Assembly (NCBI GenBank): GCA_021790425.1
Contig: JAJYEA010000003.1
Location: 1 to 64,000 of the forward strand
DNA: 64,000 nucleotides
Reading direction: 5' to 3'
From: Thermoplasmata archaeon
Lineage (GTDB): Archaea; Thermoplasmatota; Thermoplasmata; Lutacidiplasmatales; UBA184
Shown here: piece by piece, positions 1-64,000 of the stretch
Layout: each line of letters opens with the position of its first letter
Numbering within the stretch: position 1 is the first letter of the stretch
Position numbers and translations under genes: made by a program
The notes under the pieces: model-generated
Told to the model about the DNA's origin: nothing
The model's input: the letters and a program-made list of their open reading frames with translations, nothing else
The model's database searches: none

Positions 1-392
1 ATCCAGAGGGCCCCGTTCGCCTACGGCGTGGAAGGGTGTTATTGACAAACGGTATAGGCTACGTCGATTTCGGGGTGAAATGGTCGAGCGTGACCAAGTT
101 CAGCTGGGGGGTAGATAGAAGTTGGTCTCTTTGGGCGTTTGCCCACTATTTCAAGCGCAATAACCCGCGACCTCGTCAGCCTCCTGCCCCGGACCGAAGG
201 AAGCATTTCGGGCTTCGGCGCAGCGCGATCATGGTCTCGCTCGTTGCGACGGATGCATCGGTGTGCCTGTCGGGGGAGGGATGTACCTGCACCTCCCAAC
301 GTAGCGCCAAAGTGTGCCTTCCTCGAGAGAGGGAGCCGATCGACGGAGGCTCGTTCGACCTCACAGTTCCCGGTGATAACAGGAGGCCAACA

Positions 393-416
393 TGTCGGGA
401 GGGGTATACAAACCCC
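393..416. repeat. Putative distal attachment site: tRNA 3'-end fragment followed by ATACAAACCCC
   Basis: TGTCGGGAGGGG (393-404) identical to the tRNA 3' end at 13717-13728; ATACAAACCCC at 406-416 also occurs at 13697-13707. Confidence 0.6.
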
Positions 417-465
417 TGGGGGGTTAATATACTTGACAACTCGGGCCTAATCTCGCCAGGTTTCG

Positions 466-2415
466 CTACTGACTGAGAAGGCCCATCTCGTAGAGAAACC
501 GAGAGGGCGCTCTCTGCCAGCCACGGTACTTCTCAGCATAGGAACATGTAAGAGTATCCAGAGTTCTCGTTACCGCTACGTAACAGCTACGACGTTCCTC
601 CTCCATTTCGGGACCGTTGTCTCCGGCACGGATACTCTGGTACGAGGGCAATTCTCCTTCGACTAGTCCAACCAAATAGACGTGGTCGAACTCCTTTCCC
701 TTGGACCCATGGATGGTCATGAGGGGAAGAACACCCTTCTCGGGAGGTGCCTCCTTTGAACGGATATCCAGCTCGCTCAGGAACCGCTGTAGAGAGATAT
801 CCGGACCAAAGGCCCTCAGTATTTCATCTCTTACGTGAAGCAATCCTTTCCTCTCGTCGATGTAGTCCGCAAAGGTTCCCACTTGCTGGTCTGAACCTGA
901 CCTGTCCCCAGGGATGGCTATAGCGTCTAGCCAATCCAGTGCGGCATTCAGAAAGTATCTGACCTCTGAGCCGGGTGAGAGCCTTGTGTAGGGAGTGGCA
1001 ACTTCCAAGAGCCTATTGCTTGGACTACCAAGTTTGCGGACCAAGTCGGTTACTCGGTGGAAGTAGTCCTTCGACTGATCTGCCTCCAAGCGAACATGAG
1101 TCTCTGAATCTATCTGCGCGTCCAACAACCCAGGTAAGGTGCCCACAATCTCGGTGAATGCCTCTCGATCTCGATGGTCGTTCGCAAGCGACAACATCGC
1201 ATGCAACCAAGAAAGTGGAGTACTCTCAAAATCATTCTTCCGCTGGAGCACAACAGTTGGAAGACCCACTTCCCCTGCTGCTTGTTGTACTCCTTCAAGT
1301 AAGCTCCTGCTTCTTGCTATGACGGCAACCCGTTCCAAGTGAGTACTGTGGAGGTCCTTGACTCGGGCCACAACGTCGCGACATTCATCCTCAAAGCCAT
1401 CGAAGCCACCAAGGAGAGTGATTGGGTTCGTTGATGCAGGGGATCGAACTGACCTTATGGGCACTCTCCCAGCCGATCGACGGAAATTATTCTCTATGAG
1501 ATGGTTGGCGACGTCGACAACCTCGGCTGGACAACGGTAGTTGACAGGGAGCTGAATGACCTTCGCACAAAAGTCAGAAGAGAACTCTTCGAGCCGTCTA
1601 ACGTCGGCACCGTTCCACTGATAGATGATCTGGTCATCGTCGGCTACCACAAAGACTCCGGCACGATCACGAGGAACCAGAGCCTTCAACAGCTGATACT
1701 GCGCGAAGGTTGTATCCTGGAATTCATCGACACAAACCTGCGGAAAGACATCTTGATATCGTCGAGCGAAGACTGGGTAGCGGGTCAGGAGCTCGTGCGT
1801 CTTCACTATCATGGTCTCAAAGTCCAGCGCCCTGTGATCAAGAAGTGCCTTGACATATGCCTCATAGGCGAGAGAAACCAGGTTACTGTCAGGAAGATGT
1901 CCGAGCGTTTCCTGGGCATTCTGTGGCATCGTCAACTGGTTCTGAAGGTACCTAATGCCCTTCAGTATCTGGGAGACCATATTCCGGTCACCCGTCAAGT
2001 CCGGCGCAACCTCCCTTAGCGCCTCTACGAGGATTGCTTCGTGGTCACGAATCTCTGCATAGACTTTGAAAGAGGGATTGACTCCTACATGTTGTCCATG
2101 CTGCGACAGGACATCTGTGCAAAAACTGTGGAAGGTACCAAGGAAGAGACGATGGGCCTCATCTGGGACGAAGGACAGAACTCTCTGCCGCATCTCGTCG
2201 GCTGCCTTCGTAGTGAAGGTCAAACCAAGAATCCGAGACTTTTCTCCCTTGCTAGATTCCAAGAGTCTTGCGATTCGGCAAGTCAACACCCTAGTCTTCC
2301 CTGACCCAGGCCCCGCAATAACGAGGAGTGGACTAGATACCCACGATGCCGCTTCAACCTGAGTCTGGCTCAATTCCGCCCACGCCTTCTCAAAGTCCTT
2401 GGTCGCCATGGTCAC
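466..2415 (-). CDS. gajB: UvrD/Rep-like superfamily 1 helicase, Gabija GajB-like
   Basis: GPGSGKT Walker A, TFTTKAADEMRQR, VDEFQDTTFAQYQLL, DDDQIIYQWNGA, TIHGSKGKEFDHVYLVG, YVAVTRT motifs; GTGA overlap with upstream GajA-like gene. Confidence 0.85.
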   Translation of the reverse strand: MTMATKDFEKAWAELSQTQVEAASWVSSPLLVIAGPGSGKTRVLTCRIARLLESSKGEKSRILGLTFTTKAADEMRQRVLSFVPDEAHRLFLGTFHSFCTDVLSQHGQHVGVNPSFKVYAEIRDHEAILVEALREVAPDLTGDRNMVSQILKGIRYLQNQLTMPQNAQETLGHLPDSNLVSLAYEAYVKALLDHRALDFETMIVKTHELLTRYPVFARRYQDVFPQVCVDEFQDTTFAQYQLLKALVPRDRAGVFVVADDDQIIYQWNGADVRRLEEFSSDFCAKVIQLPVNYRCPAEVVDVANHLIENNFRRSAGRVPIRSVRSPASTNPITLLGGFDGFEDECRDVVARVKDLHSTHLERVAVIARSRSLLEGVQQAAGEVGLPTVVLQRKNDFESTPLSWLHAMLSLANDHRDREAFTEIVGTLPGLLDAQIDSETHVRLEADQSKDYFHRVTDLVRKLGSPSNRLLEVATPYTRLSPGSEVRYFLNAALDWLDAIAIPGDRSGSDQQVGTFADYIDERKGLLHVRDEILRAFGPDISLQRFLSELDIRSKEAPPEKGVLPLMTIHGSKGKEFDHVYLVGLVEGELPSYQSIRAGDNGPEMEEERRSCYVAVTRTLDTLTCSYAEKYRGWQRAPSRFLYEMGLLSQ

Positions 2416-4343
2416 CCCGCAAGATGGTCCAGGTCCTGAAGCAACTCTCGATAGTACTGCGGGATCTTTCTCACGTCAAAGTCGGGGGCGGCAATGAGCC
2501 TCGCCAGTCGAGCGGCGAACTGAACCTTGTGGTGGCCTGCCCTTAGAAAAGCCTCGATTGCTCCGTCCTGTGGAGTTGGCGACAGAATTTCTTCTGGAGC
2601 ACCTAGCCGACGAGCGGTGTCCAAGCACTCGGCCCTCAAACTACTCTGAAGAAGGAATCTCTCCAAAGTAGTGCCGCTGCCCGGGAGAACTCTCTGCCGC
2701 AACTGTAGGATTCTTGGGTCGAGACAAAGCTTGTCAACCTCCTGTTCGATGGTCCGGCCTCCGGAGTCGTTATCATAGGTCATTACCCAAGGAATCCCCA
2801 AGGTTTCAGCAAGTGCGATGAATACGCTCGCAGGGCCATTGTTCTGAAAGTCGATGATGCTGACACCGGAAGCGTCGCCAGCGGTATTGAGCTTGGAGGC
2901 AAGGGCTTTGAGAACAAAGAACTCTGATGGCCCCTCGCAAAGTAGCCAGCCTCTTGCAAAGAGTATCTCACCCCGGATTCTCTTGACACCAGTTTCAAGT
3001 GTGACAAGATCATCCTCAGAAAGGAAGAGTTGGGATGCACTATAGAGCGTATCGACCGTCCTAGTCTCCGGTGATCCTTGAGGGTATTCGTTACGTAGAC
3101 CCTCGCGCTCTCCATGGGTCATTCTTCGCTTTAGGGTAATGGTTCCCGAAGAAGGATTGTAGTCCCACCAGTCAGGAAGTTCGTGGCATAGCCTTGACAT
3201 CGAATTGGTCAGAGGCAACACAGTTGAGAAGCAGCGAGGGAGGGACTTGACTGATGCTCCCTCTTGACCATATTGTCGAACAAGTCTCAGTTCAGTGCTC
3301 GGAATCTCCTGGATGAGATGGGGTGAGTGTGTCGTCAGAATCGACTGGAAACTGACACGACCGAGATAAGAACCCATTGCCCTAATGGCTTGAGGATGAA
3401 GATGAGCTTCAGGTTCCTCGATCGCAAGAATTGCCTCAGTCTCAGGCTCGAACTGTTCCTTCATGAGAATCTCCACGTACGCCTGCATGAGGACGATGAC
3501 GGAGAGGCTCTGGAGCCCATGGCCGTGCTGAGCAAGTGGAAACCTGACTGGATTTGAGGGGCTGGCGTACATGGGTTGCGAACGTGACAGGAACTCCCAA
3601 GGCTTGAGGGGCATGGACGCAATGGCTGAGTGTTTCCCTGTCGACACGCGAATCACTTCCGATACTCGCTCAAGCGCGTGATTGAGGTCCTGAATGCTTG
3701 CGTCAGATTGCATGATAAGCGTGTTCAGAGACTCTACTTCTTTCTCAATCTGTTCCACGGCGTCAGCGGGAAGCTTCACTCCCCGTATTAATCGCCCCCA
3801 GAAACGTGAACGAGGCGAGAATTCTTGGTCGGAATCCCTTTGGGCGGGGAGATGGTAGAAGTAGACGTAGCTGAGAAATCTCGAGTAGTTCGTTGCGCTC
3901 GCACCGCGTCCACCCAATGGTTGACCTTGGAGATTGAGGAACTCCCATTTTGCAGGAAAGTCCTTCGTTGCAGTATCGTACTCACTAGAGAGTCGAAGGC
4001 TGATACTATTGATTCCGGTCTGTGGGTCAGTCTGGATGATTTCGTTCAGCGCCTGGCGTAACGGTTCGGGCCAAACATTCGCGGTCCTCTCCTTGAAGAG
4101 CAACTCTATTCGAATCCCTGGAACTGTTTCGGGACGATCCTCTGGGTTCACCATCCTATAGTCGTACTCATCGAATGGATTGATACGGCCGATAGGGTTC
4201 CTCGAGAGTGCAGCTCGAATGGCTTCAATGATGGCAGTTTTCCCCGAGTTGTTCTCCCCGATTAGGACAGTCCGGTCACCCAACTGAATCGTCAGATCCT
4301 CGATGTTCCTAAAATTCTGAATGTGAACCTCCTTCAATCGCAT
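2412..4343 (-). CDS. gajA: OLD-family ATPase/TOPRIM nuclease, Gabija GajA-like (ORF open to 4379; likely start MRLKEVHIQNFRN)
   Basis: IGENNSGKTAIIEAI Walker A, AIEEPEAHLHPQAIRAMG Walker B, TTHSPHL, TOPRIM motifs LLCEGPSEFF and YDNDSGG; directly followed by a UvrD helicase. Confidence 0.85.
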   Translation of the reverse strand: MRLKEVHIQNFRNIEDLTIQLGDRTVLIGENNSGKTAIIEAIRAALSRNPIGRINPFDEYDYRMVNPEDRPETVPGIRIELLFKERTANVWPEPLRQALNEIIQTDPQTGINSISLRLSSEYDTATKDFPAKWEFLNLQGQPLGGRGASATNYSRFLSYVYFYHLPAQRDSDQEFSPRSRFWGRLIRGVKLPADAVEQIEKEVESLNTLIMQSDASIQDLNHALERVSEVIRVSTGKHSAIASMPLKPWEFLSRSQPMYASPSNPVRFPLAQHGHGLQSLSVIVLMQAYVEILMKEQFEPETEAILAIEEPEAHLHPQAIRAMGSYLGRVSFQSILTTHSPHLIQEIPSTELRLVRQYGQEGASVKSLPRCFSTVLPLTNSMSRLCHELPDWWDYNPSSGTITLKRRMTHGEREGLRNEYPQGSPETRTVDTLYSASQLFLSEDDLVTLETGVKRIRGEILFARGWLLCEGPSEFFVLKALASKLNTAGDASGVSIIDFQNNGPASVFIALAETLGIPWVMTYDNDSGGRTIEQEVDKLCLDPRILQLRQRVLPGSGTTLERFLLQSSLRAECLDTARRLGAPEEILSPTPQDGAIEAFLRAGHHKVQFAARLARLIAAPDFDVRKIPQYYRELLQDLDHLAG

Positions 4344-4716
4344 TTCGTCACCACTTTGGAATCCCTCACTCCGTGGCAAGACACGTCATTTCCGCTCCTT
4401 TGACCCAACATCCTTCCTTCCATGCAACCTCGGGGAAGTTCAATCCTCACGGCCTATCACGCTTGCGATGCCTCTATCCCACTCAGAAAGCAGAGCAAGT
4501 ACAGCTCAGTCGAGGATGGCGCGGGACTTCCGGTACAGATCATACCTCGAGTGGTCGTCGCCTGCGCGTTACGGTCTGCATCCTCGACTCGAACCCGCAA
4601 GTCCGCCCTGGACCTCCGAGCATGTTGCATTACTGAGGGTAGTGATGGGGAGCGGTGCAAGGCCTGGGTTGGGCCCACACAAGTCTCTTTACGGTCAATG
4701 AGATGGGGAGACTGAC

Positions 4717-6045
4717 TTGAAGAGACGGAAGAAAGCCTCAAGCTCCGCATCAAGCGGAAACCCATCGCGGAAGGAGCAGGTACAAGAGCAGGCGGATTGG
4801 GATCAGCTCGTCGAGTGGACTGGGAGGGTCGACCCGGCGAGCGTCGATGCCTTGTCCGCTGCGAGGACACTTGACCCCTTCTTCCCCTTGCTTCATGCGA
4901 TTGCCGGGCGGAGCAAGAGGGACTTCTTCGCCAGGGTTGCCGCCCTCGAGACGTTGGCCACTTCTAGTCGCGTGTGGTTCTCTCCAGAGGATCTGAAGGA
5001 GGAGCTCTATTGGCTCGAGGAGGAACCACGAAAGCACGTTCTACAGGCGCTCCGCGCCTCAGACTGGCTCGAGTTTGACCCTGAACGAGGGACCGCAGTC
5101 ACTTCTCAGGGAGAATGGGCCTGCACGGTCCTGCGCTTCCTCCGGAGGGAAACTCAGGAGGGCGAGCTGCGCCCGGCGGTCGAAGGTCTTCGAGTGTCGC
5201 TCGAGCTCGACGAAGAGCACTCAGATCACCTACTGTCAGTTCGCAAGCATCTTGTGGACCTCTACGACCGAATCGAACGCGCACGCGCCTCACACTCAGC
5301 AGTTATCCTTCGTAGAGAGAAGAGTAGACTGTCGGAGGCGATAGATCTCTCGGCAGCAATTCGGGAGCTGGTCGACAGAGCCACTCTCGATGATTCAACC
5401 GCAAGGGGCGTCGCGCGGGCGATTCACGATCTCCTGTCCCGGCTTCACTACAAGGCAGGTGAACTTCATGGAGATATCACCGAACTTGGACGTCAGCACT
5501 TGGAGTTGACCGCCGGAGTCACAGTAGAACAGATAGTCGCAACACTGATGCGCTTCGAGAAGGCGGAGTTGGCCGATATCGGTCGAAGGGCGCTCTTGCC
5601 CGGTGTCAGACCACCTGCGCTTCTGAATGTGGAGATCGTCGCCTCCGCGGCAGAGCACCATTTGACTCGCCAGAGGGTGGCAAGGGAGGACGTCGTTTGG
5701 GAGGAACCTGCGAAGGTCGATGCCGTTCCTGCGGAACAGCTTTCTCCAGCAGAGATCGGCACATACCTGATGGACCTCGAGACTGCGTACGAAAGGATGC
5801 ACCCCACTCCGCTCGAACAGATTGTCTGTTCCGGCGATCGGAAGGAAACATTCTTGCGCATGAGCCTTCTCCCTTTGGTTGGCGAGAAGAACACCGGAAC
5901 AGGCGAGGTAGCCAAGTTGGGAGCCATAGATCTTGACGTCAGGGTCTCCGGTGATGGGTACCCAACATCTCTCGATTCACGCCCCATTAGACAACTTACT
6001 CCCGGCGAAGTACGCCCCAAACAATCAGGCAGGAGGCAAACGTGA
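4717..6045 (+). CDS. Wadjet JetA-like (MukF/kleisin-like) protein
   Basis: First gene of a 4-gene translationally coupled operon; predicted winged-helix region near N-terminus; TTG start. Assigned mainly by position upstream of JetB/C/D-like genes. Confidence 0.6.
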   Translation: MKRRKKASSSASSGNPSRKEQVQEQADWDQLVEWTGRVDPASVDALSAARTLDPFFPLLHAIAGRSKRDFFARVAALETLATSSRVWFSPEDLKEELYWLEEEPRKHVLQALRASDWLEFDPERGTAVTSQGEWACTVLRFLRRETQEGELRPAVEGLRVSLELDEEHSDHLLSVRKHLVDLYDRIERARASHSAVILRREKSRLSEAIDLSAAIRELVDRATLDDSTARGVARAIHDLLSRLHYKAGELHGDITELGRQHLELTAGVTVEQIVATLMRFEKAELADIGRRALLPGVRPPALLNVEIVASAAEHHLTRQRVAREDVVWEEPAKVDAVPAEQLSPAEIGTYLMDLETAYERMHPTPLEQIVCSGDRKETFLRMSLLPLVGEKNTGTGEVAKLGAIDLDVRVSGDGYPTSLDSRPIRQLTPGEVRPKQSGRRQT

Positions 6046-6848
6046 GCGAGCCTGCGGCTATTTGCGCGCGACTGATTCGAGAGGGGCCCATCCGAAGGGA
6101 AGAGCTGCGTGCGCTCGACCTCCCGGAGGTCAGAAGGGAGGTAGAGCGACGATTGGGAGAAGTGGGCCTGTTGCTCGCCACCAGTGCATACTCAAACTTT
6201 GTTGGCATCAAACTGGCGCCTGAGGTCCTCCCAGACGAAGCATTTGATTCTGCGTCCAACCTTGGACTCAACGCCGACGCATGCGCCATGCTCGTCATTC
6301 TCTGGTCACGCCTCATCCTCAGGAAACGGACCGTCAGTGACTCCGGCAGTGCCCCTGGACAGCAGACCCTCCTCTCCGAAGACCGATCCAAGCTCCTGAG
6401 CTCCTACGCTCCCACGGTGCGGATCGAGACGATCGTGCGAGAGTTTGGCGACATACTCGGTTCGAAACGCAACATCACTAGACTAATCACCCGACTCAGA
6501 AACCTAGGTTTCGTATCGGTCAGGGCGGGGAGGTTCCTCGAGGCGGGACCGTACCTTGAGCTAGCACTGGACGGTGACAAGATGATGGCGTTCGTGCGAG
6601 GGCGAATCCTGGGTGAGATTCTAGACAGGAAAGATGCCTCGACGGAAGCTGAACCTGAGGATGATCCGGAAGAGCGGGCCTTCGAGTTCATCCGCACGAC
6701 CGGACATCCCCTCACTGCGAAGGAGGTTACCGACGGGCTGAAGTTGAACTTGCCGCGGGTACGTCTCGCCTTGAAGAACTTGGTATCTGAAGGGAGAATC
6801 AAACCCATGGGGGATAGTTTGCACCGGACCTACACTCTGATGGAGTGA
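6042..6848 (+). CDS. Wadjet JetB-like (MukE-like) winged-helix protein
   Basis: 4-bp overlaps with both neighbours; size and position fit JetB; C-terminal wHTH-like segment (HPLTAKEVTDGLKLNLPRVRLALKNLVSEGRI). Confidence 0.6.
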   Translation: MSEPAAICARLIREGPIRREELRALDLPEVRREVERRLGEVGLLLATSAYSNFVGIKLAPEVLPDEAFDSASNLGLNADACAMLVILWSRLILRKRTVSDSGSAPGQQTLLSEDRSKLLSSYAPTVRIETIVREFGDILGSKRNITRLITRLRNLGFVSVRAGRFLEAGPYLELALDGDKMMAFVRGRILGEILDRKDASTEAEPEDDPEERAFEFIRTTGHPLTAKEVTDGLKLNLPRVRLALKNLVSEGRIKPMGDSLHRTYTLME

Positions 6849-9565
6849 CTGGAATGTTCCGCATCATCGAACTCACCCTCCACGGTTGGGACTACTGGCC
6901 CCCCGTCCGGATCCCTCTTGAGTCAGATGTTATCCTGGTAAGTGGTCCAAATGGAGCAGGGAAGACGACTCTCTTGGATGCCATCAGGCAGCTTGTCGGA
7001 GCCCGTCATTTATCGTCGCGACGCCGTCCCCAATCCTACTTGCGAAACCCTCAGAGACCGGCGATAGTGGTTGCCGTAGTCACTAATGTGGAGGGGGCGA
7101 GCGGGAAGCGTCCTTTCGCCCACGAGCGCTGCTTTGCGGACGAAGTCACTCTGGCTTGCGCACTTGTCCCAAACCCATCAGGGTCCCCAGAGAAGAGGTT
7201 CGCTCTGCTCGAAGGTAACGCCTCCTTTGAGGAGGTGCGGCGAGTACTTCTCGAGTCGAAGGACTTCCTGCAACCGGAGAGGTACCAGCGGCTGTTGGAG
7301 CTTGCCGGAGTCACCCCTAGCCTGTTGCGTGTGCTGGGCACTGAGCAGGGCGCCATGAACAAGGTGTCGGAGTGGAAACCGCGAGACCTGCTCCAGCAAG
7401 TACTCGACATGCTAGGCGACCAAGCGGTGCTCGACAACTATCGTGAGGCAAAGAAACAGTACGCGGCCGCGACCGAGGAAGCCTCGAACCAGGCTCATGC
7501 CCTGACACAACTGCAAGTTCAGTTGAATGAGATTCAGCGAGACGTCGGGAGGAGAAAGGAGTGGTCCCACCTCAAGGATAAGGTCGATGAGCTAGCGGCC
7601 GCGGTGCCAGCCACCCAACTTCAAGAATATTGGATCCAAGAGAAGGACCTCACATCCAGACCGGGCGAGCTGAAGAAGGGCCTCTCAGAGGCACAGGCTG
7701 ATCGCCAGCGTGTAGTCTCGCAGAGAGACTCCGCTGGCAAGAAGCAAACGCGAGCGAAAATTGAAGCGGATCAACTCCGCCAGGCGGAGGAGGCAGCAAG
7801 AGCCACTTGGTCCGATGCCGGAATCGCACTCGCTCGGACCTCAGAGGCTGTTTGTGCGGCAGCAGCCTCGCTCGAGAGAGCAAAGTCGCTTCCTGTCGGG
7901 GACCTTGGCACGTTGGAGGAGGCTGAGCTGACTGCTTCGGAGGAATTGGCCAAGGCATCGATCGAACGCAAGGAGTTCGAGGACAAACTCTTGCGAGCCA
8001 AGTCCACTCTTGGGCAACTTGAGAGCGGGGTCAGCGTCTATCCTTTGGAAGTCGAGAGTACGATGAGTGCTTTGTCGGAAGCTCGCATCAAGTACGAGAT
8101 TACCGCAAGGCTTGTTGAAGTGAAGGACGATGGACTGGGGGCGAGTGTAGAGGCTTCGCTCGACGATGCGAGGTTCGGGCTGGTCGTTGCCGAGAACGAA
8201 ATTGAGGACACTGTGAGGATCGCCCGGCACCACGGGTTCCCTGGCCCAATCTACTCTGGGCCGCGAATACGGGAGGAGAGTTCGGTCGGAAGCATCAAAA
8301 TCTCTACTGGAGCGCCAGAATGGATCGAGGACTGGGCCAAGGCAACCCAGATTGAAGAATCAGGGTGGAGGGACTTGAGAGGACGTTGGGTGGCGACTCC
8401 CTCCGGTCGCTTTCTGGGGAGAGCGGGACTGGAGGCCTCTCTGGTAGCCGCTCGTGAACAGCTTGCTAGCATCGAGAAACTCGTCAAGGATTTCGCAATG
8501 CGGTCCAAGGTTGCGAGTGCCCGCCTTGAATCGGCACGCGCAGCGACGGAGAATCAGAGAGAACGCATCCGTTTCCTCGACCAGGCAAAGAGCATAGAGA
8601 ACGATCGCGCTGAAGCGGAGAGGCTAAGCATCGCGCTTCGTTCGGCGCAGCAGGTCCACACTGCAGCGTTAGAGAATTGGAGAGAAGCAGATCGCATTGA
8701 GATCCTCGCAGGTGAGGAGAGAAAGGCACTGGAAGCACAGGTCAAGTCCGTCGATCAAACCATTCAAGGGTTGAGGAGTGAACTGTCGCACACCGAGGAA
8801 GAACTCGCCAGGATCAAAGCCCACATCGAGTCGCTCATGCAGACAGTGTCGGAACCCCTGCAACAGAAGGCAAAGATGCAGGGGTTTCGGTTCAGTTCTG
8901 CGGCCACCCAAAGGGATCTCGAAGTCGCCACCAAGGATCTCCAGACATTCGGGGAACCGCCACCAGAGAGCGTCGTGGAGCAGGCGCGGCTCCTAGAAGG
9001 GAATGTGAGAGACCTTGAACTCCATCTGAAGGAAAGACGACTACATGAGGAACGCGCGAGAGCCGAGGTCCAAGCGTGTGTCGAGAGATACATGGAAGTA
9101 GTGCAAGCGACACTGCGCGATTTCAAGCGAAGGGTAGAATCTCTTTCTCGACTGGCCAATGCGCGAGTAGAGGTCGATCTCCCCCCTGTCGGCCTCTCCC
9201 CTGAGTCAGTGGACGAGATTGGGATTTCAGTGAGATTTGGGTTCGATGGTAAGGAACCTATGCCTCTCGGAGATTCCGACTTCAGCGGGGGACAGCATGT
9301 CGTAGCGGGTCTTGTGCTTCTGATGGCGATGGCTCAGACCGAGGGAGGGGGCTTCTTCTTGCTTGACGAACCTTTTGCCCACCTCTCCCTGGATAGAGTA
9401 GAACAGGTAGGACAGTTCATGCACAGCACCGCTTCTCAGTTTCTCATCACCGCCCCGACAACAATCGACCGGGGTCAGCTCGACCCTGCCGCCCAGTTGG
9501 TCGTGCTGAGGAAGAAGGTTCACGGTGAAGAGTTCGCCCCACCTCCTATCATAGGCGTGGCATGA
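6845..9565 (+). CDS. Wadjet JetC-like SMC/RecF-family ATPase
   Basis: GPNGAGKTTLLDAI Walker A, long coiled-coil composition, FSGGQ signature, FFLLDEPFAHLSLDRV Walker B/D-loop. Confidence 0.8.
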   Translation: MTGMFRIIELTLHGWDYWPPVRIPLESDVILVSGPNGAGKTTLLDAIRQLVGARHLSSRRRPQSYLRNPQRPAIVVAVVTNVEGASGKRPFAHERCFADEVTLACALVPNPSGSPEKRFALLEGNASFEEVRRVLLESKDFLQPERYQRLLELAGVTPSLLRVLGTEQGAMNKVSEWKPRDLLQQVLDMLGDQAVLDNYREAKKQYAAATEEASNQAHALTQLQVQLNEIQRDVGRRKEWSHLKDKVDELAAAVPATQLQEYWIQEKDLTSRPGELKKGLSEAQADRQRVVSQRDSAGKKQTRAKIEADQLRQAEEAARATWSDAGIALARTSEAVCAAAASLERAKSLPVGDLGTLEEAELTASEELAKASIERKEFEDKLLRAKSTLGQLESGVSVYPLEVESTMSALSEARIKYEITARLVEVKDDGLGASVEASLDDARFGLVVAENEIEDTVRIARHHGFPGPIYSGPRIREESSVGSIKISTGAPEWIEDWAKATQIEESGWRDLRGRWVATPSGRFLGRAGLEASLVAAREQLASIEKLVKDFAMRSKVASARLESARAATENQRERIRFLDQAKSIENDRAEAERLSIALRSAQQVHTAALENWREADRIEILAGEERKALEAQVKSVDQTIQGLRSELSHTEEELARIKAHIESLMQTVSEPLQQKAKMQGFRFSSAATQRDLEVATKDLQTFGEPPPESVVEQARLLEGNVRDLELHLKERRLHEERARAEVQACVERYMEVVQATLRDFKRRVESLSRLANARVEVDLPPVGLSPESVDEIGISVRFGFDGKEPMPLGDSDFSGGQHVVAGLVLLMAMAQTEGGGFFLLDEPFAHLSLDRVEQVGQFMHSTASQFLITAPTTIDRGQLDPAAQLVVLRKKVHGEEFAPPPIIGVA

Positions 9566-10893
9566 GCGAAGGGACGGAACACACCTGCAGATTCCGTCCG
9601 CGGAAAAAGGCTGGAGCGTGGGAGGCTGTAGGCACAGTAGAGCAAAGGGGGTGGAGGCGGGTCCAAGTGTGCGGAGAGTGTGGACGGGAGCGCCTAGTCC
9701 GTCTTCTTCGCCCGCCGTTCTTGATTGAGGAGCGGGCGGCATTCCCAGTTTCCGAGCCGCTTAGCACAGAGAAATCGCGGTATCTCGCCGCTCGACTTCT
9801 TGCTCTTTCAGAGGGGAGGAGGCAAGACGTTGTCTCGGCAAGGGGACTATCTGGTCAGGTAGGGAAGAAGGGGGTTACCGTGACCGAGATGGAGGGTATT
9901 CTGCGAGGGTTCCTCATGGCCAAGTATGTCGAACTCCGGTGGTCACTGGCTGGTGAACGAAAGCTCCTCCGGTCGGTTGTCATCGTCAATCACAGGGCCT
10001 TAGCGGAGCACTCGGCTCCTGGCCAACTCCAGAAGGCTGAAGATACCCTCTCGGCTGCTTCAACGTCCCTTGTTTCGATTGGGCACCCGATTGCTGAGCA
10101 GGTGAGGGCCCTCCTCAGCGAGAAGGCCATCGCAAAGAACCCCCTCCTAGTTACTTGTCTCGCTGCCGTGGCGATTCACGCCTCAACTGGGGATGTCTTG
10201 GCAGAGCGTGTGTTCTCTGCCCGCTTCTTGGGAGACTCCAAGGCGTTGTCCAAGGTCAAGACGAGAGTTGAGGACCTTCTGGGCCCTATCGAGACCCTAG
10301 GGATCAGAGAAGGAGCCGCCGTCACACTACTCGGAGGCACCGGGGCCGTGGCGACCGAACATGCGAAGATAGATCTATCAAGCTGGTCCCCGTTCATCGG
10401 CCTCTCCCGGGAAGCATCCGATTCACTAAGACAGGTCCGACCGCCGGATGCTGGGATGTTCGTGGTCGAGAACTTGGCTGCTTTCGAGGCCTGTTGTCGA
10501 GGGGAGGTTCCCCCTGCCGTCGGGAAGATGATCCTCTGGTCCGCAGGTTATCCGGGCAGGGCCATCAAGCGGATAATCGAGCTGGCAGGAGCCTTCAGAC
10601 ATCCTGTGTGGGTATGGTGCGACATCGATGTAGACGGGGTCCGCATCGCTCGTTTGCTCAAGGAAGTCGCTGGGGGAAGAGCGATCGCATTCGCTATGTC
10701 ACCTGCCGCCTTACGAATCGACTCGAACACTCGTCCCATGACAGGTCGCGCAATCAATGCGTGCCGCAAGACCCTTGAAGCAGACCCCGGGGGGTTCCTC
10801 TCTGACACACTTGGGGCACTTCTAGATGCGAGATCATGGAGGGAGCAAGAGTCGTTGCTTGGGGACGCTTCGCTGTGGGAGCGTATCTCGTAG
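9562..10893 (+). CDS. Wadjet JetD-like protein (DUF3322-DUF2220/TOPRIM-like)
   Basis: LAERVFSARFLGDSKALSKVK resembles DUF3322; VVENLAAF and VWVWCDIDVDGVRIA resemble the TOPRIM-like DUF2220; follows an SMC gene with 4-bp overlap. N-terminal CxxC element. Confidence 0.8.
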   Translation: MSEGTEHTCRFRPRKKAGAWEAVGTVEQRGWRRVQVCGECGRERLVRLLRPPFLIEERAAFPVSEPLSTEKSRYLAARLLALSEGRRQDVVSARGLSGQVGKKGVTVTEMEGILRGFLMAKYVELRWSLAGERKLLRSVVIVNHRALAEHSAPGQLQKAEDTLSAASTSLVSIGHPIAEQVRALLSEKAIAKNPLLVTCLAAVAIHASTGDVLAERVFSARFLGDSKALSKVKTRVEDLLGPIETLGIREGAAVTLLGGTGAVATEHAKIDLSSWSPFIGLSREASDSLRQVRPPDAGMFVVENLAAFEACCRGEVPPAVGKMILWSAGYPGRAIKRIIELAGAFRHPVWVWCDIDVDGVRIARLLKEVAGGRAIAFAMSPAALRIDSNTRPMTGRAINACRKTLEADPGGFLSDTLGALLDARSWREQESLLGDASLWERIS

Positions 10894-11074
10894 GGAATCA
10901 CCCAGAGACATTGATGGCAGCTAGCCCCATGACGACATGAGCGATGCGGGACCTTCCCAACGCCCCGTCGCAGGACCCGTGGCAGGCTGACGGGCCCGCT
11001 CGGAACGTTGGGCCCCTCCCGCAGGCAGGTGGGTCACCTCGCGTCTCTACCCTGCGCTCGGCTGCTGCCTGCCA

Positions 11075-11372
11075 CCACTGACCACCCCCCTGGACGACAG
11101 CAGGGAAGGCTCCAAGACACCGATATCATATTGGCCGTGGCCACCCCCCTGGACGCGGAGCGGACACCCCCCAGTCGGACTCTGGCGGGAGCCTCGGAAC
11201 ATCAGAATACTATTGGAAACGGACACCCCCCTGTCCGCTCTGTTATTCGACCTCGAAGGCTAGGCGGGCTCAGTTCTACGCCGTAAGAGAAGCTTGTTCG
11301 AGTGCCGACACCCCCCTGTCGCTTTTGGGTACCCCCCTGTCCAGTGACGACACCCCCCTGTCGTCGATTTTT
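11075..11372 (+). repeat. Array of seven CCCCCC-loop inverted repeats; candidate structured RNA or protein-binding array
   Basis: CCCCCC loops at 11085-11090, 11144-11149, 11167-11172, 11226-11231, 11311-11316, 11332-11337, 11353-11358; most flanked by complementary arms, e.g. CGGACA-CCCCCC-TGTCCG and GACGACA-CCCCCC-TGTCGTC. Confidence 0.75.
11346..11372 (+). terminator. Terminator-like hairpin (last repeat plus T5 tract)
   Basis: GACGACA-CCCCCC-TGTCGTC-GA-TTTTT: 7-bp perfect stem followed by five T. Confidence 0.45.
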
Positions 11373-11457
11373 CTTCAGTAGGCTACAGTGATACTCCCTC
11401 TCATGTTGGGAAGAGTCGAGGGGGCCTGGCCATACCCGTGGGCTCAAAGGAGGGGGC

Positions 11458-11466
11458 AATTATATA
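11458..11466 (+). promoter_or_regulatory. Archaeal TATA box for the small ORF/GNAT operon
   Basis: AATTATATA preceded by purine-rich AAAGGAGGGGGC, 55 nt before the ATG at 11521. Confidence 0.5.
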
Positions 11467-11520
11467 CGTCTCCGCGTGGTGTCCTCATACGGGTAGGAGT
11501 AAGGAGGCGAGCACAGGCTA

Positions 11521-11673
11521 ATGGCATATCCACCACCAGTTCCGGTAGTCAAGGGGAAGGCGGCGAAGGAACTCTTGGAGGATCTCGACCGCTCCAAACC
11601 GCAATCCGCCAAGAACCCCCACTGGAAGGGGTCCAAGGCACTCTATCAGAAGTTACGTCCCAAGGAAGAATAG
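11521..11673 (+). CDS. 50-aa protein, candidate antitoxin (MAYPPPVPVVKGKAAKELLEDLDRSKPQSAKNPHWKGSKALYQKLRPKEE)
   Basis: ATG after AGGAGG-like sequence, TAG stop 3 nt before the GNAT start; absent from the supplied ORF track, apparently because it is short. Confidence 0.65.
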   Translation: MAYPPPVPVVKGKAAKELLEDLDRSKPQSAKNPHWKGSKALYQKLRPKEE

Positions 11674-11676
11674 GCC

Positions 11677-12255
11677 ATGGCTTTGCCGTCTTCCGAGCCT
11701 GAGAGGGTACCCCCCATTCGCGCGGAGGATCTCAGGATTGAGCCCTTCCGAGAGACCGCGGACGTTCGAGAGTTCGACTGCGACTGCAAAGAACTGAAGG
11801 ACTTCCTCACAACCGCGGAGGTGGCGGACTATGAGAAGAAGAACCTGGGGAAGACGTACCTTGTCTACTGGCAACCGGAGGGAGCCCTCGTGGCCTACTT
11901 CACCATCTCGAGTGACAGCCTGAGGTTTGACTACTTCAAGTCAGTGAAGAGCTTCTCAATCCCGGGAGAGATACGGACGAACACGATTCCCGGTATCCTC
12001 ATCGGAAGGCTTGCTGTCGACAACAGGTTCAAACGGCGAGACGTCGGAACTCACCTCCTTCGGTACATCGCAGGATTGGCACTCTCTGCACCAGCGGCCG
12101 CAAGAATCCTCTTCCTAGAAGCCTATCCGAGCGCCCTCGACTTCTACCAACGACGCGGATTCATCACCATCGAGCACCAGAAGCTGAAGAAGCGTCGGAA
12201 CCGGCTGATATACTTCGACCTGACCACTCACCCTGACTGGGACGGAAACAGATGA
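11677..12255 (+). CDS. GNAT-family N-acetyltransferase, TacT-like toxin candidate
   Basis: IGRLAVDNRFKRRDVGTHLLRYI acetyl-CoA motif and FYQRRGF C-terminal motif. Confidence 0.8.
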   Translation: MALPSSEPERVPPIRAEDLRIEPFRETADVREFDCDCKELKDFLTTAEVADYEKKNLGKTYLVYWQPEGALVAYFTISSDSLRFDYFKSVKSFSIPGEIRTNTIPGILIGRLAVDNRFKRRDVGTHLLRYIAGLALSAPAAARILFLEAYPSALDFYQRRGFITIEHQKLKKRRNRLIYFDLTTHPDWDGNR

Positions 12256-13658
12256 GCCTGCTCGAGTGGGAACTCGGACCCGGGACGAATTCGGTTCGCG
12301 GGCGACGATAGAACCGCTTGGCCAGTGTTGATCGCGGCCACGAACTGCCACCCCTCCGCAAGCCGCTGAGCGACCTCGCTCATGGAAACAACGACTTGAT
12401 GCGGAGTCGCAGAGGCACCCAGCCGCTCCCTCACTTGGTCGCGGACCGCCGCCAAGTCGTCCAGGTCCATCTTCCCAATCTCCTCCTCGCTGAACCCGGC
12501 CAGCTTAAGCATAGCGATCGCAACCTGCTGAGGTACGTTCTCTTGCTCCTTGGTGCGGATTGTCATCAGGAACGGCTCGCACCGGAGGTAGGCTGCCCGG
12601 GCCTCCTTCATGAGGTCCTCTCCCCAGGGCTTTCCAACGTTGTACCTCGCCGCCACACCGCCGTCGTGGCCCAGGATGGCCTCCCGGAGGTCACGCGTGA
12701 TCTTTCCAGCTCCCTCGGCCATCATGAGCCGAGTGCTACAGTAGGCTCTCAGAACGTAGGGTCGCCAACGAACCCCCTGGGGAACAGTTGAATCAAGGGA
12801 GGAACGTATCTCCTCCATCACCGTCTTCGTTGTCAGGAACCCTCTGCTGTAGGTAGCCGTTTCCCGCGACTTCTGGGCAACTCCCCGGGTCGGATTGGCA
12901 GTGACTACGGGGGATTGTGGCGTTAACTGCTCCCCCGAATTCTTCCGCTCGCCAAGGTAGGCCAGGAAGGCCGTGCTCAGTTGGGAGGACCCGAAAGTCG
13001 TGTACATCACTCGCGTCTTGCTCAAGCGGGCTGGCACCCGTATTACGAAGGGGGATTCTGCAAAAGAAGGAGTCGTGTCGAACTTCAGATCCGGCAGATC
13101 TCCCAGCGACAGACCCCCCTCTGCGAGGTAGGAACCCAACACACCGGGGCGGACGCCGGAATGGGCCATGAACAAGGCGATTACTCGGCCTCTGAGGGAG
13201 AGCTTGTCTAGGACCGTGCCGAGCTCCTCCTGGGTGGGAACCCGCTCGGTGGTCAGACTCGCCCCCTTGATCGGGGAGAGCGAGGGGTAGCCGTCGAAAG
13301 GAACGTGATGGAACCGGAAGAACGCTTTCAATCCCTCGAAGTACTTCGAAACATAGCTGTCGAGCCTACCCGCCGCCTTGAGAGTTGCCGCATCTCGAAT
13401 GAGGAGCGTTCGCAGTCGGTCGGGGTCTTTCTTGGCCAGCGCAACCACTCTTTCAGGGTCAAGATTAATTCTCTCGAGGAGCATTCCGAACTGACGGAGA
13501 TACTGGTCCGCGGACATGCGGGAGCGTAGTGACCTCGCCTCCCACCATGCCCGGACCTTCGGGTGGGAGAGCAGCTGCTTGTGCCGGCCCACGACCCTCC
13601 CCTTATCGACGGGTTCAAAAGGTGCTTGCGTAGGAGGTTTGGTCGCCCGTTTCGCCAT
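12228..13658 (-). CDS. int: Tyrosine recombinase/integrase
   Basis: AHSGVRPGVL, YVLRAYCSTRL, ILGHDGG and AARYNV resemble the catalytic R, (H/R)xxR, H and Y regions; adjacent to the tRNA att site. Confidence 0.8.
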   Translation of the reverse strand: MAKRATKPPTQAPFEPVDKGRVVGRHKQLLSHPKVRAWWEARSLRSRMSADQYLRQFGMLLERINLDPERVVALAKKDPDRLRTLLIRDAATLKAAGRLDSYVSKYFEGLKAFFRFHHVPFDGYPSLSPIKGASLTTERVPTQEELGTVLDKLSLRGRVIALFMAHSGVRPGVLGSYLAEGGLSLGDLPDLKFDTTPSFAESPFVIRVPARLSKTRVMYTTFGSSQLSTAFLAYLGERKNSGEQLTPQSPVVTANPTRGVAQKSRETATYSRGFLTTKTVMEEIRSSLDSTVPQGVRWRPYVLRAYCSTRLMMAEGAGKITRDLREAILGHDGGVAARYNVGKPWGEDLMKEARAAYLRCEPFLMTIRTKEQENVPQQVAIAMLKLAGFSEEEIGKMDLDDLAAVRDQVRERLGASATPHQVVVSMSEVAQRLAEGWQFVAAINTGQAVLSSPANRIRPGSEFPLEQAHLFPSQSG

Positions 13659-13678
13659 GGTTCCAACAGGGCCGAGAA

Positions 13679-13686
13679 TATATAAA
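13679..13686 (-). promoter_or_regulatory. TATA box of the integrase gene
   Basis: TTTATATA on minus strand, 21-28 nt before the ATG at 13658, consistent with a leaderless transcript. Confidence 0.55.
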
Positions 13687-13716
13687 TCTCTTGCGGATAC
13701 AAACCCCCCCAGGGGA

Positions 13717-13821
13717 TGTCGGGAGGGGGATTTGAACCCCCGGCCCCGGGATATCTCAAGGGCTTCCTCGCGGAAGGCCCTCTATGAGTCCCGTGCTCTA
13801 ACCAGCCTGAGCCACCCCGAC
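13717..13821 (-). tRNA. tRNA-Met(CAT) (or tRNA-Ile2) with ~30-nt intron in the anticodon loop
   Basis: Acceptor GTCGGGG/TCCCGAC+A, T-arm GGGGG-TTCAAAT-CCCCC, anticodon stem CGGGA/TCCCG with loop CTCATA interrupted by GAGGGCCTTCCGCGAGGAAGCCCTTGAGAT. Confidence 0.85.
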
Positions 13822-13845
13822 GCCGGGGGGTGAATCCAGGGACAA

Positions 13846-14571
13846 TTAAGGCGTTGCCTCAGGAGCGGGTGCCTCGGCCGCCGGGGCGGGAGGCTCCCCG
13901 CCCTCGACCGGGGCCACGGGCTCCGTGCTCGTGGGCAGGGCCTCAGGGATCTCCCCTTCCACGATGCTCGCCCGGATGTCGATCTTGCGGAGCGGGTAGA
14001 GGAGACGGAGGCCGTTCGTGACCTCCTTGACGACCTCGCCGTTCAGCATGTCCCGGACCATCTCCGTGCCCGTGCGCTTGGCAGCCTGCTCCTCGAGCAG
14101 GGACTGCATCTTGTGGCGGAGCAGGGCGCGGAGGCGCGTCTGGAGGTGGTGCTCGCTGACGGCGACGGGCTTGACGGTGATGACGACCCCGTCCTTGGTC
14201 GTGACAGGGAAGGAGATGTCGATCTTGGAGCGCTTGCGGCGGGCCAGGCGGCGGATGTAGTCGCTGGTGAGCTCATGGCCCACGAAGCGGGTCACGGCGA
14301 CGTTGCCCTCCTCGATGCGGGTGACCTTGAACCGGAGCTTGACGTGCGAGGTGGAGGCGTCCCCCGTTCCCGAGAGTTCGTTCATGGCAACCTCGAGGAC
14401 ACGGCCGACCATCGTCGACGGCTCGGAGGTCAGGGTCTCCCCTAGGTCCACGCCGTGGAACATGGCAGGGGCCCGGGCCTTGTACCAGACCTTGGAGCGC
14501 CACTTGTCCTTGACCGCACGGGTGCCCCGCTGGCCCTTCTTCTCTCCGCCCGCTTCCTTCTCCTTGGGCAT
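13846..14571 (-). CDS. rps3ae: 30S ribosomal protein S3Ae
   Basis: MPKEKEAGGEKKGQRGTRAVKDKWRSKVWYKARAPAMFHGVDLGET... typical S3Ae. Confidence 0.93.
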   Translation of the reverse strand: MPKEKEAGGEKKGQRGTRAVKDKWRSKVWYKARAPAMFHGVDLGETLTSEPSTMVGRVLEVAMNELSGTGDASTSHVKLRFKVTRIEEGNVAVTRFVGHELTSDYIRRLARRKRSKIDISFPVTTKDGVVITVKPVAVSEHHLQTRLRALLRHKMQSLLEEQAAKRTGTEMVRDMLNGEVVKEVTNGLRLLYPLRKIDIRASIVEGEIPEALPTSTEPVAPVEGGEPPAPAAEAPAPEATP

Positions 14572-14642
14572 CGCGTCCGCCGCCGAGCACGGGAACCTAC
14601 TTAATGTATTCGACCGCGGGGGCGGCACCCCTGGCAGGGACC

Positions 14643-16526
14643 CTAGGGCGCGGGCGTCCGCCCCACCTTGCCCTGCAGGGCGGTGCGCACGGACTCGGCC
14701 ACCAGCTGGCCGTCGATCTTGCCCCGGACCCGGGCCATGACGTCCCCCATCAGGGGGCTCATCGCGCCCATCCCCTTGGTCCGGATGAGCTCCTCGTTCC
14801 GGGCCATGACCTCCTCCACGATCCGCCGGAGGTCCTCGGGGCTCAACTGCCCAACCCCGGCGCCCCGTACCGCCGTGGCCAGGTCCTCCCCGTGGGTGAA
14901 CATCCGGGCCAGGACGGGGCCGATCGCCTCCTTCGCGAACTCTCCCCGGGCGAGACCCGTGAGCAGCGAGCGCACCTGGTCGAGGAAGGGGACCTTGCCG
15001 TCGAAGACCGTCTTCCCGGTCTCGCGTTCCAGCGCGGGGACCTCTTGGGTGAGGATCCGCGCCACGATGGAGGGAGGGTGCTTCTCCGTGATCAGGGCAT
15101 CGAAGACCTCGACCAGGCCCTCCCGCAGGAGCGTCCCGGCGACCTCCGAGCTGAGCCCGTTCCCCGCGAGGCGGGCCAGGGTGGCCGCGGGGGACTCGGG
15201 CAGATGGTTCCGGATGTCCGTCAGGAGCTCCGGGGGAACCCGGAAGGGGGGAAGGTCCGTCTCGGGATACATCCGGTTCCGTCCCGGGAGGGGGCGGCTG
15301 TAGCGGGTCCGGCCCTCGGCGACCGGGTCCCGGGTCTCCTCGGGAACCCCCTGTCGCGCGATCGCGGCGCGGGCCAGGACGGCGTTGAGGGCCCGCCGCG
15401 CCGGCTCGGCGGCGGGAGCGACCACGATGGCAAAGGCGTCCTGCGGGTCCGGGACCTTGAGGGCCTCCCGTACCCGGGCGACCTCTTCGGCGGTGATTCC
15501 GTACCCCGGCAGCTCGTCGGAATGGAGGATGCCCTTGACCCCGGAGGCGCGCGCGTAGTCGGCGAGCTCCCGGCCCAGACGTTCGGGAGCCTTGTCCCCC
15601 GGGGCCAGGAGACCTCCCAGTCCGGGCAGGGGCACCCCGAGTACCACTCCCCCGCGCTTGAGCTCGGACGAAAGCACCTTCGACGGGGAGGAGGACAGCA
15701 GGGGGGTCAGCTCGACCGCGGGGAACGTGGCGGTGAGGCGGGCGGGCCGCTCCCGGATGCGGCGGCCGACCTCGAGAAGGGTGGCCTGGCGCGCCGCCTC
15801 GTTCTCCACGAAGGACTCGACGGCCCCGAGCTCCTGGACGCCCTTGATCTCCACGCGGGCACCGCCCTCGATCGAGATGTTGAGGTCCTCCCGGATCGTC
15901 CCGATCCCCCGCTTGACCCGGTGGGTCGCGCGCAGGAGCTGGCCGATGGCCTCGGCGACCTCCCTCGCCTCGCGACCGCTGTGGATCTCCGGGGCGGTGG
16001 CAATCTCGATGAGGGGGATCCCGAGCCGGTCGAGCCGGTAGGTGATCTCGCCCGGGGTCTCGCCGATCTTGCGCGCGGCGTCCTCCTCGAGGCAGACGGA
16101 CGAGATCCCGTAGCGCTTCCCGGCGGCCTCGACCTCGCCCCCGACCGCGATGAGGGCGGTGCGCTGGAAGCCCGCCGTGTTGGACCCGTCGACCACGAGC
16201 TTGCGCATGATGAGGATCTCCTGGACGACCCGGGAGCCCAGAAGCTCGGCCATGGTGAGCGCCACCCGGAGGGCTTCGGGGTTGACCCGGTGGGGGGGCT
16301 CCTCGTCCGACTCGACCAGGCACGAGTTGGCCACGACCTGGTAACGGTAGACCTTCGCCCGCGACGCCTGCAGCACCGCCGCCGCGTCGGCCTCGCCGGT
16401 CTCTCCACCGGTCGCCCGTAGGGCGCGCACGAACTCGCCCCGGACCTCCTCGGTGAGCTCGTCCCCGCAGTTGCAGAAGAGCTTCCCGGTGGCCAGCTGC
16501 TGGTGGATCTCGAGCCCCGCCTTCAC
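14643..16526 (-). CDS. gatE: Glu-tRNA(Gln) amidotransferase subunit E
   Basis: VKAGLEIHQQLATGKLFCNC...; GTG start overlaps the gatD stop. Confidence 0.95.
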   Translation of the reverse strand: MKAGLEIHQQLATGKLFCNCGDELTEEVRGEFVRALRATGGETGEADAAAVLQASRAKVYRYQVVANSCLVESDEEPPHRVNPEALRVALTMAELLGSRVVQEILIMRKLVVDGSNTAGFQRTALIAVGGEVEAAGKRYGISSVCLEEDAARKIGETPGEITYRLDRLGIPLIEIATAPEIHSGREAREVAEAIGQLLRATHRVKRGIGTIREDLNISIEGGARVEIKGVQELGAVESFVENEAARQATLLEVGRRIRERPARLTATFPAVELTPLLSSSPSKVLSSELKRGGVVLGVPLPGLGGLLAPGDKAPERLGRELADYARASGVKGILHSDELPGYGITAEEVARVREALKVPDPQDAFAIVVAPAAEPARRALNAVLARAAIARQGVPEETRDPVAEGRTRYSRPLPGRNRMYPETDLPPFRVPPELLTDIRNHLPESPAATLARLAGNGLSSEVAGTLLREGLVEVFDALITEKHPPSIVARILTQEVPALERETGKTVFDGKVPFLDQVRSLLTGLARGEFAKEAIGPVLARMFTHGEDLATAVRGAGVGQLSPEDLRRIVEEVMARNEELIRTKGMGAMSPLMGDVMARVRGKIDGQLVAESVRTALQGKVGRTPAP

Positions 16527-17857
16527 GGGGACGCTCCGGGTATCAGGGTGCGACGGTCCGATCGCTCGCCGGCGTGGACCTCCGTGAGCAGTCGCTTGAC
16601 CGCCTCCGGCTCCCGGGCCTGATGGAGGGACCAGAGCATCTTCACGAAGGCGGTCTCGGGGAGCATGTCCCCCAGGTAGACCACGCCCTGGGCCATGAGC
16701 TCCCGGCCCCGGGAGTAGACGTACGGATCGACCACCCCTTCGAGACACTGGGTCGTCATGGCCACCACGAGCCCGGAGGCCGTGGCCCGCCCGGCCCAGG
16801 CGAGGAGTCCCGAGGGGGTGTGCCCCATCCCGGTCCCAGCGAGGACCACGCCCCGCGCGTTCTGCACGTGGGCCGCGATCGTCTCCTCCGTGAGCCCCGG
16901 GTGGATCCATACGAGTGAACCGTGGAGGTCGAAGCCCGGCTCGAGGCGGAGCGGGCCCGCCGAGCGGGGCCGATGGTCGGAGGAGAGCACGATCCCGCCG
17001 TCGACCCGCCCCAGGACGGGCTCGTTCCGGGTCTCGAAGGCGTCCCGACGGGTGGAGTGCATCTTCCGCACCCGGGTTCCACGATGGATCGACATCGGTC
17101 CGTCCGAGGGTTCCGCGTGCATCAGAACGACGACCTCACCGAGGTCCGCCTCGCGCGCCACGCGCACCGCGCTCTGGAGGTTGCTCACCCCGTCCGAGGA
17201 GGGGCGGTCGATGGAGCGCTGGGCCCCGACGAGCACGACCGGCCCGGGGAGGTCACGCAATTGGAACGCGAGGGCCCCTGCGGTGTAGGCCATGGTGTCC
17301 GTCCCGTGGGAGATCACCACCCCCCGGGCGCCCGCGCGGAACGCCTTCGCGGTCTCCTCGGCCAGGGTCTGCCAGTGCGAAGGACCGACGTCCTCGCTCA
17401 GGATGTCGAAGACCTCGCGAAGGTGCACCGGGCCCTCTCGCGAAAGCCCGGGGTGGATGCTCTCGAACGCCTGCTTGCCGTGGACCGGCGTCACGCCCCC
17501 GGTGGCGTAGTCGATGCGCGAGGCGATCGTCCCTCCGGTCGTGAGGATGACCACCGACCCGGGGGTGATCTCCTCCGGGCCGTTCTTGGACGACACCGCG
17601 CCCCCGTTCCTCGCCGGGTCCTGGCCCCAGAGGGGTCCCGGCGGCATATCGACCCGGGTCCCCGGGGGGAGGGGGATCCCGACGTTGTATCCGGAGGAAA
17701 GCTTGAGGGTCACGGTGCGGGGGCCGCTCAGCGGATTGCCGGGCATCAACCACCCCTGCCACCGCTCTCCCGTGGGCAGGACCAGGACCACCTCGGTCCC
17801 CGGGGGCGTCTTCCGAAGCACCTCCAGGGGGTCGGAGGCCGGGGCGGTTTCGGTCAT
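16523..17857 (-). CDS. gatD: Glu-tRNA(Gln) amidotransferase subunit D
   Basis: ILTTGGTIASRIDY, ISHGTDTMAYTAGAL asparaginase-like motifs; upstream of gatE. Confidence 0.95.
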   Translation of the reverse strand: MTETAPASDPLEVLRKTPPGTEVVLVLPTGERWQGWLMPGNPLSGPRTVTLKLSSGYNVGIPLPPGTRVDMPPGPLWGQDPARNGGAVSSKNGPEEITPGSVVILTTGGTIASRIDYATGGVTPVHGKQAFESIHPGLSREGPVHLREVFDILSEDVGPSHWQTLAEETAKAFRAGARGVVISHGTDTMAYTAGALAFQLRDLPGPVVLVGAQRSIDRPSSDGVSNLQSAVRVAREADLGEVVVLMHAEPSDGPMSIHRGTRVRKMHSTRRDAFETRNEPVLGRVDGGIVLSSDHRPRSAGPLRLEPGFDLHGSLVWIHPGLTEETIAAHVQNARGVVLAGTGMGHTPSGLLAWAGRATASGLVVAMTTQCLEGVVDPYVYSRGRELMAQGVVYLGDMLPETAFVKMLWSLHQAREPEAVKRLLTEVHAGERSDRRTLIPGASP

Positions 17858-17991
17858 TTGGGCGGCCGAGAGACCGGCCGCATATAACGTGCCATCAACC
17901 CACCGCCGTTCAGGACGGGGGCGGGCAAGGCGTTCCGGGGTCGTTGTTGTCGGCGAAGTTATTAGGAACCCGGCCTCCTCCCTTCCCTCGT

Positions 17992-18097
17992 GCCCGTGTG
18001 GGGTAGCTACGGGGTGGGAACCACCCCTCCCCGCTACAATGGATCATCCTAGAGGCCTGCGGAGCCTCGGACCTGGGTTCGAATCCCAGCACGGGCG
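17992..18097 (+). tRNA. tRNA-Arg(GCG) with ~27-33-nt insertion (putative non-canonical intron) in the D-arm region
   Basis: Acceptor GCCCGTG/CACGGGC+G, anticodon arm GAGGC-CTGCGGA-GCCTC, T-arm CTGGG-TTCGAAT-CCCAG; extra GGGGTGG-GAA-CCACCCC hairpin between two GCTAC copies. Confidence 0.8.
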
Positions 18098-18159
18098 CTT
18101 ATCCCTCTAAGCGCAGGGTCGCCGGAGGGGACCCACGCGAGACCGGACGGGATCCTCCA

Positions 18160-19191
18160 CTACCGTCGGTTCGCACCCGCGCCGTGGTTCCCCGCGGGGG
18201 AACCCGAGGGCGAGGATTCTCCGGGAATGGGATGGACGCCCGGGACGTTCTCGGGAAGGTCGATGATGCCCTCGGATACCCGGGCCTCGTAGCGGCTCAT
18301 GCCGTGGAAGAGTTCGCGGATCCACTTCTGGGAGGCGAACCAGGCGATGGGTGCCACCGCCGTCCCCGCGAGCGCCGCCCAGACGATCATCGGGCTCACG
18401 TCAGCGGCGCTCGGCATCCCGAGGATCGTGGCCGCGGTGTTCGGGAAGAGGATGACGGTGGCCACCACGGCCAGGATGAGGGTCACGTAGGAGAGCCCGA
18501 GCATCCGGATGTTGGAGATGTTCGAGAGCTCGGCGATCCGGTTCGAGACCGCGGCCATGCGGTTCGCCACGAGCTGCAGCTGGTTCGCCTGCTCGGCCTG
18601 TCGGATCATGAAGATGTCCGTGAGCGCGCTCTGCGTGGCCTGGGTCATGTCCCGGAGCCGGAGGAGTTCCTCCTGGGAGGTGCGGAGCGGCGCCCGGGCG
18701 TTCTCGGCCAGCGGGAGCAGCCGTCCCTCCACGAAATCGGCCACGGCACTGATCGTCCGGCCCAGCTCGGCGCGGACGGTCGCGGTCTTCCGCTTGAGCT
18801 CGAGCACAGCGATCGCAGGGGCGTGCAACGGATCCTTTTCCAGCTCTGCCAGTGAGCGTTCCACATCCTCGATCCGTTCCAGCGAGGTACGGCTCATCTG
18901 GGTGATCGAGTCAAAGACCTGGCCCGACCCACCGGTGATCTGGAGCTCGGCGGAAGGATTCACGTCGGGATGGAACTCCCCGGCATCGTCGAGGACCTTG
19001 ATGTGGGTGCCGTCCGACCAGAAGGCGACCGGCCGTACCTGGAAGTTTCCGTCGATGAGCGCCAGGTGGACCATCACCTGCCGGTGACGCCGGTTCACGA
19101 CGTTCCCGGGTCGACGGCCCGTGTGCAGGCCCAGCGCTAGATAGGCGTCGGTGAGGCTCTTTGGCCCGTTCGCGGGCGGGGTCGTTTCCAC
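18160..19191 (-). CDS. CorA-like membrane protein (no recognisable GMN motif)
   Basis: Long helical region MTQATQSALTDIFMIRQAEQANQLQLVANRM... followed by two TM segments. Confidence 0.55.
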   Translation of the reverse strand: METTPPANGPKSLTDAYLALGLHTGRRPGNVVNRRHRQVMVHLALIDGNFQVRPVAFWSDGTHIKVLDDAGEFHPDVNPSAELQITGGSGQVFDSITQMSRTSLERIEDVERSLAELEKDPLHAPAIAVLELKRKTATVRAELGRTISAVADFVEGRLLPLAENARAPLRTSQEELLRLRDMTQATQSALTDIFMIRQAEQANQLQLVANRMAAVSNRIAELSNISNIRMLGLSYVTLILAVVATVILFPNTAATILGMPSAADVSPMIVWAALAGTAVAPIAWFASQKWIRELFHGMSRYEARVSEGIIDLPENVPGVHPIPGESSPSGSPAGNHGAGANRR

Positions 19192-19367
19192 GGCGGCGGG
19201 AAAACCGGCCAGGCTTTTGGCTTTGCGGTGGCATCCGTGACTGGCCTCGTTGCGTCGGACCCCGGGTCCCGCGGACCCCTACGGACGCTCGGGCCAGGGG
19301 CCCGGCGCGACCTCCCGGTGGGGTGCGTTCCCCGGCCTGGCGAGGATATCCGGATGGACGACCCGAC

Positions 19368-20642
19368 TCAGAACCGCCAGGAACCCTGGCGGCGCTGGCC
19401 GGACGGACGTCCCCGGCTCGGGCCATGGCGGGAGGCAGGGTGGGTGCCGGCGTGGCCCCGCGGGCCCATCGAGGGCCCGGACCGGTGGGTCCATTGCCCC
19501 TCCCGGGGAATGGTGAGGCCCAGGAACTTCTCGATGGTATCGAAGTCGTCCGACTCCTCCCGTGCCACGAGCGTGATCGCCTGTCCCTGCCGTTGCGCCC
19601 GGGCGGTGCGTCCGACCCGGTGAACGTAGGTCTCGGGCTCGTGGGGAACATCGTAGTTGATGACGTGGCTCACGCCCTCGACGTCGATCCCCCGCGCGGC
19701 GATGTCGGTGGCGACGAGCACCGGGTGGTGGCCCCGTCGGAACCCCTCGAGGGCCCGCACGCGCTGCCCCTGGCTCTTGTCACCATGGATGACGCCCACG
19801 CGCACTCCCCGCTGGGAGAGCTGATGGGCGAGCCGGTCGGCTCGGTGCTTAGTGCGGGCGAAGACGAGGACGCTGATCATGTCCTCCCGTTCGAGCAATC
19901 CGAGGAGGACCTCGGTCTTCCGGTCCCCGTCCACGAGGACCGCCGTGTGGCTCACTCCCGCGGCGGCCACGGTGGTCTCCTGCATCCGGATCATCCGGGG
20001 GTTCGAAAGGAAATCCCGGGAGAGACGGACGATCTCGGGCGGCATCGTGGCGGAGAAGAGCATCGTCTGGCGTTCCCGGGGCAGCCGCTCGATGATCGTG
20101 CGCACGTCCGGGAGGAATCCCATGTCGAGCATGCGGTCGCCCTCGTCGAGGACGAGGATGCGGAGGGAACGGAAGTCCACGTAGCCGCGTCGCATGTGGT
20201 CCAGCAGCCGCCCGGGGGTGGCCACGATGATCTCGGCGCCCCGGCGGAGGGCGCGCTCCTGGGGCTCCATCCCCACTCCTCCGTAGACGGCGGCGCCCCT
20301 GAGGTGGGTATGCCGCCCGAGCTTCGTGAGGAACTGCTCGGCCTGGATCGCGAGCTCGCGCGTGGGGGTCAGGATCAGGGCCTGGATCCGGCCCGTCGGG
20401 GCCCCCATGAGACGCTCCAGGATCGGCAGCAGGAAGGCCGCGGTCTTGCCGCTCCCCGTCTGCGCGGTGCCGATGACATCGCGGCCGAGGACGGCGGCCG
20501 GGATGGCCCCGGCCTGGATGGGGGTGGGCTGGGTGTAGCCCATCTCCTTGACCCCCTGCAGCAGGGAGGCATGGAGGGGCATCTGGTCAAAGTGTTCGAT
20601 CGGCTTAGTCGCTTCTCCTTCGTGGCGTTGGGGCTCGCTCAT
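19368..20642 (-). CDS. DEAD-box RNA helicase
   Basis: AQTGSGKT, PTRELAIQ, VLDEGDRMLDMGF, SATMP, ARGIDVEGVSHVINYD, HRVGRTAR. Confidence 0.95.
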   Translation of the reverse strand: MSEPQRHEGEATKPIEHFDQMPLHASLLQGVKEMGYTQPTPIQAGAIPAAVLGRDVIGTAQTGSGKTAAFLLPILERLMGAPTGRIQALILTPTRELAIQAEQFLTKLGRHTHLRGAAVYGGVGMEPQERALRRGAEIIVATPGRLLDHMRRGYVDFRSLRILVLDEGDRMLDMGFLPDVRTIIERLPRERQTMLFSATMPPEIVRLSRDFLSNPRMIRMQETTVAAAGVSHTAVLVDGDRKTEVLLGLLEREDMISVLVFARTKHRADRLAHQLSQRGVRVGVIHGDKSQGQRVRALEGFRRGHHPVLVATDIAARGIDVEGVSHVINYDVPHEPETYVHRVGRTARAQRQGQAITLVAREESDDFDTIEKFLGLTIPREGQWTHRSGPSMGPRGHAGTHPASRHGPSRGRPSGQRRQGSWRF

Positions 20643-20893
20643 GTTCGTTTCAGGCGCCCCAACTGACTCAACCGATGGGGAATCCGTCGACTTCACGGCG
20701 AGCACGCACGTTAGGTTTAAATAGATTCCCCCAAAGCCGGTGCCGCGTGCGTGGGGGGCCGGACCCCAGCACGGGGCGCCGCGGGCGCCCTTCTCAGCCT
20801 CGGGCGGGGGAAGTCCCCGGGGGGAAACACGGCTCCGGCCCATGAACGCTTTCTACTGCGCGAAAAGCGCGGTCTTTCGTGTCCGGACGAGAC

Positions 20894-23800
20894 TCACTCC
20901 ATCCCGGCCGGCTCAGTCGGCGGAGCAGGAGCGGAGGGTTCCTCGGCACGAGGACTCGCGGAATCGGGCGCATCCTCTTCGGGGCTCGAGGAGCGGGCCC
21001 GCTCTCCGGAACCTTCCGCAGCGCCGGGTCTCGACAAGCCCCGGCGCTTCCGGATCAGCAGCAACACCACCAGGGCCGCGATCGCAGCACCCCCGAGGAC
21101 GGCGTAGGCGGTGCTTCCCGGGAGACCCAGCAATGTCGACGGTTTGGCCGCCGGCTTCGTGAAATGGATGACCACAGGTGAAACCGCGGGTCCGCGGACG
21201 ACCAAAGTACCTGCGGACGGGGTGCCCGAATAGCCCGCGGTCCTCCCGATGGCATACGAGTAGGTCCCGTTCGCCTCATCGAAGGAGATCACGTTGGTCG
21301 TCGAGTGGGCCAGCACCCCCGCCATCGATATCGACCAGTTCGTGCCCTGCGGGAGCCCCGTCTCCGAGAAGAGCACCGTGTACAGGGGGGGCGGTAAGGC
21401 CACGAAGAGAATGGTCGATGTGACCGCTCCACCGCTGACGTTCACGGTCCCGGTCGAGGGAGCACCCGCATACCCCGGCACGCTGTTCACAGCGTAGGCG
21501 TAGGTGCCGTCGGGTTCGAGGAAGGACACCTCCGGGGAGGTCGATGCGTTGATCACCCCGGCCAAGGTCACGGACCAACCGGTTCCACTCCGGAGACCCG
21601 ACTCGCTGAAGGTCACCGGGAACATCGCGGGGGTGGCATTGACGAACGTGATGGCCGTCTCCAAGGGACTGGAGTCGGCGGCCACCGACCCCGAGGCGGG
21701 AGTGGCGACAAACCCCGGTACGGTCCCGACGATGAAGCCGTAATTCCCGTACGTCTCTGAGAAGGAGATCGGTGAGGGGGTTATCCCGTAACCGAACACT
21801 CCTCCCAGGCTTATCGACCAGGTCACCCCTGCCGGGAGGCCGACCTCGACGAAGCCCACGGTGTAGACGACCGGGGTGAAGGCTACCTGGACGGAGACGG
21901 AGCTGCCCAGGATCGTGACGGTGCCGACGGAGGGGGAGACCGAGTACCCGGCCGGGCCCGTCACCGCGAAAGGATAGGAGTTGTCGGTCTCGGCGAAGGT
22001 GACCGAGGAGCCACTCGAGGTGAGGGTCGTCCCGTTGAGTCGGACCGACCAGGAAGAACTGGTCGGCAGACCCTGGGCGGTGAAGGTCGCGTTGTACGGA
22101 GTGGTCCCCCCAAAGCCATCCGAGATGATGGCGACCGCCCCGTCCTCCGTAAGGTAGATGAGGTGATTGTCCGGGTCGTACACTCCGTAGCGAGGGGTCG
22201 CCCCCACGTCGAGAACGGATATCTTGTGATACGCCAAAGCCGACAGGACGGTGACGTTGGCGGAATCATACTCGGACACGAAGACCTCGCCGTTTCCACT
22301 GTCGTAGATGGTATCCCAGGGCAACCATCCGACGGGGCCTATGGTGGCGGTGACGGAGTTCGAGGTGTCGGCGATCACGCTGACGCTGTTGACGAGGCTG
22401 TTCGCAACCAAGATCGTCCCCTGCCCGAAATCGTAGGACTCCCCCCAGGAGCCTGACGAGGTGTTCACATGGACGATGACGGTATCGTTCGAGCCCGAGA
22501 GGATCGCCACGCCCTGCCATCCCTCCGCTCCCTGCGAGACGAAGATCTCGTCCTTGGAACTGTCGAAGACCACACCCTCGGAATGGGGGCCCGCGTCGAC
22601 TCCCTTCACGACCGTGTTGGAACTGTCCGAGATCACCTGAAGCGAGGGTGACGAGCCGCCAGCGGGGATGGCCACATAGACCTCCCCGTTCAGGGGATCG
22701 TACGCGATCCCTTGGGGATCGGGTAGGACGTTGATCGAGGCCACGACGGTGTTGTTGACGTCGGAGATCACACCCACGGTGCCGTTGTAATTCGGATAGG
22801 CGCCCTCACACGTGACGAACACCTCGCCCCTTCCACTGTCGTAGGCCAGGTCGAAGGGGTTCGGGCAGGCCCAGACCGTGGCCACGACACGGTTGGTGTC
22901 CGTGGAGATCACATAGACCATGCTGGTAAGTTCGCTCGCGACGAAGATCTCGTGTCTCGCGGGGTCGTACACGACCCCCTGAGGGTCGGTCGCCGTCGGG
23001 ATGTTGGCCACCACGCGGTCGAGGGCGTCCGAGATGACGCTGAGACTCCCCGCGTTGCCATTCGCGACGACTACGGTTCCCTTGCCGGAGTCCAGAGCTA
23101 TGCCCTGGGCACCGTCTCCGACCGTGACATTGGCCACCTCCCGGTCCGAAATGTCCGAGATCACGCCGACCACCCCAGCACCGTTGTCCGTGGTGGCGAC
23201 GAAGACCTGGCGGGTGGCGGGGTCGTACGTGAGTTGGTAGGGATATCCCACCAGCGGGATCGATGCCACCACGCTGTCCTGGAAATCGGAGATTACGTCC
23301 ACCGACGTCGGGTTCTGTAGGGCGACGAAGACCTCACCGAGAGTTGGGTCGTAGGCGACGCCCTCAGGGCTCTGGCCGCTCAGACCGATGGTCGCCACGA
23401 CGCTGTTGTTCGAATCCGAGATCACCGAGACCGTGTTGGAGGTGGAAGACGACGCGAACACCTCCCCCATCTGACTGTCGTAGGCGATGCCGCTGGTGTC
23501 CCCACTCACCCCGACGGAGGCGATGATTTGGTTCGTCGAGTCCGAGACCACGTCGATACCACCCGAGGTCGAGACGAAGACCTCTCCCTTGGCGCTATCA
23601 TACGCCAACCCCGTGGGAACGGCATACAAAGGGGTAGAGCTTGTCACGGTGTTGTTCGAATCCGATATCACATACAGCAGGTGAGAGTTCGCTCCGGCCA
23701 CGAAGATCTCTCCCTTCCCACTGTCGTAGGCCATGAGGGCGGGAGAGAGACCCATGCCACCGATGGCACGCACGACCGAGGTGGAGTCGTTGTAGACCAG

Positions 23801-24151
23801 GATCGGGTCGCCCGAGCCGGCGGAGGACACGAAGACCTCGCCCCGTCCACTGTCGTAGACCAGGGACTGCGGGCGATAGTCCTGAGGCAGCGATGGGTTG
23901 CCCGGAGAGAGGGTGTTGTTCCACGGTTCCAAGGTGTCGGCGACGAAGGAGGGACCGTAGGCAGAGGGCACCGTCGTGCGAGCTGGGGGGGAAGCAATGG
24001 AGGGGACCCCGGCGGTACCCCGTGGGAGGGATCTCGTGGGTGCGAAGGCCTGAGGGTGCCCCATGAGGACGGCGGTGGCCGGCAGGAGCATCAGGGTCAC
24101 CGCCGCGAGCCCGACCGCGACCCGAAACCTTGCGGCACGGTCCGGGACCAT
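20894..24151 (-). CDS. Large secreted surface protein: YVTN/YncE-like beta-propeller repeats plus GLPxGTxWSVxL repeats and C-terminal TM anchor
   Basis: Repeated xxVVATIxxxxxPxGVxYDxxxxEVFVAxxxxxxVxVISD units; repeats such as FSETGLPQGTNWSISMAGV; TM then basic tail. Confidence 0.8.
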   Translation of the reverse strand: MVPDRAARFRVAVGLAAVTLMLLPATAVLMGHPQAFAPTRSLPRGTAGVPSIASPPARTTVPSAYGPSFVADTLEPWNNTLSPGNPSLPQDYRPQSLVYDSGRGEVFVSSAGSGDPILVYNDSTSVVRAIGGMGLSPALMAYDSGKGEIFVAGANSHLLYVISDSNNTVTSSTPLYAVPTGLAYDSAKGEVFVSTSGGIDVVSDSTNQIIASVGVSGDTSGIAYDSQMGEVFASSSTSNTVSVISDSNNSVVATIGLSGQSPEGVAYDPTLGEVFVALQNPTSVDVISDFQDSVVASIPLVGYPYQLTYDPATRQVFVATTDNGAGVVGVISDISDREVANVTVGDGAQGIALDSGKGTVVVANGNAGSLSVISDALDRVVANIPTATDPQGVVYDPARHEIFVASELTSMVYVISTDTNRVVATVWACPNPFDLAYDSGRGEVFVTCEGAYPNYNGTVGVISDVNNTVVASINVLPDPQGIAYDPLNGEVYVAIPAGGSSPSLQVISDSSNTVVKGVDAGPHSEGVVFDSSKDEIFVSQGAEGWQGVAILSGSNDTVIVHVNTSSGSWGESYDFGQGTILVANSLVNSVSVIADTSNSVTATIGPVGWLPWDTIYDSGNGEVFVSEYDSANVTVLSALAYHKISVLDVGATPRYGVYDPDNHLIYLTEDGAVAIISDGFGGTTPYNATFTAQGLPTSSSWSVRLNGTTLTSSGSSVTFAETDNSYPFAVTGPAGYSVSPSVGTVTILGSSVSVQVAFTPVVYTVGFVEVGLPAGVTWSISLGGVFGYGITPSPISFSETYGNYGFIVGTVPGFVATPASGSVAADSSPLETAITFVNATPAMFPVTFSESGLRSGTGWSVTLAGVINASTSPEVSFLEPDGTYAYAVNSVPGYAGAPSTGTVNVSGGAVTSTILFVALPPPLYTVLFSETGLPQGTNWSISMAGVLAHSTTNVISFDEANGTYSYAIGRTAGYSGTPSAGTLVVRGPAVSPVVIHFTKPAAKPSTLLGLPGSTAYAVLGGAAIAALVVLLLIRKRRGLSRPGAAEGSGERARSSSPEEDAPDSASPRAEEPSAPAPPTEPAGME

Positions 24152-24366
24152 GCGGATTAGAGGGGGTACTGACGTATAAGCGCTCTGACAAGGGCCGGTC
24201 ATCGGCAAGCGGTCTCGATCGCGGCGTCGGCGAACTCGACGGATCCGCTCCGGCAGGTACGTCGACGACCTTGCACAGCGCGTTACCCTCCGCCCCCGAG
24301 GCCCACGGTGGGAGCTAGGTCATATACTGTGAGAACCCTTCGCACCCTCATTCGGGGGGATGGGGG

Positions 24367-27300
24367 TTGCGCGTCTCCGTGCGGAGTTGGGGAGCGATCG
24401 CCTTGGTCGTGGTGACCGTCTTGGTGTTCTCGGGGGAAGTGAATGGCATCATCTCCCCAACGACGGGTCCTTCACTGGCTCGTCCCGTGGGGAACGCGGG
24501 GTTGCCAACGGCACCGAGCCCGCAAACCAGCAGTCTCCCGGCCTTCCCGAACAACCTCACCCATTTCATCTACGTGGTGCGGGAGAACCACGTCTTCGAC
24601 GACTACCTGGGGGATTGCCACACGACCATCAACTCCTCCTGCAATGACAACACCGACTACTCGAGCCAGACCAACTACCAGGCGGACGTGCCCTTCCTGC
24701 ACGACCTCGCGCGCAACTACACGGTCTTTGACAACATGTACTCCTCGATCGATCCGTACTCCTCGCAGGGCCATGCCTACCTCCTCACCGCGGACGCGAG
24801 CGGGACCGACCTCTGCGCGACCGGAGGGGTCGAGGGCACGGGCTCGAGCTCGGAGTGGGGGGTCTACAACTCCTCGAGCGTGCAGTCCGGATACTGCTCC
24901 TTCCTGTCGGATGGCAACGATGAGAACTACCCCTCAGGGGGGTCGATCTTCGACCGCTTCCTCGGCCCCAACGTCACCCAGACGGACGGGACCCCCTCCT
25001 TCTTGACGATCGGGGACATCATCTGGAACGTGGCGAGCCCGGGCTGCTCCGTGGCCGCGACCACTGGGATCCCCGGGTCGCTCCCCGGGAACAACCAGTC
25101 CGTGGAGCACCTCACCGGATGCACGAACGGTTGGTGGTACAATTCCTCCACCAGCTCCGCCACGATGCCGCCGGTCGTGAACCCCGTCACGGGAGTGCCC
25201 GAGGAGCTCTTCGTCTGCCAGGACTACTGCAAGACGGGGCCCTCCCCGTACCTGGACCAGGACTCCGCCTACGCGTTCATCAGCTACGTGAAGGACTACG
25301 GCCTCCCCACCTACACCTACGTCCGGCTGGGCGACGACCACCCGGGAAGCCTCTGCGGCTCTTCCGAACCGTACGCGACGTGCATCCAGTGGAACGACGC
25401 CTCCCTCAAGCTCATCGTCCAGGACATCCTGAACTCCACGAGCCCCTACGCGAACAACACCGTCATCGCGATCACCCAAGACGACACCCAGAACGGTCAG
25501 AACGGGCCCGACCACATCAACAACGGGCGCCGCCTTCCCTTCGTGCTCGTGGCCTCCCACCAGGTGATGCGCTCGGGAGCGAGCAACCCGGCCTCCTGCG
25601 GCATCGCGGCTTCCTACGGGCACTGCGGCCTCGTGATCCACCCGACGTACAACACGTCGAACGTCCTCGCGGTCATGGAGCGGGTCGAGATGAACGTCAA
25701 TCCGTCCGTCTTCTACACCGGAGGGACCTCCCCGAACAGGTTCGCGTTCCCGATGGAGCAGAACGACTACCTCGCGGAGCTCGACCCGCTCGAGCCCGTC
25801 TGGAAGTGCGGGGAGGCCGGCGTCCCGTGCAACACGGGCGTCATCTCGCAGGTCCTGACCTCAACCACCGTGTCGCCCAATCCGGTGAACGCGGCCGCGG
25901 GGAGCACCGTGGGCCTCACGGCGAGTGCTCTCGACCAGAACGGCCGGGCCATCAGCGGAGCCTCCTTCGCCTGGAGCCTCAACCCGGCGAACCTGGGGAC
26001 CCTTTCCTCGATGACGGGCTCGGCGGTCACCTTCACCGCCGCGAGCTCCGCCGGGTCGGGGACCGTCTGTGAAAACGCGACCTACAGCGCGGTCACGCAG
26101 ATGGGATGCGCCCCGGTCACCGTCTCCACCACCGTGACGCTCGCGTCGGTCGCCCTCGCGCCCCCCGGACCGGTCTCCGTGCTGCCGAGCCACCCCCTCA
26201 ACTTCACGGCAAGCTCGTCCGGATCGAACGGACAGCCGCTCACCGGTTCCACGACCTTCGCTTGGACCGTGAACACCACGGTCTACGGCGCCCTGAACGC
26301 GTCGACCGGCTCCTCGGTGACGTTCAATGCCGGTACCTCGAACGGGAACCTGACCCTCTGCGTGAACGGCACGTATTCTGGGGTGACGAGGATGGCCTGT
26401 GACGCGGTCTCGGTCTCCCAGGCGGCCCCTGCCCTCACGTCCGTCACCCTCACCCCGCTGACCGTGTCGCTTCTTTCGGGAGGGGTCCAAACGTTCGATG
26501 CGCAGGCGATGGACCAGTACAGCCACCCGATCACCTCCGGGATCACCTACCAGTGGACCGTGAGCCCGGCCAGCCTGGGCACCGCTACCCCGGCCAGCGG
26601 CACGTCGAACACCACGACCTTCACGGCGGCGACGACGTCCACCGGAGCCACGGGCACGCTCACCGTGTCGGCGATCAACGCGCTCACCACGCTCGTCACC
26701 CGGACGGCGTCCGTGACGGTCCGGCCCCAGACGGGCCCACCCACGATCTCGAGCTTCACGGCCTCTCCGGCCACGCTCGCCCTGGGGGGAACCACGTTCC
26801 TCAACGTTTCCGCCACCGGGGGAACGGGAACCCTGACCTACTCCTATACGGGACTTCCCTCGCCCTGCGCCAGCCAGGACCTGCCGAGCATCACCTGCCC
26901 CGCGGGAGCCGCCGGTACGTATTCGGTCACCGTCACGGTCTCGGACGCGGCCACCCCTCCGCGGACGGCCACCGCGACCATCGGGTTCACGGTCTTCGCT
27001 CCGCCGAGCATCGCGTCCTTCACCGCCTCGCCCGCCACCATCGCGCCGGGAGGGACCACCACGCTCACCGTCACGGCCTCCGGCGGTCTCGGACCGCTCT
27101 CGTACGGCTACTCCGGGCTTCCATCCCCCTGCGCGAGCGCGAACCAGAGCTCGATCACCTGTTCCACCACGGCGTCGGGCACCTACCCGGTCACGGTGAC
27201 CGTGTCGGACTCGGCCGCGACCCCCCACACGGCGACGAACACCACCTCGTTCACGGTGCAGACCGCGACCAGCCCCTTGACCCTCCAGTACTTCTACGCC

Positions 27301-27738
27301 AGCCCGTCGACCTTCACGGTGGGGAAGACCACCACGCTGAACGCCAACGTCACGGGGGGCACCGCGCCGTACACGTACGCGTACCAGGGACTCCCGAAGG
27401 GGTGCTCCTCCGCCAACTCGGCGACCCTGGCCTGCACCCCCACCGAGACGGGCGCCTTCAACGTCACGCTGCAGGTGACGGATCATGGCGGCCATCACAC
27501 CGGGTCATACGCCGTGCTCACCGTGCAGAGCGCTCCCGCGGGCCCCAACACCACGACGGGAGGAGGGTCCTCGAGCTCGCTCGAGCTCTACCTCGTGATC
27601 GGGATCGTGGCGGTGGCGGCCCTCGCGGCGGTGGCGATCGTGCTCGCCCGGCGGCGTCGCTCGCCCCCTCAACCGGCACAGGCTCCGCAGCCGCAACCCC
27701 CCTCTCCGGCCACCCCGGAGTGGAGCGAAGGGCACTGA
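24367..27738 (+). CDS. Secreted phosphoesterase-family protein with Ig/PKD-like repeats and C-terminal TM anchor
   Basis: HFIYVVRENHVFDDYLGDC and ITQDDTQNGQNGPDHINNGRRLPFVLVA resemble the phosphoesterase family; multiple beta-rich repeats; LELYLVIGIVAVAALAAVAIVLARRRR. Confidence 0.8.
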   Translation: MRVSVRSWGAIALVVVTVLVFSGEVNGIISPTTGPSLARPVGNAGLPTAPSPQTSSLPAFPNNLTHFIYVVRENHVFDDYLGDCHTTINSSCNDNTDYSSQTNYQADVPFLHDLARNYTVFDNMYSSIDPYSSQGHAYLLTADASGTDLCATGGVEGTGSSSEWGVYNSSSVQSGYCSFLSDGNDENYPSGGSIFDRFLGPNVTQTDGTPSFLTIGDIIWNVASPGCSVAATTGIPGSLPGNNQSVEHLTGCTNGWWYNSSTSSATMPPVVNPVTGVPEELFVCQDYCKTGPSPYLDQDSAYAFISYVKDYGLPTYTYVRLGDDHPGSLCGSSEPYATCIQWNDASLKLIVQDILNSTSPYANNTVIAITQDDTQNGQNGPDHINNGRRLPFVLVASHQVMRSGASNPASCGIAASYGHCGLVIHPTYNTSNVLAVMERVEMNVNPSVFYTGGTSPNRFAFPMEQNDYLAELDPLEPVWKCGEAGVPCNTGVISQVLTSTTVSPNPVNAAAGSTVGLTASALDQNGRAISGASFAWSLNPANLGTLSSMTGSAVTFTAASSAGSGTVCENATYSAVTQMGCAPVTVSTTVTLASVALAPPGPVSVLPSHPLNFTASSSGSNGQPLTGSTTFAWTVNTTVYGALNASTGSSVTFNAGTSNGNLTLCVNGTYSGVTRMACDAVSVSQAAPALTSVTLTPLTVSLLSGGVQTFDAQAMDQYSHPITSGITYQWTVSPASLGTATPASGTSNTTTFTAATTSTGATGTLTVSAINALTTLVTRTASVTVRPQTGPPTISSFTASPATLALGGTTFLNVSATGGTGTLTYSYTGLPSPCASQDLPSITCPAGAAGTYSVTVTVSDAATPPRTATATIGFTVFAPPSIASFTASPATIAPGGTTTLTVTASGGLGPLSYGYSGLPSPCASANQSSITCSTTASGTYPVTVTVSDSAATPHTATNTTSFTVQTATSPLTLQYFYASPSTFTVGKTTTLNANVTGGTAPYTYAYQGLPKGCSSANSATLACTPTETGAFNVTLQVTDHGGHHTGSYAVLTVQSAPAGPNTTTGGGSSSSLELYLVIGIVAVAALAAVAIVLARRRRSPPQPAQAPQPQPPSPATPEWSEGH

Positions 27739-27754
27739 CGTCGGGGACAGGGAA

Positions 27755-28294
27755 CTAGCCGTCGGGCTCGGGAAGGGACTCGTCCTGGGCCACGCCCAGA
27801 TCCATGCGCCGTGCCGCCAGGTGGATCGCGATCCCCAGCAGGACCAGGGAGACGGCGTAGAAGAGGGTCTCGTACACCGACATCGCGTGCTGGACCGGGG
27901 CGGAGATGCTGATGAGCGTGGTCCCGCTGACGAAGACCGCGAGGAGGGTGGGGACGATGGGGGTGCAGCAGAGCAGGTTCGGCAGGATGCCCAGGACCAC
28001 GGCCCCGATCGTCGTCCCTTCGGTGTGGCGCCCCCGGTCGGAGATCACGCAGTGCGGGTGCTTCCAGAGGTAGACGTCCAGCAACAGGAGGAGCGGGAAG
28101 AGGATCCCGAACCCGATGGCGAGCCCCACGGAGGCGGGTGGGAGGAAGGGGACCCCCCAGAACCCGAAGACCCCCGTAGCGACCCAGGCGAGCAGGAGGA
28201 GATATCCCACCGCCACGAGCACGACCGAGAGAGGGTAGGCGACGAGATAGGCCCGGTGCGAGAAGAGCACCCGGAAGGCGCCGGGCTCCGGCAA
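27755..28294 (-). CDS. Multi-TM membrane protein
   Basis: Hydrophobic ORF directly downstream of the thioredoxin-like gene; start (TTG) uncertain. Confidence 0.6.
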   Translation of the reverse strand: MPEPGAFRVLFSHRAYLVAYPLSVVLVAVGYLLLLAWVATGVFGFWGVPFLPPASVGLAIGFGILFPLLLLLDVYLWKHPHCVISDRGRHTEGTTIGAVVLGILPNLLCCTPIVPTLLAVFVSGTTLISISAPVQHAMSVYETLFYAVSLVLLGIAIHLAARRMDLGVAQDESLPEPDG

Positions 28295-28314
28295 GCACGC
28301 GGGGGGACGGGCGC

Positions 28315-29046
28315 TCAATTGCCCTGGGCCTGGCCGAGCATGGCCCCGAACTCGCCGCTCAGACCCGAGCCCGTGTTCAGGACCACCCCGTGGGAGCTCA
28401 CGAGGTAGTAGACGTCCGTCTGGCCCTGCGAGTCGTAGAGGGTCTCCGTGTTGGCATCGCTCCACCCCATCACCCAGCCCGCCTGGCCGGAGTACCCGTA
28501 GTCGGAGGCGAAGGTGGAGAGCGAGACCCCGGACTGGCCGAGGTTGTTGTAGATCTCGAGCTCGAGGAAGGTCACGTTGGCGCTGCGATACTGGGAGTAG
28601 TAGTCGGAGACGAAGATGTGCGTCGCCTGCTGGCAGTACTGGCACCACGTCGTGAAGAAGAGGATGAGCACCGGGTGGCCCTGGTAGGCGCTCAGCGCGT
28701 TCGAGCCTCCGTTGACGTTGGAGAACGTGAACTCGGGCGCCGGCTTGCCGACCGAGGCGTAGTCCGGCCCGGGGCGGGTGAACGCGTAGACCGCCACACC
28801 GGCCACCACGATGACAATCACGATCGCCACGATCCGCCACGTCGTGAAGAAGTCCCGCCATCCGGTCGTCCCGCGCGCTCGCTTCCGCACCGCCACCTCC
28901 GTCTCGTGCAGCCGTGCCTTGAACGCGGAATCGGGCCGATAGCCCGGGTGCACCGTCCCGAGATGGGTCTTGATACGGTCCTCGCGCACCGAGGCGGAAC
29001 ACGCCGGGCACCGGATCGACCGGGCCTTGTTCCCACCCTTCGCCAT
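28315..29046 (-). CDS. Membrane-anchored thioredoxin-like protein with N-terminal C2H2-like zinc finger
   Basis: CPACSASVREDRIKTHLGTVH, one TM, then FFTTWCQYCQQATHIF redox motif. Confidence 0.8.
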   Translation of the reverse strand: MAKGGNKARSIRCPACSASVREDRIKTHLGTVHPGYRPDSAFKARLHETEVAVRKRARGTTGWRDFFTTWRIVAIVIVIVVAGVAVYAFTRPGPDYASVGKPAPEFTFSNVNGGSNALSAYQGHPVLILFFTTWCQYCQQATHIFVSDYYSQYRSANVTFLELEIYNNLGQSGVSLSTFASDYGYSGQAGWVMGWSDANTETLYDSQGQTDVYYLVSSHGVVLNTGSGLSGEFGAMLGQAQGN

Positions 29047-29163
29047 AGCGAGTGGCTAATGCTGTCTCATGTTGATAAGCATTACCTAACCCGGGCAAGG
29101 CTCCGCGCGCCCGCCCCCTTCCCGAGGGAGGACCTAATAAGCCAGTGAGTGGTGTCTATTCGT

Positions 29164-29559
29164 ATGACCGGAGCCGCAGGTCCCCAGTATCGCAAGCTCA
29201 CCAGGGAGGAAGAACGGGTGATCGCCCACGGGGGCACCGAACCCCCTTTCTCGGGGGAGTACGAGGACCACTTCCTGCAGGGGACCTACCGCTGCAAGCG
29301 GTGCTCGGCGCCATTGTACCGTTCCTCCTCCAAGTTCGATGCGGGGTGCGGCTGGCCCGCGTTCGATGACGAGGTGGAGGGTGCGGTGCGACGCATCCCG
29401 GACGCCGATGGTGAGCGCGTCGAGATCCGCTGTGCGCGGTGCGACGCCCATCTCGGGCATGTCTTCGAGGGGGAGGGGCTCACGCCGAAGGGCATCCGCC
29501 ACTGCGTGAACTCGATCTCCCTGACCTTCGTCCAGGAGGGGACGGAAACCCATGGCTGA
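29164..29559 (+). CDS. msrB: Peptide methionine-R-sulfoxide reductase
   Basis: [26 protein letters not shown] ... [13 protein letters not shown]. Confidence 0.95.
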
Positions 29560-30088
29560 GCCCACCGAGTCGATCGTGCTCGGCGGCGGCTGCTTCTGGT
29601 GCACCGAGGCCGTCTTCTCCCGGCTCCGCGGGGTGGTGAGCGCGGTCTCCGGATACGCGGGAGGCACCGTGCCGAACCCGACGTACGAGCAGGTCTGCGA
29701 GGACACGACCGGGCACGCGGAGGTCAGCCGGGTCGAGTTCGACCCGGGCCAGGTCAGCCTCGACCAGCTCTTGGAGGTCTTCTTCTACGTCCACGACCCC
29801 ACCTCCCTCAATCGGCAGGGCGCGGACGTGGGGACCCAGTACCGGTCGATCATCCTCTACACCCAGGAGTCCCAGCGACCGGTGATCGAACGGCGACTAC
29901 GGAGAGCGCAGGAGGAGCACCCCCGTCCCGTCGTGACCCAGGTGGGGCCGCTCGAGCAGTTCTATCCGGCCGAGGCCCACCACCAGCACTACTTCGAGCG
30001 GCATCCGAGCCAGGGCTACTGCGCCCTCACGATCCAACCGAAGGTGGCGAAGGCCGAGCGGCATTTCCCGGAACTGCTCCGGGGCTGA
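29552..30088 (+). CDS. msrA: Peptide methionine-S-sulfoxide reductase
   Basis: [13 protein letters not shown]; overlaps msrB by 8 bp. Confidence 0.96.
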
Positions 30089-30147
30089 GACGGCCCCGCG
30101 TCCCGGCGCTGCCCTCAAGAGCCCTCGCGGGCTCCGGGAAGGCAAGG

Positions 30148-30822
30148 ATGACCACGATCCGGGTAGTGGCCGCCCACGAGGTGGTCCGGGGGATCTATCC
30201 GCGGCCCGTGACCGAGAAGGACGAGCTCGCGATCGCGGTGGGGCGGGCCATCGATTCCGCCCTGTCGAAGTTCGGCCACGAGTACAGCCACAACCTGCGG
30301 CCCACGGCGGCCTCCATCCTGGCCTTCGCGACGGAGGTCCTCGACGAGGGCATCCGGGATGCGGACATCGAGGTGCCCGTCCCCGACCGGGACCGGATCC
30401 TCGGCGAGATCGCGAACACGATCCGTGCGTACCGGAAGAGCGAGATCTTCGCCCTGCCCCGCCCCCGGTCGCGACTTGTCCTCATCAACGGACAGGCGGG
30501 CGTCTATGCCCAGCCCGACTACTGGGACCGCCAGTCCCGTTTCTACGAGATGAAGAGCTTCCGGACGAGTCCTCCCCCGCCGGACGTGGACCTCCAGCTC
30601 CGGCTCTTCCAGCTGGCCTTCCCGGGGCTGACGGGCATCCTGATCTCCTTCGACCGGCACTCCGTGCCGGTCACGGTGCGGCGGTACGAGTGCCCACCCC
30701 TCACGGACGGATCCCGTCGGGAGACCCTCCTCCTGGCGCTGCGGATCGCGCTGGAGGTGGGGCAGGAGAAGGTGCTGGAACAGGTGGACGCCCAGACCGT
30801 GGGCTACACCGTGGAGCCCTAG
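30148..30822 (+). CDS. Hypothetical protein, possible PD-(D/E)XK-like fold
   Basis: QPDYWDRQSRFYEMKSF...LQLRLFQLAFPG resembles D-x(n)-ExK plus downstream Q motif. Confidence 0.45.
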   Translation: MTTIRVVAAHEVVRGIYPRPVTEKDELAIAVGRAIDSALSKFGHEYSHNLRPTAASILAFATEVLDEGIRDADIEVPVPDRDRILGEIANTIRAYRKSEIFALPRPRSRLVLINGQAGVYAQPDYWDRQSRFYEMKSFRTSPPPPDVDLQLRLFQLAFPGLTGILISFDRHSVPVTVRRYECPPLTDGSRRETLLLALRIALEVGQEKVLEQVDAQTVGYTVEP

Positions 30823-30883
30823 CGGTCCCTGTCCCTTCCTCCGCTCCGCACGGGCCATATACTCTCCGCCGCATTGGTGGTCG

Positions 30884-31816
30884 ATGGAGTGCGCCCACCC
30901 CCGCTGCACCCGGCCCGTCATCATCGACCAGCCGTACGCCGGGGCCCACCTCTGTCGGCCGCACTTCGCGGACTCCGTGGTGGAACGGGTCCGCCGGGAG
31001 CTCCACCGGCAGGCGCCCCGCCTGCCCGGCGGGACGCTCGCGGTCGCCCTCTCCGGGGGAAAGGACTCCGGCGTGCTCCTCACGCTCCTGGTCCGCCTGC
31101 TGGGGGAGCGCCGGAACATCCGGATCGTGGCCATCACGATCGACGAAGGGATCGAGCAGTATCGGGCGGCGACGCTCCTCCGGGCCCGCGAGCTGACGCA
31201 GCGGCTGGGGGTGGAGCACGTCGTCCGCCGCTTCCAGGACGAGCTCGGGACCACCACCGACCAGGCCGCCGCTCGGCTTCCCCAGGTGGCCCCATGCTCC
31301 ACCTGCGGGGTGTGGCGTCGCACCCTCCTCAACCGCACCGCCCGCGAGCTCGGGGCCGTCCGTCTCGCGGTGGGATTCAACCTCGACGACCTTGCCCAGA
31401 CGGTGCTGATGAACCTCGTGCGCGGAGAGCCCCACCGGCTCCTCCAGATGGCCCCGCACCGCTCGGTGGAGGAGGGCATGGTCCCCCGCATCGCCCCCCT
31501 CGCCACGGTGCCGGAGCGGGAGGTCTACCTCTACGCCCGGCTCGAGGGGATCCCGTTCGATCACACGACCTGTCCCCATGCCGGACGGGCGATGCGCAAT
31601 GTCTTCCGGGAGACCCTGTGGAAGATGGAGGAGGAGATCCCGGGTTCGCGGCACGCCCTCCTCCGGACGAGGGAGAAGCTCATCGAGGCGCTCTCCGCCC
31701 TGCCCCCCGGTTCCCCCACGGGGAAGTGCCAGGCGTGCGGAGAACCGGCCTCCCAGGAGTTCTGCCGCTCCTGCCTCTTCCTGGAGTCCCTCACCGAGGC
31801 GGACGGGTCTCCCTAG
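30884..31816 (+). CDS. TtuA/Ncs6-like tRNA thiolation ATPase
   Basis: ALSGGKDSGVLL PP-loop, CxxC pairs at both ends, PCSTCGVWRR, GFNLDDLAQT. Confidence 0.85.
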   Translation: MECAHPRCTRPVIIDQPYAGAHLCRPHFADSVVERVRRELHRQAPRLPGGTLAVALSGGKDSGVLLTLLVRLLGERRNIRIVAITIDEGIEQYRAATLLRARELTQRLGVEHVVRRFQDELGTTTDQAAARLPQVAPCSTCGVWRRTLLNRTARELGAVRLAVGFNLDDLAQTVLMNLVRGEPHRLLQMAPHRSVEEGMVPRIAPLATVPEREVYLYARLEGIPFDHTTCPHAGRAMRNVFRETLWKMEEEIPGSRHALLRTREKLIEALSALPPGSPTGKCQACGEPASQEFCRSCLFLESLTEADGSP

Positions 31817-31864
31817 CCGGCCTCGCTCGTTCCCGTTATAAGTCGGGGCCGGTGTGCACTCCGC

Positions 31865-32737
31865 ATGTCGACCCCGGCGGTCTCTCCCGTGGAACGGCTC
31901 TTGGTGGTAGGATCGGGGATCATGGGTTCGGGGATCGCGACCGTGGCGGTCGCGCGCGGCATCCCCACGCTCCTCTACGACGTCAAGGACGTGTTCCTCG
32001 ACAAGGGCGTCGCGGTCGTCGAGAAGAACCTGGGCCGGATGGTGGAGAAGGGCCAGATGACCCCGGAGGCCCGGGCCTCCGCGCGGGAGCGGCTCCGGCC
32101 CACCCTGATGCTCGAGGACGCCGCCGGCGCCGACCTCGTCATGGAGGCGGCCCCCGAGAACCTGGCCGTGAAGAAGGAGCTCTTCCGCACGCTGGAGGGC
32201 ATCGTGCCACCCACGGCCCTGCTCGGCACGAACACCTCCTCGCTCTCGATCACGTCCATCGCCTCGACCGTCCGGGACCCCGGACGCGTGGCGGGCATCC
32301 ACTTCTTCAACCCCGTCCCGGCGATGGAGCTGGTCGAGCTCATCGCGGGCGTCCATACCCGCCCCGACGTGCTCGCACGGGCCCGGGCCTTCGCCGAGTT
32401 CCTGGGGAAGACGGTGACATCGAGCAAGGACTTCCCGGGGTTCGTGACCACCCGGTCCATCGGGGTGCTCATCAACGAGGCCGCCTGGATGCTCTACGAA
32501 GGGGTGGCCAGCCGGGAGGATATCGACACCGCCCACCGCCTCGGCTTCCACCACCCCATGGGCCCGCTCGCCCTCGCGGACCTGGTCGGGATCGACACCG
32601 CGCTCGCCATCCTCGAACGGCTCTACACCGGCTTCCGCGACCCCAAGTACCGCGCCTGCCCGCTCATCGTGCAGATGGTCGAGGCCGGGAAGCTGGGCCG
32701 CAAGACCGGTGAGGGGTTCTATTCGTACGGGAAATGA
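31865..32737 (+). CDS. 3-hydroxyacyl-CoA dehydrogenase
   Basis: VVGSGIMGSGIA Rossmann motif, GIHFFNPVPAMELVELI, PGFVTTRSIGVLINEA. Confidence 0.92.
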   Translation: MSTPAVSPVERLLVVGSGIMGSGIATVAVARGIPTLLYDVKDVFLDKGVAVVEKNLGRMVEKGQMTPEARASARERLRPTLMLEDAAGADLVMEAAPENLAVKKELFRTLEGIVPPTALLGTNTSSLSITSIASTVRDPGRVAGIHFFNPVPAMELVELIAGVHTRPDVLARARAFAEFLGKTVTSSKDFPGFVTTRSIGVLINEAAWMLYEGVASREDIDTAHRLGFHHPMGPLALADLVGIDTALAILERLYTGFRDPKYRACPLIVQMVEAGKLGRKTGEGFYSYGK

Positions 32738-33552
32738 GCTCGGGCCTCACCGTCATCCTCATCCTAATCCTCCTCTCCTTCCTCCCCGCCATCGCCTACC
32801 TCGCCTGGGTGCGCAAGAGCGAGCGCTACAATCAGGAGGGATGGGCGCCCCTCCTCCGGTCCTTTCTCTTCGGCGCCCTGATCAGCACCTTCATCTCCGG
32901 CGTGCTGGAGCTCATCCTCCAGGCCGTCTACTCCACCGTCGTCCAGCCGGACATCAGCTCGGTCCCGCAGGGCGCGACCAACGCCTACCTCGTCCTCGCG
33001 ATCGTCATCGCGCCCCTCGTCGAGGAGGGGATGAAGGGGCTCGGCGTCTACGCCAGCCGGAGCAACTTCCGCTACGTGGCGGACGGGCTCGTCTTCGGGG
33101 CGGCCGTCGGGTTCGGCTTTGGCTTCGTGGAGAACACCCTCTATGGTCTCTCGGCCCTTCAGGAGGCCGGCTTCGCGGCCGCCATCGCCACGCTCTTCGT
33201 GCGGGCCGTCTCGAGCGTGCTGCTCCACGGGAGCGCCACGGCCATGACCGGATACGGGGTGGCCGAGAACAGTCTCCACGAGGGGCGGGGCCACGTGCTC
33301 GCCGGGTACTACTTCCTCGCGGTCCTGATGCACGCCACCTTCAACGCCCTCGCCTCCCTCCCGTACCTCCTCCCGCAGTACTGGGTGAACAAGATCGGGC
33401 TCGAGCTCCTCTCCCTGATCTCGCTGCTCCTCGCGATCGCCTACGCGATGTCGGCCTTCAGCCACATCCGGAACCGGATCGCGGAACTCCAGTTCCAGCC
33501 GCTGCGCGCGTCCTCGATGAGCCCCGCGACGATGCCACGCATCCGTCGCTAG
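32734..33552 (+). CDS. PrsW-family intramembrane metalloprotease
   Basis: VEEGMKG, FGFGFVENTLYG and LMHATFNAL motifs in a multi-TM protein. Confidence 0.85.
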   Translation: MSSGLTVILILILLSFLPAIAYLAWVRKSERYNQEGWAPLLRSFLFGALISTFISGVLELILQAVYSTVVQPDISSVPQGATNAYLVLAIVIAPLVEEGMKGLGVYASRSNFRYVADGLVFGAAVGFGFGFVENTLYGLSALQEAGFAAAIATLFVRAVSSVLLHGSATAMTGYGVAENSLHEGRGHVLAGYYFLAVLMHATFNALASLPYLLPQYWVNKIGLELLSLISLLLAIAYAMSAFSHIRNRIAELQFQPLRASSMSPATMPRIRR

Positions 33553-33583
33553 GACCGCCAGGGTCCACCGGGGGACCGGAAGC

Positions 33584-33979
33584 TCAGGGAGAAGCCTGGG
33601 GGCGATTGCCGCCCCGCGACCACTCCTCGGACGACATCTTCTCGTAGACCGCCCCGGGGTGGTCGACCTTCGCGACCTCCTTGCCGCCCGCGTCTAGGAT
33701 GGCGTTGCGGTTAAGGAGCCAGTAGTGGATGCGCCAGTTCTTCCCCTTGTCCACCACCGCATCCTCCTCCTCGCTCGAGAGGAGCCCTTCCTCCTCGAGC
33801 CGGTAGAAGATGTCGCGGTCCTCGGTGGAGAGGATGTTGTCCAGGATGGACTGCTCGCTGCCGAAGTAGCTCAGCACCTGGAGGGCCACGGCCCCGGCCT
33901 CTTCCGCGGGGATCTTCCCGTGGGCCACAAGGGTCCGACGGATGGCTTCCGTCATCTCCTCCAGGGTCACTACGGCCAT
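33584..33979 (-). CDS. Conserved hypothetical protein (DUF6015-like)
   Basis: [40 protein letters not shown]...; start approximate. Confidence 0.5.
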   Translation of the reverse strand: MAVVTLEEMTEAIRRTLVAHGKIPAEEAGAVALQVLSYFGSEQSILDNILSTEDRDIFYRLEEEGLLSSEEEDAVVDKGKNWRIHYWLLNRNAILDAGGKEVAKVDHPGAVYEKMSSEEWSRGGNRPQASP

Positions 33980-34035
33980 GCGCGCAACGAAGACTGGGGA
34001 GATAATCAAGGCTCCGCTCAGGGAAAGCTGACCTC

Positions 34036-34758
34036 GTGCGCGCGCCCGACGTGGGCCTGGGCTGCGAGGCGCTAAGTGGGACGGCCGCTCCCCAATCGCT
34101 GGTGTCTCCCGAGGAGCCTTCCGGACGTGGGGCGGGGCGCGGCCCGTCCCTTCCTTCCGACCCCGATCGCGAACGCATCCCGGAGCGTTTCGGGCACCCG
34201 ATCCCCCGGACGTTCTTCGAACGACCGACCGCGACGGTCGCCCGCGAGCTCGTCGGAGCCCTCCTCGTGCGGCGGGTGGGGCCGCGGGCGTTCCTCGCGG
34301 CCCGGCTCCTCGAGACGGAGGCGTACGTGGCCGGCGATCCGGCGAACCACGCGTTCCGCGGACCCGGCCTCCGGAACTGGACGATGTTCTCCGGTCCCGG
34401 CCACTGGTACGTCTACCGCATCCACCAGGTGCACTGCGCCAACGTGACCACGGCCCCGGGCGAGGCCGTGCTCCTGCGCGCGGCGGAGCCGATCGTGGGG
34501 GACCTTTCCCGGATGGGGGGACCCGGACTTCTCTGTCGGGCCTTCGGCCTCGCGCGCGGGCACGACGGCGGGGATGCCATCCGCGGCGCGTTGCGGATCC
34601 TGCCGGGCCTCGCGCCCCCGGGGACCGTCCGCGCGACGCCGCGGATCGGGATCCGGGAGGGCCGGGAACGCCTGCTCCGGTTCGTGCGGGAGGACGAATC
34701 CCACCCTCGAGAAAGTACGCCCGGGCGTCCGAAGCGACCCCTCACGGGGGCATCGTGA
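34036..34758 (+). CDS. 3-methyladenine DNA glycosylase (AAG/MPG family)
   Basis: [18 protein letters not shown]...[16 protein letters not shown]. Confidence 0.9.
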
Positions 34759-35680
34759 GCTTGAGCTTCCGAGTGAGCTCCTTGTAGCGGTTGCGGATCG
34801 TGACCTCGGTGACGCTCGCGACCTGCGCCACCTCGCGCTGGGTCCTGCGTTCCCCGCTCAGGATGCTCGCGATGTAGATCACCGCGGCGGCCACGCCGGT
34901 GGGACCCCGGCCGCTCGTGAGCTCGCGCTTCGTCGCCTCCTTCAGGATCTGGTTCGCCCGCGCCAGCGTGTCGCTCCGGAGCTTGAGCTGCTGGGCGAAG
35001 CGCTGGATGTAGTCCTGGGGGCTCGAGGGGAGGCACCGCAACGAGAGCTCGCGGGCCACGAACCGGTACACGCGACCGATCTCCTTCCGCCCCACGCCGG
35101 ACTTCTCCGACACCTCGTCCAGCGTCCGCGGGAGGTTGCTCTGGCGGCACGCGCAGTAGACGCTCGCGGCGACGACCCCCTCGATGGAGCGACCGCGCAC
35201 GAGGTTGTGGCTGACCGCCTTCCGGTAGATGACGGCCGCCGAGTCCCGGACGGTGCGGGGAAGCTCCATGGAGCCGCCCAGGTGGTCCAGGACCCCCAGC
35301 GCGAGGGCGAGGTTGCGCTCCGTGGCGTTGGAGACTCGGATCCGCCGCTGCCACTTGCGGAGGCGGTAGAGCTGGGCGCGGTTCTTGGTGGGGATGGACT
35401 TGCCGTAGGTGTCGGTGTTCTTCCAGCCGATCTCGGTCGACAGCCCCTTGTCGTGCAGCATGACCGAGGCCGGGGCTCCCGCCCGCGCCCGCCGGGCCCC
35501 GTCCTCCCCGTCGAAGGTGCGCCAGTCCGGGCCCTGGTCGATGAACGAATCCTCGTTCACGAGACCGCAGTCATCGCACACCAGCTCGCCCTGGGTGTAG
35601 TGCCGGGTGAGCCGCGAGGAGCCGCAGTTCTTGCAAGCGGCGAGAGGAGGGTCACTCTTTCTCCAACCCTCCTCGCCCAT
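34742..35680 (-). CDS. tfb: Transcription initiation factor TFB
   Basis: N-terminal Zn ribbon CKNCGSSRL...CDDCGLV and two cyclin-like repeats. Confidence 0.96.
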
Positions 35681-35682
35681 GG

Positions 35683-35957
35683 CTAGCCCTCCTTGACGAC
35701 CATGGTGGCACCGAGCAGGGAGAGGACCTCCTCCGTCGCGGGCGTGCGCCTCGGACGGACCGAGAGGTAGGGCTCCCGCACGGGCCCGAAGACCCGAACG
35801 ACGCGGCCGAGGTAGCGCCCGGAGGGATCGCGGACCAGCGTGCCTTCCGGGAGATCCGCACCCCGCAAGGTGAGGTTCCCCTCCGCGGTGACCGACACAA
35901 CGACGCCCGCCGCGCCCGCCCGGGCGCGAGGGGTCCCCCTCGCGGTAGAATGCTGGT
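35683..35957 (-). CDS. gar1: H/ACA RNP protein Gar1-like (start uncertain)
   Basis: [18 protein letters not shown]; position next to TFB. Confidence 0.75.
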
Positions 35958-36019
35958 TCGGCACCAGGGATAAATATCTTCCGCAAAGTATTAGAAGATT
36001 CCGAACACTGGTGGCCGGC

Positions 36020-36829
36020 ATGCTCATGGAGCGCCAGCCCGAGCTTGACCTCCTCGTGCGGCTCGCCTACATGGTGGAGAGCCGGGTGGTGCAGGAGCGC
36101 TACTCCCCCCACGCTTTTCGGACGGTGGCCATGGGGGCCGACGGCTCCCCCACCGAAGAGGTCGACCGGGTCGCTGAGGCGCAGGTGCTCTCCTTCCTCG
36201 AGCAGGAAGGGCTCGACTGGAATGTGCTTTCCGAGGAGCTCGGCTACGTGCACCGCGGCGGCAAGCGCGTCCTCGTGCTTGACCCCGTGGACGGGAGCTT
36301 CAACCTCCTGCGCGGGCTCCCGCTCGCCACCGTGTCCCTCGCGCTCGGAACGGAGCGGCTGGGCGACGTGGACGTCGGCGTCGTCCACGATCTCTACGGA
36401 GGCAAGACCTTCTGGGCGGTGAAGGGGCGCGGGGCCTATCTGGACGGTCAGCGCCTGCACACCCGGCCCCGGAAGGAGGGCCAGGAGCTCTTCTTCCTCA
36501 ACCTGAACAACCACTCGACCGACCGCGTGCGCGCGCTCGCCTCGAAGGCGCGGCGCATCCGGTCGCTCGGATCGGCCTCGCTCGAGATCGCCATGGTCGC
36601 GGCCGGACGGGGGGACATCTACTTCTTCGAGAGCGGGATGGAGGGAGCGAACCTCCGCGTCACCGACATCGCGGCGGCGCGCCTGATCCTCTACGAAGCG
36701 GGCGGCGGGATGGCCAAGGCGGACGGGGATCCGCTCGACCTTCCCCTCACGCTCGACGTCCGGAGCTCGGTCATCGCCTGGGGTAGCGAGGAGTTCTTCC
36801 GCGAAGGACAGCAGCTGGGGTACTGGTAG
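36020..36829 (+). CDS. Inositol monophosphatase/FBPase-family phosphatase
   Basis: [38 protein letters not shown]. Confidence 0.9.
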
Positions 36830-36832
36830 GCC

Positions 36833-37663
36833 ATGATGACCATCGGCCTCACGGGGAACCCGACCAACGACAAGGCGCTGGCCGTGGCCCGGACCCTCCA
36901 CGACATGCTCCGGGGGCGATGCAAGATGTTCCTCGACGAGGAGATCGCGAAGGGACTCGGTCTCCCGGGAGCGCCCCTCTCCACCTTTGACGGGCAGATC
37001 CTGATCTCCATCGGCGGCGACGGGACCCTCATCCGGGCGGCCGGCCTGGTGAACGCACCCATCCTGGGGGTCAAGGCCGGGGGGGTCGGGTTCCTGACCG
37101 AGGTCGACCCGGAAGAGGGGAACCTGGACGGGGCGATGGAGCGCGTCCTGAACGGCGCCTACTTCCTCGAGCCGCGGATGATGCTGGCGAGCGACTCCGC
37201 CGGGCACCTCGTCCCGGATGCCCTGAACGACCTGGTCGTCCACGTCAAGGATGTCGCCCGCATGCGCACCTTCGAGCTCTCCATCGACCGCAAGCCCTTC
37301 GGACGGATCCGGGCCGATGGCATCGTCGTCTCCACCCCCACGGGGTCGACCTCCTATGCGATGAGCGCCGGTGGACCGGCGGTCGATCCGCAGGTGGAGG
37401 CGCTCGTGGTCACGGCGATCGCCCCCTACGCCTACACCGGGCGGCCCCTGGTCGTGAGCCCGCTCAAGGAGATCTCGATCCGGCCGGTGGGGGTCGAGCG
37501 GGCCTGCTCCGTGATCGTCGACGGGAACTACGAGGAGGACCTGCCCGAGGGCGCGAGCGTCCACTGCTACCGTTCCCCCCGCCGGACGACGCTCGTCCGC
37601 TTCTCGAACCAGTTCTTCCAGCGGCTCCGCGCCAAGGCGATCCTGCCCTGGGACCGGGCCTGA
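36833..37663 (+). CDS. nadK: NAD kinase
   Basis: [45 protein letters not shown]. Confidence 0.94.
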
Positions 37664-37669
37664 CCGTCC

Positions 37670-38110
37670 GTGCCGATGTTCCGCCCGACCCGGAGGCGCC
37701 CCCCCGGTGAAGGGCCCTCGCGCTACGGCCGTCACACGATCAAGGCCATCCGCCGCAGCACCCTCGCGAGCCTGCTCGCCACGGGGGCCGCGGCCTACCC
37801 CAACGAGTTCGGAGGGGTGCTCCGGTCGGAGGAGCCGGGCATCGTCACCGACCTCCTCCTCATCCCGGGCTCCACCGCCGGCCGGCGGCACGCGAACTTC
37901 CAGCTCTACATGCTGCCCGCCGACCTCACGGTCGTCGGGACGGTCCACTCCCACCCCTCCGGGGCGATCTACCCCTCGAGCGCGGACGTCTCCCTCTTCC
38001 GGAACTGGGGGCGGTTCCACATCATCGTCGGCACCCCCTTCCGGGAGCGTTCGTGGCACGCCTTCGACAACTCGGGCGAGCAGATCCCCTGCGAGGTCGT
38101 CGAGGGATGA
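37670..38110 (+). CDS. JAMM/MPN-domain metalloprotease-like protein
   Basis: [22 protein letters not shown]. Confidence 0.85.
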
Positions 38111-38125
38111 GCCCCGGAAGCCCCC

Positions 38126-39721
38126 CTACCGGAGGGTGATCGTCGGGATTGGGATCTGCTCGGGGTGCTGGAGCGGGCTCTCCATCGAGTGGTGGCGGCC
38201 CTTCTCCGGCTCGTGGATTAGGCCCTTGTACTTCGCGATGAAGCCGATGAAGTCGATGAACCCCGAGAAGGCCGCCTTGTAGGCCCGGTGCGCCCCGCCC
38301 TTCTTGTCCTCGAAGAAGATGTCGAGGAGGGGCTTCGACTGGCGAATGCCGTGGGTGAGCGCCTTCCCGAAGAGCTCCTTCTGGCGCTCGGTGACCATGT
38401 CCCGGTTGAACCAGTCCCGCTGGTTCAGGCGTCCGAGCGGCACGAAGAACATGGGCACGAGGATCGCCTTGAAGTCCCACAGGTCGTCGAACAGGTCGAT
38501 CGTCCGGATCACGTCGTCCTCGGTCTCCTGGGGGAGCCCGACGATGAACGTGCAGGCGGGGTAGACCGAGTTGTCGTTCAGGAGGCCCGCGGACTGCGTC
38601 ACGAGCTCGGGCCACTGGCTCGCCTTGAAGGGCGCCACCTTGCCCGGCATCGCGGCGGTGATGAGACGGGAGCTCCCCGTCTCCATCCCGATCTCGACCC
38701 CCCACCAGCTCTGCGTCCCCTGGCAGAGGATGTCGTGGATCTTCGGGAGCAGGTTCGGCTTGGTCATGAGGGTGGCCACCGCCACGTGGCTCCACCCGAC
38801 GTGCTCGTAGTACTTCTTCGCGAGCGACATCAGGGGGAGGATCTTCTCCTCCCGGGGCATGATGTTCGGCGACCCGTAGAACAGGACGTCGTCCGAATGG
38901 AGGAGCCCCTCCGTGATCCCGGCGGCCTGGTTGACCTTCATCTCCGCCTCGATCTTGTCGAGGGGGTACCACCGGGTAGGGCGGGTGGTCACGGAGCAGA
39001 AGGAGCATCCCCGGCAGCATCCGCGGCCGATCTCCGTGAGGCCGTTCACGGAGGCATAGCGCATCGTGGCGATCTGCTCCATCTTGGGCGCCTCCTTCGG
39101 GGTCAGCACCAGGTGGGGCGGCAACGGTTCGCCCCGCAGCGCCTTCTTCACGATGTCGACGACGTAGACGTCCGCCTCCCCTTCGACGATGGAGTCGAAC
39201 CCTCCGATCTCCTTCACGAAGTCATCGACCCACTGGAGCTTCGAGCGCGTGGCCTCGGTGAGCTGCCAGGCCGGCATGCCCCCCGCGATGATCTTCATCC
39301 CCCGGCGGTGGGCCTCGACAACATGCGGCAGCCGCATCATCCGCATGAAGTTCACGCGGTTGAGCGGCTCCTTCTTCATGATCCCGGCGAAGGTCGTCGA
39401 CGGGGGGTTGAGGCCGAGGTAGTCGTGGCCGGAGACCAGCATGACCTTCGCCTCGCCCGGCATGTAGCGGTGAAGGTAGCTCGGGTGGATCACGCGGGCA
39501 TCGATGCCGGCATCGAGGAGCGAGGCCTCGATCTTCCGCATCCCGTAGGAGGCCTGCTCGGGGTGGCCCTCCTCGTCGCACCGCATGGTGGGATAGAAGA
39601 GCCGCCGGTAGGCCGCTTCCGGAAGGATGAACGCCGGGGTGGTCGTCCCGAAGCCGAGGAACTCCTTCCCGTGATGATCGCTCATCAACGTCCAGTCGCA
39701 GGTTATGACCACTTCGGGCAC
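38126..39721 (-). CDS. B12-binding-domain radical SAM protein (GDGT ring synthase-like candidate)
   Basis: GRGCCRGCSFCSV radical SAM cluster; N-terminal B12-binding-like region; TLMSDHHGKEFLGFGTTTP. Confidence 0.75.
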   Translation of the reverse strand: MPEVVITCDWTLMSDHHGKEFLGFGTTTPAFILPEAAYRRLFYPTMRCDEEGHPEQASYGMRKIEASLLDAGIDARVIHPSYLHRYMPGEAKVMLVSGHDYLGLNPPSTTFAGIMKKEPLNRVNFMRMMRLPHVVEAHRRGMKIIAGGMPAWQLTEATRSKLQWVDDFVKEIGGFDSIVEGEADVYVVDIVKKALRGEPLPPHLVLTPKEAPKMEQIATMRYASVNGLTEIGRGCCRGCSFCSVTTRPTRWYPLDKIEAEMKVNQAAGITEGLLHSDDVLFYGSPNIMPREEKILPLMSLAKKYYEHVGWSHVAVATLMTKPNLLPKIHDILCQGTQSWWGVEIGMETGSSRLITAAMPGKVAPFKASQWPELVTQSAGLLNDNSVYPACTFIVGLPQETEDDVIRTIDLFDDLWDFKAILVPMFFVPLGRLNQRDWFNRDMVTERQKELFGKALTHGIRQSKPLLDIFFEDKKGGAHRAYKAAFSGFIDFIGFIAKYKGLIHEPEKGRHHSMESPLQHPEQIPIPTITLR

Positions 39722-39798
39722 AGCAAACCACCTTAGGTATGAGGCACGAAATTCCGCAGCGGGTATTTAAGACTTTTATACTCGGGACCGAACCCGGG

Positions 39799-40584
39799 TT
39801 ACGGGGAGTTCGTGGTCGAGGGAGCCACGGCCATCCGGGCGGCGAGCCGGGTCTCCTGGCTCACCTTGAAGCGTTTCTTGAAGAGCCAGAAGGCGTTCCG
39901 CAACCCGTCCTTCCAGCTCGAAAGTTTCGGCTGGCCCCACCGCTCCGCGTAGTGGATGGGCACCTCCTCGAACTTGAAGCCACGGACCAGCACCTCGAGC
40001 TTGAGCTCCTCGGAGAAGGCCATCCCGTCCTCGAAGAGCCGCACGCTGCCGAGGATCTTCCGGTGGAAGACCCACATGCCGCTCTGGGAGTCGGCCATCA
40101 CGTTCATCGGCACCCCCTTGAGCCGGCTGTGGAAGAGGAACTTGACCAGCGTGTTGAGGAGCCAGTTCCCGATGCGGTGCTCCATCGTCATCGCCCGCTT
40201 CTCTAGGAGGGTGAGCCGGTCCCCGGAGACGAAGTCCCTCCCGGCGACCTGGAGCTTCAGGATGAGCCAGGGAAGCTCGTCCGCCGGGTACGTCCCGTCC
40301 CCGTCCATGGTCGCGATGAGGTCGCCCGTGGCCTGCTCGAACCCGGTCCGGTAGGCCCGGCCGTAGCCCTTGCGACGCTCGACGACCACCCGGGCGCCGC
40401 GCTCCTCGGCGAGCGCGATGGTGCCGTCCGTCGAGCCGCCGTCCACGACCAGGATGTCCCACTCGATGGGGTCCTTGCTGAAATGGGCCTGGTTAGCGGC
40501 CTTGCTGGCTTCGCGGAAGGAGTCCAGCGTATACCCGATCCCGTCCTTCTCGTTCAGGGTGGGGATGACCAGCGTGGCTCGCAT
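39799..40584 (-). CDS. Family 2 glycosyltransferase (dolichyl-phosphate sugar synthase-like)
   Basis: VIPTLNEKDGI, VVDGGSTDGT, MDGDGTYPADELP. Confidence 0.9.
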   Translation of the reverse strand: MRATLVIPTLNEKDGIGYTLDSFREASKAANQAHFSKDPIEWDILVVDGGSTDGTIALAEERGARVVVERRKGYGRAYRTGFEQATGDLIATMDGDGTYPADELPWLILKLQVAGRDFVSGDRLTLLEKRAMTMEHRIGNWLLNTLVKFLFHSRLKGVPMNVMADSQSGMWVFHRKILGSVRLFEDGMAFSEELKLEVLVRGFKFEEVPIHYAERWGQPKLSSWKDGLRNAFWLFKKRFKVSQETRLAARMAVAPSTTNSP

Positions 40585-40629
40585 CGGAGGGATATACATT
40601 AGGGACATGGCCGAATTAAAGCTATTGAT

Positions 40630-41049
40630 ATGACCGCGCGACACTGGAGCTTCGGGACCACGGCGGACGTGGGCCTCGGTGCCGCCGCCTCCACGCCGGA
40701 GGGGCTCTTCGAGGAGCTGGGGAAGGGCGTCTTCGGCCTCATGACCGACCTGAAGGGGATCCGGCCCTCGGAGCATCGCGATCTCACGGTGGAGGCGGCT
40801 TCCCCGGAGTCCCTGCTGGTCGCCTTCCTGAGCGAGCTCATCTACCTCCACGACACGGAGGGCTGGGTCTTCCGTCGCTTCGAGGTCCGCCTAGAGGGGA
40901 GGCCCCCCCGGCGGGCGGTCGCCCGGGCGTGGGGAGAGCACTGGGACGACGGACGTCATTCCCGGAAGGTATCGGTCAAGGCGGTCACGCTCCACCGGCT
41001 CGAGCTCGACCTGGTGAAGGGCCGGGCCCGGGTCATCCTCGACATCTAG
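40630..41049 (+). CDS. Archease
   Basis: HTADVG-like WSFGTTADVGLGA, LLVAFLSELIYLHDTE, KAVTLHRLEL, VILDI end. Confidence 0.88.
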   Translation: MTARHWSFGTTADVGLGAAASTPEGLFEELGKGVFGLMTDLKGIRPSEHRDLTVEAASPESLLVAFLSELIYLHDTEGWVFRRFEVRLEGRPPRRAVARAWGEHWDDGRHSRKVSVKAVTLHRLELDLVKGRARVILDI

Positions 41050-41055
41050 CGGCGG

Positions 41056-41889
41056 TCACGCCAGGTGGCACAACCGCACGCTCTCCTTCCAGAGCGCTTC
41101 CTGCAACGCCACGTCCTGGGAGGGCGCGCTGGACGCGATGGCCTTGCGGCCCGAGAAGTAGCGCCCGGTCACGCCCTCCACCTCCGGAGAGGTGGCCAGG
41201 TAGACCCCGGTCCGGGCCCCGTGCTGGGGGCTCCGCATGAACGGGTAGCTGATCAGCGCGAAGATCCGCCCCCCGCCGCTCCCGAAGAGCCCGCTCCGGA
41301 TCACTCCCGGATGGAAGCAGTTGATCGTGACGCCCGTGCCCTCGAGGCGGCGCGCCATGGCGTAGGTGAAGAGGATGTTGGCGAGCTTGCTCTTGCCATA
41401 GACGGAGAACCCCCGATAGCGCCGCTCGCTCTGAAGATCGGTGAGGTCCAGCTTCGCCATCTTGTGCGCTGCGGAGGCCGTGAGGACGATCCGGGAGGGG
41501 GCGTTGGCGCGGAGACGGTCCTGGAGCAGGTGGGTGAGGAGGAAGGGAGCCAGGTGGTTCACCGCGAGGCTCCGCTCGTAGCCATCGGGCGTGGTCTCCC
41601 GGTGGGGAACGTAGACCCCCGCGTTGAGGAAGAGCACGTTCAGCCGGGGCATCGCCGCCAGCACCTGCGTGGCCAGTGCCCGCACGTCGGACTGCGAGGC
41701 CAGGTCAGCGAGGAAGAGCTGGTGGGTGCCGGACGGTCCCGCGGTCCGCAGCTCGGCCAGGACGGCCTCCCCTCGGGCCCGGTCGCGGGCCACGATGCCG
41801 ACCGATGCCCCGGAGGCGCCCAGCGCCTTCGCGGCCGCGCGGCCGATCCCGGAGGTGGCCCCGGTGAGGAGTACGGAGCGACCGCTCAC
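41056..41889 (-). CDS. Short-chain dehydrogenase/reductase
   Basis: LLTGATSGIGRAAAKAL, LNAGVY, YGKSKLANILF; GTG start. Confidence 0.92.
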   Translation of the reverse strand: MSGRSVLLTGATSGIGRAAAKALGASGASVGIVARDRARGEAVLAELRTAGPSGTHQLFLADLASQSDVRALATQVLAAMPRLNVLFLNAGVYVPHRETTPDGYERSLAVNHLAPFLLTHLLQDRLRANAPSRIVLTASAAHKMAKLDLTDLQSERRYRGFSVYGKSKLANILFTYAMARRLEGTGVTINCFHPGVIRSGLFGSGGGRIFALISYPFMRSPQHGARTGVYLATSPEVEGVTGRYFSGRKAIASSAPSQDVALQEALWKESVRLCHLA

Positions 41890-43031
41890 GGCATCAGGCG
41901 GAGGAAGACGGAGACGCCGGGCCCGAGGGAGGAGACCTTCCCGAGGCGGTGGAGTTCGCGCTCGACGGCGGCGATCCCCGCCAGGAGATCGGCCTCCGTC
42001 ACGACGCCCATGTGTCCGATGCGGAAGATCTTCCCCTTGGCCTCGCCCTGGCCGCCCGAGACGACGACGTTGTGGCGCTCGCGGAGCACCTTCCTCCACG
42101 CGCCGTCCTCGATCCCTTCGGGGTAGCGTATCGCCGTGACGGTGTCCGAGGAGTAACGCTCCTCGGGGAAGAGCGAGAGACCGAGCGCCTTCACCGAGGC
42201 CCGGGTCATCTCCGCGTAGCGATGGGTCCGGTGTTGGCGCGCCTCGACACCCTCCTCCTTCAGGAGGAGCAGGGCCTCGCGCAGCGCAAGGAAGAGCGGT
42301 ACCGCCGGGGTCCACGGTGTGTCGTCCTTCTCGATCGACTTGAAGTGCTCGGCGAGGTCCTCCGCGAACGTCTGGGGCTTCAGGGCCCCGAAGGCCCGGT
42401 CCGACAGGTGGACCAGGGCGAGCCCGGGGGGAGCCGCCAGTCCCTTCTGGCTCCCGACCACGATGCCGTCAACCCCCCAGTCGTCCGGGGGGGTGGGAAG
42501 GCCGGGGAGCGCGCTGATCGCGTCCATCAGGAAGAGGGCGCCGCTCTCCCGGATGGCGGGGGCGAGCGCGGCGATGTCGTTCGTGAACCCGACGGAGGTC
42601 TCGTTGTAGACGGCGAGCACCGCCTTGGGCCGCTCCGCGGAGAGCACGGCCGAGAGCTTCGCGGGGTCGAAGGGATGGCCCCACTCGGCCCGGACGACCA
42701 CGGGCTTGGCGAACCGCGTCGCGAGCTTCTCGAGACGGTTCCCGAAGTGGCCGTTCGACAGGACGACCACCTTGTCCTCCCGTCCGACGACGCTCGAGAC
42801 CATCGCCTCCAGTCCCGCCGTGCCGCTCCCCGTGACGATCGCCTGGTGGCCCGTGCGGCCGAAGACGAGGGGAAGGAGCCCGCGGACCTCGTGGACGATC
42901 TCGTGGAAGTACTCGCCCCGGTGGTTCAGCGACGGGACGGCCATCGCCTGCTGGACGCGGGGGTGGAGACGCACGGGTCCGGCGAGGAGGAAGGTGCTGG
43001 TGGCCGGGTCGAAGCTGCTCGGTTCGCTCAT
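41886..43031 (-). CDS. Class V aminotransferase (serine-pyruvate/alanine-glyoxylate type)
   Basis: LLAGPVRLHPRV, TGSGTAGLEAM, VGSQKGLAAPPGLALV. Confidence 0.9.
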   Translation of the reverse strand: MSEPSSFDPATSTFLLAGPVRLHPRVQQAMAVPSLNHRGEYFHEIVHEVRGLLPLVFGRTGHQAIVTGSGTAGLEAMVSSVVGREDKVVVLSNGHFGNRLEKLATRFAKPVVVRAEWGHPFDPAKLSAVLSAERPKAVLAVYNETSVGFTNDIAALAPAIRESGALFLMDAISALPGLPTPPDDWGVDGIVVGSQKGLAAPPGLALVHLSDRAFGALKPQTFAEDLAEHFKSIEKDDTPWTPAVPLFLALREALLLLKEEGVEARQHRTHRYAEMTRASVKALGLSLFPEERYSSDTVTAIRYPEGIEDGAWRKVLRERHNVVVSGGQGEAKGKIFRIGHMGVVTEADLLAGIAAVERELHRLGKVSSLGPGVSVFLRLMP

Positions 43032-43093
43032 GACAGGCGGGCCGATGGTGCGGAGGCTCTTAAGCCTCGTGACCCGGAAACGGCGACACGCCG

Positions 43094-44047
43094 CTAGACG
43101 AGCACCGGGAACTCGGGGCTCTCCCCGCGCAGCACGCGGAGCACGTCCTCGACCACGGTCGTCCCGGCCCGTTCCTGGGCCTCGTGGGTCGAGGCCCCGA
43201 TGTGGGGCGTCACGACGATCTTGGGGTGGAGGAGCAGCCGGGGGTTCTTCGGGGGTTCCTGCTCGAAGACATCGAGCCCCGCCGCCGCCAGGTGGCCGGT
43301 GTCGAGCGCATCGAGGAGCGCCTCCTCGTCGACAAGCGGACCCCGCGCGACGTTGATGAGGATGGCCCCCTGCTTGAGCTTCGCCAGCGCCTCCCGGTCG
43401 ATGAGGTGCCGGTTGTGCTCCGTCAGGGCCGAATGGACGCAAAGGACGTCACTCGTGGCGAGGAGCCGGTCGAGGTCCATCAGCGGGGTCCCGTCCCGGG
43501 TCGCCGTGACGTAGGGGTCGTAGGCCTGCGGGTTCATCTGGAACGCCCGTGCGCGGGCGGCCACCTCGCGGGCGATCCGCCCGTAGCCGACGAAGCCGAT
43601 CGTCCGGCCGGCGAGCTCCGTCCCGTTGGTCCCCTTGGTCCACTTCCCCGCCTTGAGGGAGGGCAGGTGGCTCCCGAGGTCCCGGGCGGCGGCGATGATG
43701 AGGCCCATGGTGAGCTCGGCCACGCTGACCGCTGCGGCCGCGGGGGCGTTGACGACGAGCACGCTGTGCTTGTGCGCCGCCAGGACGTCGATGTTGTCGA
43801 CCCCGACGCCGGCCCGCGCCACGACCTCCAGGCCCTTCGCGGCCTCGAGGAGCTTCCCGTCCACCTGCGTCCGTCCCCGGACGATCAGGGCCGCGGCGCC
43901 CGGAAGGGCGGCGAGGAGCCCGGCGGGGTTCGCGGAGACGTCCACGACCTCGGCCTCCTGGGCCAGCCGGGCCAGCGCATGCGCATCGATCTTGTCGGCC
44001 ACGACGACCTTCGGGCGGTGACTCTTTCCCGCGGACTTGGAGGGCAT
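43094..44047 (-). CDS. serA: D-3-phosphoglycerate dehydrogenase
   Basis: VARAGVGVDNID, GRTIGFVGYGRIAREVAARA, INVARGPLVDEEALLDAL, TPHIGASTHEAQ. Confidence 0.9.
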   Translation of the reverse strand: MPSKSAGKSHRPKVVVADKIDAHALARLAQEAEVVDVSANPAGLLAALPGAAALIVRGRTQVDGKLLEAAKGLEVVARAGVGVDNIDVLAAHKHSVLVVNAPAAAAVSVAELTMGLIIAAARDLGSHLPSLKAGKWTKGTNGTELAGRTIGFVGYGRIAREVAARARAFQMNPQAYDPYVTATRDGTPLMDLDRLLATSDVLCVHSALTEHNRHLIDREALAKLKQGAILINVARGPLVDEEALLDALDTGHLAAAGLDVFEQEPPKNPRLLLHPKIVVTPHIGASTHEAQERAGTTVVEDVLRVLRGESPEFPVLV

Positions 44048-44099
44048 GGCCGGCCGAGACGAGCGGGTGACTTAAACCCAGCGGGACGCAGGGCCACCC

Positions 44100-44681
44100 T
44101 TAGTCGGGGACCGGCGCGGGGGGTTTCTCGTACCGGTAGTACGTCCCGGCGCGACGGACCGCGTCCACCCGCTCCTCGTACCCGGCGGACAGGACGTACC
44201 GGCGGACCTCGTCGAAGGCCTCCCCGCTGAGGACCATCATCACCGGGCGCACGGCGTTCGTGTGCTCCTCCCGACCGGGCATGTTCACCCAGACGGTGAC
44301 CTCGGTCCCGTGCGGCCGTTGCCGCCCCGGGGGGGCGTCGCGGGTGTCCAGGGCGGTGTCGAGCGGGCCGGTGTCCCACGAACGCCGGTCCTCCCGTCCC
44401 TCCGGGTAGGAGAGCGTGAGGCCGGACGCCGTGACCTCGACCGCCGAGGGATGCGGACGGTTCCCGATCACGAGGGAGAGCGGGACGATCGTCAGGACCA
44501 AGAGGAAGATCGCGAGGGCGAGGGAGAAGGAGGCCGCGGTGTAGTAGGTGTTGGCCCCGTACGCCACGAAAATCCGGAGGTACCATGCGGCCAGGGCGAG
44601 GAGCACGACCGTGCCGACCAGTCCCCAGAGGCGGCGGGTCCGGGCGTCGTCCCGCTGGGCGGACGTGTCGTACCGGGTCAT
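44100..44681 (-). CDS. Membrane protein with two TM segments
   Basis: Hydrophobic segments near N-terminus of MTRYDTSAQRDDARTRRLWGLVGTVVLLALAAWYL... Confidence 0.6.
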   Translation of the reverse strand: MTRYDTSAQRDDARTRRLWGLVGTVVLLALAAWYLRIFVAYGANTYYTAASFSLALAIFLLVLTIVPLSLVIGNRPHPSAVEVTASGLTLSYPEGREDRRSWDTGPLDTALDTRDAPPGRQRPHGTEVTVWVNMPGREEHTNAVRPVMMVLSGEAFDEVRRYVLSAGYEERVDAVRRAGTYYRYEKPPAPVPD

Positions 44682-44692
44682 GTGCGCGGAAG

Positions 44693-44767
44693 TGGGGCCG
44701 TCCGAATTTGAATCGGAGTCTCTAGCACCCCAAGCTAGAAGGATGGACCAAGCTACCCCACGGCCCC
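44693..44767 (-). tRNA. tRNA-Pro(GGG)
   Basis: Acceptor GGGGCCG/CGGCCCC+A; anticodon arm TCTAGC-TTGGGGT-GCTAGA; T-arm TCCGA-TTCAAAT-TCGGA. Confidence 0.93.
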
Positions 44768-44848
44768 ATCCGCACGCCCGCCCCACTCCGGGGCTGTTAA
44801 TACGCTTTCTGGCCGGTCACCGGCGGCGGAGGGGACGGGCGGCGCGCC

Positions 44849-45751
44849 TCAGGCGTGGCCCAGGAAGGGCAGGGGAAGACCGACCGTGAGGGCCCAGTTC
44901 AGCACCATCGCCCCCGCGACCCCCGCGAGGTAAAGGCCGCTCGCGATGAAGGCGCGCATGGCGTTCTTCCGGGAGGTCTCGAGGATCGTCCGGGTGGTCC
45001 GGAAGACGAACCAGACGCCCAAGCCCATCGAGATCACGAAGAAGACGAGGTAGTGGATCGACAGGGTCGCGAAGAGCGCCGAGGGGGCGAGGAGCAGGGC
45101 CGCGGAGCCGGCCACCGCCCGGGCGGAATCCGCGGGATGCCCCCCGCGGGGCAGCACCGGGAGTCCCAGCTCCCCGTAGTCCGAGAAGAGGGCGATCGCC
45201 AGGGACCAGAAGTGGGGAGGGGTCCAGAGGAAGACGAGGACCGCGAGGAGCACCACGGGGAGCGCGAAGCCCCCGGTGACGGCGGCCCCCCCGCCGAGCG
45301 CGGCGGCGCTGCCGGCGTAGCCCCCGATCACGATCCCCCACCGGGAGCTCCGCTTGAGGAGGGTGGTGTACAGGACCACATAGACGAAGGCCCCCGAGGC
45401 GATGGCGACCGTCACCGCCGGGTTGAGCGTCACCCACGCGACGAGGAGCGAGAGGGCGATGAGGAGGATCCCGAGGACGAGCGCGGCGTTCCGGGGGACC
45501 GTGTCGGAGGGGATGGGCCGGGAGAGCGTCCGGCGCATGAGCGCGTCGATGTCGGCGTCGTACCAGTGGTTCAGCGCGGAGGAGCCCGCCGAGCCCATCC
45601 ACCCGGACAGGACGAGCCAGCCCAGGGCGGACCATCGGACCGGGGTCGGGCTCACGGTGAAGAAGCCCGCGACCGCGACCATCACGATGAACGACGTGAT
45701 GCCCGGCTTCGTGAGCGAGAAGTACGCGCGCAGGGTGGGTCCTACCGCCAC
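44849..45751 (-). CDS. ctaB: Protoheme IX farnesyltransferase (heme O synthase)
   Basis: LTKPGITSFI, NHWYDADIDALMRRTLSRPIP, PHFWSLAI. Confidence 0.95.
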   Translation of the reverse strand: MAVGPTLRAYFSLTKPGITSFIVMVAVAGFFTVSPTPVRWSALGWLVLSGWMGSAGSSALNHWYDADIDALMRRTLSRPIPSDTVPRNAALVLGILLIALSLLVAWVTLNPAVTVAIASGAFVYVVLYTTLLKRSSRWGIVIGGYAGSAAALGGGAAVTGGFALPVVLLAVLVFLWTPPHFWSLAIALFSDYGELGLPVLPRGGHPADSARAVAGSAALLLAPSALFATLSIHYLVFFVISMGLGVWFVFRTTRTILETSRKNAMRAFIASGLYLAGVAGAMVLNWALTVGLPLPFLGHA

Positions 45752-45835
45752 GGCGTCCTCACTTCGGGTCGCCTTATATCGTGCGTGTCGGGGTCTCCGG
45801 GAGGACGAGGGCCGAGTCCGGACGTCCGGAGACGC

Positions 45836-46537
45836 TCAGGGCTCATCGCCGCGGCGGATGGCCAGCGAGCGGTCGCGATAGGCGATGTCGAACACGTGGA
45901 AGATGAGCCCGAGGTCCAGGAAGCCGAGGCCCACCGCCAGGCCGAAGGAGGACTCGACCGCGACCCCGGTGAGGGGCCCGAGGTTGAGGAGGTAGCCCAC
46001 GATGATCCCCGCCACCACGAGCAGGATCATCATCGCCGCGAGATAGTAGTCGAGCCGCCGCGAGGCGCCCTTGGGGACCGCCGTCCCCGCCGGGTAGGAG
46101 AGCCAGCCGTAGGTCATGACCAAGGAGCCCAGGACGAGCGCCGGGAGGCCCACGAGGCCGTCCGCCCCCTCCGTCAGGGTCACCAGGGTGACGTGGAGCG
46201 GGACGGTCGCGTTGAGGGTGAAGTACTTCCCCGGGGAAAGGGTCAGCGTGAAGGCGCCCGAAGCGCCGGCGACCGAGGCGAGGAGATGGGTCCCGGGGCA
46301 GGCGTGCGAGTTCGTCCCGCACCCCCAGGCCTGGACGACGGTGGCGTCGGGGGCGCCCGTCCACGAGACGTTGTACTGGACCGAGTCCCCGATCGAGTAG
46401 GGGAGGTCGAGGCCGAGCGCCCCGGTGGGCGTCGGTCCCGAGAGGTAGTACCGGTGGGTCTCGTGGATGGGGGAGACGAAGACGGCCCCGCCGATCACGG
46501 CCAGGGCGATCCCGAGGATGATGAGCAGCGCGCGCAT
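45836..46537 (-). CDS. Membrane protein
   Basis: N-terminal TM, extracytoplasmic beta-rich region, several C-terminal TMs. Confidence 0.6.
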   Translation of the reverse strand: MRALLIILGIALAVIGGAVFVSPIHETHRYYLSGPTPTGALGLDLPYSIGDSVQYNVSWTGAPDATVVQAWGCGTNSHACPGTHLLASVAGASGAFTLTLSPGKYFTLNATVPLHVTLVTLTEGADGLVGLPALVLGSLVMTYGWLSYPAGTAVPKGASRRLDYYLAAMMILLVVAGIIVGYLLNLGPLTGVAVESSFGLAVGLGFLDLGLIFHVFDIAYRDRSLAIRRGDEP

Positions 46538-46542
46538 GGTCC

Positions 46543-46794
46543 CTACTCGAAGAGCTTCACCCTCCGTTCGACGTCCCGGTTCAGGCGGTCCACGCGGTAG
46601 AGGATGCCCATGCTGAGGAGCACGAGGTAGAGGAACGCGACGAGCGAGATCCCCACGATGCCCAAGTAGAGCCACGGGGTGGCGCCGCCCACGATCGCCG
46701 TGATCGCCCAGACCGCCGCGGCGAGCGCCGCCAGCGCGAGGATCATCATCCCCCCGAGGACCCCGACGAGGACCCGCTGCCTACTCCGTGCCAA
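46543..46794 (-). CDS. Small membrane protein
   Basis: Two TM segments; overlaps the cytochrome b stop region. Confidence 0.6.
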   Translation of the reverse strand: MARSRQRVLVGVLGGMMILALAALAAAVWAITAIVGGATPWLYLGIVGISLVAFLYLVLLSMGILYRVDRLNRDVERRVKLFE

Positions 46795-48124
46795 GCGTCT
46801 TCCTCCGCTCGCGGGCGATGAGCCGGCGGCTGTAGCTCCGGCGGTAGCGCCAGTAGAGCATGGTGACCACGACCGCGTTCGCCGCGGCGATGGCCCCCAG
46901 GTAGCTGATGTACATCGAGGGGGGGATCTCCACCCCGGGCATCACCCCGCCCCAGACCGTCATCACGAGGAAGAACCCGGCGAGGAAGTTCCCGATGATC
47001 ACGAAGAGCGGGCGGTCGCGCGGGTGGGTTTTCGAGCTCGTGAAGGGCTCCCGGTCGAGCCACGGGAGCGCGAGGACGAAGACGATGATCACGGCGGGGA
47101 TCGCGATCCCCACGATCGCGGGGACGAGGGTGGCGCAGGACTGCACCGTGCAGAAGTCGAGGAACTTGTAGAGCCAGAGGAAGTACCAGTCGGGCTCCGG
47201 GGAGACCCCGCCGCTGGTCGGCGAGCCGTAGTAGGTGGGGAGGACCCAGGGCCAGATCGAGGAGATCAGGAAGAGCGCGCCCGCGTAGAAGAGCGCCCAC
47301 TTCGTCATGTAGAGGAAGATCTTCGGGAAGAACCTCCCCGGCATCTTCTTGTCGTCGGCCTCGGTGAGCACGCGCTTGGCTTTCGGGTCGCTCGTGGCCT
47401 TGGGCGCGAGCCCGTGGGTCTCGAAGAGGCTGATGTGGGCGTAGAGGAGCCCGGCGAGGATCAGCGGGAGCCCCACGACGTGGAGCGCGAACATGCGCGA
47501 GAGGAGCGCCTGGCTCGTCCCGCTCCCGAGGATGATGGGACCGAGCATGCTGCCCCCGGGGGCGTTCAGCGTGAGCACGAGACCGACGTCCGTGGCGCCC
47601 ACGGAGAGCGCGGTGTACGGCAGGAGGTAGCCGGTGAACCCCATGCCGAGCATGGAGACCAGGAGCAGGGTCCCGATCATCCAGGTGAGCTCGCGGGGGC
47701 GCTTGTAGACGCCCGTGTAGTAGCCGCGGAAGAAGTGGAGGAAGGCGAGGAAGATGGTGGCGTACGCGCCGTACAGGTGCGTGCTGAGCAGGAACTCCCC
47801 GAGCGGCACGCTGTTGATGATGTAGTAGGTGGACGCCCACGCCATCGGGGCGCCCGCGTAGTAGAGCCCGCCCGAGGGCGCCGGGGCGGTCGAGGGGACG
47901 TAGTAGAGGAGGAGCATGAGCCCCGTGATGACCTGGAAGAGGAACGCGGAGGCCACGAGGCCGCCGGTCCAGTACGCCGGCTTGAAGGAGAAGTCCGGCT
48001 GGGGGCGGACGGCCCACTTCTGGGTCCCGAGGCGCATGTCGACGAAGTCCCAGATGCGGTCGAGGCTGCGGTTGAAGAGGGGCTTGTACTCCGGCGTCGC
48101 GACCTCTCCCTTCTCTTCTTCCAC
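46781..48124 (-). CDS. Cytochrome b (bc1/b6f type)
   Basis: STHLYGAYATIFLAFLHFFRGYYTGVYKRPRELTWMIG, GYLLPYTALS, EPDWYFLWLYKFLD. Confidence 0.93.
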   Translation of the reverse strand: MEEEKGEVATPEYKPLFNRSLDRIWDFVDMRLGTQKWAVRPQPDFSFKPAYWTGGLVASAFLFQVITGLMLLLYYVPSTAPAPSGGLYYAGAPMAWASTYYIINSVPLGEFLLSTHLYGAYATIFLAFLHFFRGYYTGVYKRPRELTWMIGTLLLVSMLGMGFTGYLLPYTALSVGATDVGLVLTLNAPGGSMLGPIILGSGTSQALLSRMFALHVVGLPLILAGLLYAHISLFETHGLAPKATSDPKAKRVLTEADDKKMPGRFFPKIFLYMTKWALFYAGALFLISSIWPWVLPTYYGSPTSGGVSPEPDWYFLWLYKFLDFCTVQSCATLVPAIVGIAIPAVIIVFVLALPWLDREPFTSSKTHPRDRPLFVIIGNFLAGFFLVMTVWGGVMPGVEIPPSMYISYLGAIAAANAVVVTMLYWRYRRSYSRRLIARERRKTLGTE

Positions 48125-48139
48125 GATCTAGGTCCTCCG

Positions 48140-48994
48140 TCAGGTGGGGCAGGTCTGCGTCGGGGTCTCGGGGCTCGAGGCCTTCACCGCGGAGGTGACG
48201 CCCTGGCCGCCGGCGAGCGTGCTCGTGTGTCCCTTGACCGGGACCCCGAGCGAGCCCACGGCGTAGAGGTAGCCGCTCGAATCGGTCGTGAGCAGCGTCT
48301 GCGGGATCGGGAGGACGGTCGGGCCCGACAGGATCTTCGCGCCCCCGCCGTTCGACGTGTCGCGGACCGACGGGTCGTAGGTGGAGCCGTGGCAGACGCA
48401 GTGGATGATCGAGTTCCCGCCGTTGTAGGAGCCGCACTGTCCGGGGGGGTAGTAGGAGATGTACGGAGGGATGCATCCGAGGTGCTGGCAGATCGCCGAG
48501 TAGGCCACGAGGTACGTCCCGTCCCCCTTCGGTAGGGCGTTCTGGGGGGCGGGGTTCCCGAGCTGGTTGATGTTGAGGAGCATGTTCGGCTCGTTCGTCA
48601 GCGGGTAGTCGAAGATGATCTGGCCGTTGTCCTTGTAGGTGTACTTGTACTGGCTGACGATGATCGGGGACCCGTCGTCGTAGAAGAGCTGGGTCCTCGG
48701 GTAGGCGGAGACCCCCTCCATCGGGGGCTGCAGGAGCTGGAGCGCGCCCACCGTGCCCGCGCCCGCGCCGACCGCGACCAAGCCTCCGATGGCGAGGAGC
48801 TTCAGGGTGTTGCGCTTGGACTCGTCCACTGTCTCCTGCTCCTTGGGGTTCGTCTCGGGAGCGGCGGACGCGACGCACCGGGGGGTCACGCGCCGGACCA
48901 CGCCCGGGGTGGCGCTCACCATCATGGCGCGACGGAATTCGAGGCGGTTCTGGAGGAGCTCGGGTCCGCGCAGGGCCGCGGGGTCCACGCTCAT
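48140..48994 (-). CDS. Rieske iron-sulfur protein
   Basis: CQHLGCIPPY...CVCHGSTYD Rieske ligands; KRNTLKLLAIGG Tat-like signal/anchor. Confidence 0.92.
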   Translation of the reverse strand: MSVDPAALRGPELLQNRLEFRRAMMVSATPGVVRRVTPRCVASAAPETNPKEQETVDESKRNTLKLLAIGGLVAVGAGAGTVGALQLLQPPMEGVSAYPRTQLFYDDGSPIIVSQYKYTYKDNGQIIFDYPLTNEPNMLLNINQLGNPAPQNALPKGDGTYLVAYSAICQHLGCIPPYISYYPPGQCGSYNGGNSIIHCVCHGSTYDPSVRDTSNGGGAKILSGPTVLPIPQTLLTTDSSGYLYAVGSLGVPVKGHTSTLAGGQGVTSAVKASSPETPTQTCPT

Positions 48995-49374
48995 TCCTCC
49001 TGTTCCCTCCGGCGTTTGAGCGCGATCTCCTCTTCCACCGTGACCGGCACCTCGGCGGCGTCCCCGGGGAGCTCCGCGCGGTCGGAATCCCAGTAGATGT
49101 AGAGCGCGATCCCGACCCCCATGAGGATGGCCGAGATCTCCGCGAGGTTGAGCGTCTGGAAGCAGTTCAGGGAGATCGGTCCCCACGTCAGCGAGCTGCC
49201 CGCGGGGCAGGAGACCTGGCCCGCCGAGCCCGCGGAGGAGTTGCCCGCCGGGGTCACCATCGTGCCCGAGGAGGGAGGGACCGTGGCGGCCGCCCCACCG
49301 GGGAGCACTACGACGAGGCCGGTCCCGAGGGCCACGACGAGCCCCAGGACGAGCGCGAACGGAAGGATCTTCAC
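48991..49374 (-). CDS. Small membrane protein of the cytochrome b cluster
   Basis: Two TM segments; 4-bp overlaps with both neighbours. Confidence 0.6.
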   Translation of the reverse strand: MKILPFALVLGLVVALGTGLVVVLPGGAAATVPPSSGTMVTPAGNSSAGSAGQVSCPAGSSLTWGPISLNCFQTLNLAEISAILMGVGIALYIYWDSDRAELPGDAAEVPVTVEEEIALKRRREQEE

Positions 49375-49727
49375 GAGGCCTTCCCTCCGGCGGCCACCGC
49401 GGGCTCGCCCGGCAGGGTCTTCAGGCTGGCGAGGGAGGTCTGGGACTCCTCGGAGGAGAGCGGGGACACGACGCGCGCGGTCCCGACGGACCAGAGTCCG
49501 GGGGTGGGGTTCGCGGGGGCCGTGGTTGCGGTGGCGGTGGCGGCCGCGGGCTTCGGCTCATCGACGAGGCCCTCCTTGACGTCCTTGAGGAGATCGTCGC
49601 GGAGATGGACGAACCGGGCGTACATCCGGCCCGCCTGCCGCAGCAGCTCGCGGTTGTCCCCCCCGAGGAGCAGCACTCCGCCCGCAATGAGGAGGATGAG
49701 CCAGTCGACGTCGGAAAACAGTCCCAT
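49371..49727 (-). CDS. TatA-like protein
   Basis: MGLFSDVDWLILLIAGGVLLLGGDNRELLRQAGRMYARFVHLRDDL: short N-terminal TM plus amphipathic helix. Confidence 0.6.
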   Translation of the reverse strand: MGLFSDVDWLILLIAGGVLLLGGDNRELLRQAGRMYARFVHLRDDLLKDVKEGLVDEPKPAAATATATTAPANPTPGLWSVGTARVVSPLSSEESQTSLASLKTLPGEPAVAAGGKAS

Positions 49728-49829
49728 CGCTAGTTGCCTTGGCCTCCGGCATGGCGAGGCGCATAAAATGTTAATCCCACACTTGAGATGCAAGAAAGGC
49801 GCGGAAGCGTTCCGAGACCCATCGTCCGC

Positions 49830-50636
49830 TCACGCCCCCACGGGCCGGCGGGCCCGCCGCTCGTAGCGCTGGGCGAAGAAGGCGCCGCCGAAGTAGAGCG
49901 CGATCATCGGGAGCGCGATGAGCATCATGGTGATCCCGGAATTGTCCGGGGTGATGACCATCCCGAAGATGAGGCACCCGAGGATCGCCCCCCTCCAGTG
50001 GCGCCGCCAGAACTCCGACTTGACGATGTGGAGGCGGGTCAGCGTGTAGATGAAGACCGGGAGCTCGAAGATGATCCCGAACGCCGTGGTGTAGAGGAGC
50101 GTGAAGGTGATGAAACTGTCCGCCGAGAGGTAGGGCAGGAGCCCCATCGCGGAGACGTACTTGAACAGCAGGAGGAAGGTGAAGGGGGTGAGCCAGACGA
50201 ACGACAGGGTGAACCCGGCGATGAAGAGGATCGATCCGGGGATGGCAATGGACTTGAGGAGGGCCCGCTCGTTGTGGCGGAGCGCGGGCATGAGGAAGGC
50301 ACCCACCTCGTGGGTGATCCACGGCATGCTCACCGCGAGGGCGAGCAGGAGGCCGATCTCCATCTGGGCGATCACGGAATCCCCGATGCCGATGTTCACC
50401 AGCGTCGTTCCCGGGGGGAGCATCCAAGCCCGGAGCCAGCCGAAGACCTGCGCGGTGACGTTGTAGAAGAGGTTCGGGTAGGGGTAGGGGACCGGCCAAG
50501 GGATCCCGGGGACCCGGGCCACCTTGATCTGGAACGTGAGGAAGAAACCGAAGAGGGGGGCGAAGACGTAGAGGATCCGCAGGGTCCTCCGGCGCAATTC
50601 CTCGACTATCGAGAAGAGTTTCTCGAGCTCGCTCAT
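49830..50636 (-). CDS. tatC: Sec-independent translocase TatC
   Basis: Multi-TM TatC pattern including HEVGAFLMPALRHNERALLKS and TPDNSGITMMLIALPMIALY. Confidence 0.92.
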   Translation of the reverse strand: MSELEKLFSIVEELRRRTLRILYVFAPLFGFFLTFQIKVARVPGIPWPVPYPYPNLFYNVTAQVFGWLRAWMLPPGTTLVNIGIGDSVIAQMEIGLLLALAVSMPWITHEVGAFLMPALRHNERALLKSIAIPGSILFIAGFTLSFVWLTPFTFLLLFKYVSAMGLLPYLSADSFITFTLLYTTAFGIIFELPVFIYTLTRLHIVKSEFWRRHWRGAILGCLIFGMVITPDNSGITMMLIALPMIALYFGGAFFAQRYERRARRPVGA

Positions 50637-51220
50637 CGGGGAGGACGGGCGTTCGGTGGCAGGAGCGCCAGGCGCTTCCCGTCGGCGAGCTCCCGCTCCT
50701 CAAAGACCAGGAGCGGCTTCTCGGCGGGCGGGGAGAGGACGCGCCCGTTCTTCGTGCTGAACGCGCTGCCGCATCCCGCACACTGCCATCGGTCGAGCGA
50801 GGGGTCGAGGTGCAAGGGGGAACGGTCGAAGACGCACTCCCGGCTCGCGATCCTCACCTTGTCGTCGGCGCCCAGGACCGCCTGGCCGACCGTGAGGAAG
50901 GGGCCGGGCTGGAAGAGCCCCGGTCCGCGCTGGGTCCCCATCCAGGCGAACGCCAGGGGGCCCTGCCGGAGCTTCTCGCGGAACTCCATCATGGAAACGT
51001 AGGTGCCGCGGGCGACCAGGCACCACTCCGCATCGAGCAGGAGCGGCGGCGGCGCGCTCGCGCGGGGAGGGACGGCAAAGCTCGCGGGGCCGGGCGACGG
51101 GGCCGGCGGGCTCTGCGGGAGGAGGAGCGCCGCGCCACCCCCGATGGCCGAGGCCACGAGGCGTTTCAGCTCGTTGCGGCGGATCTCCCCGGTCTCGAGG
51201 TCGGACTGCGAGGAGGACAT
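50633..51220 (-). CDS. Degenerate Rieske-like protein with twin-arginine signal
   Basis: RRNELKRLVASAIGGGAALLLP signal; CVFDRSPLHLDPSLDRWQCAGCGSAFSTKNGRVLSPPAEKPLLVF resembles a Rieske core lacking the CxH box. Confidence 0.6.
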   Translation of the reverse strand: MSSSQSDLETGEIRRNELKRLVASAIGGGAALLLPQSPPAPSPGPASFAVPPRASAPPPLLLDAEWCLVARGTYVSMMEFREKLRQGPLAFAWMGTQRGPGLFQPGPFLTVGQAVLGADDKVRIASRECVFDRSPLHLDPSLDRWQCAGCGSAFSTKNGRVLSPPAEKPLLVFEERELADGKRLALLPPNARPPR

Positions 51221-51235
51221 CCGGTAACCAGAGGA

Positions 51236-51424
51236 CTACTTCGGGGTCGGGGCGGCCTTGGTCTGGCTGTCGGCGATCTCCTTGTCGACTTCCATCCGGC
51301 CCTTCTTGAACTCCCCGGTGGCGCGGCCCAGGCTGTGGGCGAGTTGGGGAATCTTGCCGGAGCCCCAGAACAGAACACCGGCGACGACCAGGATGATCAA
51401 CCAGTCATCTATGCTGTCGAACAC
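51236..51424 (-). CDS. tatA: TatA translocase subunit
   Basis: MFDSIDDWLIILVVAGVLFWGSGKIPQLAHSLGRATGEFKKG. Confidence 0.92.
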   Translation of the reverse strand: MFDSIDDWLIILVVAGVLFWGSGKIPQLAHSLGRATGEFKKGRMEVDKEIADSQTKAAPTPK

Positions 51425-51533
51425 TGTACCTCTCGCTCTTTCGGGACTTTCAAATGGCTTATGTACTTTTCGTCAGACCCTCTTTACCCCCCCCCAGGGG
51501 CATCCCGGCCCCTCCCGCGGACCCCCCGGAACG

Positions 51534-52358
51534 TCAGGTGGACCGCTCGGGTTCGAGGCGGCGCAGGAGCTGGGTGGTGACCTCCACCAGGGGGTGGTGG
51601 GAGGCATGGTCCACCTCCACGTCGGCCAGCGAGTCGAGGTGGTGCTCGCGGGCCACCCGCTCGAGGCCGATCTCGACCTTCTCGAAGTCCCCCGGGTTCT
51701 CGCACGTGAGGACGAAGGCGGCCAGCTGCCGGAGCCCCATCTCCTTGGCGGCGAGGGCACGGTGGTGGCCGTCCACGAGGATGAACTTCTCCCCCTTCTG
51801 GAGCACCAGGATGGGCTCGGCGAAGCCCCGCTCGAGCTCGTAGCGGCGGCCCTCGAGCTCGTCCTCGTAGACCTTCCACTGGGTCGGGTGGAGCGTCGCC
51901 AGGAGGACCGTGCCCCGCCGGAGGGTGAAGGTCACCCCGTAGCGGTCGGCGAGGAGGCGCCGGAGGGTCTCGGCCTTCACCGGGGTCGCGCGCTCGAAAT
52001 GGCTCCGCACCACGTCGAGGTTCGAGAGCATGCCTACGAGGACCCCTCCCTCGTCGATGATGGGGAGGTCCCGGAGACCGTAGCGGAACATGATGCGGGC
52101 CACGTCGTCGAGGTCCATCTCGGGCGTGGCGGTGTACGTCCCCTTGCGCATGATCGCCCGGAGGGTCAGCTGCTGCCGCTCGGCGTTCTTCAGGAGCTCC
52201 TTCGCGCTCACGAAGCCCACGAGGTGCATCCCGTCCGAGGTGACCGGCATGCCGTGGCGCCGGCTCTTGATGAGCTTGCGGATCGCCTCGCCGACGGTGG
52301 TCGTCTCCGGAAGGTGCTCGATGTCGAGCACCATGTAGTCGCGGACCTTCTCCGCCAT
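51534..52358 (-). CDS. CBS-domain pair plus ParB/SerK-like domain
   Basis: Two CBS repeats; ILVDGHHRALAAKEMGLRQLAAFVL. Confidence 0.8.
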   Translation of the reverse strand: MAEKVRDYMVLDIEHLPETTTVGEAIRKLIKSRRHGMPVTSDGMHLVGFVSAKELLKNAERQQLTLRAIMRKGTYTATPEMDLDDVARIMFRYGLRDLPIIDEGGVLVGMLSNLDVVRSHFERATPVKAETLRRLLADRYGVTFTLRRGTVLLATLHPTQWKVYEDELEGRRYELERGFAEPILVLQKGEKFILVDGHHRALAAKEMGLRQLAAFVLTCENPGDFEKVEIGLERVAREHHLDSLADVEVDHASHHPLVEVTTQLLRRLEPERST

Positions 52359-52365
52359 GGGAGCC

Positions 52366-52827
52366 CTAGTCCCGCACCCGGAGCTCTTGCTTCTTCCGCA
52401 CGAGCCGGATCTCGTCCTCGGGGGTGAGGTCCCACAGGAGGTCCTCGACCTCCGTGATGTTGCGCAGGAACTCCGCCTTGCTCTTCGTCTTCATCAGGTG
52501 CTCGAAGCGCCGGCGGGCCACGATGTAGGCGACCACCAGGTAGAGCCCGATGATGTCCAGGAGCGCCCCCACGACGACGAACGCGAGGACCCAGTCCACC
52601 GGCCCGGGCGAGGCCGGGCAGATGTTCGAGGAGGCCGGGCAGTCGGGGCCGAGGAGCGAGGGGACGTACTGCGAGAAGGGGACGTCCGTGAGGAGGGGGG
52701 TATAGGCCGCGAAGGCGGTGATGCTCAGGAACGCACCGACGGCCAAGACCGCGGCCGACATGGGAAGGCGGTACGTTCGGAAGAGGTTCCTCAGACGGGT
52801 GTTGAACGAGGCCTTCGACCTGGACAT
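52366..52827 (-). CDS. Membrane protein
   Basis: Two TM segments and a charged tail. Confidence 0.6.
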   Translation of the reverse strand: MSRSKASFNTRLRNLFRTYRLPMSAAVLAVGAFLSITAFAAYTPLLTDVPFSQYVPSLLGPDCPASSNICPASPGPVDWVLAFVVVGALLDIIGLYLVVAYIVARRRFEHLMKTKSKAEFLRNITEVEDLLWDLTPEDEIRLVRKKQELRVRD

Positions 52828-52842
52828 TCGTGAACGCCCCCC

Positions 52843-53535
52843 CTACTTCCGTCCCTTATTTACGGCTTTGCTCGCCTCGGCGAAGCCCTTCGCCCGCAGA
52901 CGGCAGGAATCGCACCGGCCGCAGGGTCTCGCGCCACCGCGATAGCAGCTCCACGTGAGGTCCCACGGGACCCCCAGGCGCGTGCCGGTCCGGACGATGT
53001 CCGCCTTGGTCATCCGGAGCAGCGGGGCCTCGATGCGAGGGGCGCCGCGGCCCTCGACCCCGGAGGCCGTGGCGAGCCGCGCGAGCCTCCGGAAGGCCCG
53101 CAGATACTCGGGACGGCAGTCCGGGTAACCCGAGTAGTCGATGGCATTGACGCCGAGGTAGATCGCCGTCGCCCGCGTGCTCTCGGCGAGCGCCAGGGCG
53201 AGCGAGAGGAAGACGGTGTTGCGGGCCGGGACGTACGTCGGGGGGATGCCCTTCCCGATCTCGGCGTCGGGCCGGTCCAGGGGGACGCTGACGGAACGGC
53301 GGGTCAGCGCGGAGGGGGCCACGCGGGCGAGCGGAACGTCGAGCACGATCGACCGGGCCCCGTAGTGGCGGGCCACCGCCTGCGCCGCCTTCACCTCGCG
53401 CGCGTGGCGTTGGCCGTACTGGAGGGAGAGGGCGTAGAGGGGCCGGTGGCCCCGGTGGTGGGCGATGGCGAGCGCGGTGGCCGAGTCCATCCCGCCGGAG
53501 AGCAGGACGACCGCCGGACCGGCCGGGGCACCCAT
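52843..53535 (-). CDS. queC: 7-cyano-7-deazaguanine synthase
   Basis: LLSGGMDSATALA, YVPARNTVFLSLALALAES, CYRGGARPCGRCDSCRLR. Confidence 0.95.
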   Translation of the reverse strand: MGAPAGPAVVLLSGGMDSATALAIAHHRGHRPLYALSLQYGQRHAREVKAAQAVARHYGARSIVLDVPLARVAPSALTRRSVSVPLDRPDAEIGKGIPPTYVPARNTVFLSLALALAESTRATAIYLGVNAIDYSGYPDCRPEYLRAFRRLARLATASGVEGRGAPRIEAPLLRMTKADIVRTGTRLGVPWDLTWSCYRGGARPCGRCDSCRLRAKGFAEASKAVNKGRK

Positions 53536-54407
53536 CAGTTCACCCCGGGAAGGAAGGGGACGAGCAGGAGCCAGCCCGCGGCGATGCCGACCGTGGCGGC
53601 CATCCCGATGAGGTTGACCGAGCTCTTGCCGATCCAGCCCCGGTTCTCCGCGGAGGCGCCGACCACGCTGTCGACCTGGCACCCCAGCCAGCCCGCGAGC
53701 GCGATGCCCAGGAGCCAGAGGACCCCCTCCGCCGCGAGCGCGGATCCCGCGATCCAGAACGCCAGGAACCCGAAGGCGGCCGTGAGCAACGTGGCCCCGA
53801 GCGCGGCGAGCTCGCCCCGGAGGCTGATCCCGCCGTTGGTGCCGGGCTTCACGGGAGCGAATCCGAGGATGCTCACCGCGCCCGGTGCCAGCACCCCGAT
53901 CTCGGAGGCGAAGGTGTCGGCCGCCCCGAAGGAGATCGCCGCGGTGAAGAGGAAGGGGGCGAGGTCGGAGTACGCATCGGTCCCGGGAAGTGCGATGGGG
54001 AGGACCAGGATGAGGGGGATCACCGTGTGGGCGAGCACGTTCGCCACCCCCCGCTCTCCCTGCTTCCCCTCCCCCACCTTCTGCGCCTGCTTCTCGGAAA
54101 GTCGGTAGCGGGTCACCACCGCCCCCTCGAAGACGAAGAAGAGCATGACGGCGAGATAGGGGATCCCTCCCAGGACGAGGAAGGCGATGCCGAGGACGGC
54201 CGCCGTGACCGAGGCGGTCGCGGTGAGGACCTGGAACCGGACCGAGAGGATCGCGAGCACCAGCATGGTGGCGACCATCGCGGCCGCGATCGCGAGGCCC
54301 ACGGGGCCCAGGGAAAGGTCACCGAGCAGCGGAGTGCCCATGAGAGGGGAGGGGAGCCCGTCCCCTTTGAAGCCTTTGCCCGACCGAACGCCCCCGAGAA
54401 AGCTCAC
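53535..54407 (-). CDS. DUF92 family membrane protein
   Basis: FGAADTFASEIGVL, GTNGGISLRGELAALGAT. Confidence 0.85.
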   Translation of the reverse strand: MSFLGGVRSGKGFKGDGLPSPLMGTPLLGDLSLGPVGLAIAAAMVATMLVLAILSVRFQVLTATASVTAAVLGIAFLVLGGIPYLAVMLFFVFEGAVVTRYRLSEKQAQKVGEGKQGERGVANVLAHTVIPLILVLPIALPGTDAYSDLAPFLFTAAISFGAADTFASEIGVLAPGAVSILGFAPVKPGTNGGISLRGELAALGATLLTAAFGFLAFWIAGSALAAEGVLWLLGIALAGWLGCQVDSVVGASAENRGWIGKSSVNLIGMAATVGIAAGWLLLVPFLPGVN

Positions 54408-54448
54408 GTCGCGCCGGAGGGAGGGCGGTCAGACCCCTCCGCGGTCGC

Positions 54449-55714
54449 CTAGGTGAAACGGAGGTTCCGGAACCGGGCCCGCAGCGTCCGCACCTCGCCG
54501 CGCACGTTCGCGGACTCGAGCCCGCCTCTCCGGACCAAGGCGGCGGCACGCCGCATCTCCTTCGGGCCCATGCCGATCCGCGTCGCCTCGGCGGTGCCCA
54601 TGCGGCCGACGAGATCGATGATGAGGTCCTGGCTCTCCAGGCGCCGGGCGAAGGTGGTCGGGCCGATGCCATAGCGCTGTTTCAACGACGGCACGTCCAG
54701 GAAGACCTGGTGGGAGGCGGTGTACCCCTCGTCCTTGCCGAGCACGGGGACGCCCTCCTCGTCGAGCCCGCGGGCGAGGGCCTGCGAGTTCTCGATCACG
54801 GCGTCGGCGTAGGCCGAGCCGGCGCGCTCCGTCTCGAGGAGCGCCTGGCCGAGCGCGGCAATCCGGTTCCAGTGGGCGTTGTCCACGGTGCGCCACGTCA
54901 TCGCCCCGTCCATCTGCAGGAAGAGGTCCTCCCGGTTCGTGGCGATGACCCCTCCCTGGGGTCCGAAGAAGCTCTTGTGGGTCGACCCGTAGACCACGTC
55001 CGCTCCCTCACCCAGCGGGTCCTGGAACCGACCGCCCATGACGAGCCCGAGCACGTGGGAGGCGTCGTAGAAGAGGAGCCCGCCGACCTCGTGCACCGCC
55101 TCGGCGATCGGGGCCATCGGGTAGGGGAAGAGGAAGAAGCTCTGCCCGAGCAGGACCGCGTTGGGCTTCTCCCGCCGGATGTACGCGGCGAGCTCGTCCG
55201 GGTCGGCCCGGTGGGTCGGACCGTGCAGGGGAAGCGGCAGGACCTGGTGGCCGAGCACCGCGGGCAGGAATCCGGGGGCGTACCCGTCGTACCCCCCGTC
55301 GGGGGGAAAGACCGCCATGTAGCGCGCGCCGCGGGGGAGGAGGGAGGAGAGCACCGCCATCGCCGCGATGTGGCCCGAGAGCGGGCGCACGATCGCGTGC
55401 TGGGCATGCAGGAGCCGCGCCGTGACGCGGGCGGCCAGCGCCTCGACCTCGTCGGTGTAGCGCGTCCCGCCGTACCCGTTGTCCACGATCTCGCCCTCCA
55501 CCGACTGGTGGAGCGGCAGGGTGTAGCGCCGTCCCAGGTCGGTCGCGAGATAGTGCTGGACCGCGGGGGACGTGACGTTCTCCGAGGCCAGCAGATTGAG
55601 CGTCGTGCGGCCGCGCCACTTCTCGTGGGCGGCGACGAGCTCCTTGAGCGTGAGCTCCTCCCTCCGGTTGTTCGCCGCGACGGTCCCCTTCACACCCGCC
55701 CGCTTCGAGGTCAT
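54449..55714 (-). CDS. glyA: Serine hydroxymethyltransferase
   Basis: LNLLASENVTSPAV, GRRYTLPLHQSVEG, GSTHKSFFGPQGGVI. Confidence 0.93.
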   Translation of the reverse strand: MTSKRAGVKGTVAANNRREELTLKELVAAHEKWRGRTTLNLLASENVTSPAVQHYLATDLGRRYTLPLHQSVEGEIVDNGYGGTRYTDEVEALAARVTARLLHAQHAIVRPLSGHIAAMAVLSSLLPRGARYMAVFPPDGGYDGYAPGFLPAVLGHQVLPLPLHGPTHRADPDELAAYIRREKPNAVLLGQSFFLFPYPMAPIAEAVHEVGGLLFYDASHVLGLVMGGRFQDPLGEGADVVYGSTHKSFFGPQGGVIATNREDLFLQMDGAMTWRTVDNAHWNRIAALGQALLETERAGSAYADAVIENSQALARGLDEEGVPVLGKDEGYTASHQVFLDVPSLKQRYGIGPTTFARRLESQDLIIDLVGRMGTAEATRIGMGPKEMRRAAALVRRGGLESANVRGEVRTLRARFRNLRFT

Positions 55715-55824
55715 GGATCTCGCGGGTCCGAGACGGCGCGGGACATATCACCTAGCGGGAGGAAGGGACCCCGGGGGCGCGCCACCGGGACGAGCGGGGC
55801 CGGGGGCCCGGACGGACCGCCGGC

Positions 55825-57900
55825 TCACCAGATGCTGACCCGGCGCTCCTCGGGCGCCCGCATGGGGGCCCCGGGCGGGATGCGGAACGCCTCCCAGAAG
55901 GGAGGGAAGTTCACGAGCGGCCCGATGGCCCGGTAGGGTCCGGGGGAATGCGGGTCGATGGTCAGCCGGCGGCGCAGGTCGGGTTCCCGGGTGTTCTCGC
56001 GCCAGAGCTGGGCGTAGGCGAGGAAGAACCGCTGGCGCGGGGTGAGCCCGTCGTGGGTCCCGTCCGGGGTGCGCCCGTCGGCGAGGCGCCGCTCGAGCGC
56101 CTCGAAGGCGATGCTGATCCCCCCCAGGTCGGCGATGTTCTCGCCCATGGTGAGCTCGCCGTTGATGGGGGTCCCCCGCAGGGGCTCGTAGCTCCCGAAC
56201 TGGTCGACGATCCGGCGCGACCGGCGCGTGAACTCCGCGGCGTCCGAGGGCGCCCACCAGTCGCGGAGGTTGCCGGAGGCATCGTACTTCCGCCCCTGGT
56301 CGTCGTAGCCGTGGGTGATCTCGTGGCCGATCACCGCCCCGATGGCCCCGAAGTTCACGGCGTCGTCCAGGGTGACGTCGAAGAAGGGCGGCTGGAGGAT
56401 CCCCGCCGGGAAGACGATCTCGTTCTTCGACGGGTCGAAGTAGGCGTTCACGGTGGGAGGGGTCATGAACCACTCCGCGCGGTCGACGGGACCTCCCGCG
56501 CGCTGGAGCTGACGGCGCACCTCGAAGCCGGACGCCCGGCGGAGGTTCCCGAGATAGTCGGTCCGGGAGATGCGGACGGAGGAGTAGTCCCGGAAGCGCT
56601 CGGGGTGGCCGATCTTCGAGGTGAACCGGTCGAACTTCTCGAGGGCCCGCGTCCGGGTGACCGGGGACATCCACTCGAGGCGCGCGAGGCGCTCGCGGAA
56701 GACCGTGCGCAGGTCCCGGACGAGCTCCTCCATGCGGCTCCGCGCCTCGGGAGGGAAGTGCCGCCGCACGTAGAGCTCCCCCAGGGCCTCGCCCATCGCC
56801 CGGTCGATGGTGGTCGCCGCCCGGCGCCACGGAGGCTCGGGCCGGTCCTGCCCCAGGAGGCGGCGGTGGAAGAAGGCGAAGTCCTCGGCCTCGACCTCGT
56901 CGTGGAGGAAGGAAGCGGCCTCGTGGAGGAACTGCCACCGGAGATAGGCCTTCCAGTCGGAGAGGTCGTGGCCGGGCAGGGCGCGGTCGAGCGCCTCGAA
57001 GAACTCGGGCTGCCCCACGATGACCCCCGGGACCGGCGGCAGGCCGAGCATCGAGAGGTAGCGGGGCCACTCCAGGTGCGGGTAGCGCCCCGCCAGGTCC
57101 TCGATCGAATAGGGATGGTAGTTCTTCTCGGGGTCGCGGAGCTCCGCGCGGCGGCGGCTGGCCTTCGCCAGCTCGGTCTCGAGCGCGAGCACCGTCTTCG
57201 CCCCGGCGCGGGACTCGGCCGGGGAGTCGCCCGCCAGGGCGAAGATCCGGCCCACGTGACGGAGGTAGTGCCCCCGGACCTCCCGGAACGGCTCCTCCAG
57301 GTAGTAGTCGCGGTCGGGCATCGCGAGCCCTCCCTGGTAGAGGTAGACCGCGTAGACCGAGCTCTGCTTCCGGTCGGGATGGACCCGGGGCTCGAACGCT
57401 CCGCGGACGCCGGCCCGGTGGAACCGGGCGAGCATCGCGATCACATCGCGGTTCGAGCGCATCCTCTCGATCGCCGCGAGGTCGGCCAGGATCGGGCGGA
57501 AGCCCAGCCGGTTCCGTCGCTCCGTGTCGAGCGCCGAGGCGTAGAAGTCCCCCACCTTCCGCGCCACCCCGTCGGGGCTCTCGCGGGGCAGGGCCGCGGC
57601 CTCCTCGAGGATCCCGTGGAGGAGGCGGAAGTTCCGTTCGATGAGCTCGTTGAACGCGCCCCAGCGGGTCTTGTCCGCCGGGACGGGATGGGCCTGCGTC
57701 CAGGAGCCCGTCGCATATCGGTAGAAGTCCCGGGCCGGTTCGGCGGTCCGGTCCATGTGCGCCACCGAGAAGCGGGGGACGTCGTCCCCGGTCGGGGACA
57801 CCGCCCGTCGGGAGGTCGGAGGGCGCCGGCGCGCCGCGGGGGTGGCCCGTCCCCGCGACGGGGCCGTTCGCGGGGGCTTACGCGAGGTCTTGCGCACCAT
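55825..57900 (-). CDS. M13 family metallopeptidase (neprilysin-like)
   Basis: VIGHEITHGYDDQGRKYD zinc motif, GELTMGENIADLGG. Confidence 0.93.
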   Translation of the reverse strand: MVRKTSRKPPRTAPSRGRATPAARRRPPTSRRAVSPTGDDVPRFSVAHMDRTAEPARDFYRYATGSWTQAHPVPADKTRWGAFNELIERNFRLLHGILEEAAALPRESPDGVARKVGDFYASALDTERRNRLGFRPILADLAAIERMRSNRDVIAMLARFHRAGVRGAFEPRVHPDRKQSSVYAVYLYQGGLAMPDRDYYLEEPFREVRGHYLRHVGRIFALAGDSPAESRAGAKTVLALETELAKASRRRAELRDPEKNYHPYSIEDLAGRYPHLEWPRYLSMLGLPPVPGVIVGQPEFFEALDRALPGHDLSDWKAYLRWQFLHEAASFLHDEVEAEDFAFFHRRLLGQDRPEPPWRRAATTIDRAMGEALGELYVRRHFPPEARSRMEELVRDLRTVFRERLARLEWMSPVTRTRALEKFDRFTSKIGHPERFRDYSSVRISRTDYLGNLRRASGFEVRRQLQRAGGPVDRAEWFMTPPTVNAYFDPSKNEIVFPAGILQPPFFDVTLDDAVNFGAIGAVIGHEITHGYDDQGRKYDASGNLRDWWAPSDAAEFTRRSRRIVDQFGSYEPLRGTPINGELTMGENIADLGGISIAFEALERRLADGRTPDGTHDGLTPRQRFFLAYAQLWRENTREPDLRRRLTIDPHSPGPYRAIGPLVNFPPFWEAFRIPPGAPMRAPEERRVSIW

Positions 57901-57938
57901 GGGCCTGGAATGTCCGGGGGGGTGCCACGACCGCGAAG

Positions 57939-58011
57939 TGGGCTCGGCCGGATTCGAACCGGCGACCTGGTGTGTGTGAGACACCCGTCATAACCACTAG
58001 ACCACGAGCCC
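57939..58011 (-). tRNA. tRNA-Val(CAC)
   Basis: Acceptor GGGCTCG/CGAGCCC+A; anticodon arm GGTGT-CTCACAC-ACACC; T-arm GCCGG-TTCGAAT-CCGGC. Confidence 0.93.
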
Positions 58012-58068
58012 TCGGCCCCTCCACCGTCGCAAGTTCATCAACCTTCCGGACGGCGGTCCGGAGGCCCC

Positions 58069-59424
58069 TCACCACGAGGGGCTCGACCATTCCGTGAGCG
58101 ACCGGGACACCGGCAAGCTCGGGGGGAACTCGACGGTCTCGTCCCGTCCCGCCCCATAGCTCACCAGGCTCACCGGGACCCCGGTCTCCTCGCCGACGTA
58201 GCGTAGGTACTGGATGAGCTCGCGCGGAAGCGCCTCCCATCCCTCGTTCCGGATCCGGTCCTTGAGCGCGGGCGTGAACTCGCCCCAGGAGGGGAAGGTC
58301 TCGTAGACCGGTTCGATCTTCTCGAAATCCTCGGCCACGGAGGGGGGGTAGTCCGTGAAGCGGGTCCCGTCCCGGGCCTGGTAGGCGGTGCCGACCTTGA
58401 CCTCGTCCTCGCCTCCGAGGACGTCGACCTTGGTGACCGCGAAGGAGGTGAACCCGTTGACGCGGGCGGCGTAGCGCAGGAGCACCAGGTCGAGCCAGCC
58501 GCACCGGCGGGGCCGTCCCGTCGTGGCGCCGCGCTCCCCGCCCCGCTCGCGCAGGCGTTCGCCCGTGGCGTCGAAGAGCTCGGTGGGGAACGGCCCGTTC
58601 CCCACGCGCGTCGCGTAGGCCTTCGTGATCCCGAGGATGGAGTCGAGCTCCCGTGGCGGAAGTCCCGCCCCGGTGAAGGCCCCGGCCACGGTCGTGTGGG
58701 AGGAGGTGGTGTAGGGATAGGTCCCGTAGTCGATGTCGAGGAGAGAGCCCTGGGCGCCCTCGAGGAGCACGTGCTCCCCGTGCTCGATCGCCCGCCACAG
58801 GAGCGGTTCCGTGGGATGGATGTAGGTCTGGAGCTCCTCGTAGGCGGCGTGGAGCTCCGCGGCCACCGTGTCGATGGGGGGGAGTTCGCGTCCTTCCCCG
58901 TTGATGTGGGACTTCACCCGGTAGAGGCGCTCGAGACGCTCATGGAGGAGATGGGGCCGGGCGAGCTCCCCGAGCCGTATCCCCCATCGCCCGGCCCGGT
59001 CCTCGTAGGCCGGTCCGATGCCGCGCAGGGTCGTGCCCCCGGGGGTCTTGCCGCGCATCTCCTCCTCCCAGGCATCCTCGATACGGTGCCAGGGGAGGAT
59101 GACGTGCGCCCGGTCGCTGAGATAAAGGGTACCCCGGAAGAGGCCGGCCTGGCGCAGGGAACGGATCTCACCCACGAGGTCCGTGGGCGACACGACCATG
59201 CCGGGACCGCCCACCGCGGAGCAGTCGCCGCGCAGGATCCCGCTCGGGATCTGGTGGAGCACCACGCGCTGGCCGTCGATCACGATGGAGTGGCCGGCGT
59301 TCGGCCCGCCCTGGTAGCGGACCACCCAGTCTGCCGATCCGGCAAGGTAGTCCGAGATCTTCCCCTTGCCCTCGTCCCCGAATTGGGCCCCTACGACTGC
59401 AGTGACCGGCGTACGCCTTCCCCT
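58069..59424 (-). CDS. purA: Adenylosuccinate synthetase; no ATG/GTG/TTG at the conserved N-terminus, possible ACG start
   Basis: Frame extends upstream of the tracked start through PVTAVVGAQFGDEGKGKISDYLAGSADW to an upstream TAG with no canonical start; downstream RYQGGPNAGHSIV, EGAQGSLLDIDYGTYPY. Confidence 0.9.
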   Translation of the reverse strand, partial: RGRRTPVTAVVGAQFGDEGKGKISDYLAGSADWVVRYQGGPNAGHSIVIDGQRVVLHQIPSGILRGDCSAVGGPGMVVSPTDLVGEIRSLRQAGLFRGTLYLSDRAHVILPWHRIEDAWEEEMRGKTPGGTTLRGIGPAYEDRAGRWGIRLGELARPHLLHERLERLYRVKSHINGEGRELPPIDTVAAELHAAYEELQTYIHPTEPLLWRAIEHGEHVLLEGAQGSLLDIDYGTYPYTTSSHTTVAGAFTGAGLPPRELDSILGITKAYATRVGNGPFPTELFDATGERLRERGGERGATTGRPRRCGWLDLVLLRYAARVNGFTSFAVTKVDVLGGEDEVKVGTAYQARDGTRFTDYPPSVAEDFEKIEPVYETFPSWGEFTPALKDRIRNEGWEALPRELIQYLRYVGEETGVPVSLVSYGAGRDETVEFPPSLPVSRSLTEWSSPSW

Positions 59425-59489
59425 CGAACGGGGCTAGTCGCAGGGGCGGATAAGGGTTGTTTTGTGGCCTCGCCCCTGCAGGGCGTGGA

Positions 59490-61541
59490 CTACTGCTGCG
59501 GGTACGGGGGCTGGTTCGGGTCCGCCCCCGAGGGGTAGCCGGGGGCCGGCTCAGCGGGCGGGGCCTGCTGGTCCGCCGGTGGGCTCTGCTGGTTCCACTG
59601 CTCGACCCCTGCGTTCTTGCCCTTGTGGCTCGACCCGCCCTGGCGGCGGCGCCGGAAGATCAGGACCGCGAGGACCGCGCCGATTAGGACCACGAGCAGG
59701 AGGATGAGGTCCGCGACCGTGAAGGTCGTGCCCGCCCCGAAGATCGTGTAGTCGAGCATGCTCGGCGAACCGTTCACCGCCACCGCATTGACCGTGCTCG
59801 CGCCGCCAACCCCCTGGATGACGGCCACGAACTGGATCAGGATGACCCCGTTCCCGGCGCTCGAGGGGATGGTGACCGAGAACGTTCCGGAGGTCGAGGT
59901 CTCCAGGACCTCCACCGGTTGCTGGTTCGAGTTCGTGATGCTGATGTTCACGGTGAAGACCTTGGGGGCCCCGGCGTTCCCGGTCGGGGTGAGCGTGTAG
60001 CCGAAGTTGAGGGTCTGGCCCGGCTGGTAGGTCCCCGTGGCGTACGACGACGGCGTCTTCAGGGTCACGATCAGGATGTAGCCCGAGTTCTCGTGGAGCT
60101 GAACGTTCTGGCCCGAGATGATACCATTCGCGGTCGTCTGCGCGACCACGGTCACCGTGTAGCCGGGGAGCGTGCCGGTCTTCGGGACATTGAAGTTGAA
60201 GGAGGTCCCGCTCACGGTGGCGTTGTAGAGGATGACCCCTCCGCTGGAGACGAGCCCGAAGTACGTCGCTCCGTTGAAAACGCTACCAACCGTGGAGATG
60301 GAGACCGTGATCGTGTCCCCGGGGTTGTAGTAGGCCTCATTGGTCGTGACGACCAGTTCGGGAGGGTTGACCGCGGCGCACGCACTGTAGCCGGCGGTGG
60401 AGGCGGTGTTGTTGTTCGCCAGCACCACGAGCTGGACCGAGCCGGTCTCGGTCACGGGGATCGAGATGCTTGGGAGCGATCCGGAGGTCCCGGAAATACC
60501 GGTCCCCATCCCCAGGATGACCTGGTTGCCGCTCGAGCAGTAGCTGTCGGAGTAGAGGATCGCCTCCCACCAAGTCGCGGACCACCCACCGGAGGGAACC
60601 CCGCCGGTGTAGGTGGAGAGCGTGAAGTTCGAGTGCACGGTGTCCCCGCCGAAATACTGCCCGGCGTTGAGCTGCACCTCGACGATCGCAGAGGGGATCA
60701 CGTTGATCCGCACCGAGGTCCAGACCGTCACGTGGATGGCGGGGTTGTTGGAGTCGGTCATGGAAATCGTGACGTTGAGGGAACCCGTCCCGAGGTTCGT
60801 GGTCTGGACGACCCCGCTCGCGATCCCCTGGGTGTTCGTCGTCATGGAGGACGGGAACCCGGGGATCGTGACCGTGTTACCATTGAAGTAGAAGGCGGCG
60901 GATGCGTTCTGGTCCGCCCACGGAAAGTTGCCGCCAGCGGTCGGGACCATCGCGGTGACCACGAGGAGGAAGTTCGCGCCAGGGCTGAAGGAATTGTAGC
61001 AGTTCCCGTTCGCACCGTAGGTGGGGCGGGGGCAGAGGGAGATCGACGGGGTGTTCCCGATGTCCAGGGAGGCGCCGCCCTGCTCGGTCCCGGAGCCGTT
61101 GGGCAACGAGGCGTTGGCCACAACGGTGAAGATGATGGTCGACCCGTAGGAGGCGTTCACAGGCACCGTAAAGGGCTCGGCGATGAAGTTGGAGGGGGTC
61201 GGATGCTGGTTCAGGTTCGGGACGAGCTGGCTGTACATGGGCCTGTTGGTCGGAGTGTAGTAGGCGACCACGAACACGGAGTTGACATTGGCCTGCGGGC
61301 CGTCGTTCGTGTTGTTGAACACGTTGATGTAGAGCGTCGCGGCGTCGCCGGGCAGCTTGTAGGGGCGGTCGAAGGTGACGTAGACGTTGTACGGCGTGTA
61401 AGCTCCCGGGGTGGCGGATAGGGAGTGGGAGGAGGGGGTCGCCGGAGCGGGAGCCGCGCTGGCATTCCAGGCCAGCCCTCCCGAAGCCAGCAGAAGGGCA
61501 ATCAAGCCAACGCTATACCAGGCTGTTCTGGACGTCTGCAT
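59490..61541 (-). CDS. Secreted surface protein with C-terminal TM anchor and Pro-rich tail
   Basis: N-terminal signal peptide, repetitive beta-rich ectodomain, DLILLLVVLIGAVLAVLIFRRRR. Confidence 0.75.
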   Translation of the reverse strand: MQTSRTAWYSVGLIALLLASGGLAWNASAAPAPATPSSHSLSATPGAYTPYNVYVTFDRPYKLPGDAATLYINVFNNTNDGPQANVNSVFVVAYYTPTNRPMYSQLVPNLNQHPTPSNFIAEPFTVPVNASYGSTIIFTVVANASLPNGSGTEQGGASLDIGNTPSISLCPRPTYGANGNCYNSFSPGANFLLVVTAMVPTAGGNFPWADQNASAAFYFNGNTVTIPGFPSSMTTNTQGIASGVVQTTNLGTGSLNVTISMTDSNNPAIHVTVWTSVRINVIPSAIVEVQLNAGQYFGGDTVHSNFTLSTYTGGVPSGGWSATWWEAILYSDSYCSSGNQVILGMGTGISGTSGSLPSISIPVTETGSVQLVVLANNNTASTAGYSACAAVNPPELVVTTNEAYYNPGDTITVSISTVGSVFNGATYFGLVSSGGVILYNATVSGTSFNFNVPKTGTLPGYTVTVVAQTTANGIISGQNVQLHENSGYILIVTLKTPSSYATGTYQPGQTLNFGYTLTPTGNAGAPKVFTVNISITNSNQQPVEVLETSTSGTFSVTIPSSAGNGVILIQFVAVIQGVGGASTVNAVAVNGSPSMLDYTIFGAGTTFTVADLILLLVVLIGAVLAVLIFRRRRQGGSSHKGKNAGVEQWNQQSPPADQQAPPAEPAPGYPSGADPNQPPYPQQ

Positions 61542-61731
61542 ACCCCTACAGACAGCGTGGGAGGATAATAAAGGTTAGTTTATGCGTTCGATGAGGCTAC
61601 CACCCTGCAAACGGGCCCAAAACAGGGCGATTTTCGACGTCTGCCACCCGTATGGATAATCCCGAGCGCGAGAAGATGAGAAGGCGTGTCACACAGCAGG
61701 CCTTAAGGAGTATTTGGGTTCACCGTGGGCC

Positions 61732-62865
61732 ATGCTCTCTACGCGGGTCCGGGAGCTTGAGATGTCGGGCATCCGGAAGATGTTCGATGCTGCCCCTCCC
61801 GACGTGGTGAACCTGGGGCTCGGCGAGCCGGATTTCGACCCCCCGGAGGAGGTCCGTGAGGCGCTCTTCCAGGCCGTCCGCCAAGGATTGAACAAGTATG
61901 GGCCCTCGGCCGGCATCGCCCCCTTGCGCGAGGCGATCGCGCGGAAGTATGCCCGCCACGACCCGACCACCACGCTCGAGAACGTCCTCGTGACCGTGGG
62001 AGGATCCGAGGGCCTCGCGGTCGTCGCCCTCAGTATGTACAACCCCGGGGACGAGGTGCTGGTCCCCAACCCGGGCTTCGTGCTCTACGGCCCCCACGCC
62101 CGCCTGGCCGGGGCGCGCCCCGTGCCCTACCCCCTCACCAAGGAGAACTCCTTCCTTCCGGACCTCGACGGGCTCGAGAAGCTCATCACCCCCCGGACGA
62201 AGGCCATCGTGGTGAACTCCCCCTCCAACCCCACCGGGGCGGTCATCCCCCGGAAGATGGTGGACCAGATCTGCGCCCTGGCCAACGCCCACGACCTGGC
62301 CGTGATCTCGGACGAGGCCTACGACGAGATCGTCTACACCACCGAGCCGTTCACGAGCTTCTGGGGGAGGGCGGACAAGGTGGTCGTCGTGAACTCCTTC
62401 TCCAAGACCTTCGCCATGACGGGGTGGCGCCTCGGCTACCTCCTGGCGCCCCGTGCTTTCGTGGCCGAGGCCAACAAGATCCACTACCATCTGGTGGCCT
62501 GCCCGGCGACCCCGCCCCAGATCGCGGCGCTCAAGGGCCTCGAGGTCTCCGCCCCCGCGACCCAGGCGATGACCCGGGAGTTCCGCGCCCGGCGCGACAT
62601 CATCGTGAAGGGGCTCCGCGCCATCCCCGGCATGTCGATCGTCTCCCCCAAGGGGGCCTTCTACGCCTTCCCCGCCATCGACTGGGGGGACCGTTCCGAC
62701 GTGGAGGTCGCGCAGGGGCTGCTCCGCAAGGGACTGCTCCTCACCCCGGGCACCTCCTTCGGGAGCCTCGGGGAGGGCCACCTCCGGCTCTCCTTCGCCA
62801 CCTCGCGGGACAAGATCCAGCGCGCCCTCGAGATCCTGCGGGCGTACGCGGACGACCGGTCGTGA
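61732..62865 (+). CDS. Class I/II aminotransferase (aspartate aminotransferase-like)
   Basis: VNLGLGEPDFDPP, NSPSNPTGAVI, NSFSKTFAMTGWRLGYL. Confidence 0.94.
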   Translation: MLSTRVRELEMSGIRKMFDAAPPDVVNLGLGEPDFDPPEEVREALFQAVRQGLNKYGPSAGIAPLREAIARKYARHDPTTTLENVLVTVGGSEGLAVVALSMYNPGDEVLVPNPGFVLYGPHARLAGARPVPYPLTKENSFLPDLDGLEKLITPRTKAIVVNSPSNPTGAVIPRKMVDQICALANAHDLAVISDEAYDEIVYTTEPFTSFWGRADKVVVVNSFSKTFAMTGWRLGYLLAPRAFVAEANKIHYHLVACPATPPQIAALKGLEVSAPATQAMTREFRARRDIIVKGLRAIPGMSIVSPKGAFYAFPAIDWGDRSDVEVAQGLLRKGLLLTPGTSFGSLGEGHLRLSFATSRDKIQRALEILRAYADDRS

Positions 62866-63017
62866 AGACCCTCATCTTGGGACTCGCGTTCCGGGCCCTC
62901 GCGCGCGTCAACCGTGATCCGGAGAAGCAGCGGGCGCTCGCGCAGATGGCCGATGAGATGCTCGCCCTCTCCCAGATACCGCGGAAGCCGGTGCACAAAC
63001 CCGTGGGAAATCGGTAA
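62862..63017 (+). CDS. Small hypothetical protein ([51 protein letters not shown])
   Basis: GTG overlaps the aminotransferase stop by 4 bp; ends before pdxS. Confidence 0.45.
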
Positions 63018-63031
63018 ATAGCGAGTGGGGA

Positions 63032-63940
63032 ATGGTCGGTACGATGACGGAGATCCGGGGCTTCCAGATGGGCACCGAGCGGCTCAAGCGCGGCTTCGCG
63101 CGGATGCAGCAGGGCGGGGTCATCATGGACGTCACCACCGCGGAGCAGGCGGCCATCGCCGAGGAGGCGGGTGCGGTCGCCGTCATGGCCCTCGAGCGGG
63201 TGCCCGCGGACATCCGTGCCCAGGGCGGGGTCGCGCGCATGGCCGACCCGAAGAAGATCCGGGAGATCATGGGCGCCGTGAGCGTCCCGGTCATGGCCAA
63301 GGTCCGCATCGGTCACGAGGGCGAGGCGCGCATCCTCGAGGCCCTCGGAGTCGACATGATCGACGAGTCCGAGGTGCTGACCCCGGCCGATCCCTTCTCC
63401 CACGTGAACAAGCACGCCTACAAGGTCCCGTTCGTGTGCGGGGCGCGCAACCTGGGCGAGGCGCTCCGGCGCATCGACGAGGGCGCGGCCATGATCCGCA
63501 CCAAGGGCGAGGCCGGCACGGGCAATGTCATCGAGGCCATCCGCCACATCAAGACGATCGCCGCGGAGATCCGCCTGCTCGCCCCCATGGACGAGAGCGC
63601 CCTCGCGGAGTACGCCCGCAAGGAGCGGGTACCGGTCGCACTGGTCAAGGAGACGCGGGACCTCAAGCGGGTCCCGGTCGTGAACTTCGCCGCCGGGGGC
63701 ATCGCGACGCCCGCGGACGCCGCCTTCTGCCGGATCCTCGGCGTGGACGGGCTCTTCGTCGGGAGCGGGATCTTCAAGTCCACGAACCCGGCCAAGGTGG
63801 CCCGGGCGATCGTGGAGGCCTCCCTCCACTACGAGGATGCCGCGAAGCTCATCGAGGTCTCGTCGGGGCTGGGCGAGCCCATGAAGGGGATCGACGTCGC
63901 CACGCTCTCCCCCGCCGAACTGATGCAGGTCCGGGAGTAG
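63032..63940 (+). CDS. pdxS: Pyridoxal 5'-phosphate synthase lyase subunit
   Basis: [46 protein letters not shown]. Confidence 0.97.
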
Positions 63941-63960
63941 GGCCTGGCCTCCCGAACCCG

Positions 63961-64000
63961 ATGCGGATCGTCCACGTCTGCCCGTTCTTTGAACCCCATG
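63961..64000 (+). CDS. Start of a possible glycosyltransferase, truncated by window end
   Basis: MRIVHVCPFFEPH resembles the N-terminus of family 4 glycosyltransferases. Confidence 0.4.
   Translation, partial: MRIVHVCPFFEPH

Follow-up and report, generated by a model that had tools for sequence, protein, structure and literature searches.

Origins of the lambda type carry their iterons inside the gene of the initiator O or of an O-like protein (HTH_36; phrog_270, phrog_391 and phrog_678), and in lambda O binds these iterons, which are inverted repeats, as a dimer (PMC7466680). Lambda is arrested by ectopic lambda origins (PMC4488673), the iterons are required for the lambda inhibition phenotype and the AT-rich part is dispensable (PMC3349717), and the origins of lactococcal phages confer phage-encoded resistance (PER) in trans (PMC8965321). 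Semi-palindromic noncoding iterons also occur in the satellite PLE of Vibrio cholerae, which encodes its own RepA (PMC8263062).

The window analysed here, a stretch of 64,000 nucleotides from a Thermoplasmata archaeon, contains an array of seven short sites centered on C6 tracts that recalls each of these systems in part. With lambda-type origins it shares tandem interrupted palindromes about two helical turns apart, and its C-tract design is identical to that of many metagenomic phage origins; unlike a lambda-type origin, it has neither an initiator gene nor a clear AT-rich region, it is irregularly spaced and it lies in an archaeal element. The likeness to PER and to the ectopic lambda decoys (PMC8965321, PMC4488673) consists in origin-type sites devoid of a replication function of their own in a defence setting, but those are laboratory plasmid constructs, whereas the array is natural and chromosomal and its function putative. 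The PLE likewise has intergenic iterons in an integrative antiviral element; in contrast to it, the element described here encodes no recognisable initiator. Orphan viral-type iterons in an archaeal element that carries defence genes are the best explanation of the array: the kind of site is already known, and the setting without an initiator is the unusual part.

The element and its array

The array lies in a stretch of about 13.3 kb (392–13728) that is probably an integrative element at an intron-containing tRNA gene; this is suggested by 13 bp that repeat the 3' end of the tRNA, together with an integrase-type gene adjoining the tRNA. The region comprises the following features:

392–404, minus strand: CCCCTCCCGACAT, 13 bp repeating the 3' end of the tRNA (13716–13728), probable other end of the element
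466–4379, minus strand: Gabija (GajB 466–2415, GajA 2412–4379)
4717–10893, plus strand: Wadjet-like operon with genes for proteins of 442, 268, 906 (SMC/JetC-like) and 443 aa (JetD)
10894–11520, unstranded: intergenic region holding the array, between the jetD-like gene and a small ORF
11459–11467, plus strand: TATA-like box (ATTATATAC), located about 95 bp past site 7 and upstream of the genes for the small protein and GNAT
11521–12255, plus strand: 50-aa protein and GNAT acetyltransferase, a pair conserved at related loci, which are without the array
12228–13658, minus strand: 476-aa integrase-type protein, a tyrosine recombinase by inspection and position
13717–13821, minus strand: tRNA gene with an intron and, by inspection, a CAU anticodon; probable attachment site

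Neither of the two leading genes in the Wadjet-like operon (442 and 268 aa; 4717–6848) has a match in Pfam, PADLOC or NCBIfam, so the operon may be a divergent Wadjet type; no homologue of its JetD was found among 200 genomes of the class. The 50-aa protein (MAYPPP...) adjoins GNAT at related archaeal loci with 30–47% identity (L087–L091, L093, L094, L230 and L231), and the two are a possible uncharacterised toxin-antitoxin pair, for which the TATA-like box would serve as promoter. The integrase-type protein, which has no Pfam or NCBIfam match, has relatives that are common in related genomes and widespread in the family, and the same genome encodes another integrase of this family, at 35% identity (G000:C152:185-1480). 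The contig (C41) begins just outside the left end of the element. The archaeal source and the Wadjet-like and GNAT neighbors, all proposed in an earlier note made from the letters of this DNA, were confirmed; for the partial 16S gene of the genome the archaeal model scores best, with bacterial models competing.

The seven CCCCCC tracts start at 11085, 11144, 11167, 11226, 11311, 11332 and 11353, at successive spacings of 59, 23, 59, 85, 21 and 21 bp, exactly as the earlier note had given them, and define these sites:

Site 1, 11080–11095, plus strand: GACCA-CCCCCC-TGGAC, one A-A arm mismatch
Site 2, 11139–11154, plus strand: GGCCA-CCCCCC-TGGAC, one G-A mismatch
Site 3, 11162–11177, plus strand: GGACA-CCCCCC-AGTCG, degenerate right half-site
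Site 4, 11220–11237, plus strand: CGGACA-CCCCCC-TGTCCG, perfect 6-bp arms
Site 5, 11306–11321, plus strand: CGACA-CCCCCC-TGTCG, within GCCGACACCCCCCTGTCG (11304–11321), which is identical to one iteron of viral contig L169
Site 6, 11325–11344, plus strand: TTGGGTA-CCCCCC-TGTCCAG, pairing only via G-T wobbles
Site 7, 11345–11366, plus strand: GACGACA-CCCCCC-TGTCGTC, 7-bp arms, followed by ATTTTTCTT

The array is a series of repeated sites with interrupted dyad symmetry, single-copy and unique within the 2.5-Mb genome. Six exact copies of ACCCCCCTG fall within its 280 bp, where 1.18 are expected per whole 64 kb, and the four plus-strand C6 tracts of the window with the longest flanking complementarity all belong to it. 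An A-T pair closes six of the seven tracts (the note had said nearly all), the exception being the A-A mismatch at 11167. The claim that the arms differ yet stay complementary was likewise borne out by exact permutation among the seven sites, in which arm pairing is site-specific at positions 1–7 with Watson-Crick pairs only (p = 0.005), with G-T pairs allowed (p = 0.0016) and at positions 1–5 (p = 0.014). Sites 1/2 and 3/4 represent an 82-bp unit that occurs twice in diverged form (11085 to 11167; 11144 to 11226), and sites 5–7 follow at 21-bp spacing; intervals of 21, 21 and 23 bp make up three of the six, the other three measure 59, 59 and 85 bp, and only three sites stand in 21-bp phase. 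TRF does not call the array as a tandem repeat. The T5 run reported after the last repeat is there, at 11368–11372.

RNA and DNA readings of the repeats

Titration RNAs of the CsrB/RsmZ type consist of several hairpins with a constant loop, a design that the array shares, but its loop is poly-C and it shows no excess folding. As RNA, the region 11070–11385 gives z = 0.09 on the plus strand and 0.26 on the minus strand against dinucleotide shuffles, so that the stability above shuffled sequence characteristic of a CsrB/RsmZ-like RNA was not found over the whole region; the 3' part (11290–11385) folds slightly better (z = −1.7). An Rfam search of 8000–14000 returned the tRNA only, and about 390 genomes of the phylum hold no homologous array on which covariation could be assessed. 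The note had also suggested looking for the C6-hairpin array beside other archaeal GNAT modules, and at eight related GNAT loci it is absent.

A hairpin RNA whose C6 loops titrate a protein or another RNA, the reading put forward in the note, is on these results unlikely. It would account for the site-specific complementarity of the arms (p 0.002–0.014), but this complementarity does not select RNA, since it is equally expected of DNA to which a symmetric dimer binds. The further argument that the wobbles favour a plus-strand RNA depends mainly on the site at 11332; the left arm there differs from GGACA by two transitions, which a degenerate half-site explains equally well. Sites 4, 5 and 7 (11220–11237, 11306–11321 and 11345–11366) are terminator-like on the plus strand, each with a T-rich stretch after it (three against 0.4 expected), which would suit a hairpin RNA and also a series of terminators after the Wadjet-like operon. 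Such a series is highly improbable: it leaves the constant C6 and the first three sites unexplained, and archaeal termination relies on T runs, not on hairpins. In all probability the array is DNA to which a protein binds, and not a novel hairpin RNA.

Three more specific associations were considered and rejected. A tie of the array to the GNAT module was discarded on account of the same eight loci, a tie to the integrase on account of the 5–20 kb around related integrases, which contain no such array, and a type III toxin-antitoxin repeat RNA because the downstream gene encodes a GNAT and not a ToxN-type nuclease and the related GNAT loci are without repeats.

Comparable iterons in phage O-like genes

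An iteron-type origin, which the earlier note had listed among its alternatives, proved to be the better lead, as phage genes for O-like initiators contain tandem dyads of the same C-tract kind. When viral contigs were scanned for pairs of neighbouring ACCCCCCTG sites, 75 loci emerged, 39 of them distinct. Many have the same ACA-C6-TGT core at 21–24 bp, and their outer arms vary from phage to phage while often remaining complementary; these first phage arrays were found by the window's own motif, so some of the likeness is built in. O-like replication-initiation families are matched by 16 of the 28 ORFs that hold or adjoin the viral arrays, sometimes followed by primase/helicase genes, as against 2 of 14 ORFs for the 19 loci of a reversed-pattern control; once two redundant or adjacent ORFs are removed, the comparison stands at 14/26 versus 2/14 (Fisher p = 0.016). 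The C5 version of the pattern yielded 16 loci, and 13 of the 14 ORFs scanned there are O-like (HTH_36 in 12). One iteron of viral contig L169 is identical to site 5 at 18 of 18 positions, the iterons of L240 (GACGACACCCCCTGTCGTC) correspond to site 7 with C5 in place of C6, and palindromic iterons of about 22 bp with C or G tracts were located inside O-like (HTH_36) phage genes at L169, L232–L245, L027 and L257–L277. The stronger dyad spans the spacer, not the C tract, in several phage arrays.

The only test free of motif selection, although its protein queries still came from motif-selected loci, used 25 O-like genes selected by protein similarity, 21 from annotated phages and four from MAGs that belong to the same class of archaea. 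Tandem 8-mers at 19–27 bp occur in 20 of these genes, where codon shuffling predicts 3.9, and a C4 or G4 tract stands in the repeated unit of 13 of the 25 (0.8 expected); the record of phage BK5-T annotates a repeat region at the same place as its tandem repeats. C-tract palindromic iterons are a genuine and common property of O-like origins, and this signature is usable for locating phage origins from sequence alone. Protein-based recovery of further O-like loci from viral contigs was without success.

Two phylum-wide pattern scans for archaeal relatives of the array returned the window and chance-like matches only, DNA similarity searches in plasmids and phages gave nothing meaningful, and the exact core appears in the literature only by chance, in unrelated papers. 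No initiator gene is recognisable in the element, an O-like match is missing from the genome (none to phrog_270; best match to the A4 profile, E = 0.2), and tblastn with 47 proteins found no meaningful trace of a decayed initiator in 10894–11520. The best flank of the array is 60% AT, a value equalled at 17% of random places, in a weak test in which most phage arrays also miss significance.

Possible uses of an array without an initiator gene

With moderate confidence, and judging from sequence comparison, the array can be read as DNA comprising seven iterons for a lambda-O-like (HTH_36 winged-helix) initiator whose gene is absent. Each site is a palindrome interrupted by its C6 tract (GACA-C6-TGTC, the outer arms being variable), to which a dimeric initiator supplied by an infecting virus or a plasmid would bind in trans; the sites look like the binding sites of the lambda-type family and would be expected to work like them. 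This reading is supported by the core, the 21–24 bp tandem spacing and the phage-specific complementary arms seen in viral contigs, as well as by the lack of excess RNA structure and the mobile type of the host element. Against it count the missing initiator gene, O-like genome match and remnant, the lack of a clear AT-rich unwinding region, the irregular spacing (59, 23, 59, 85), the stronger dyad on the spacer in several phage arrays, and the location of the O-like genes of the archaeal class on short, possibly misbinned MAG contigs. The array is not filed as a lambda-type origin because it has no initiator and no clear AT-rich flank, half of its intervals are irregular and some phage arrays have their better dyad on the spacer.

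The binding of lambda iterons by O dimers and the precedents of ectopic origins and PER suggest three possibilities for an orphan array, namely a helper-dependent origin, a relic, and a decoy or sensor; the first is ranked highest, followed by relic and decoy. The likeliest use, which overall is proposed tentatively, is a helper-dependent origin of the excised 13.3-kb element, which would be copied whenever the helper virus replicates; the element would then be an archaeal satellite copied by the initiator of a virus. It is doubtful that the array is a relic, in which case the iterons would now be functionless and would descend from a virus or plasmid in which defence genes took the place of the initiator gene. 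The lack of an initiator, the irregular spacing, the degeneracy of sites 1, 3 and 6 and the element's foreign composition (GC 0.57 for 1–14000 vs 0.66 for the whole window) would fit such a descent, but most dyads are still good and the arms pair site by site.

Slightly more doubtful is a special case of the iteron reading, drawn by analogy, in which the array would be an origin decoy or infection sensor: the iterons would titrate a viral initiator, in the way that phage origins cloned in the laboratory titrate initiators and so protect cells, or binding of the viral initiator upstream would activate the small-protein/GNAT pair, and the captured initiator would either starve the origin of the invading virus or turn on the GNAT pair alongside Gabija and the Wadjet-like system. 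The array stands amid Gabija, Wadjet-like and GNAT genes without an initiator of its own, its seven sites exceed the usual 2–5, an unwinding region is not required for this role, and both the block of lambda by ectopic origins (PMC4488673) and PER in trans (PMC8965321) are in keeping with it. However, the array is a single chromosomal copy whereas the lambda experiments relied on a multicopy plasmid (PMC4488673), no virus with matching iterons is known for this host, and the array does not recur in the related genomes scanned. A natural decoy on a defence-carrying element, if true, would be a new defence principle and one that is easily tested. No more probable than the decoy, and still ahead of the hairpin RNA, is an operator array, whose dyads would be bound by some regulator that is not an initiator and that governs the small-protein/GNAT or the Wadjet-like genes; the dyad symmetry, the 21-bp helical phasing of sites 5–7 and the nearby TATA-like box agree with it, but the array is missing at related small-protein/GNAT pairs, none of the element's genes was recognised as a regulator and ordinary operators rarely keep the spacer between half-sites conserved.

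HTH_36 O-like initiator genes, most of them with iterons, were also observed on short MAG contigs of the same archaeal class (L252–L255), which could be archaeal viruses or misbinned phage contigs; one of these contigs bears an integrase as well.
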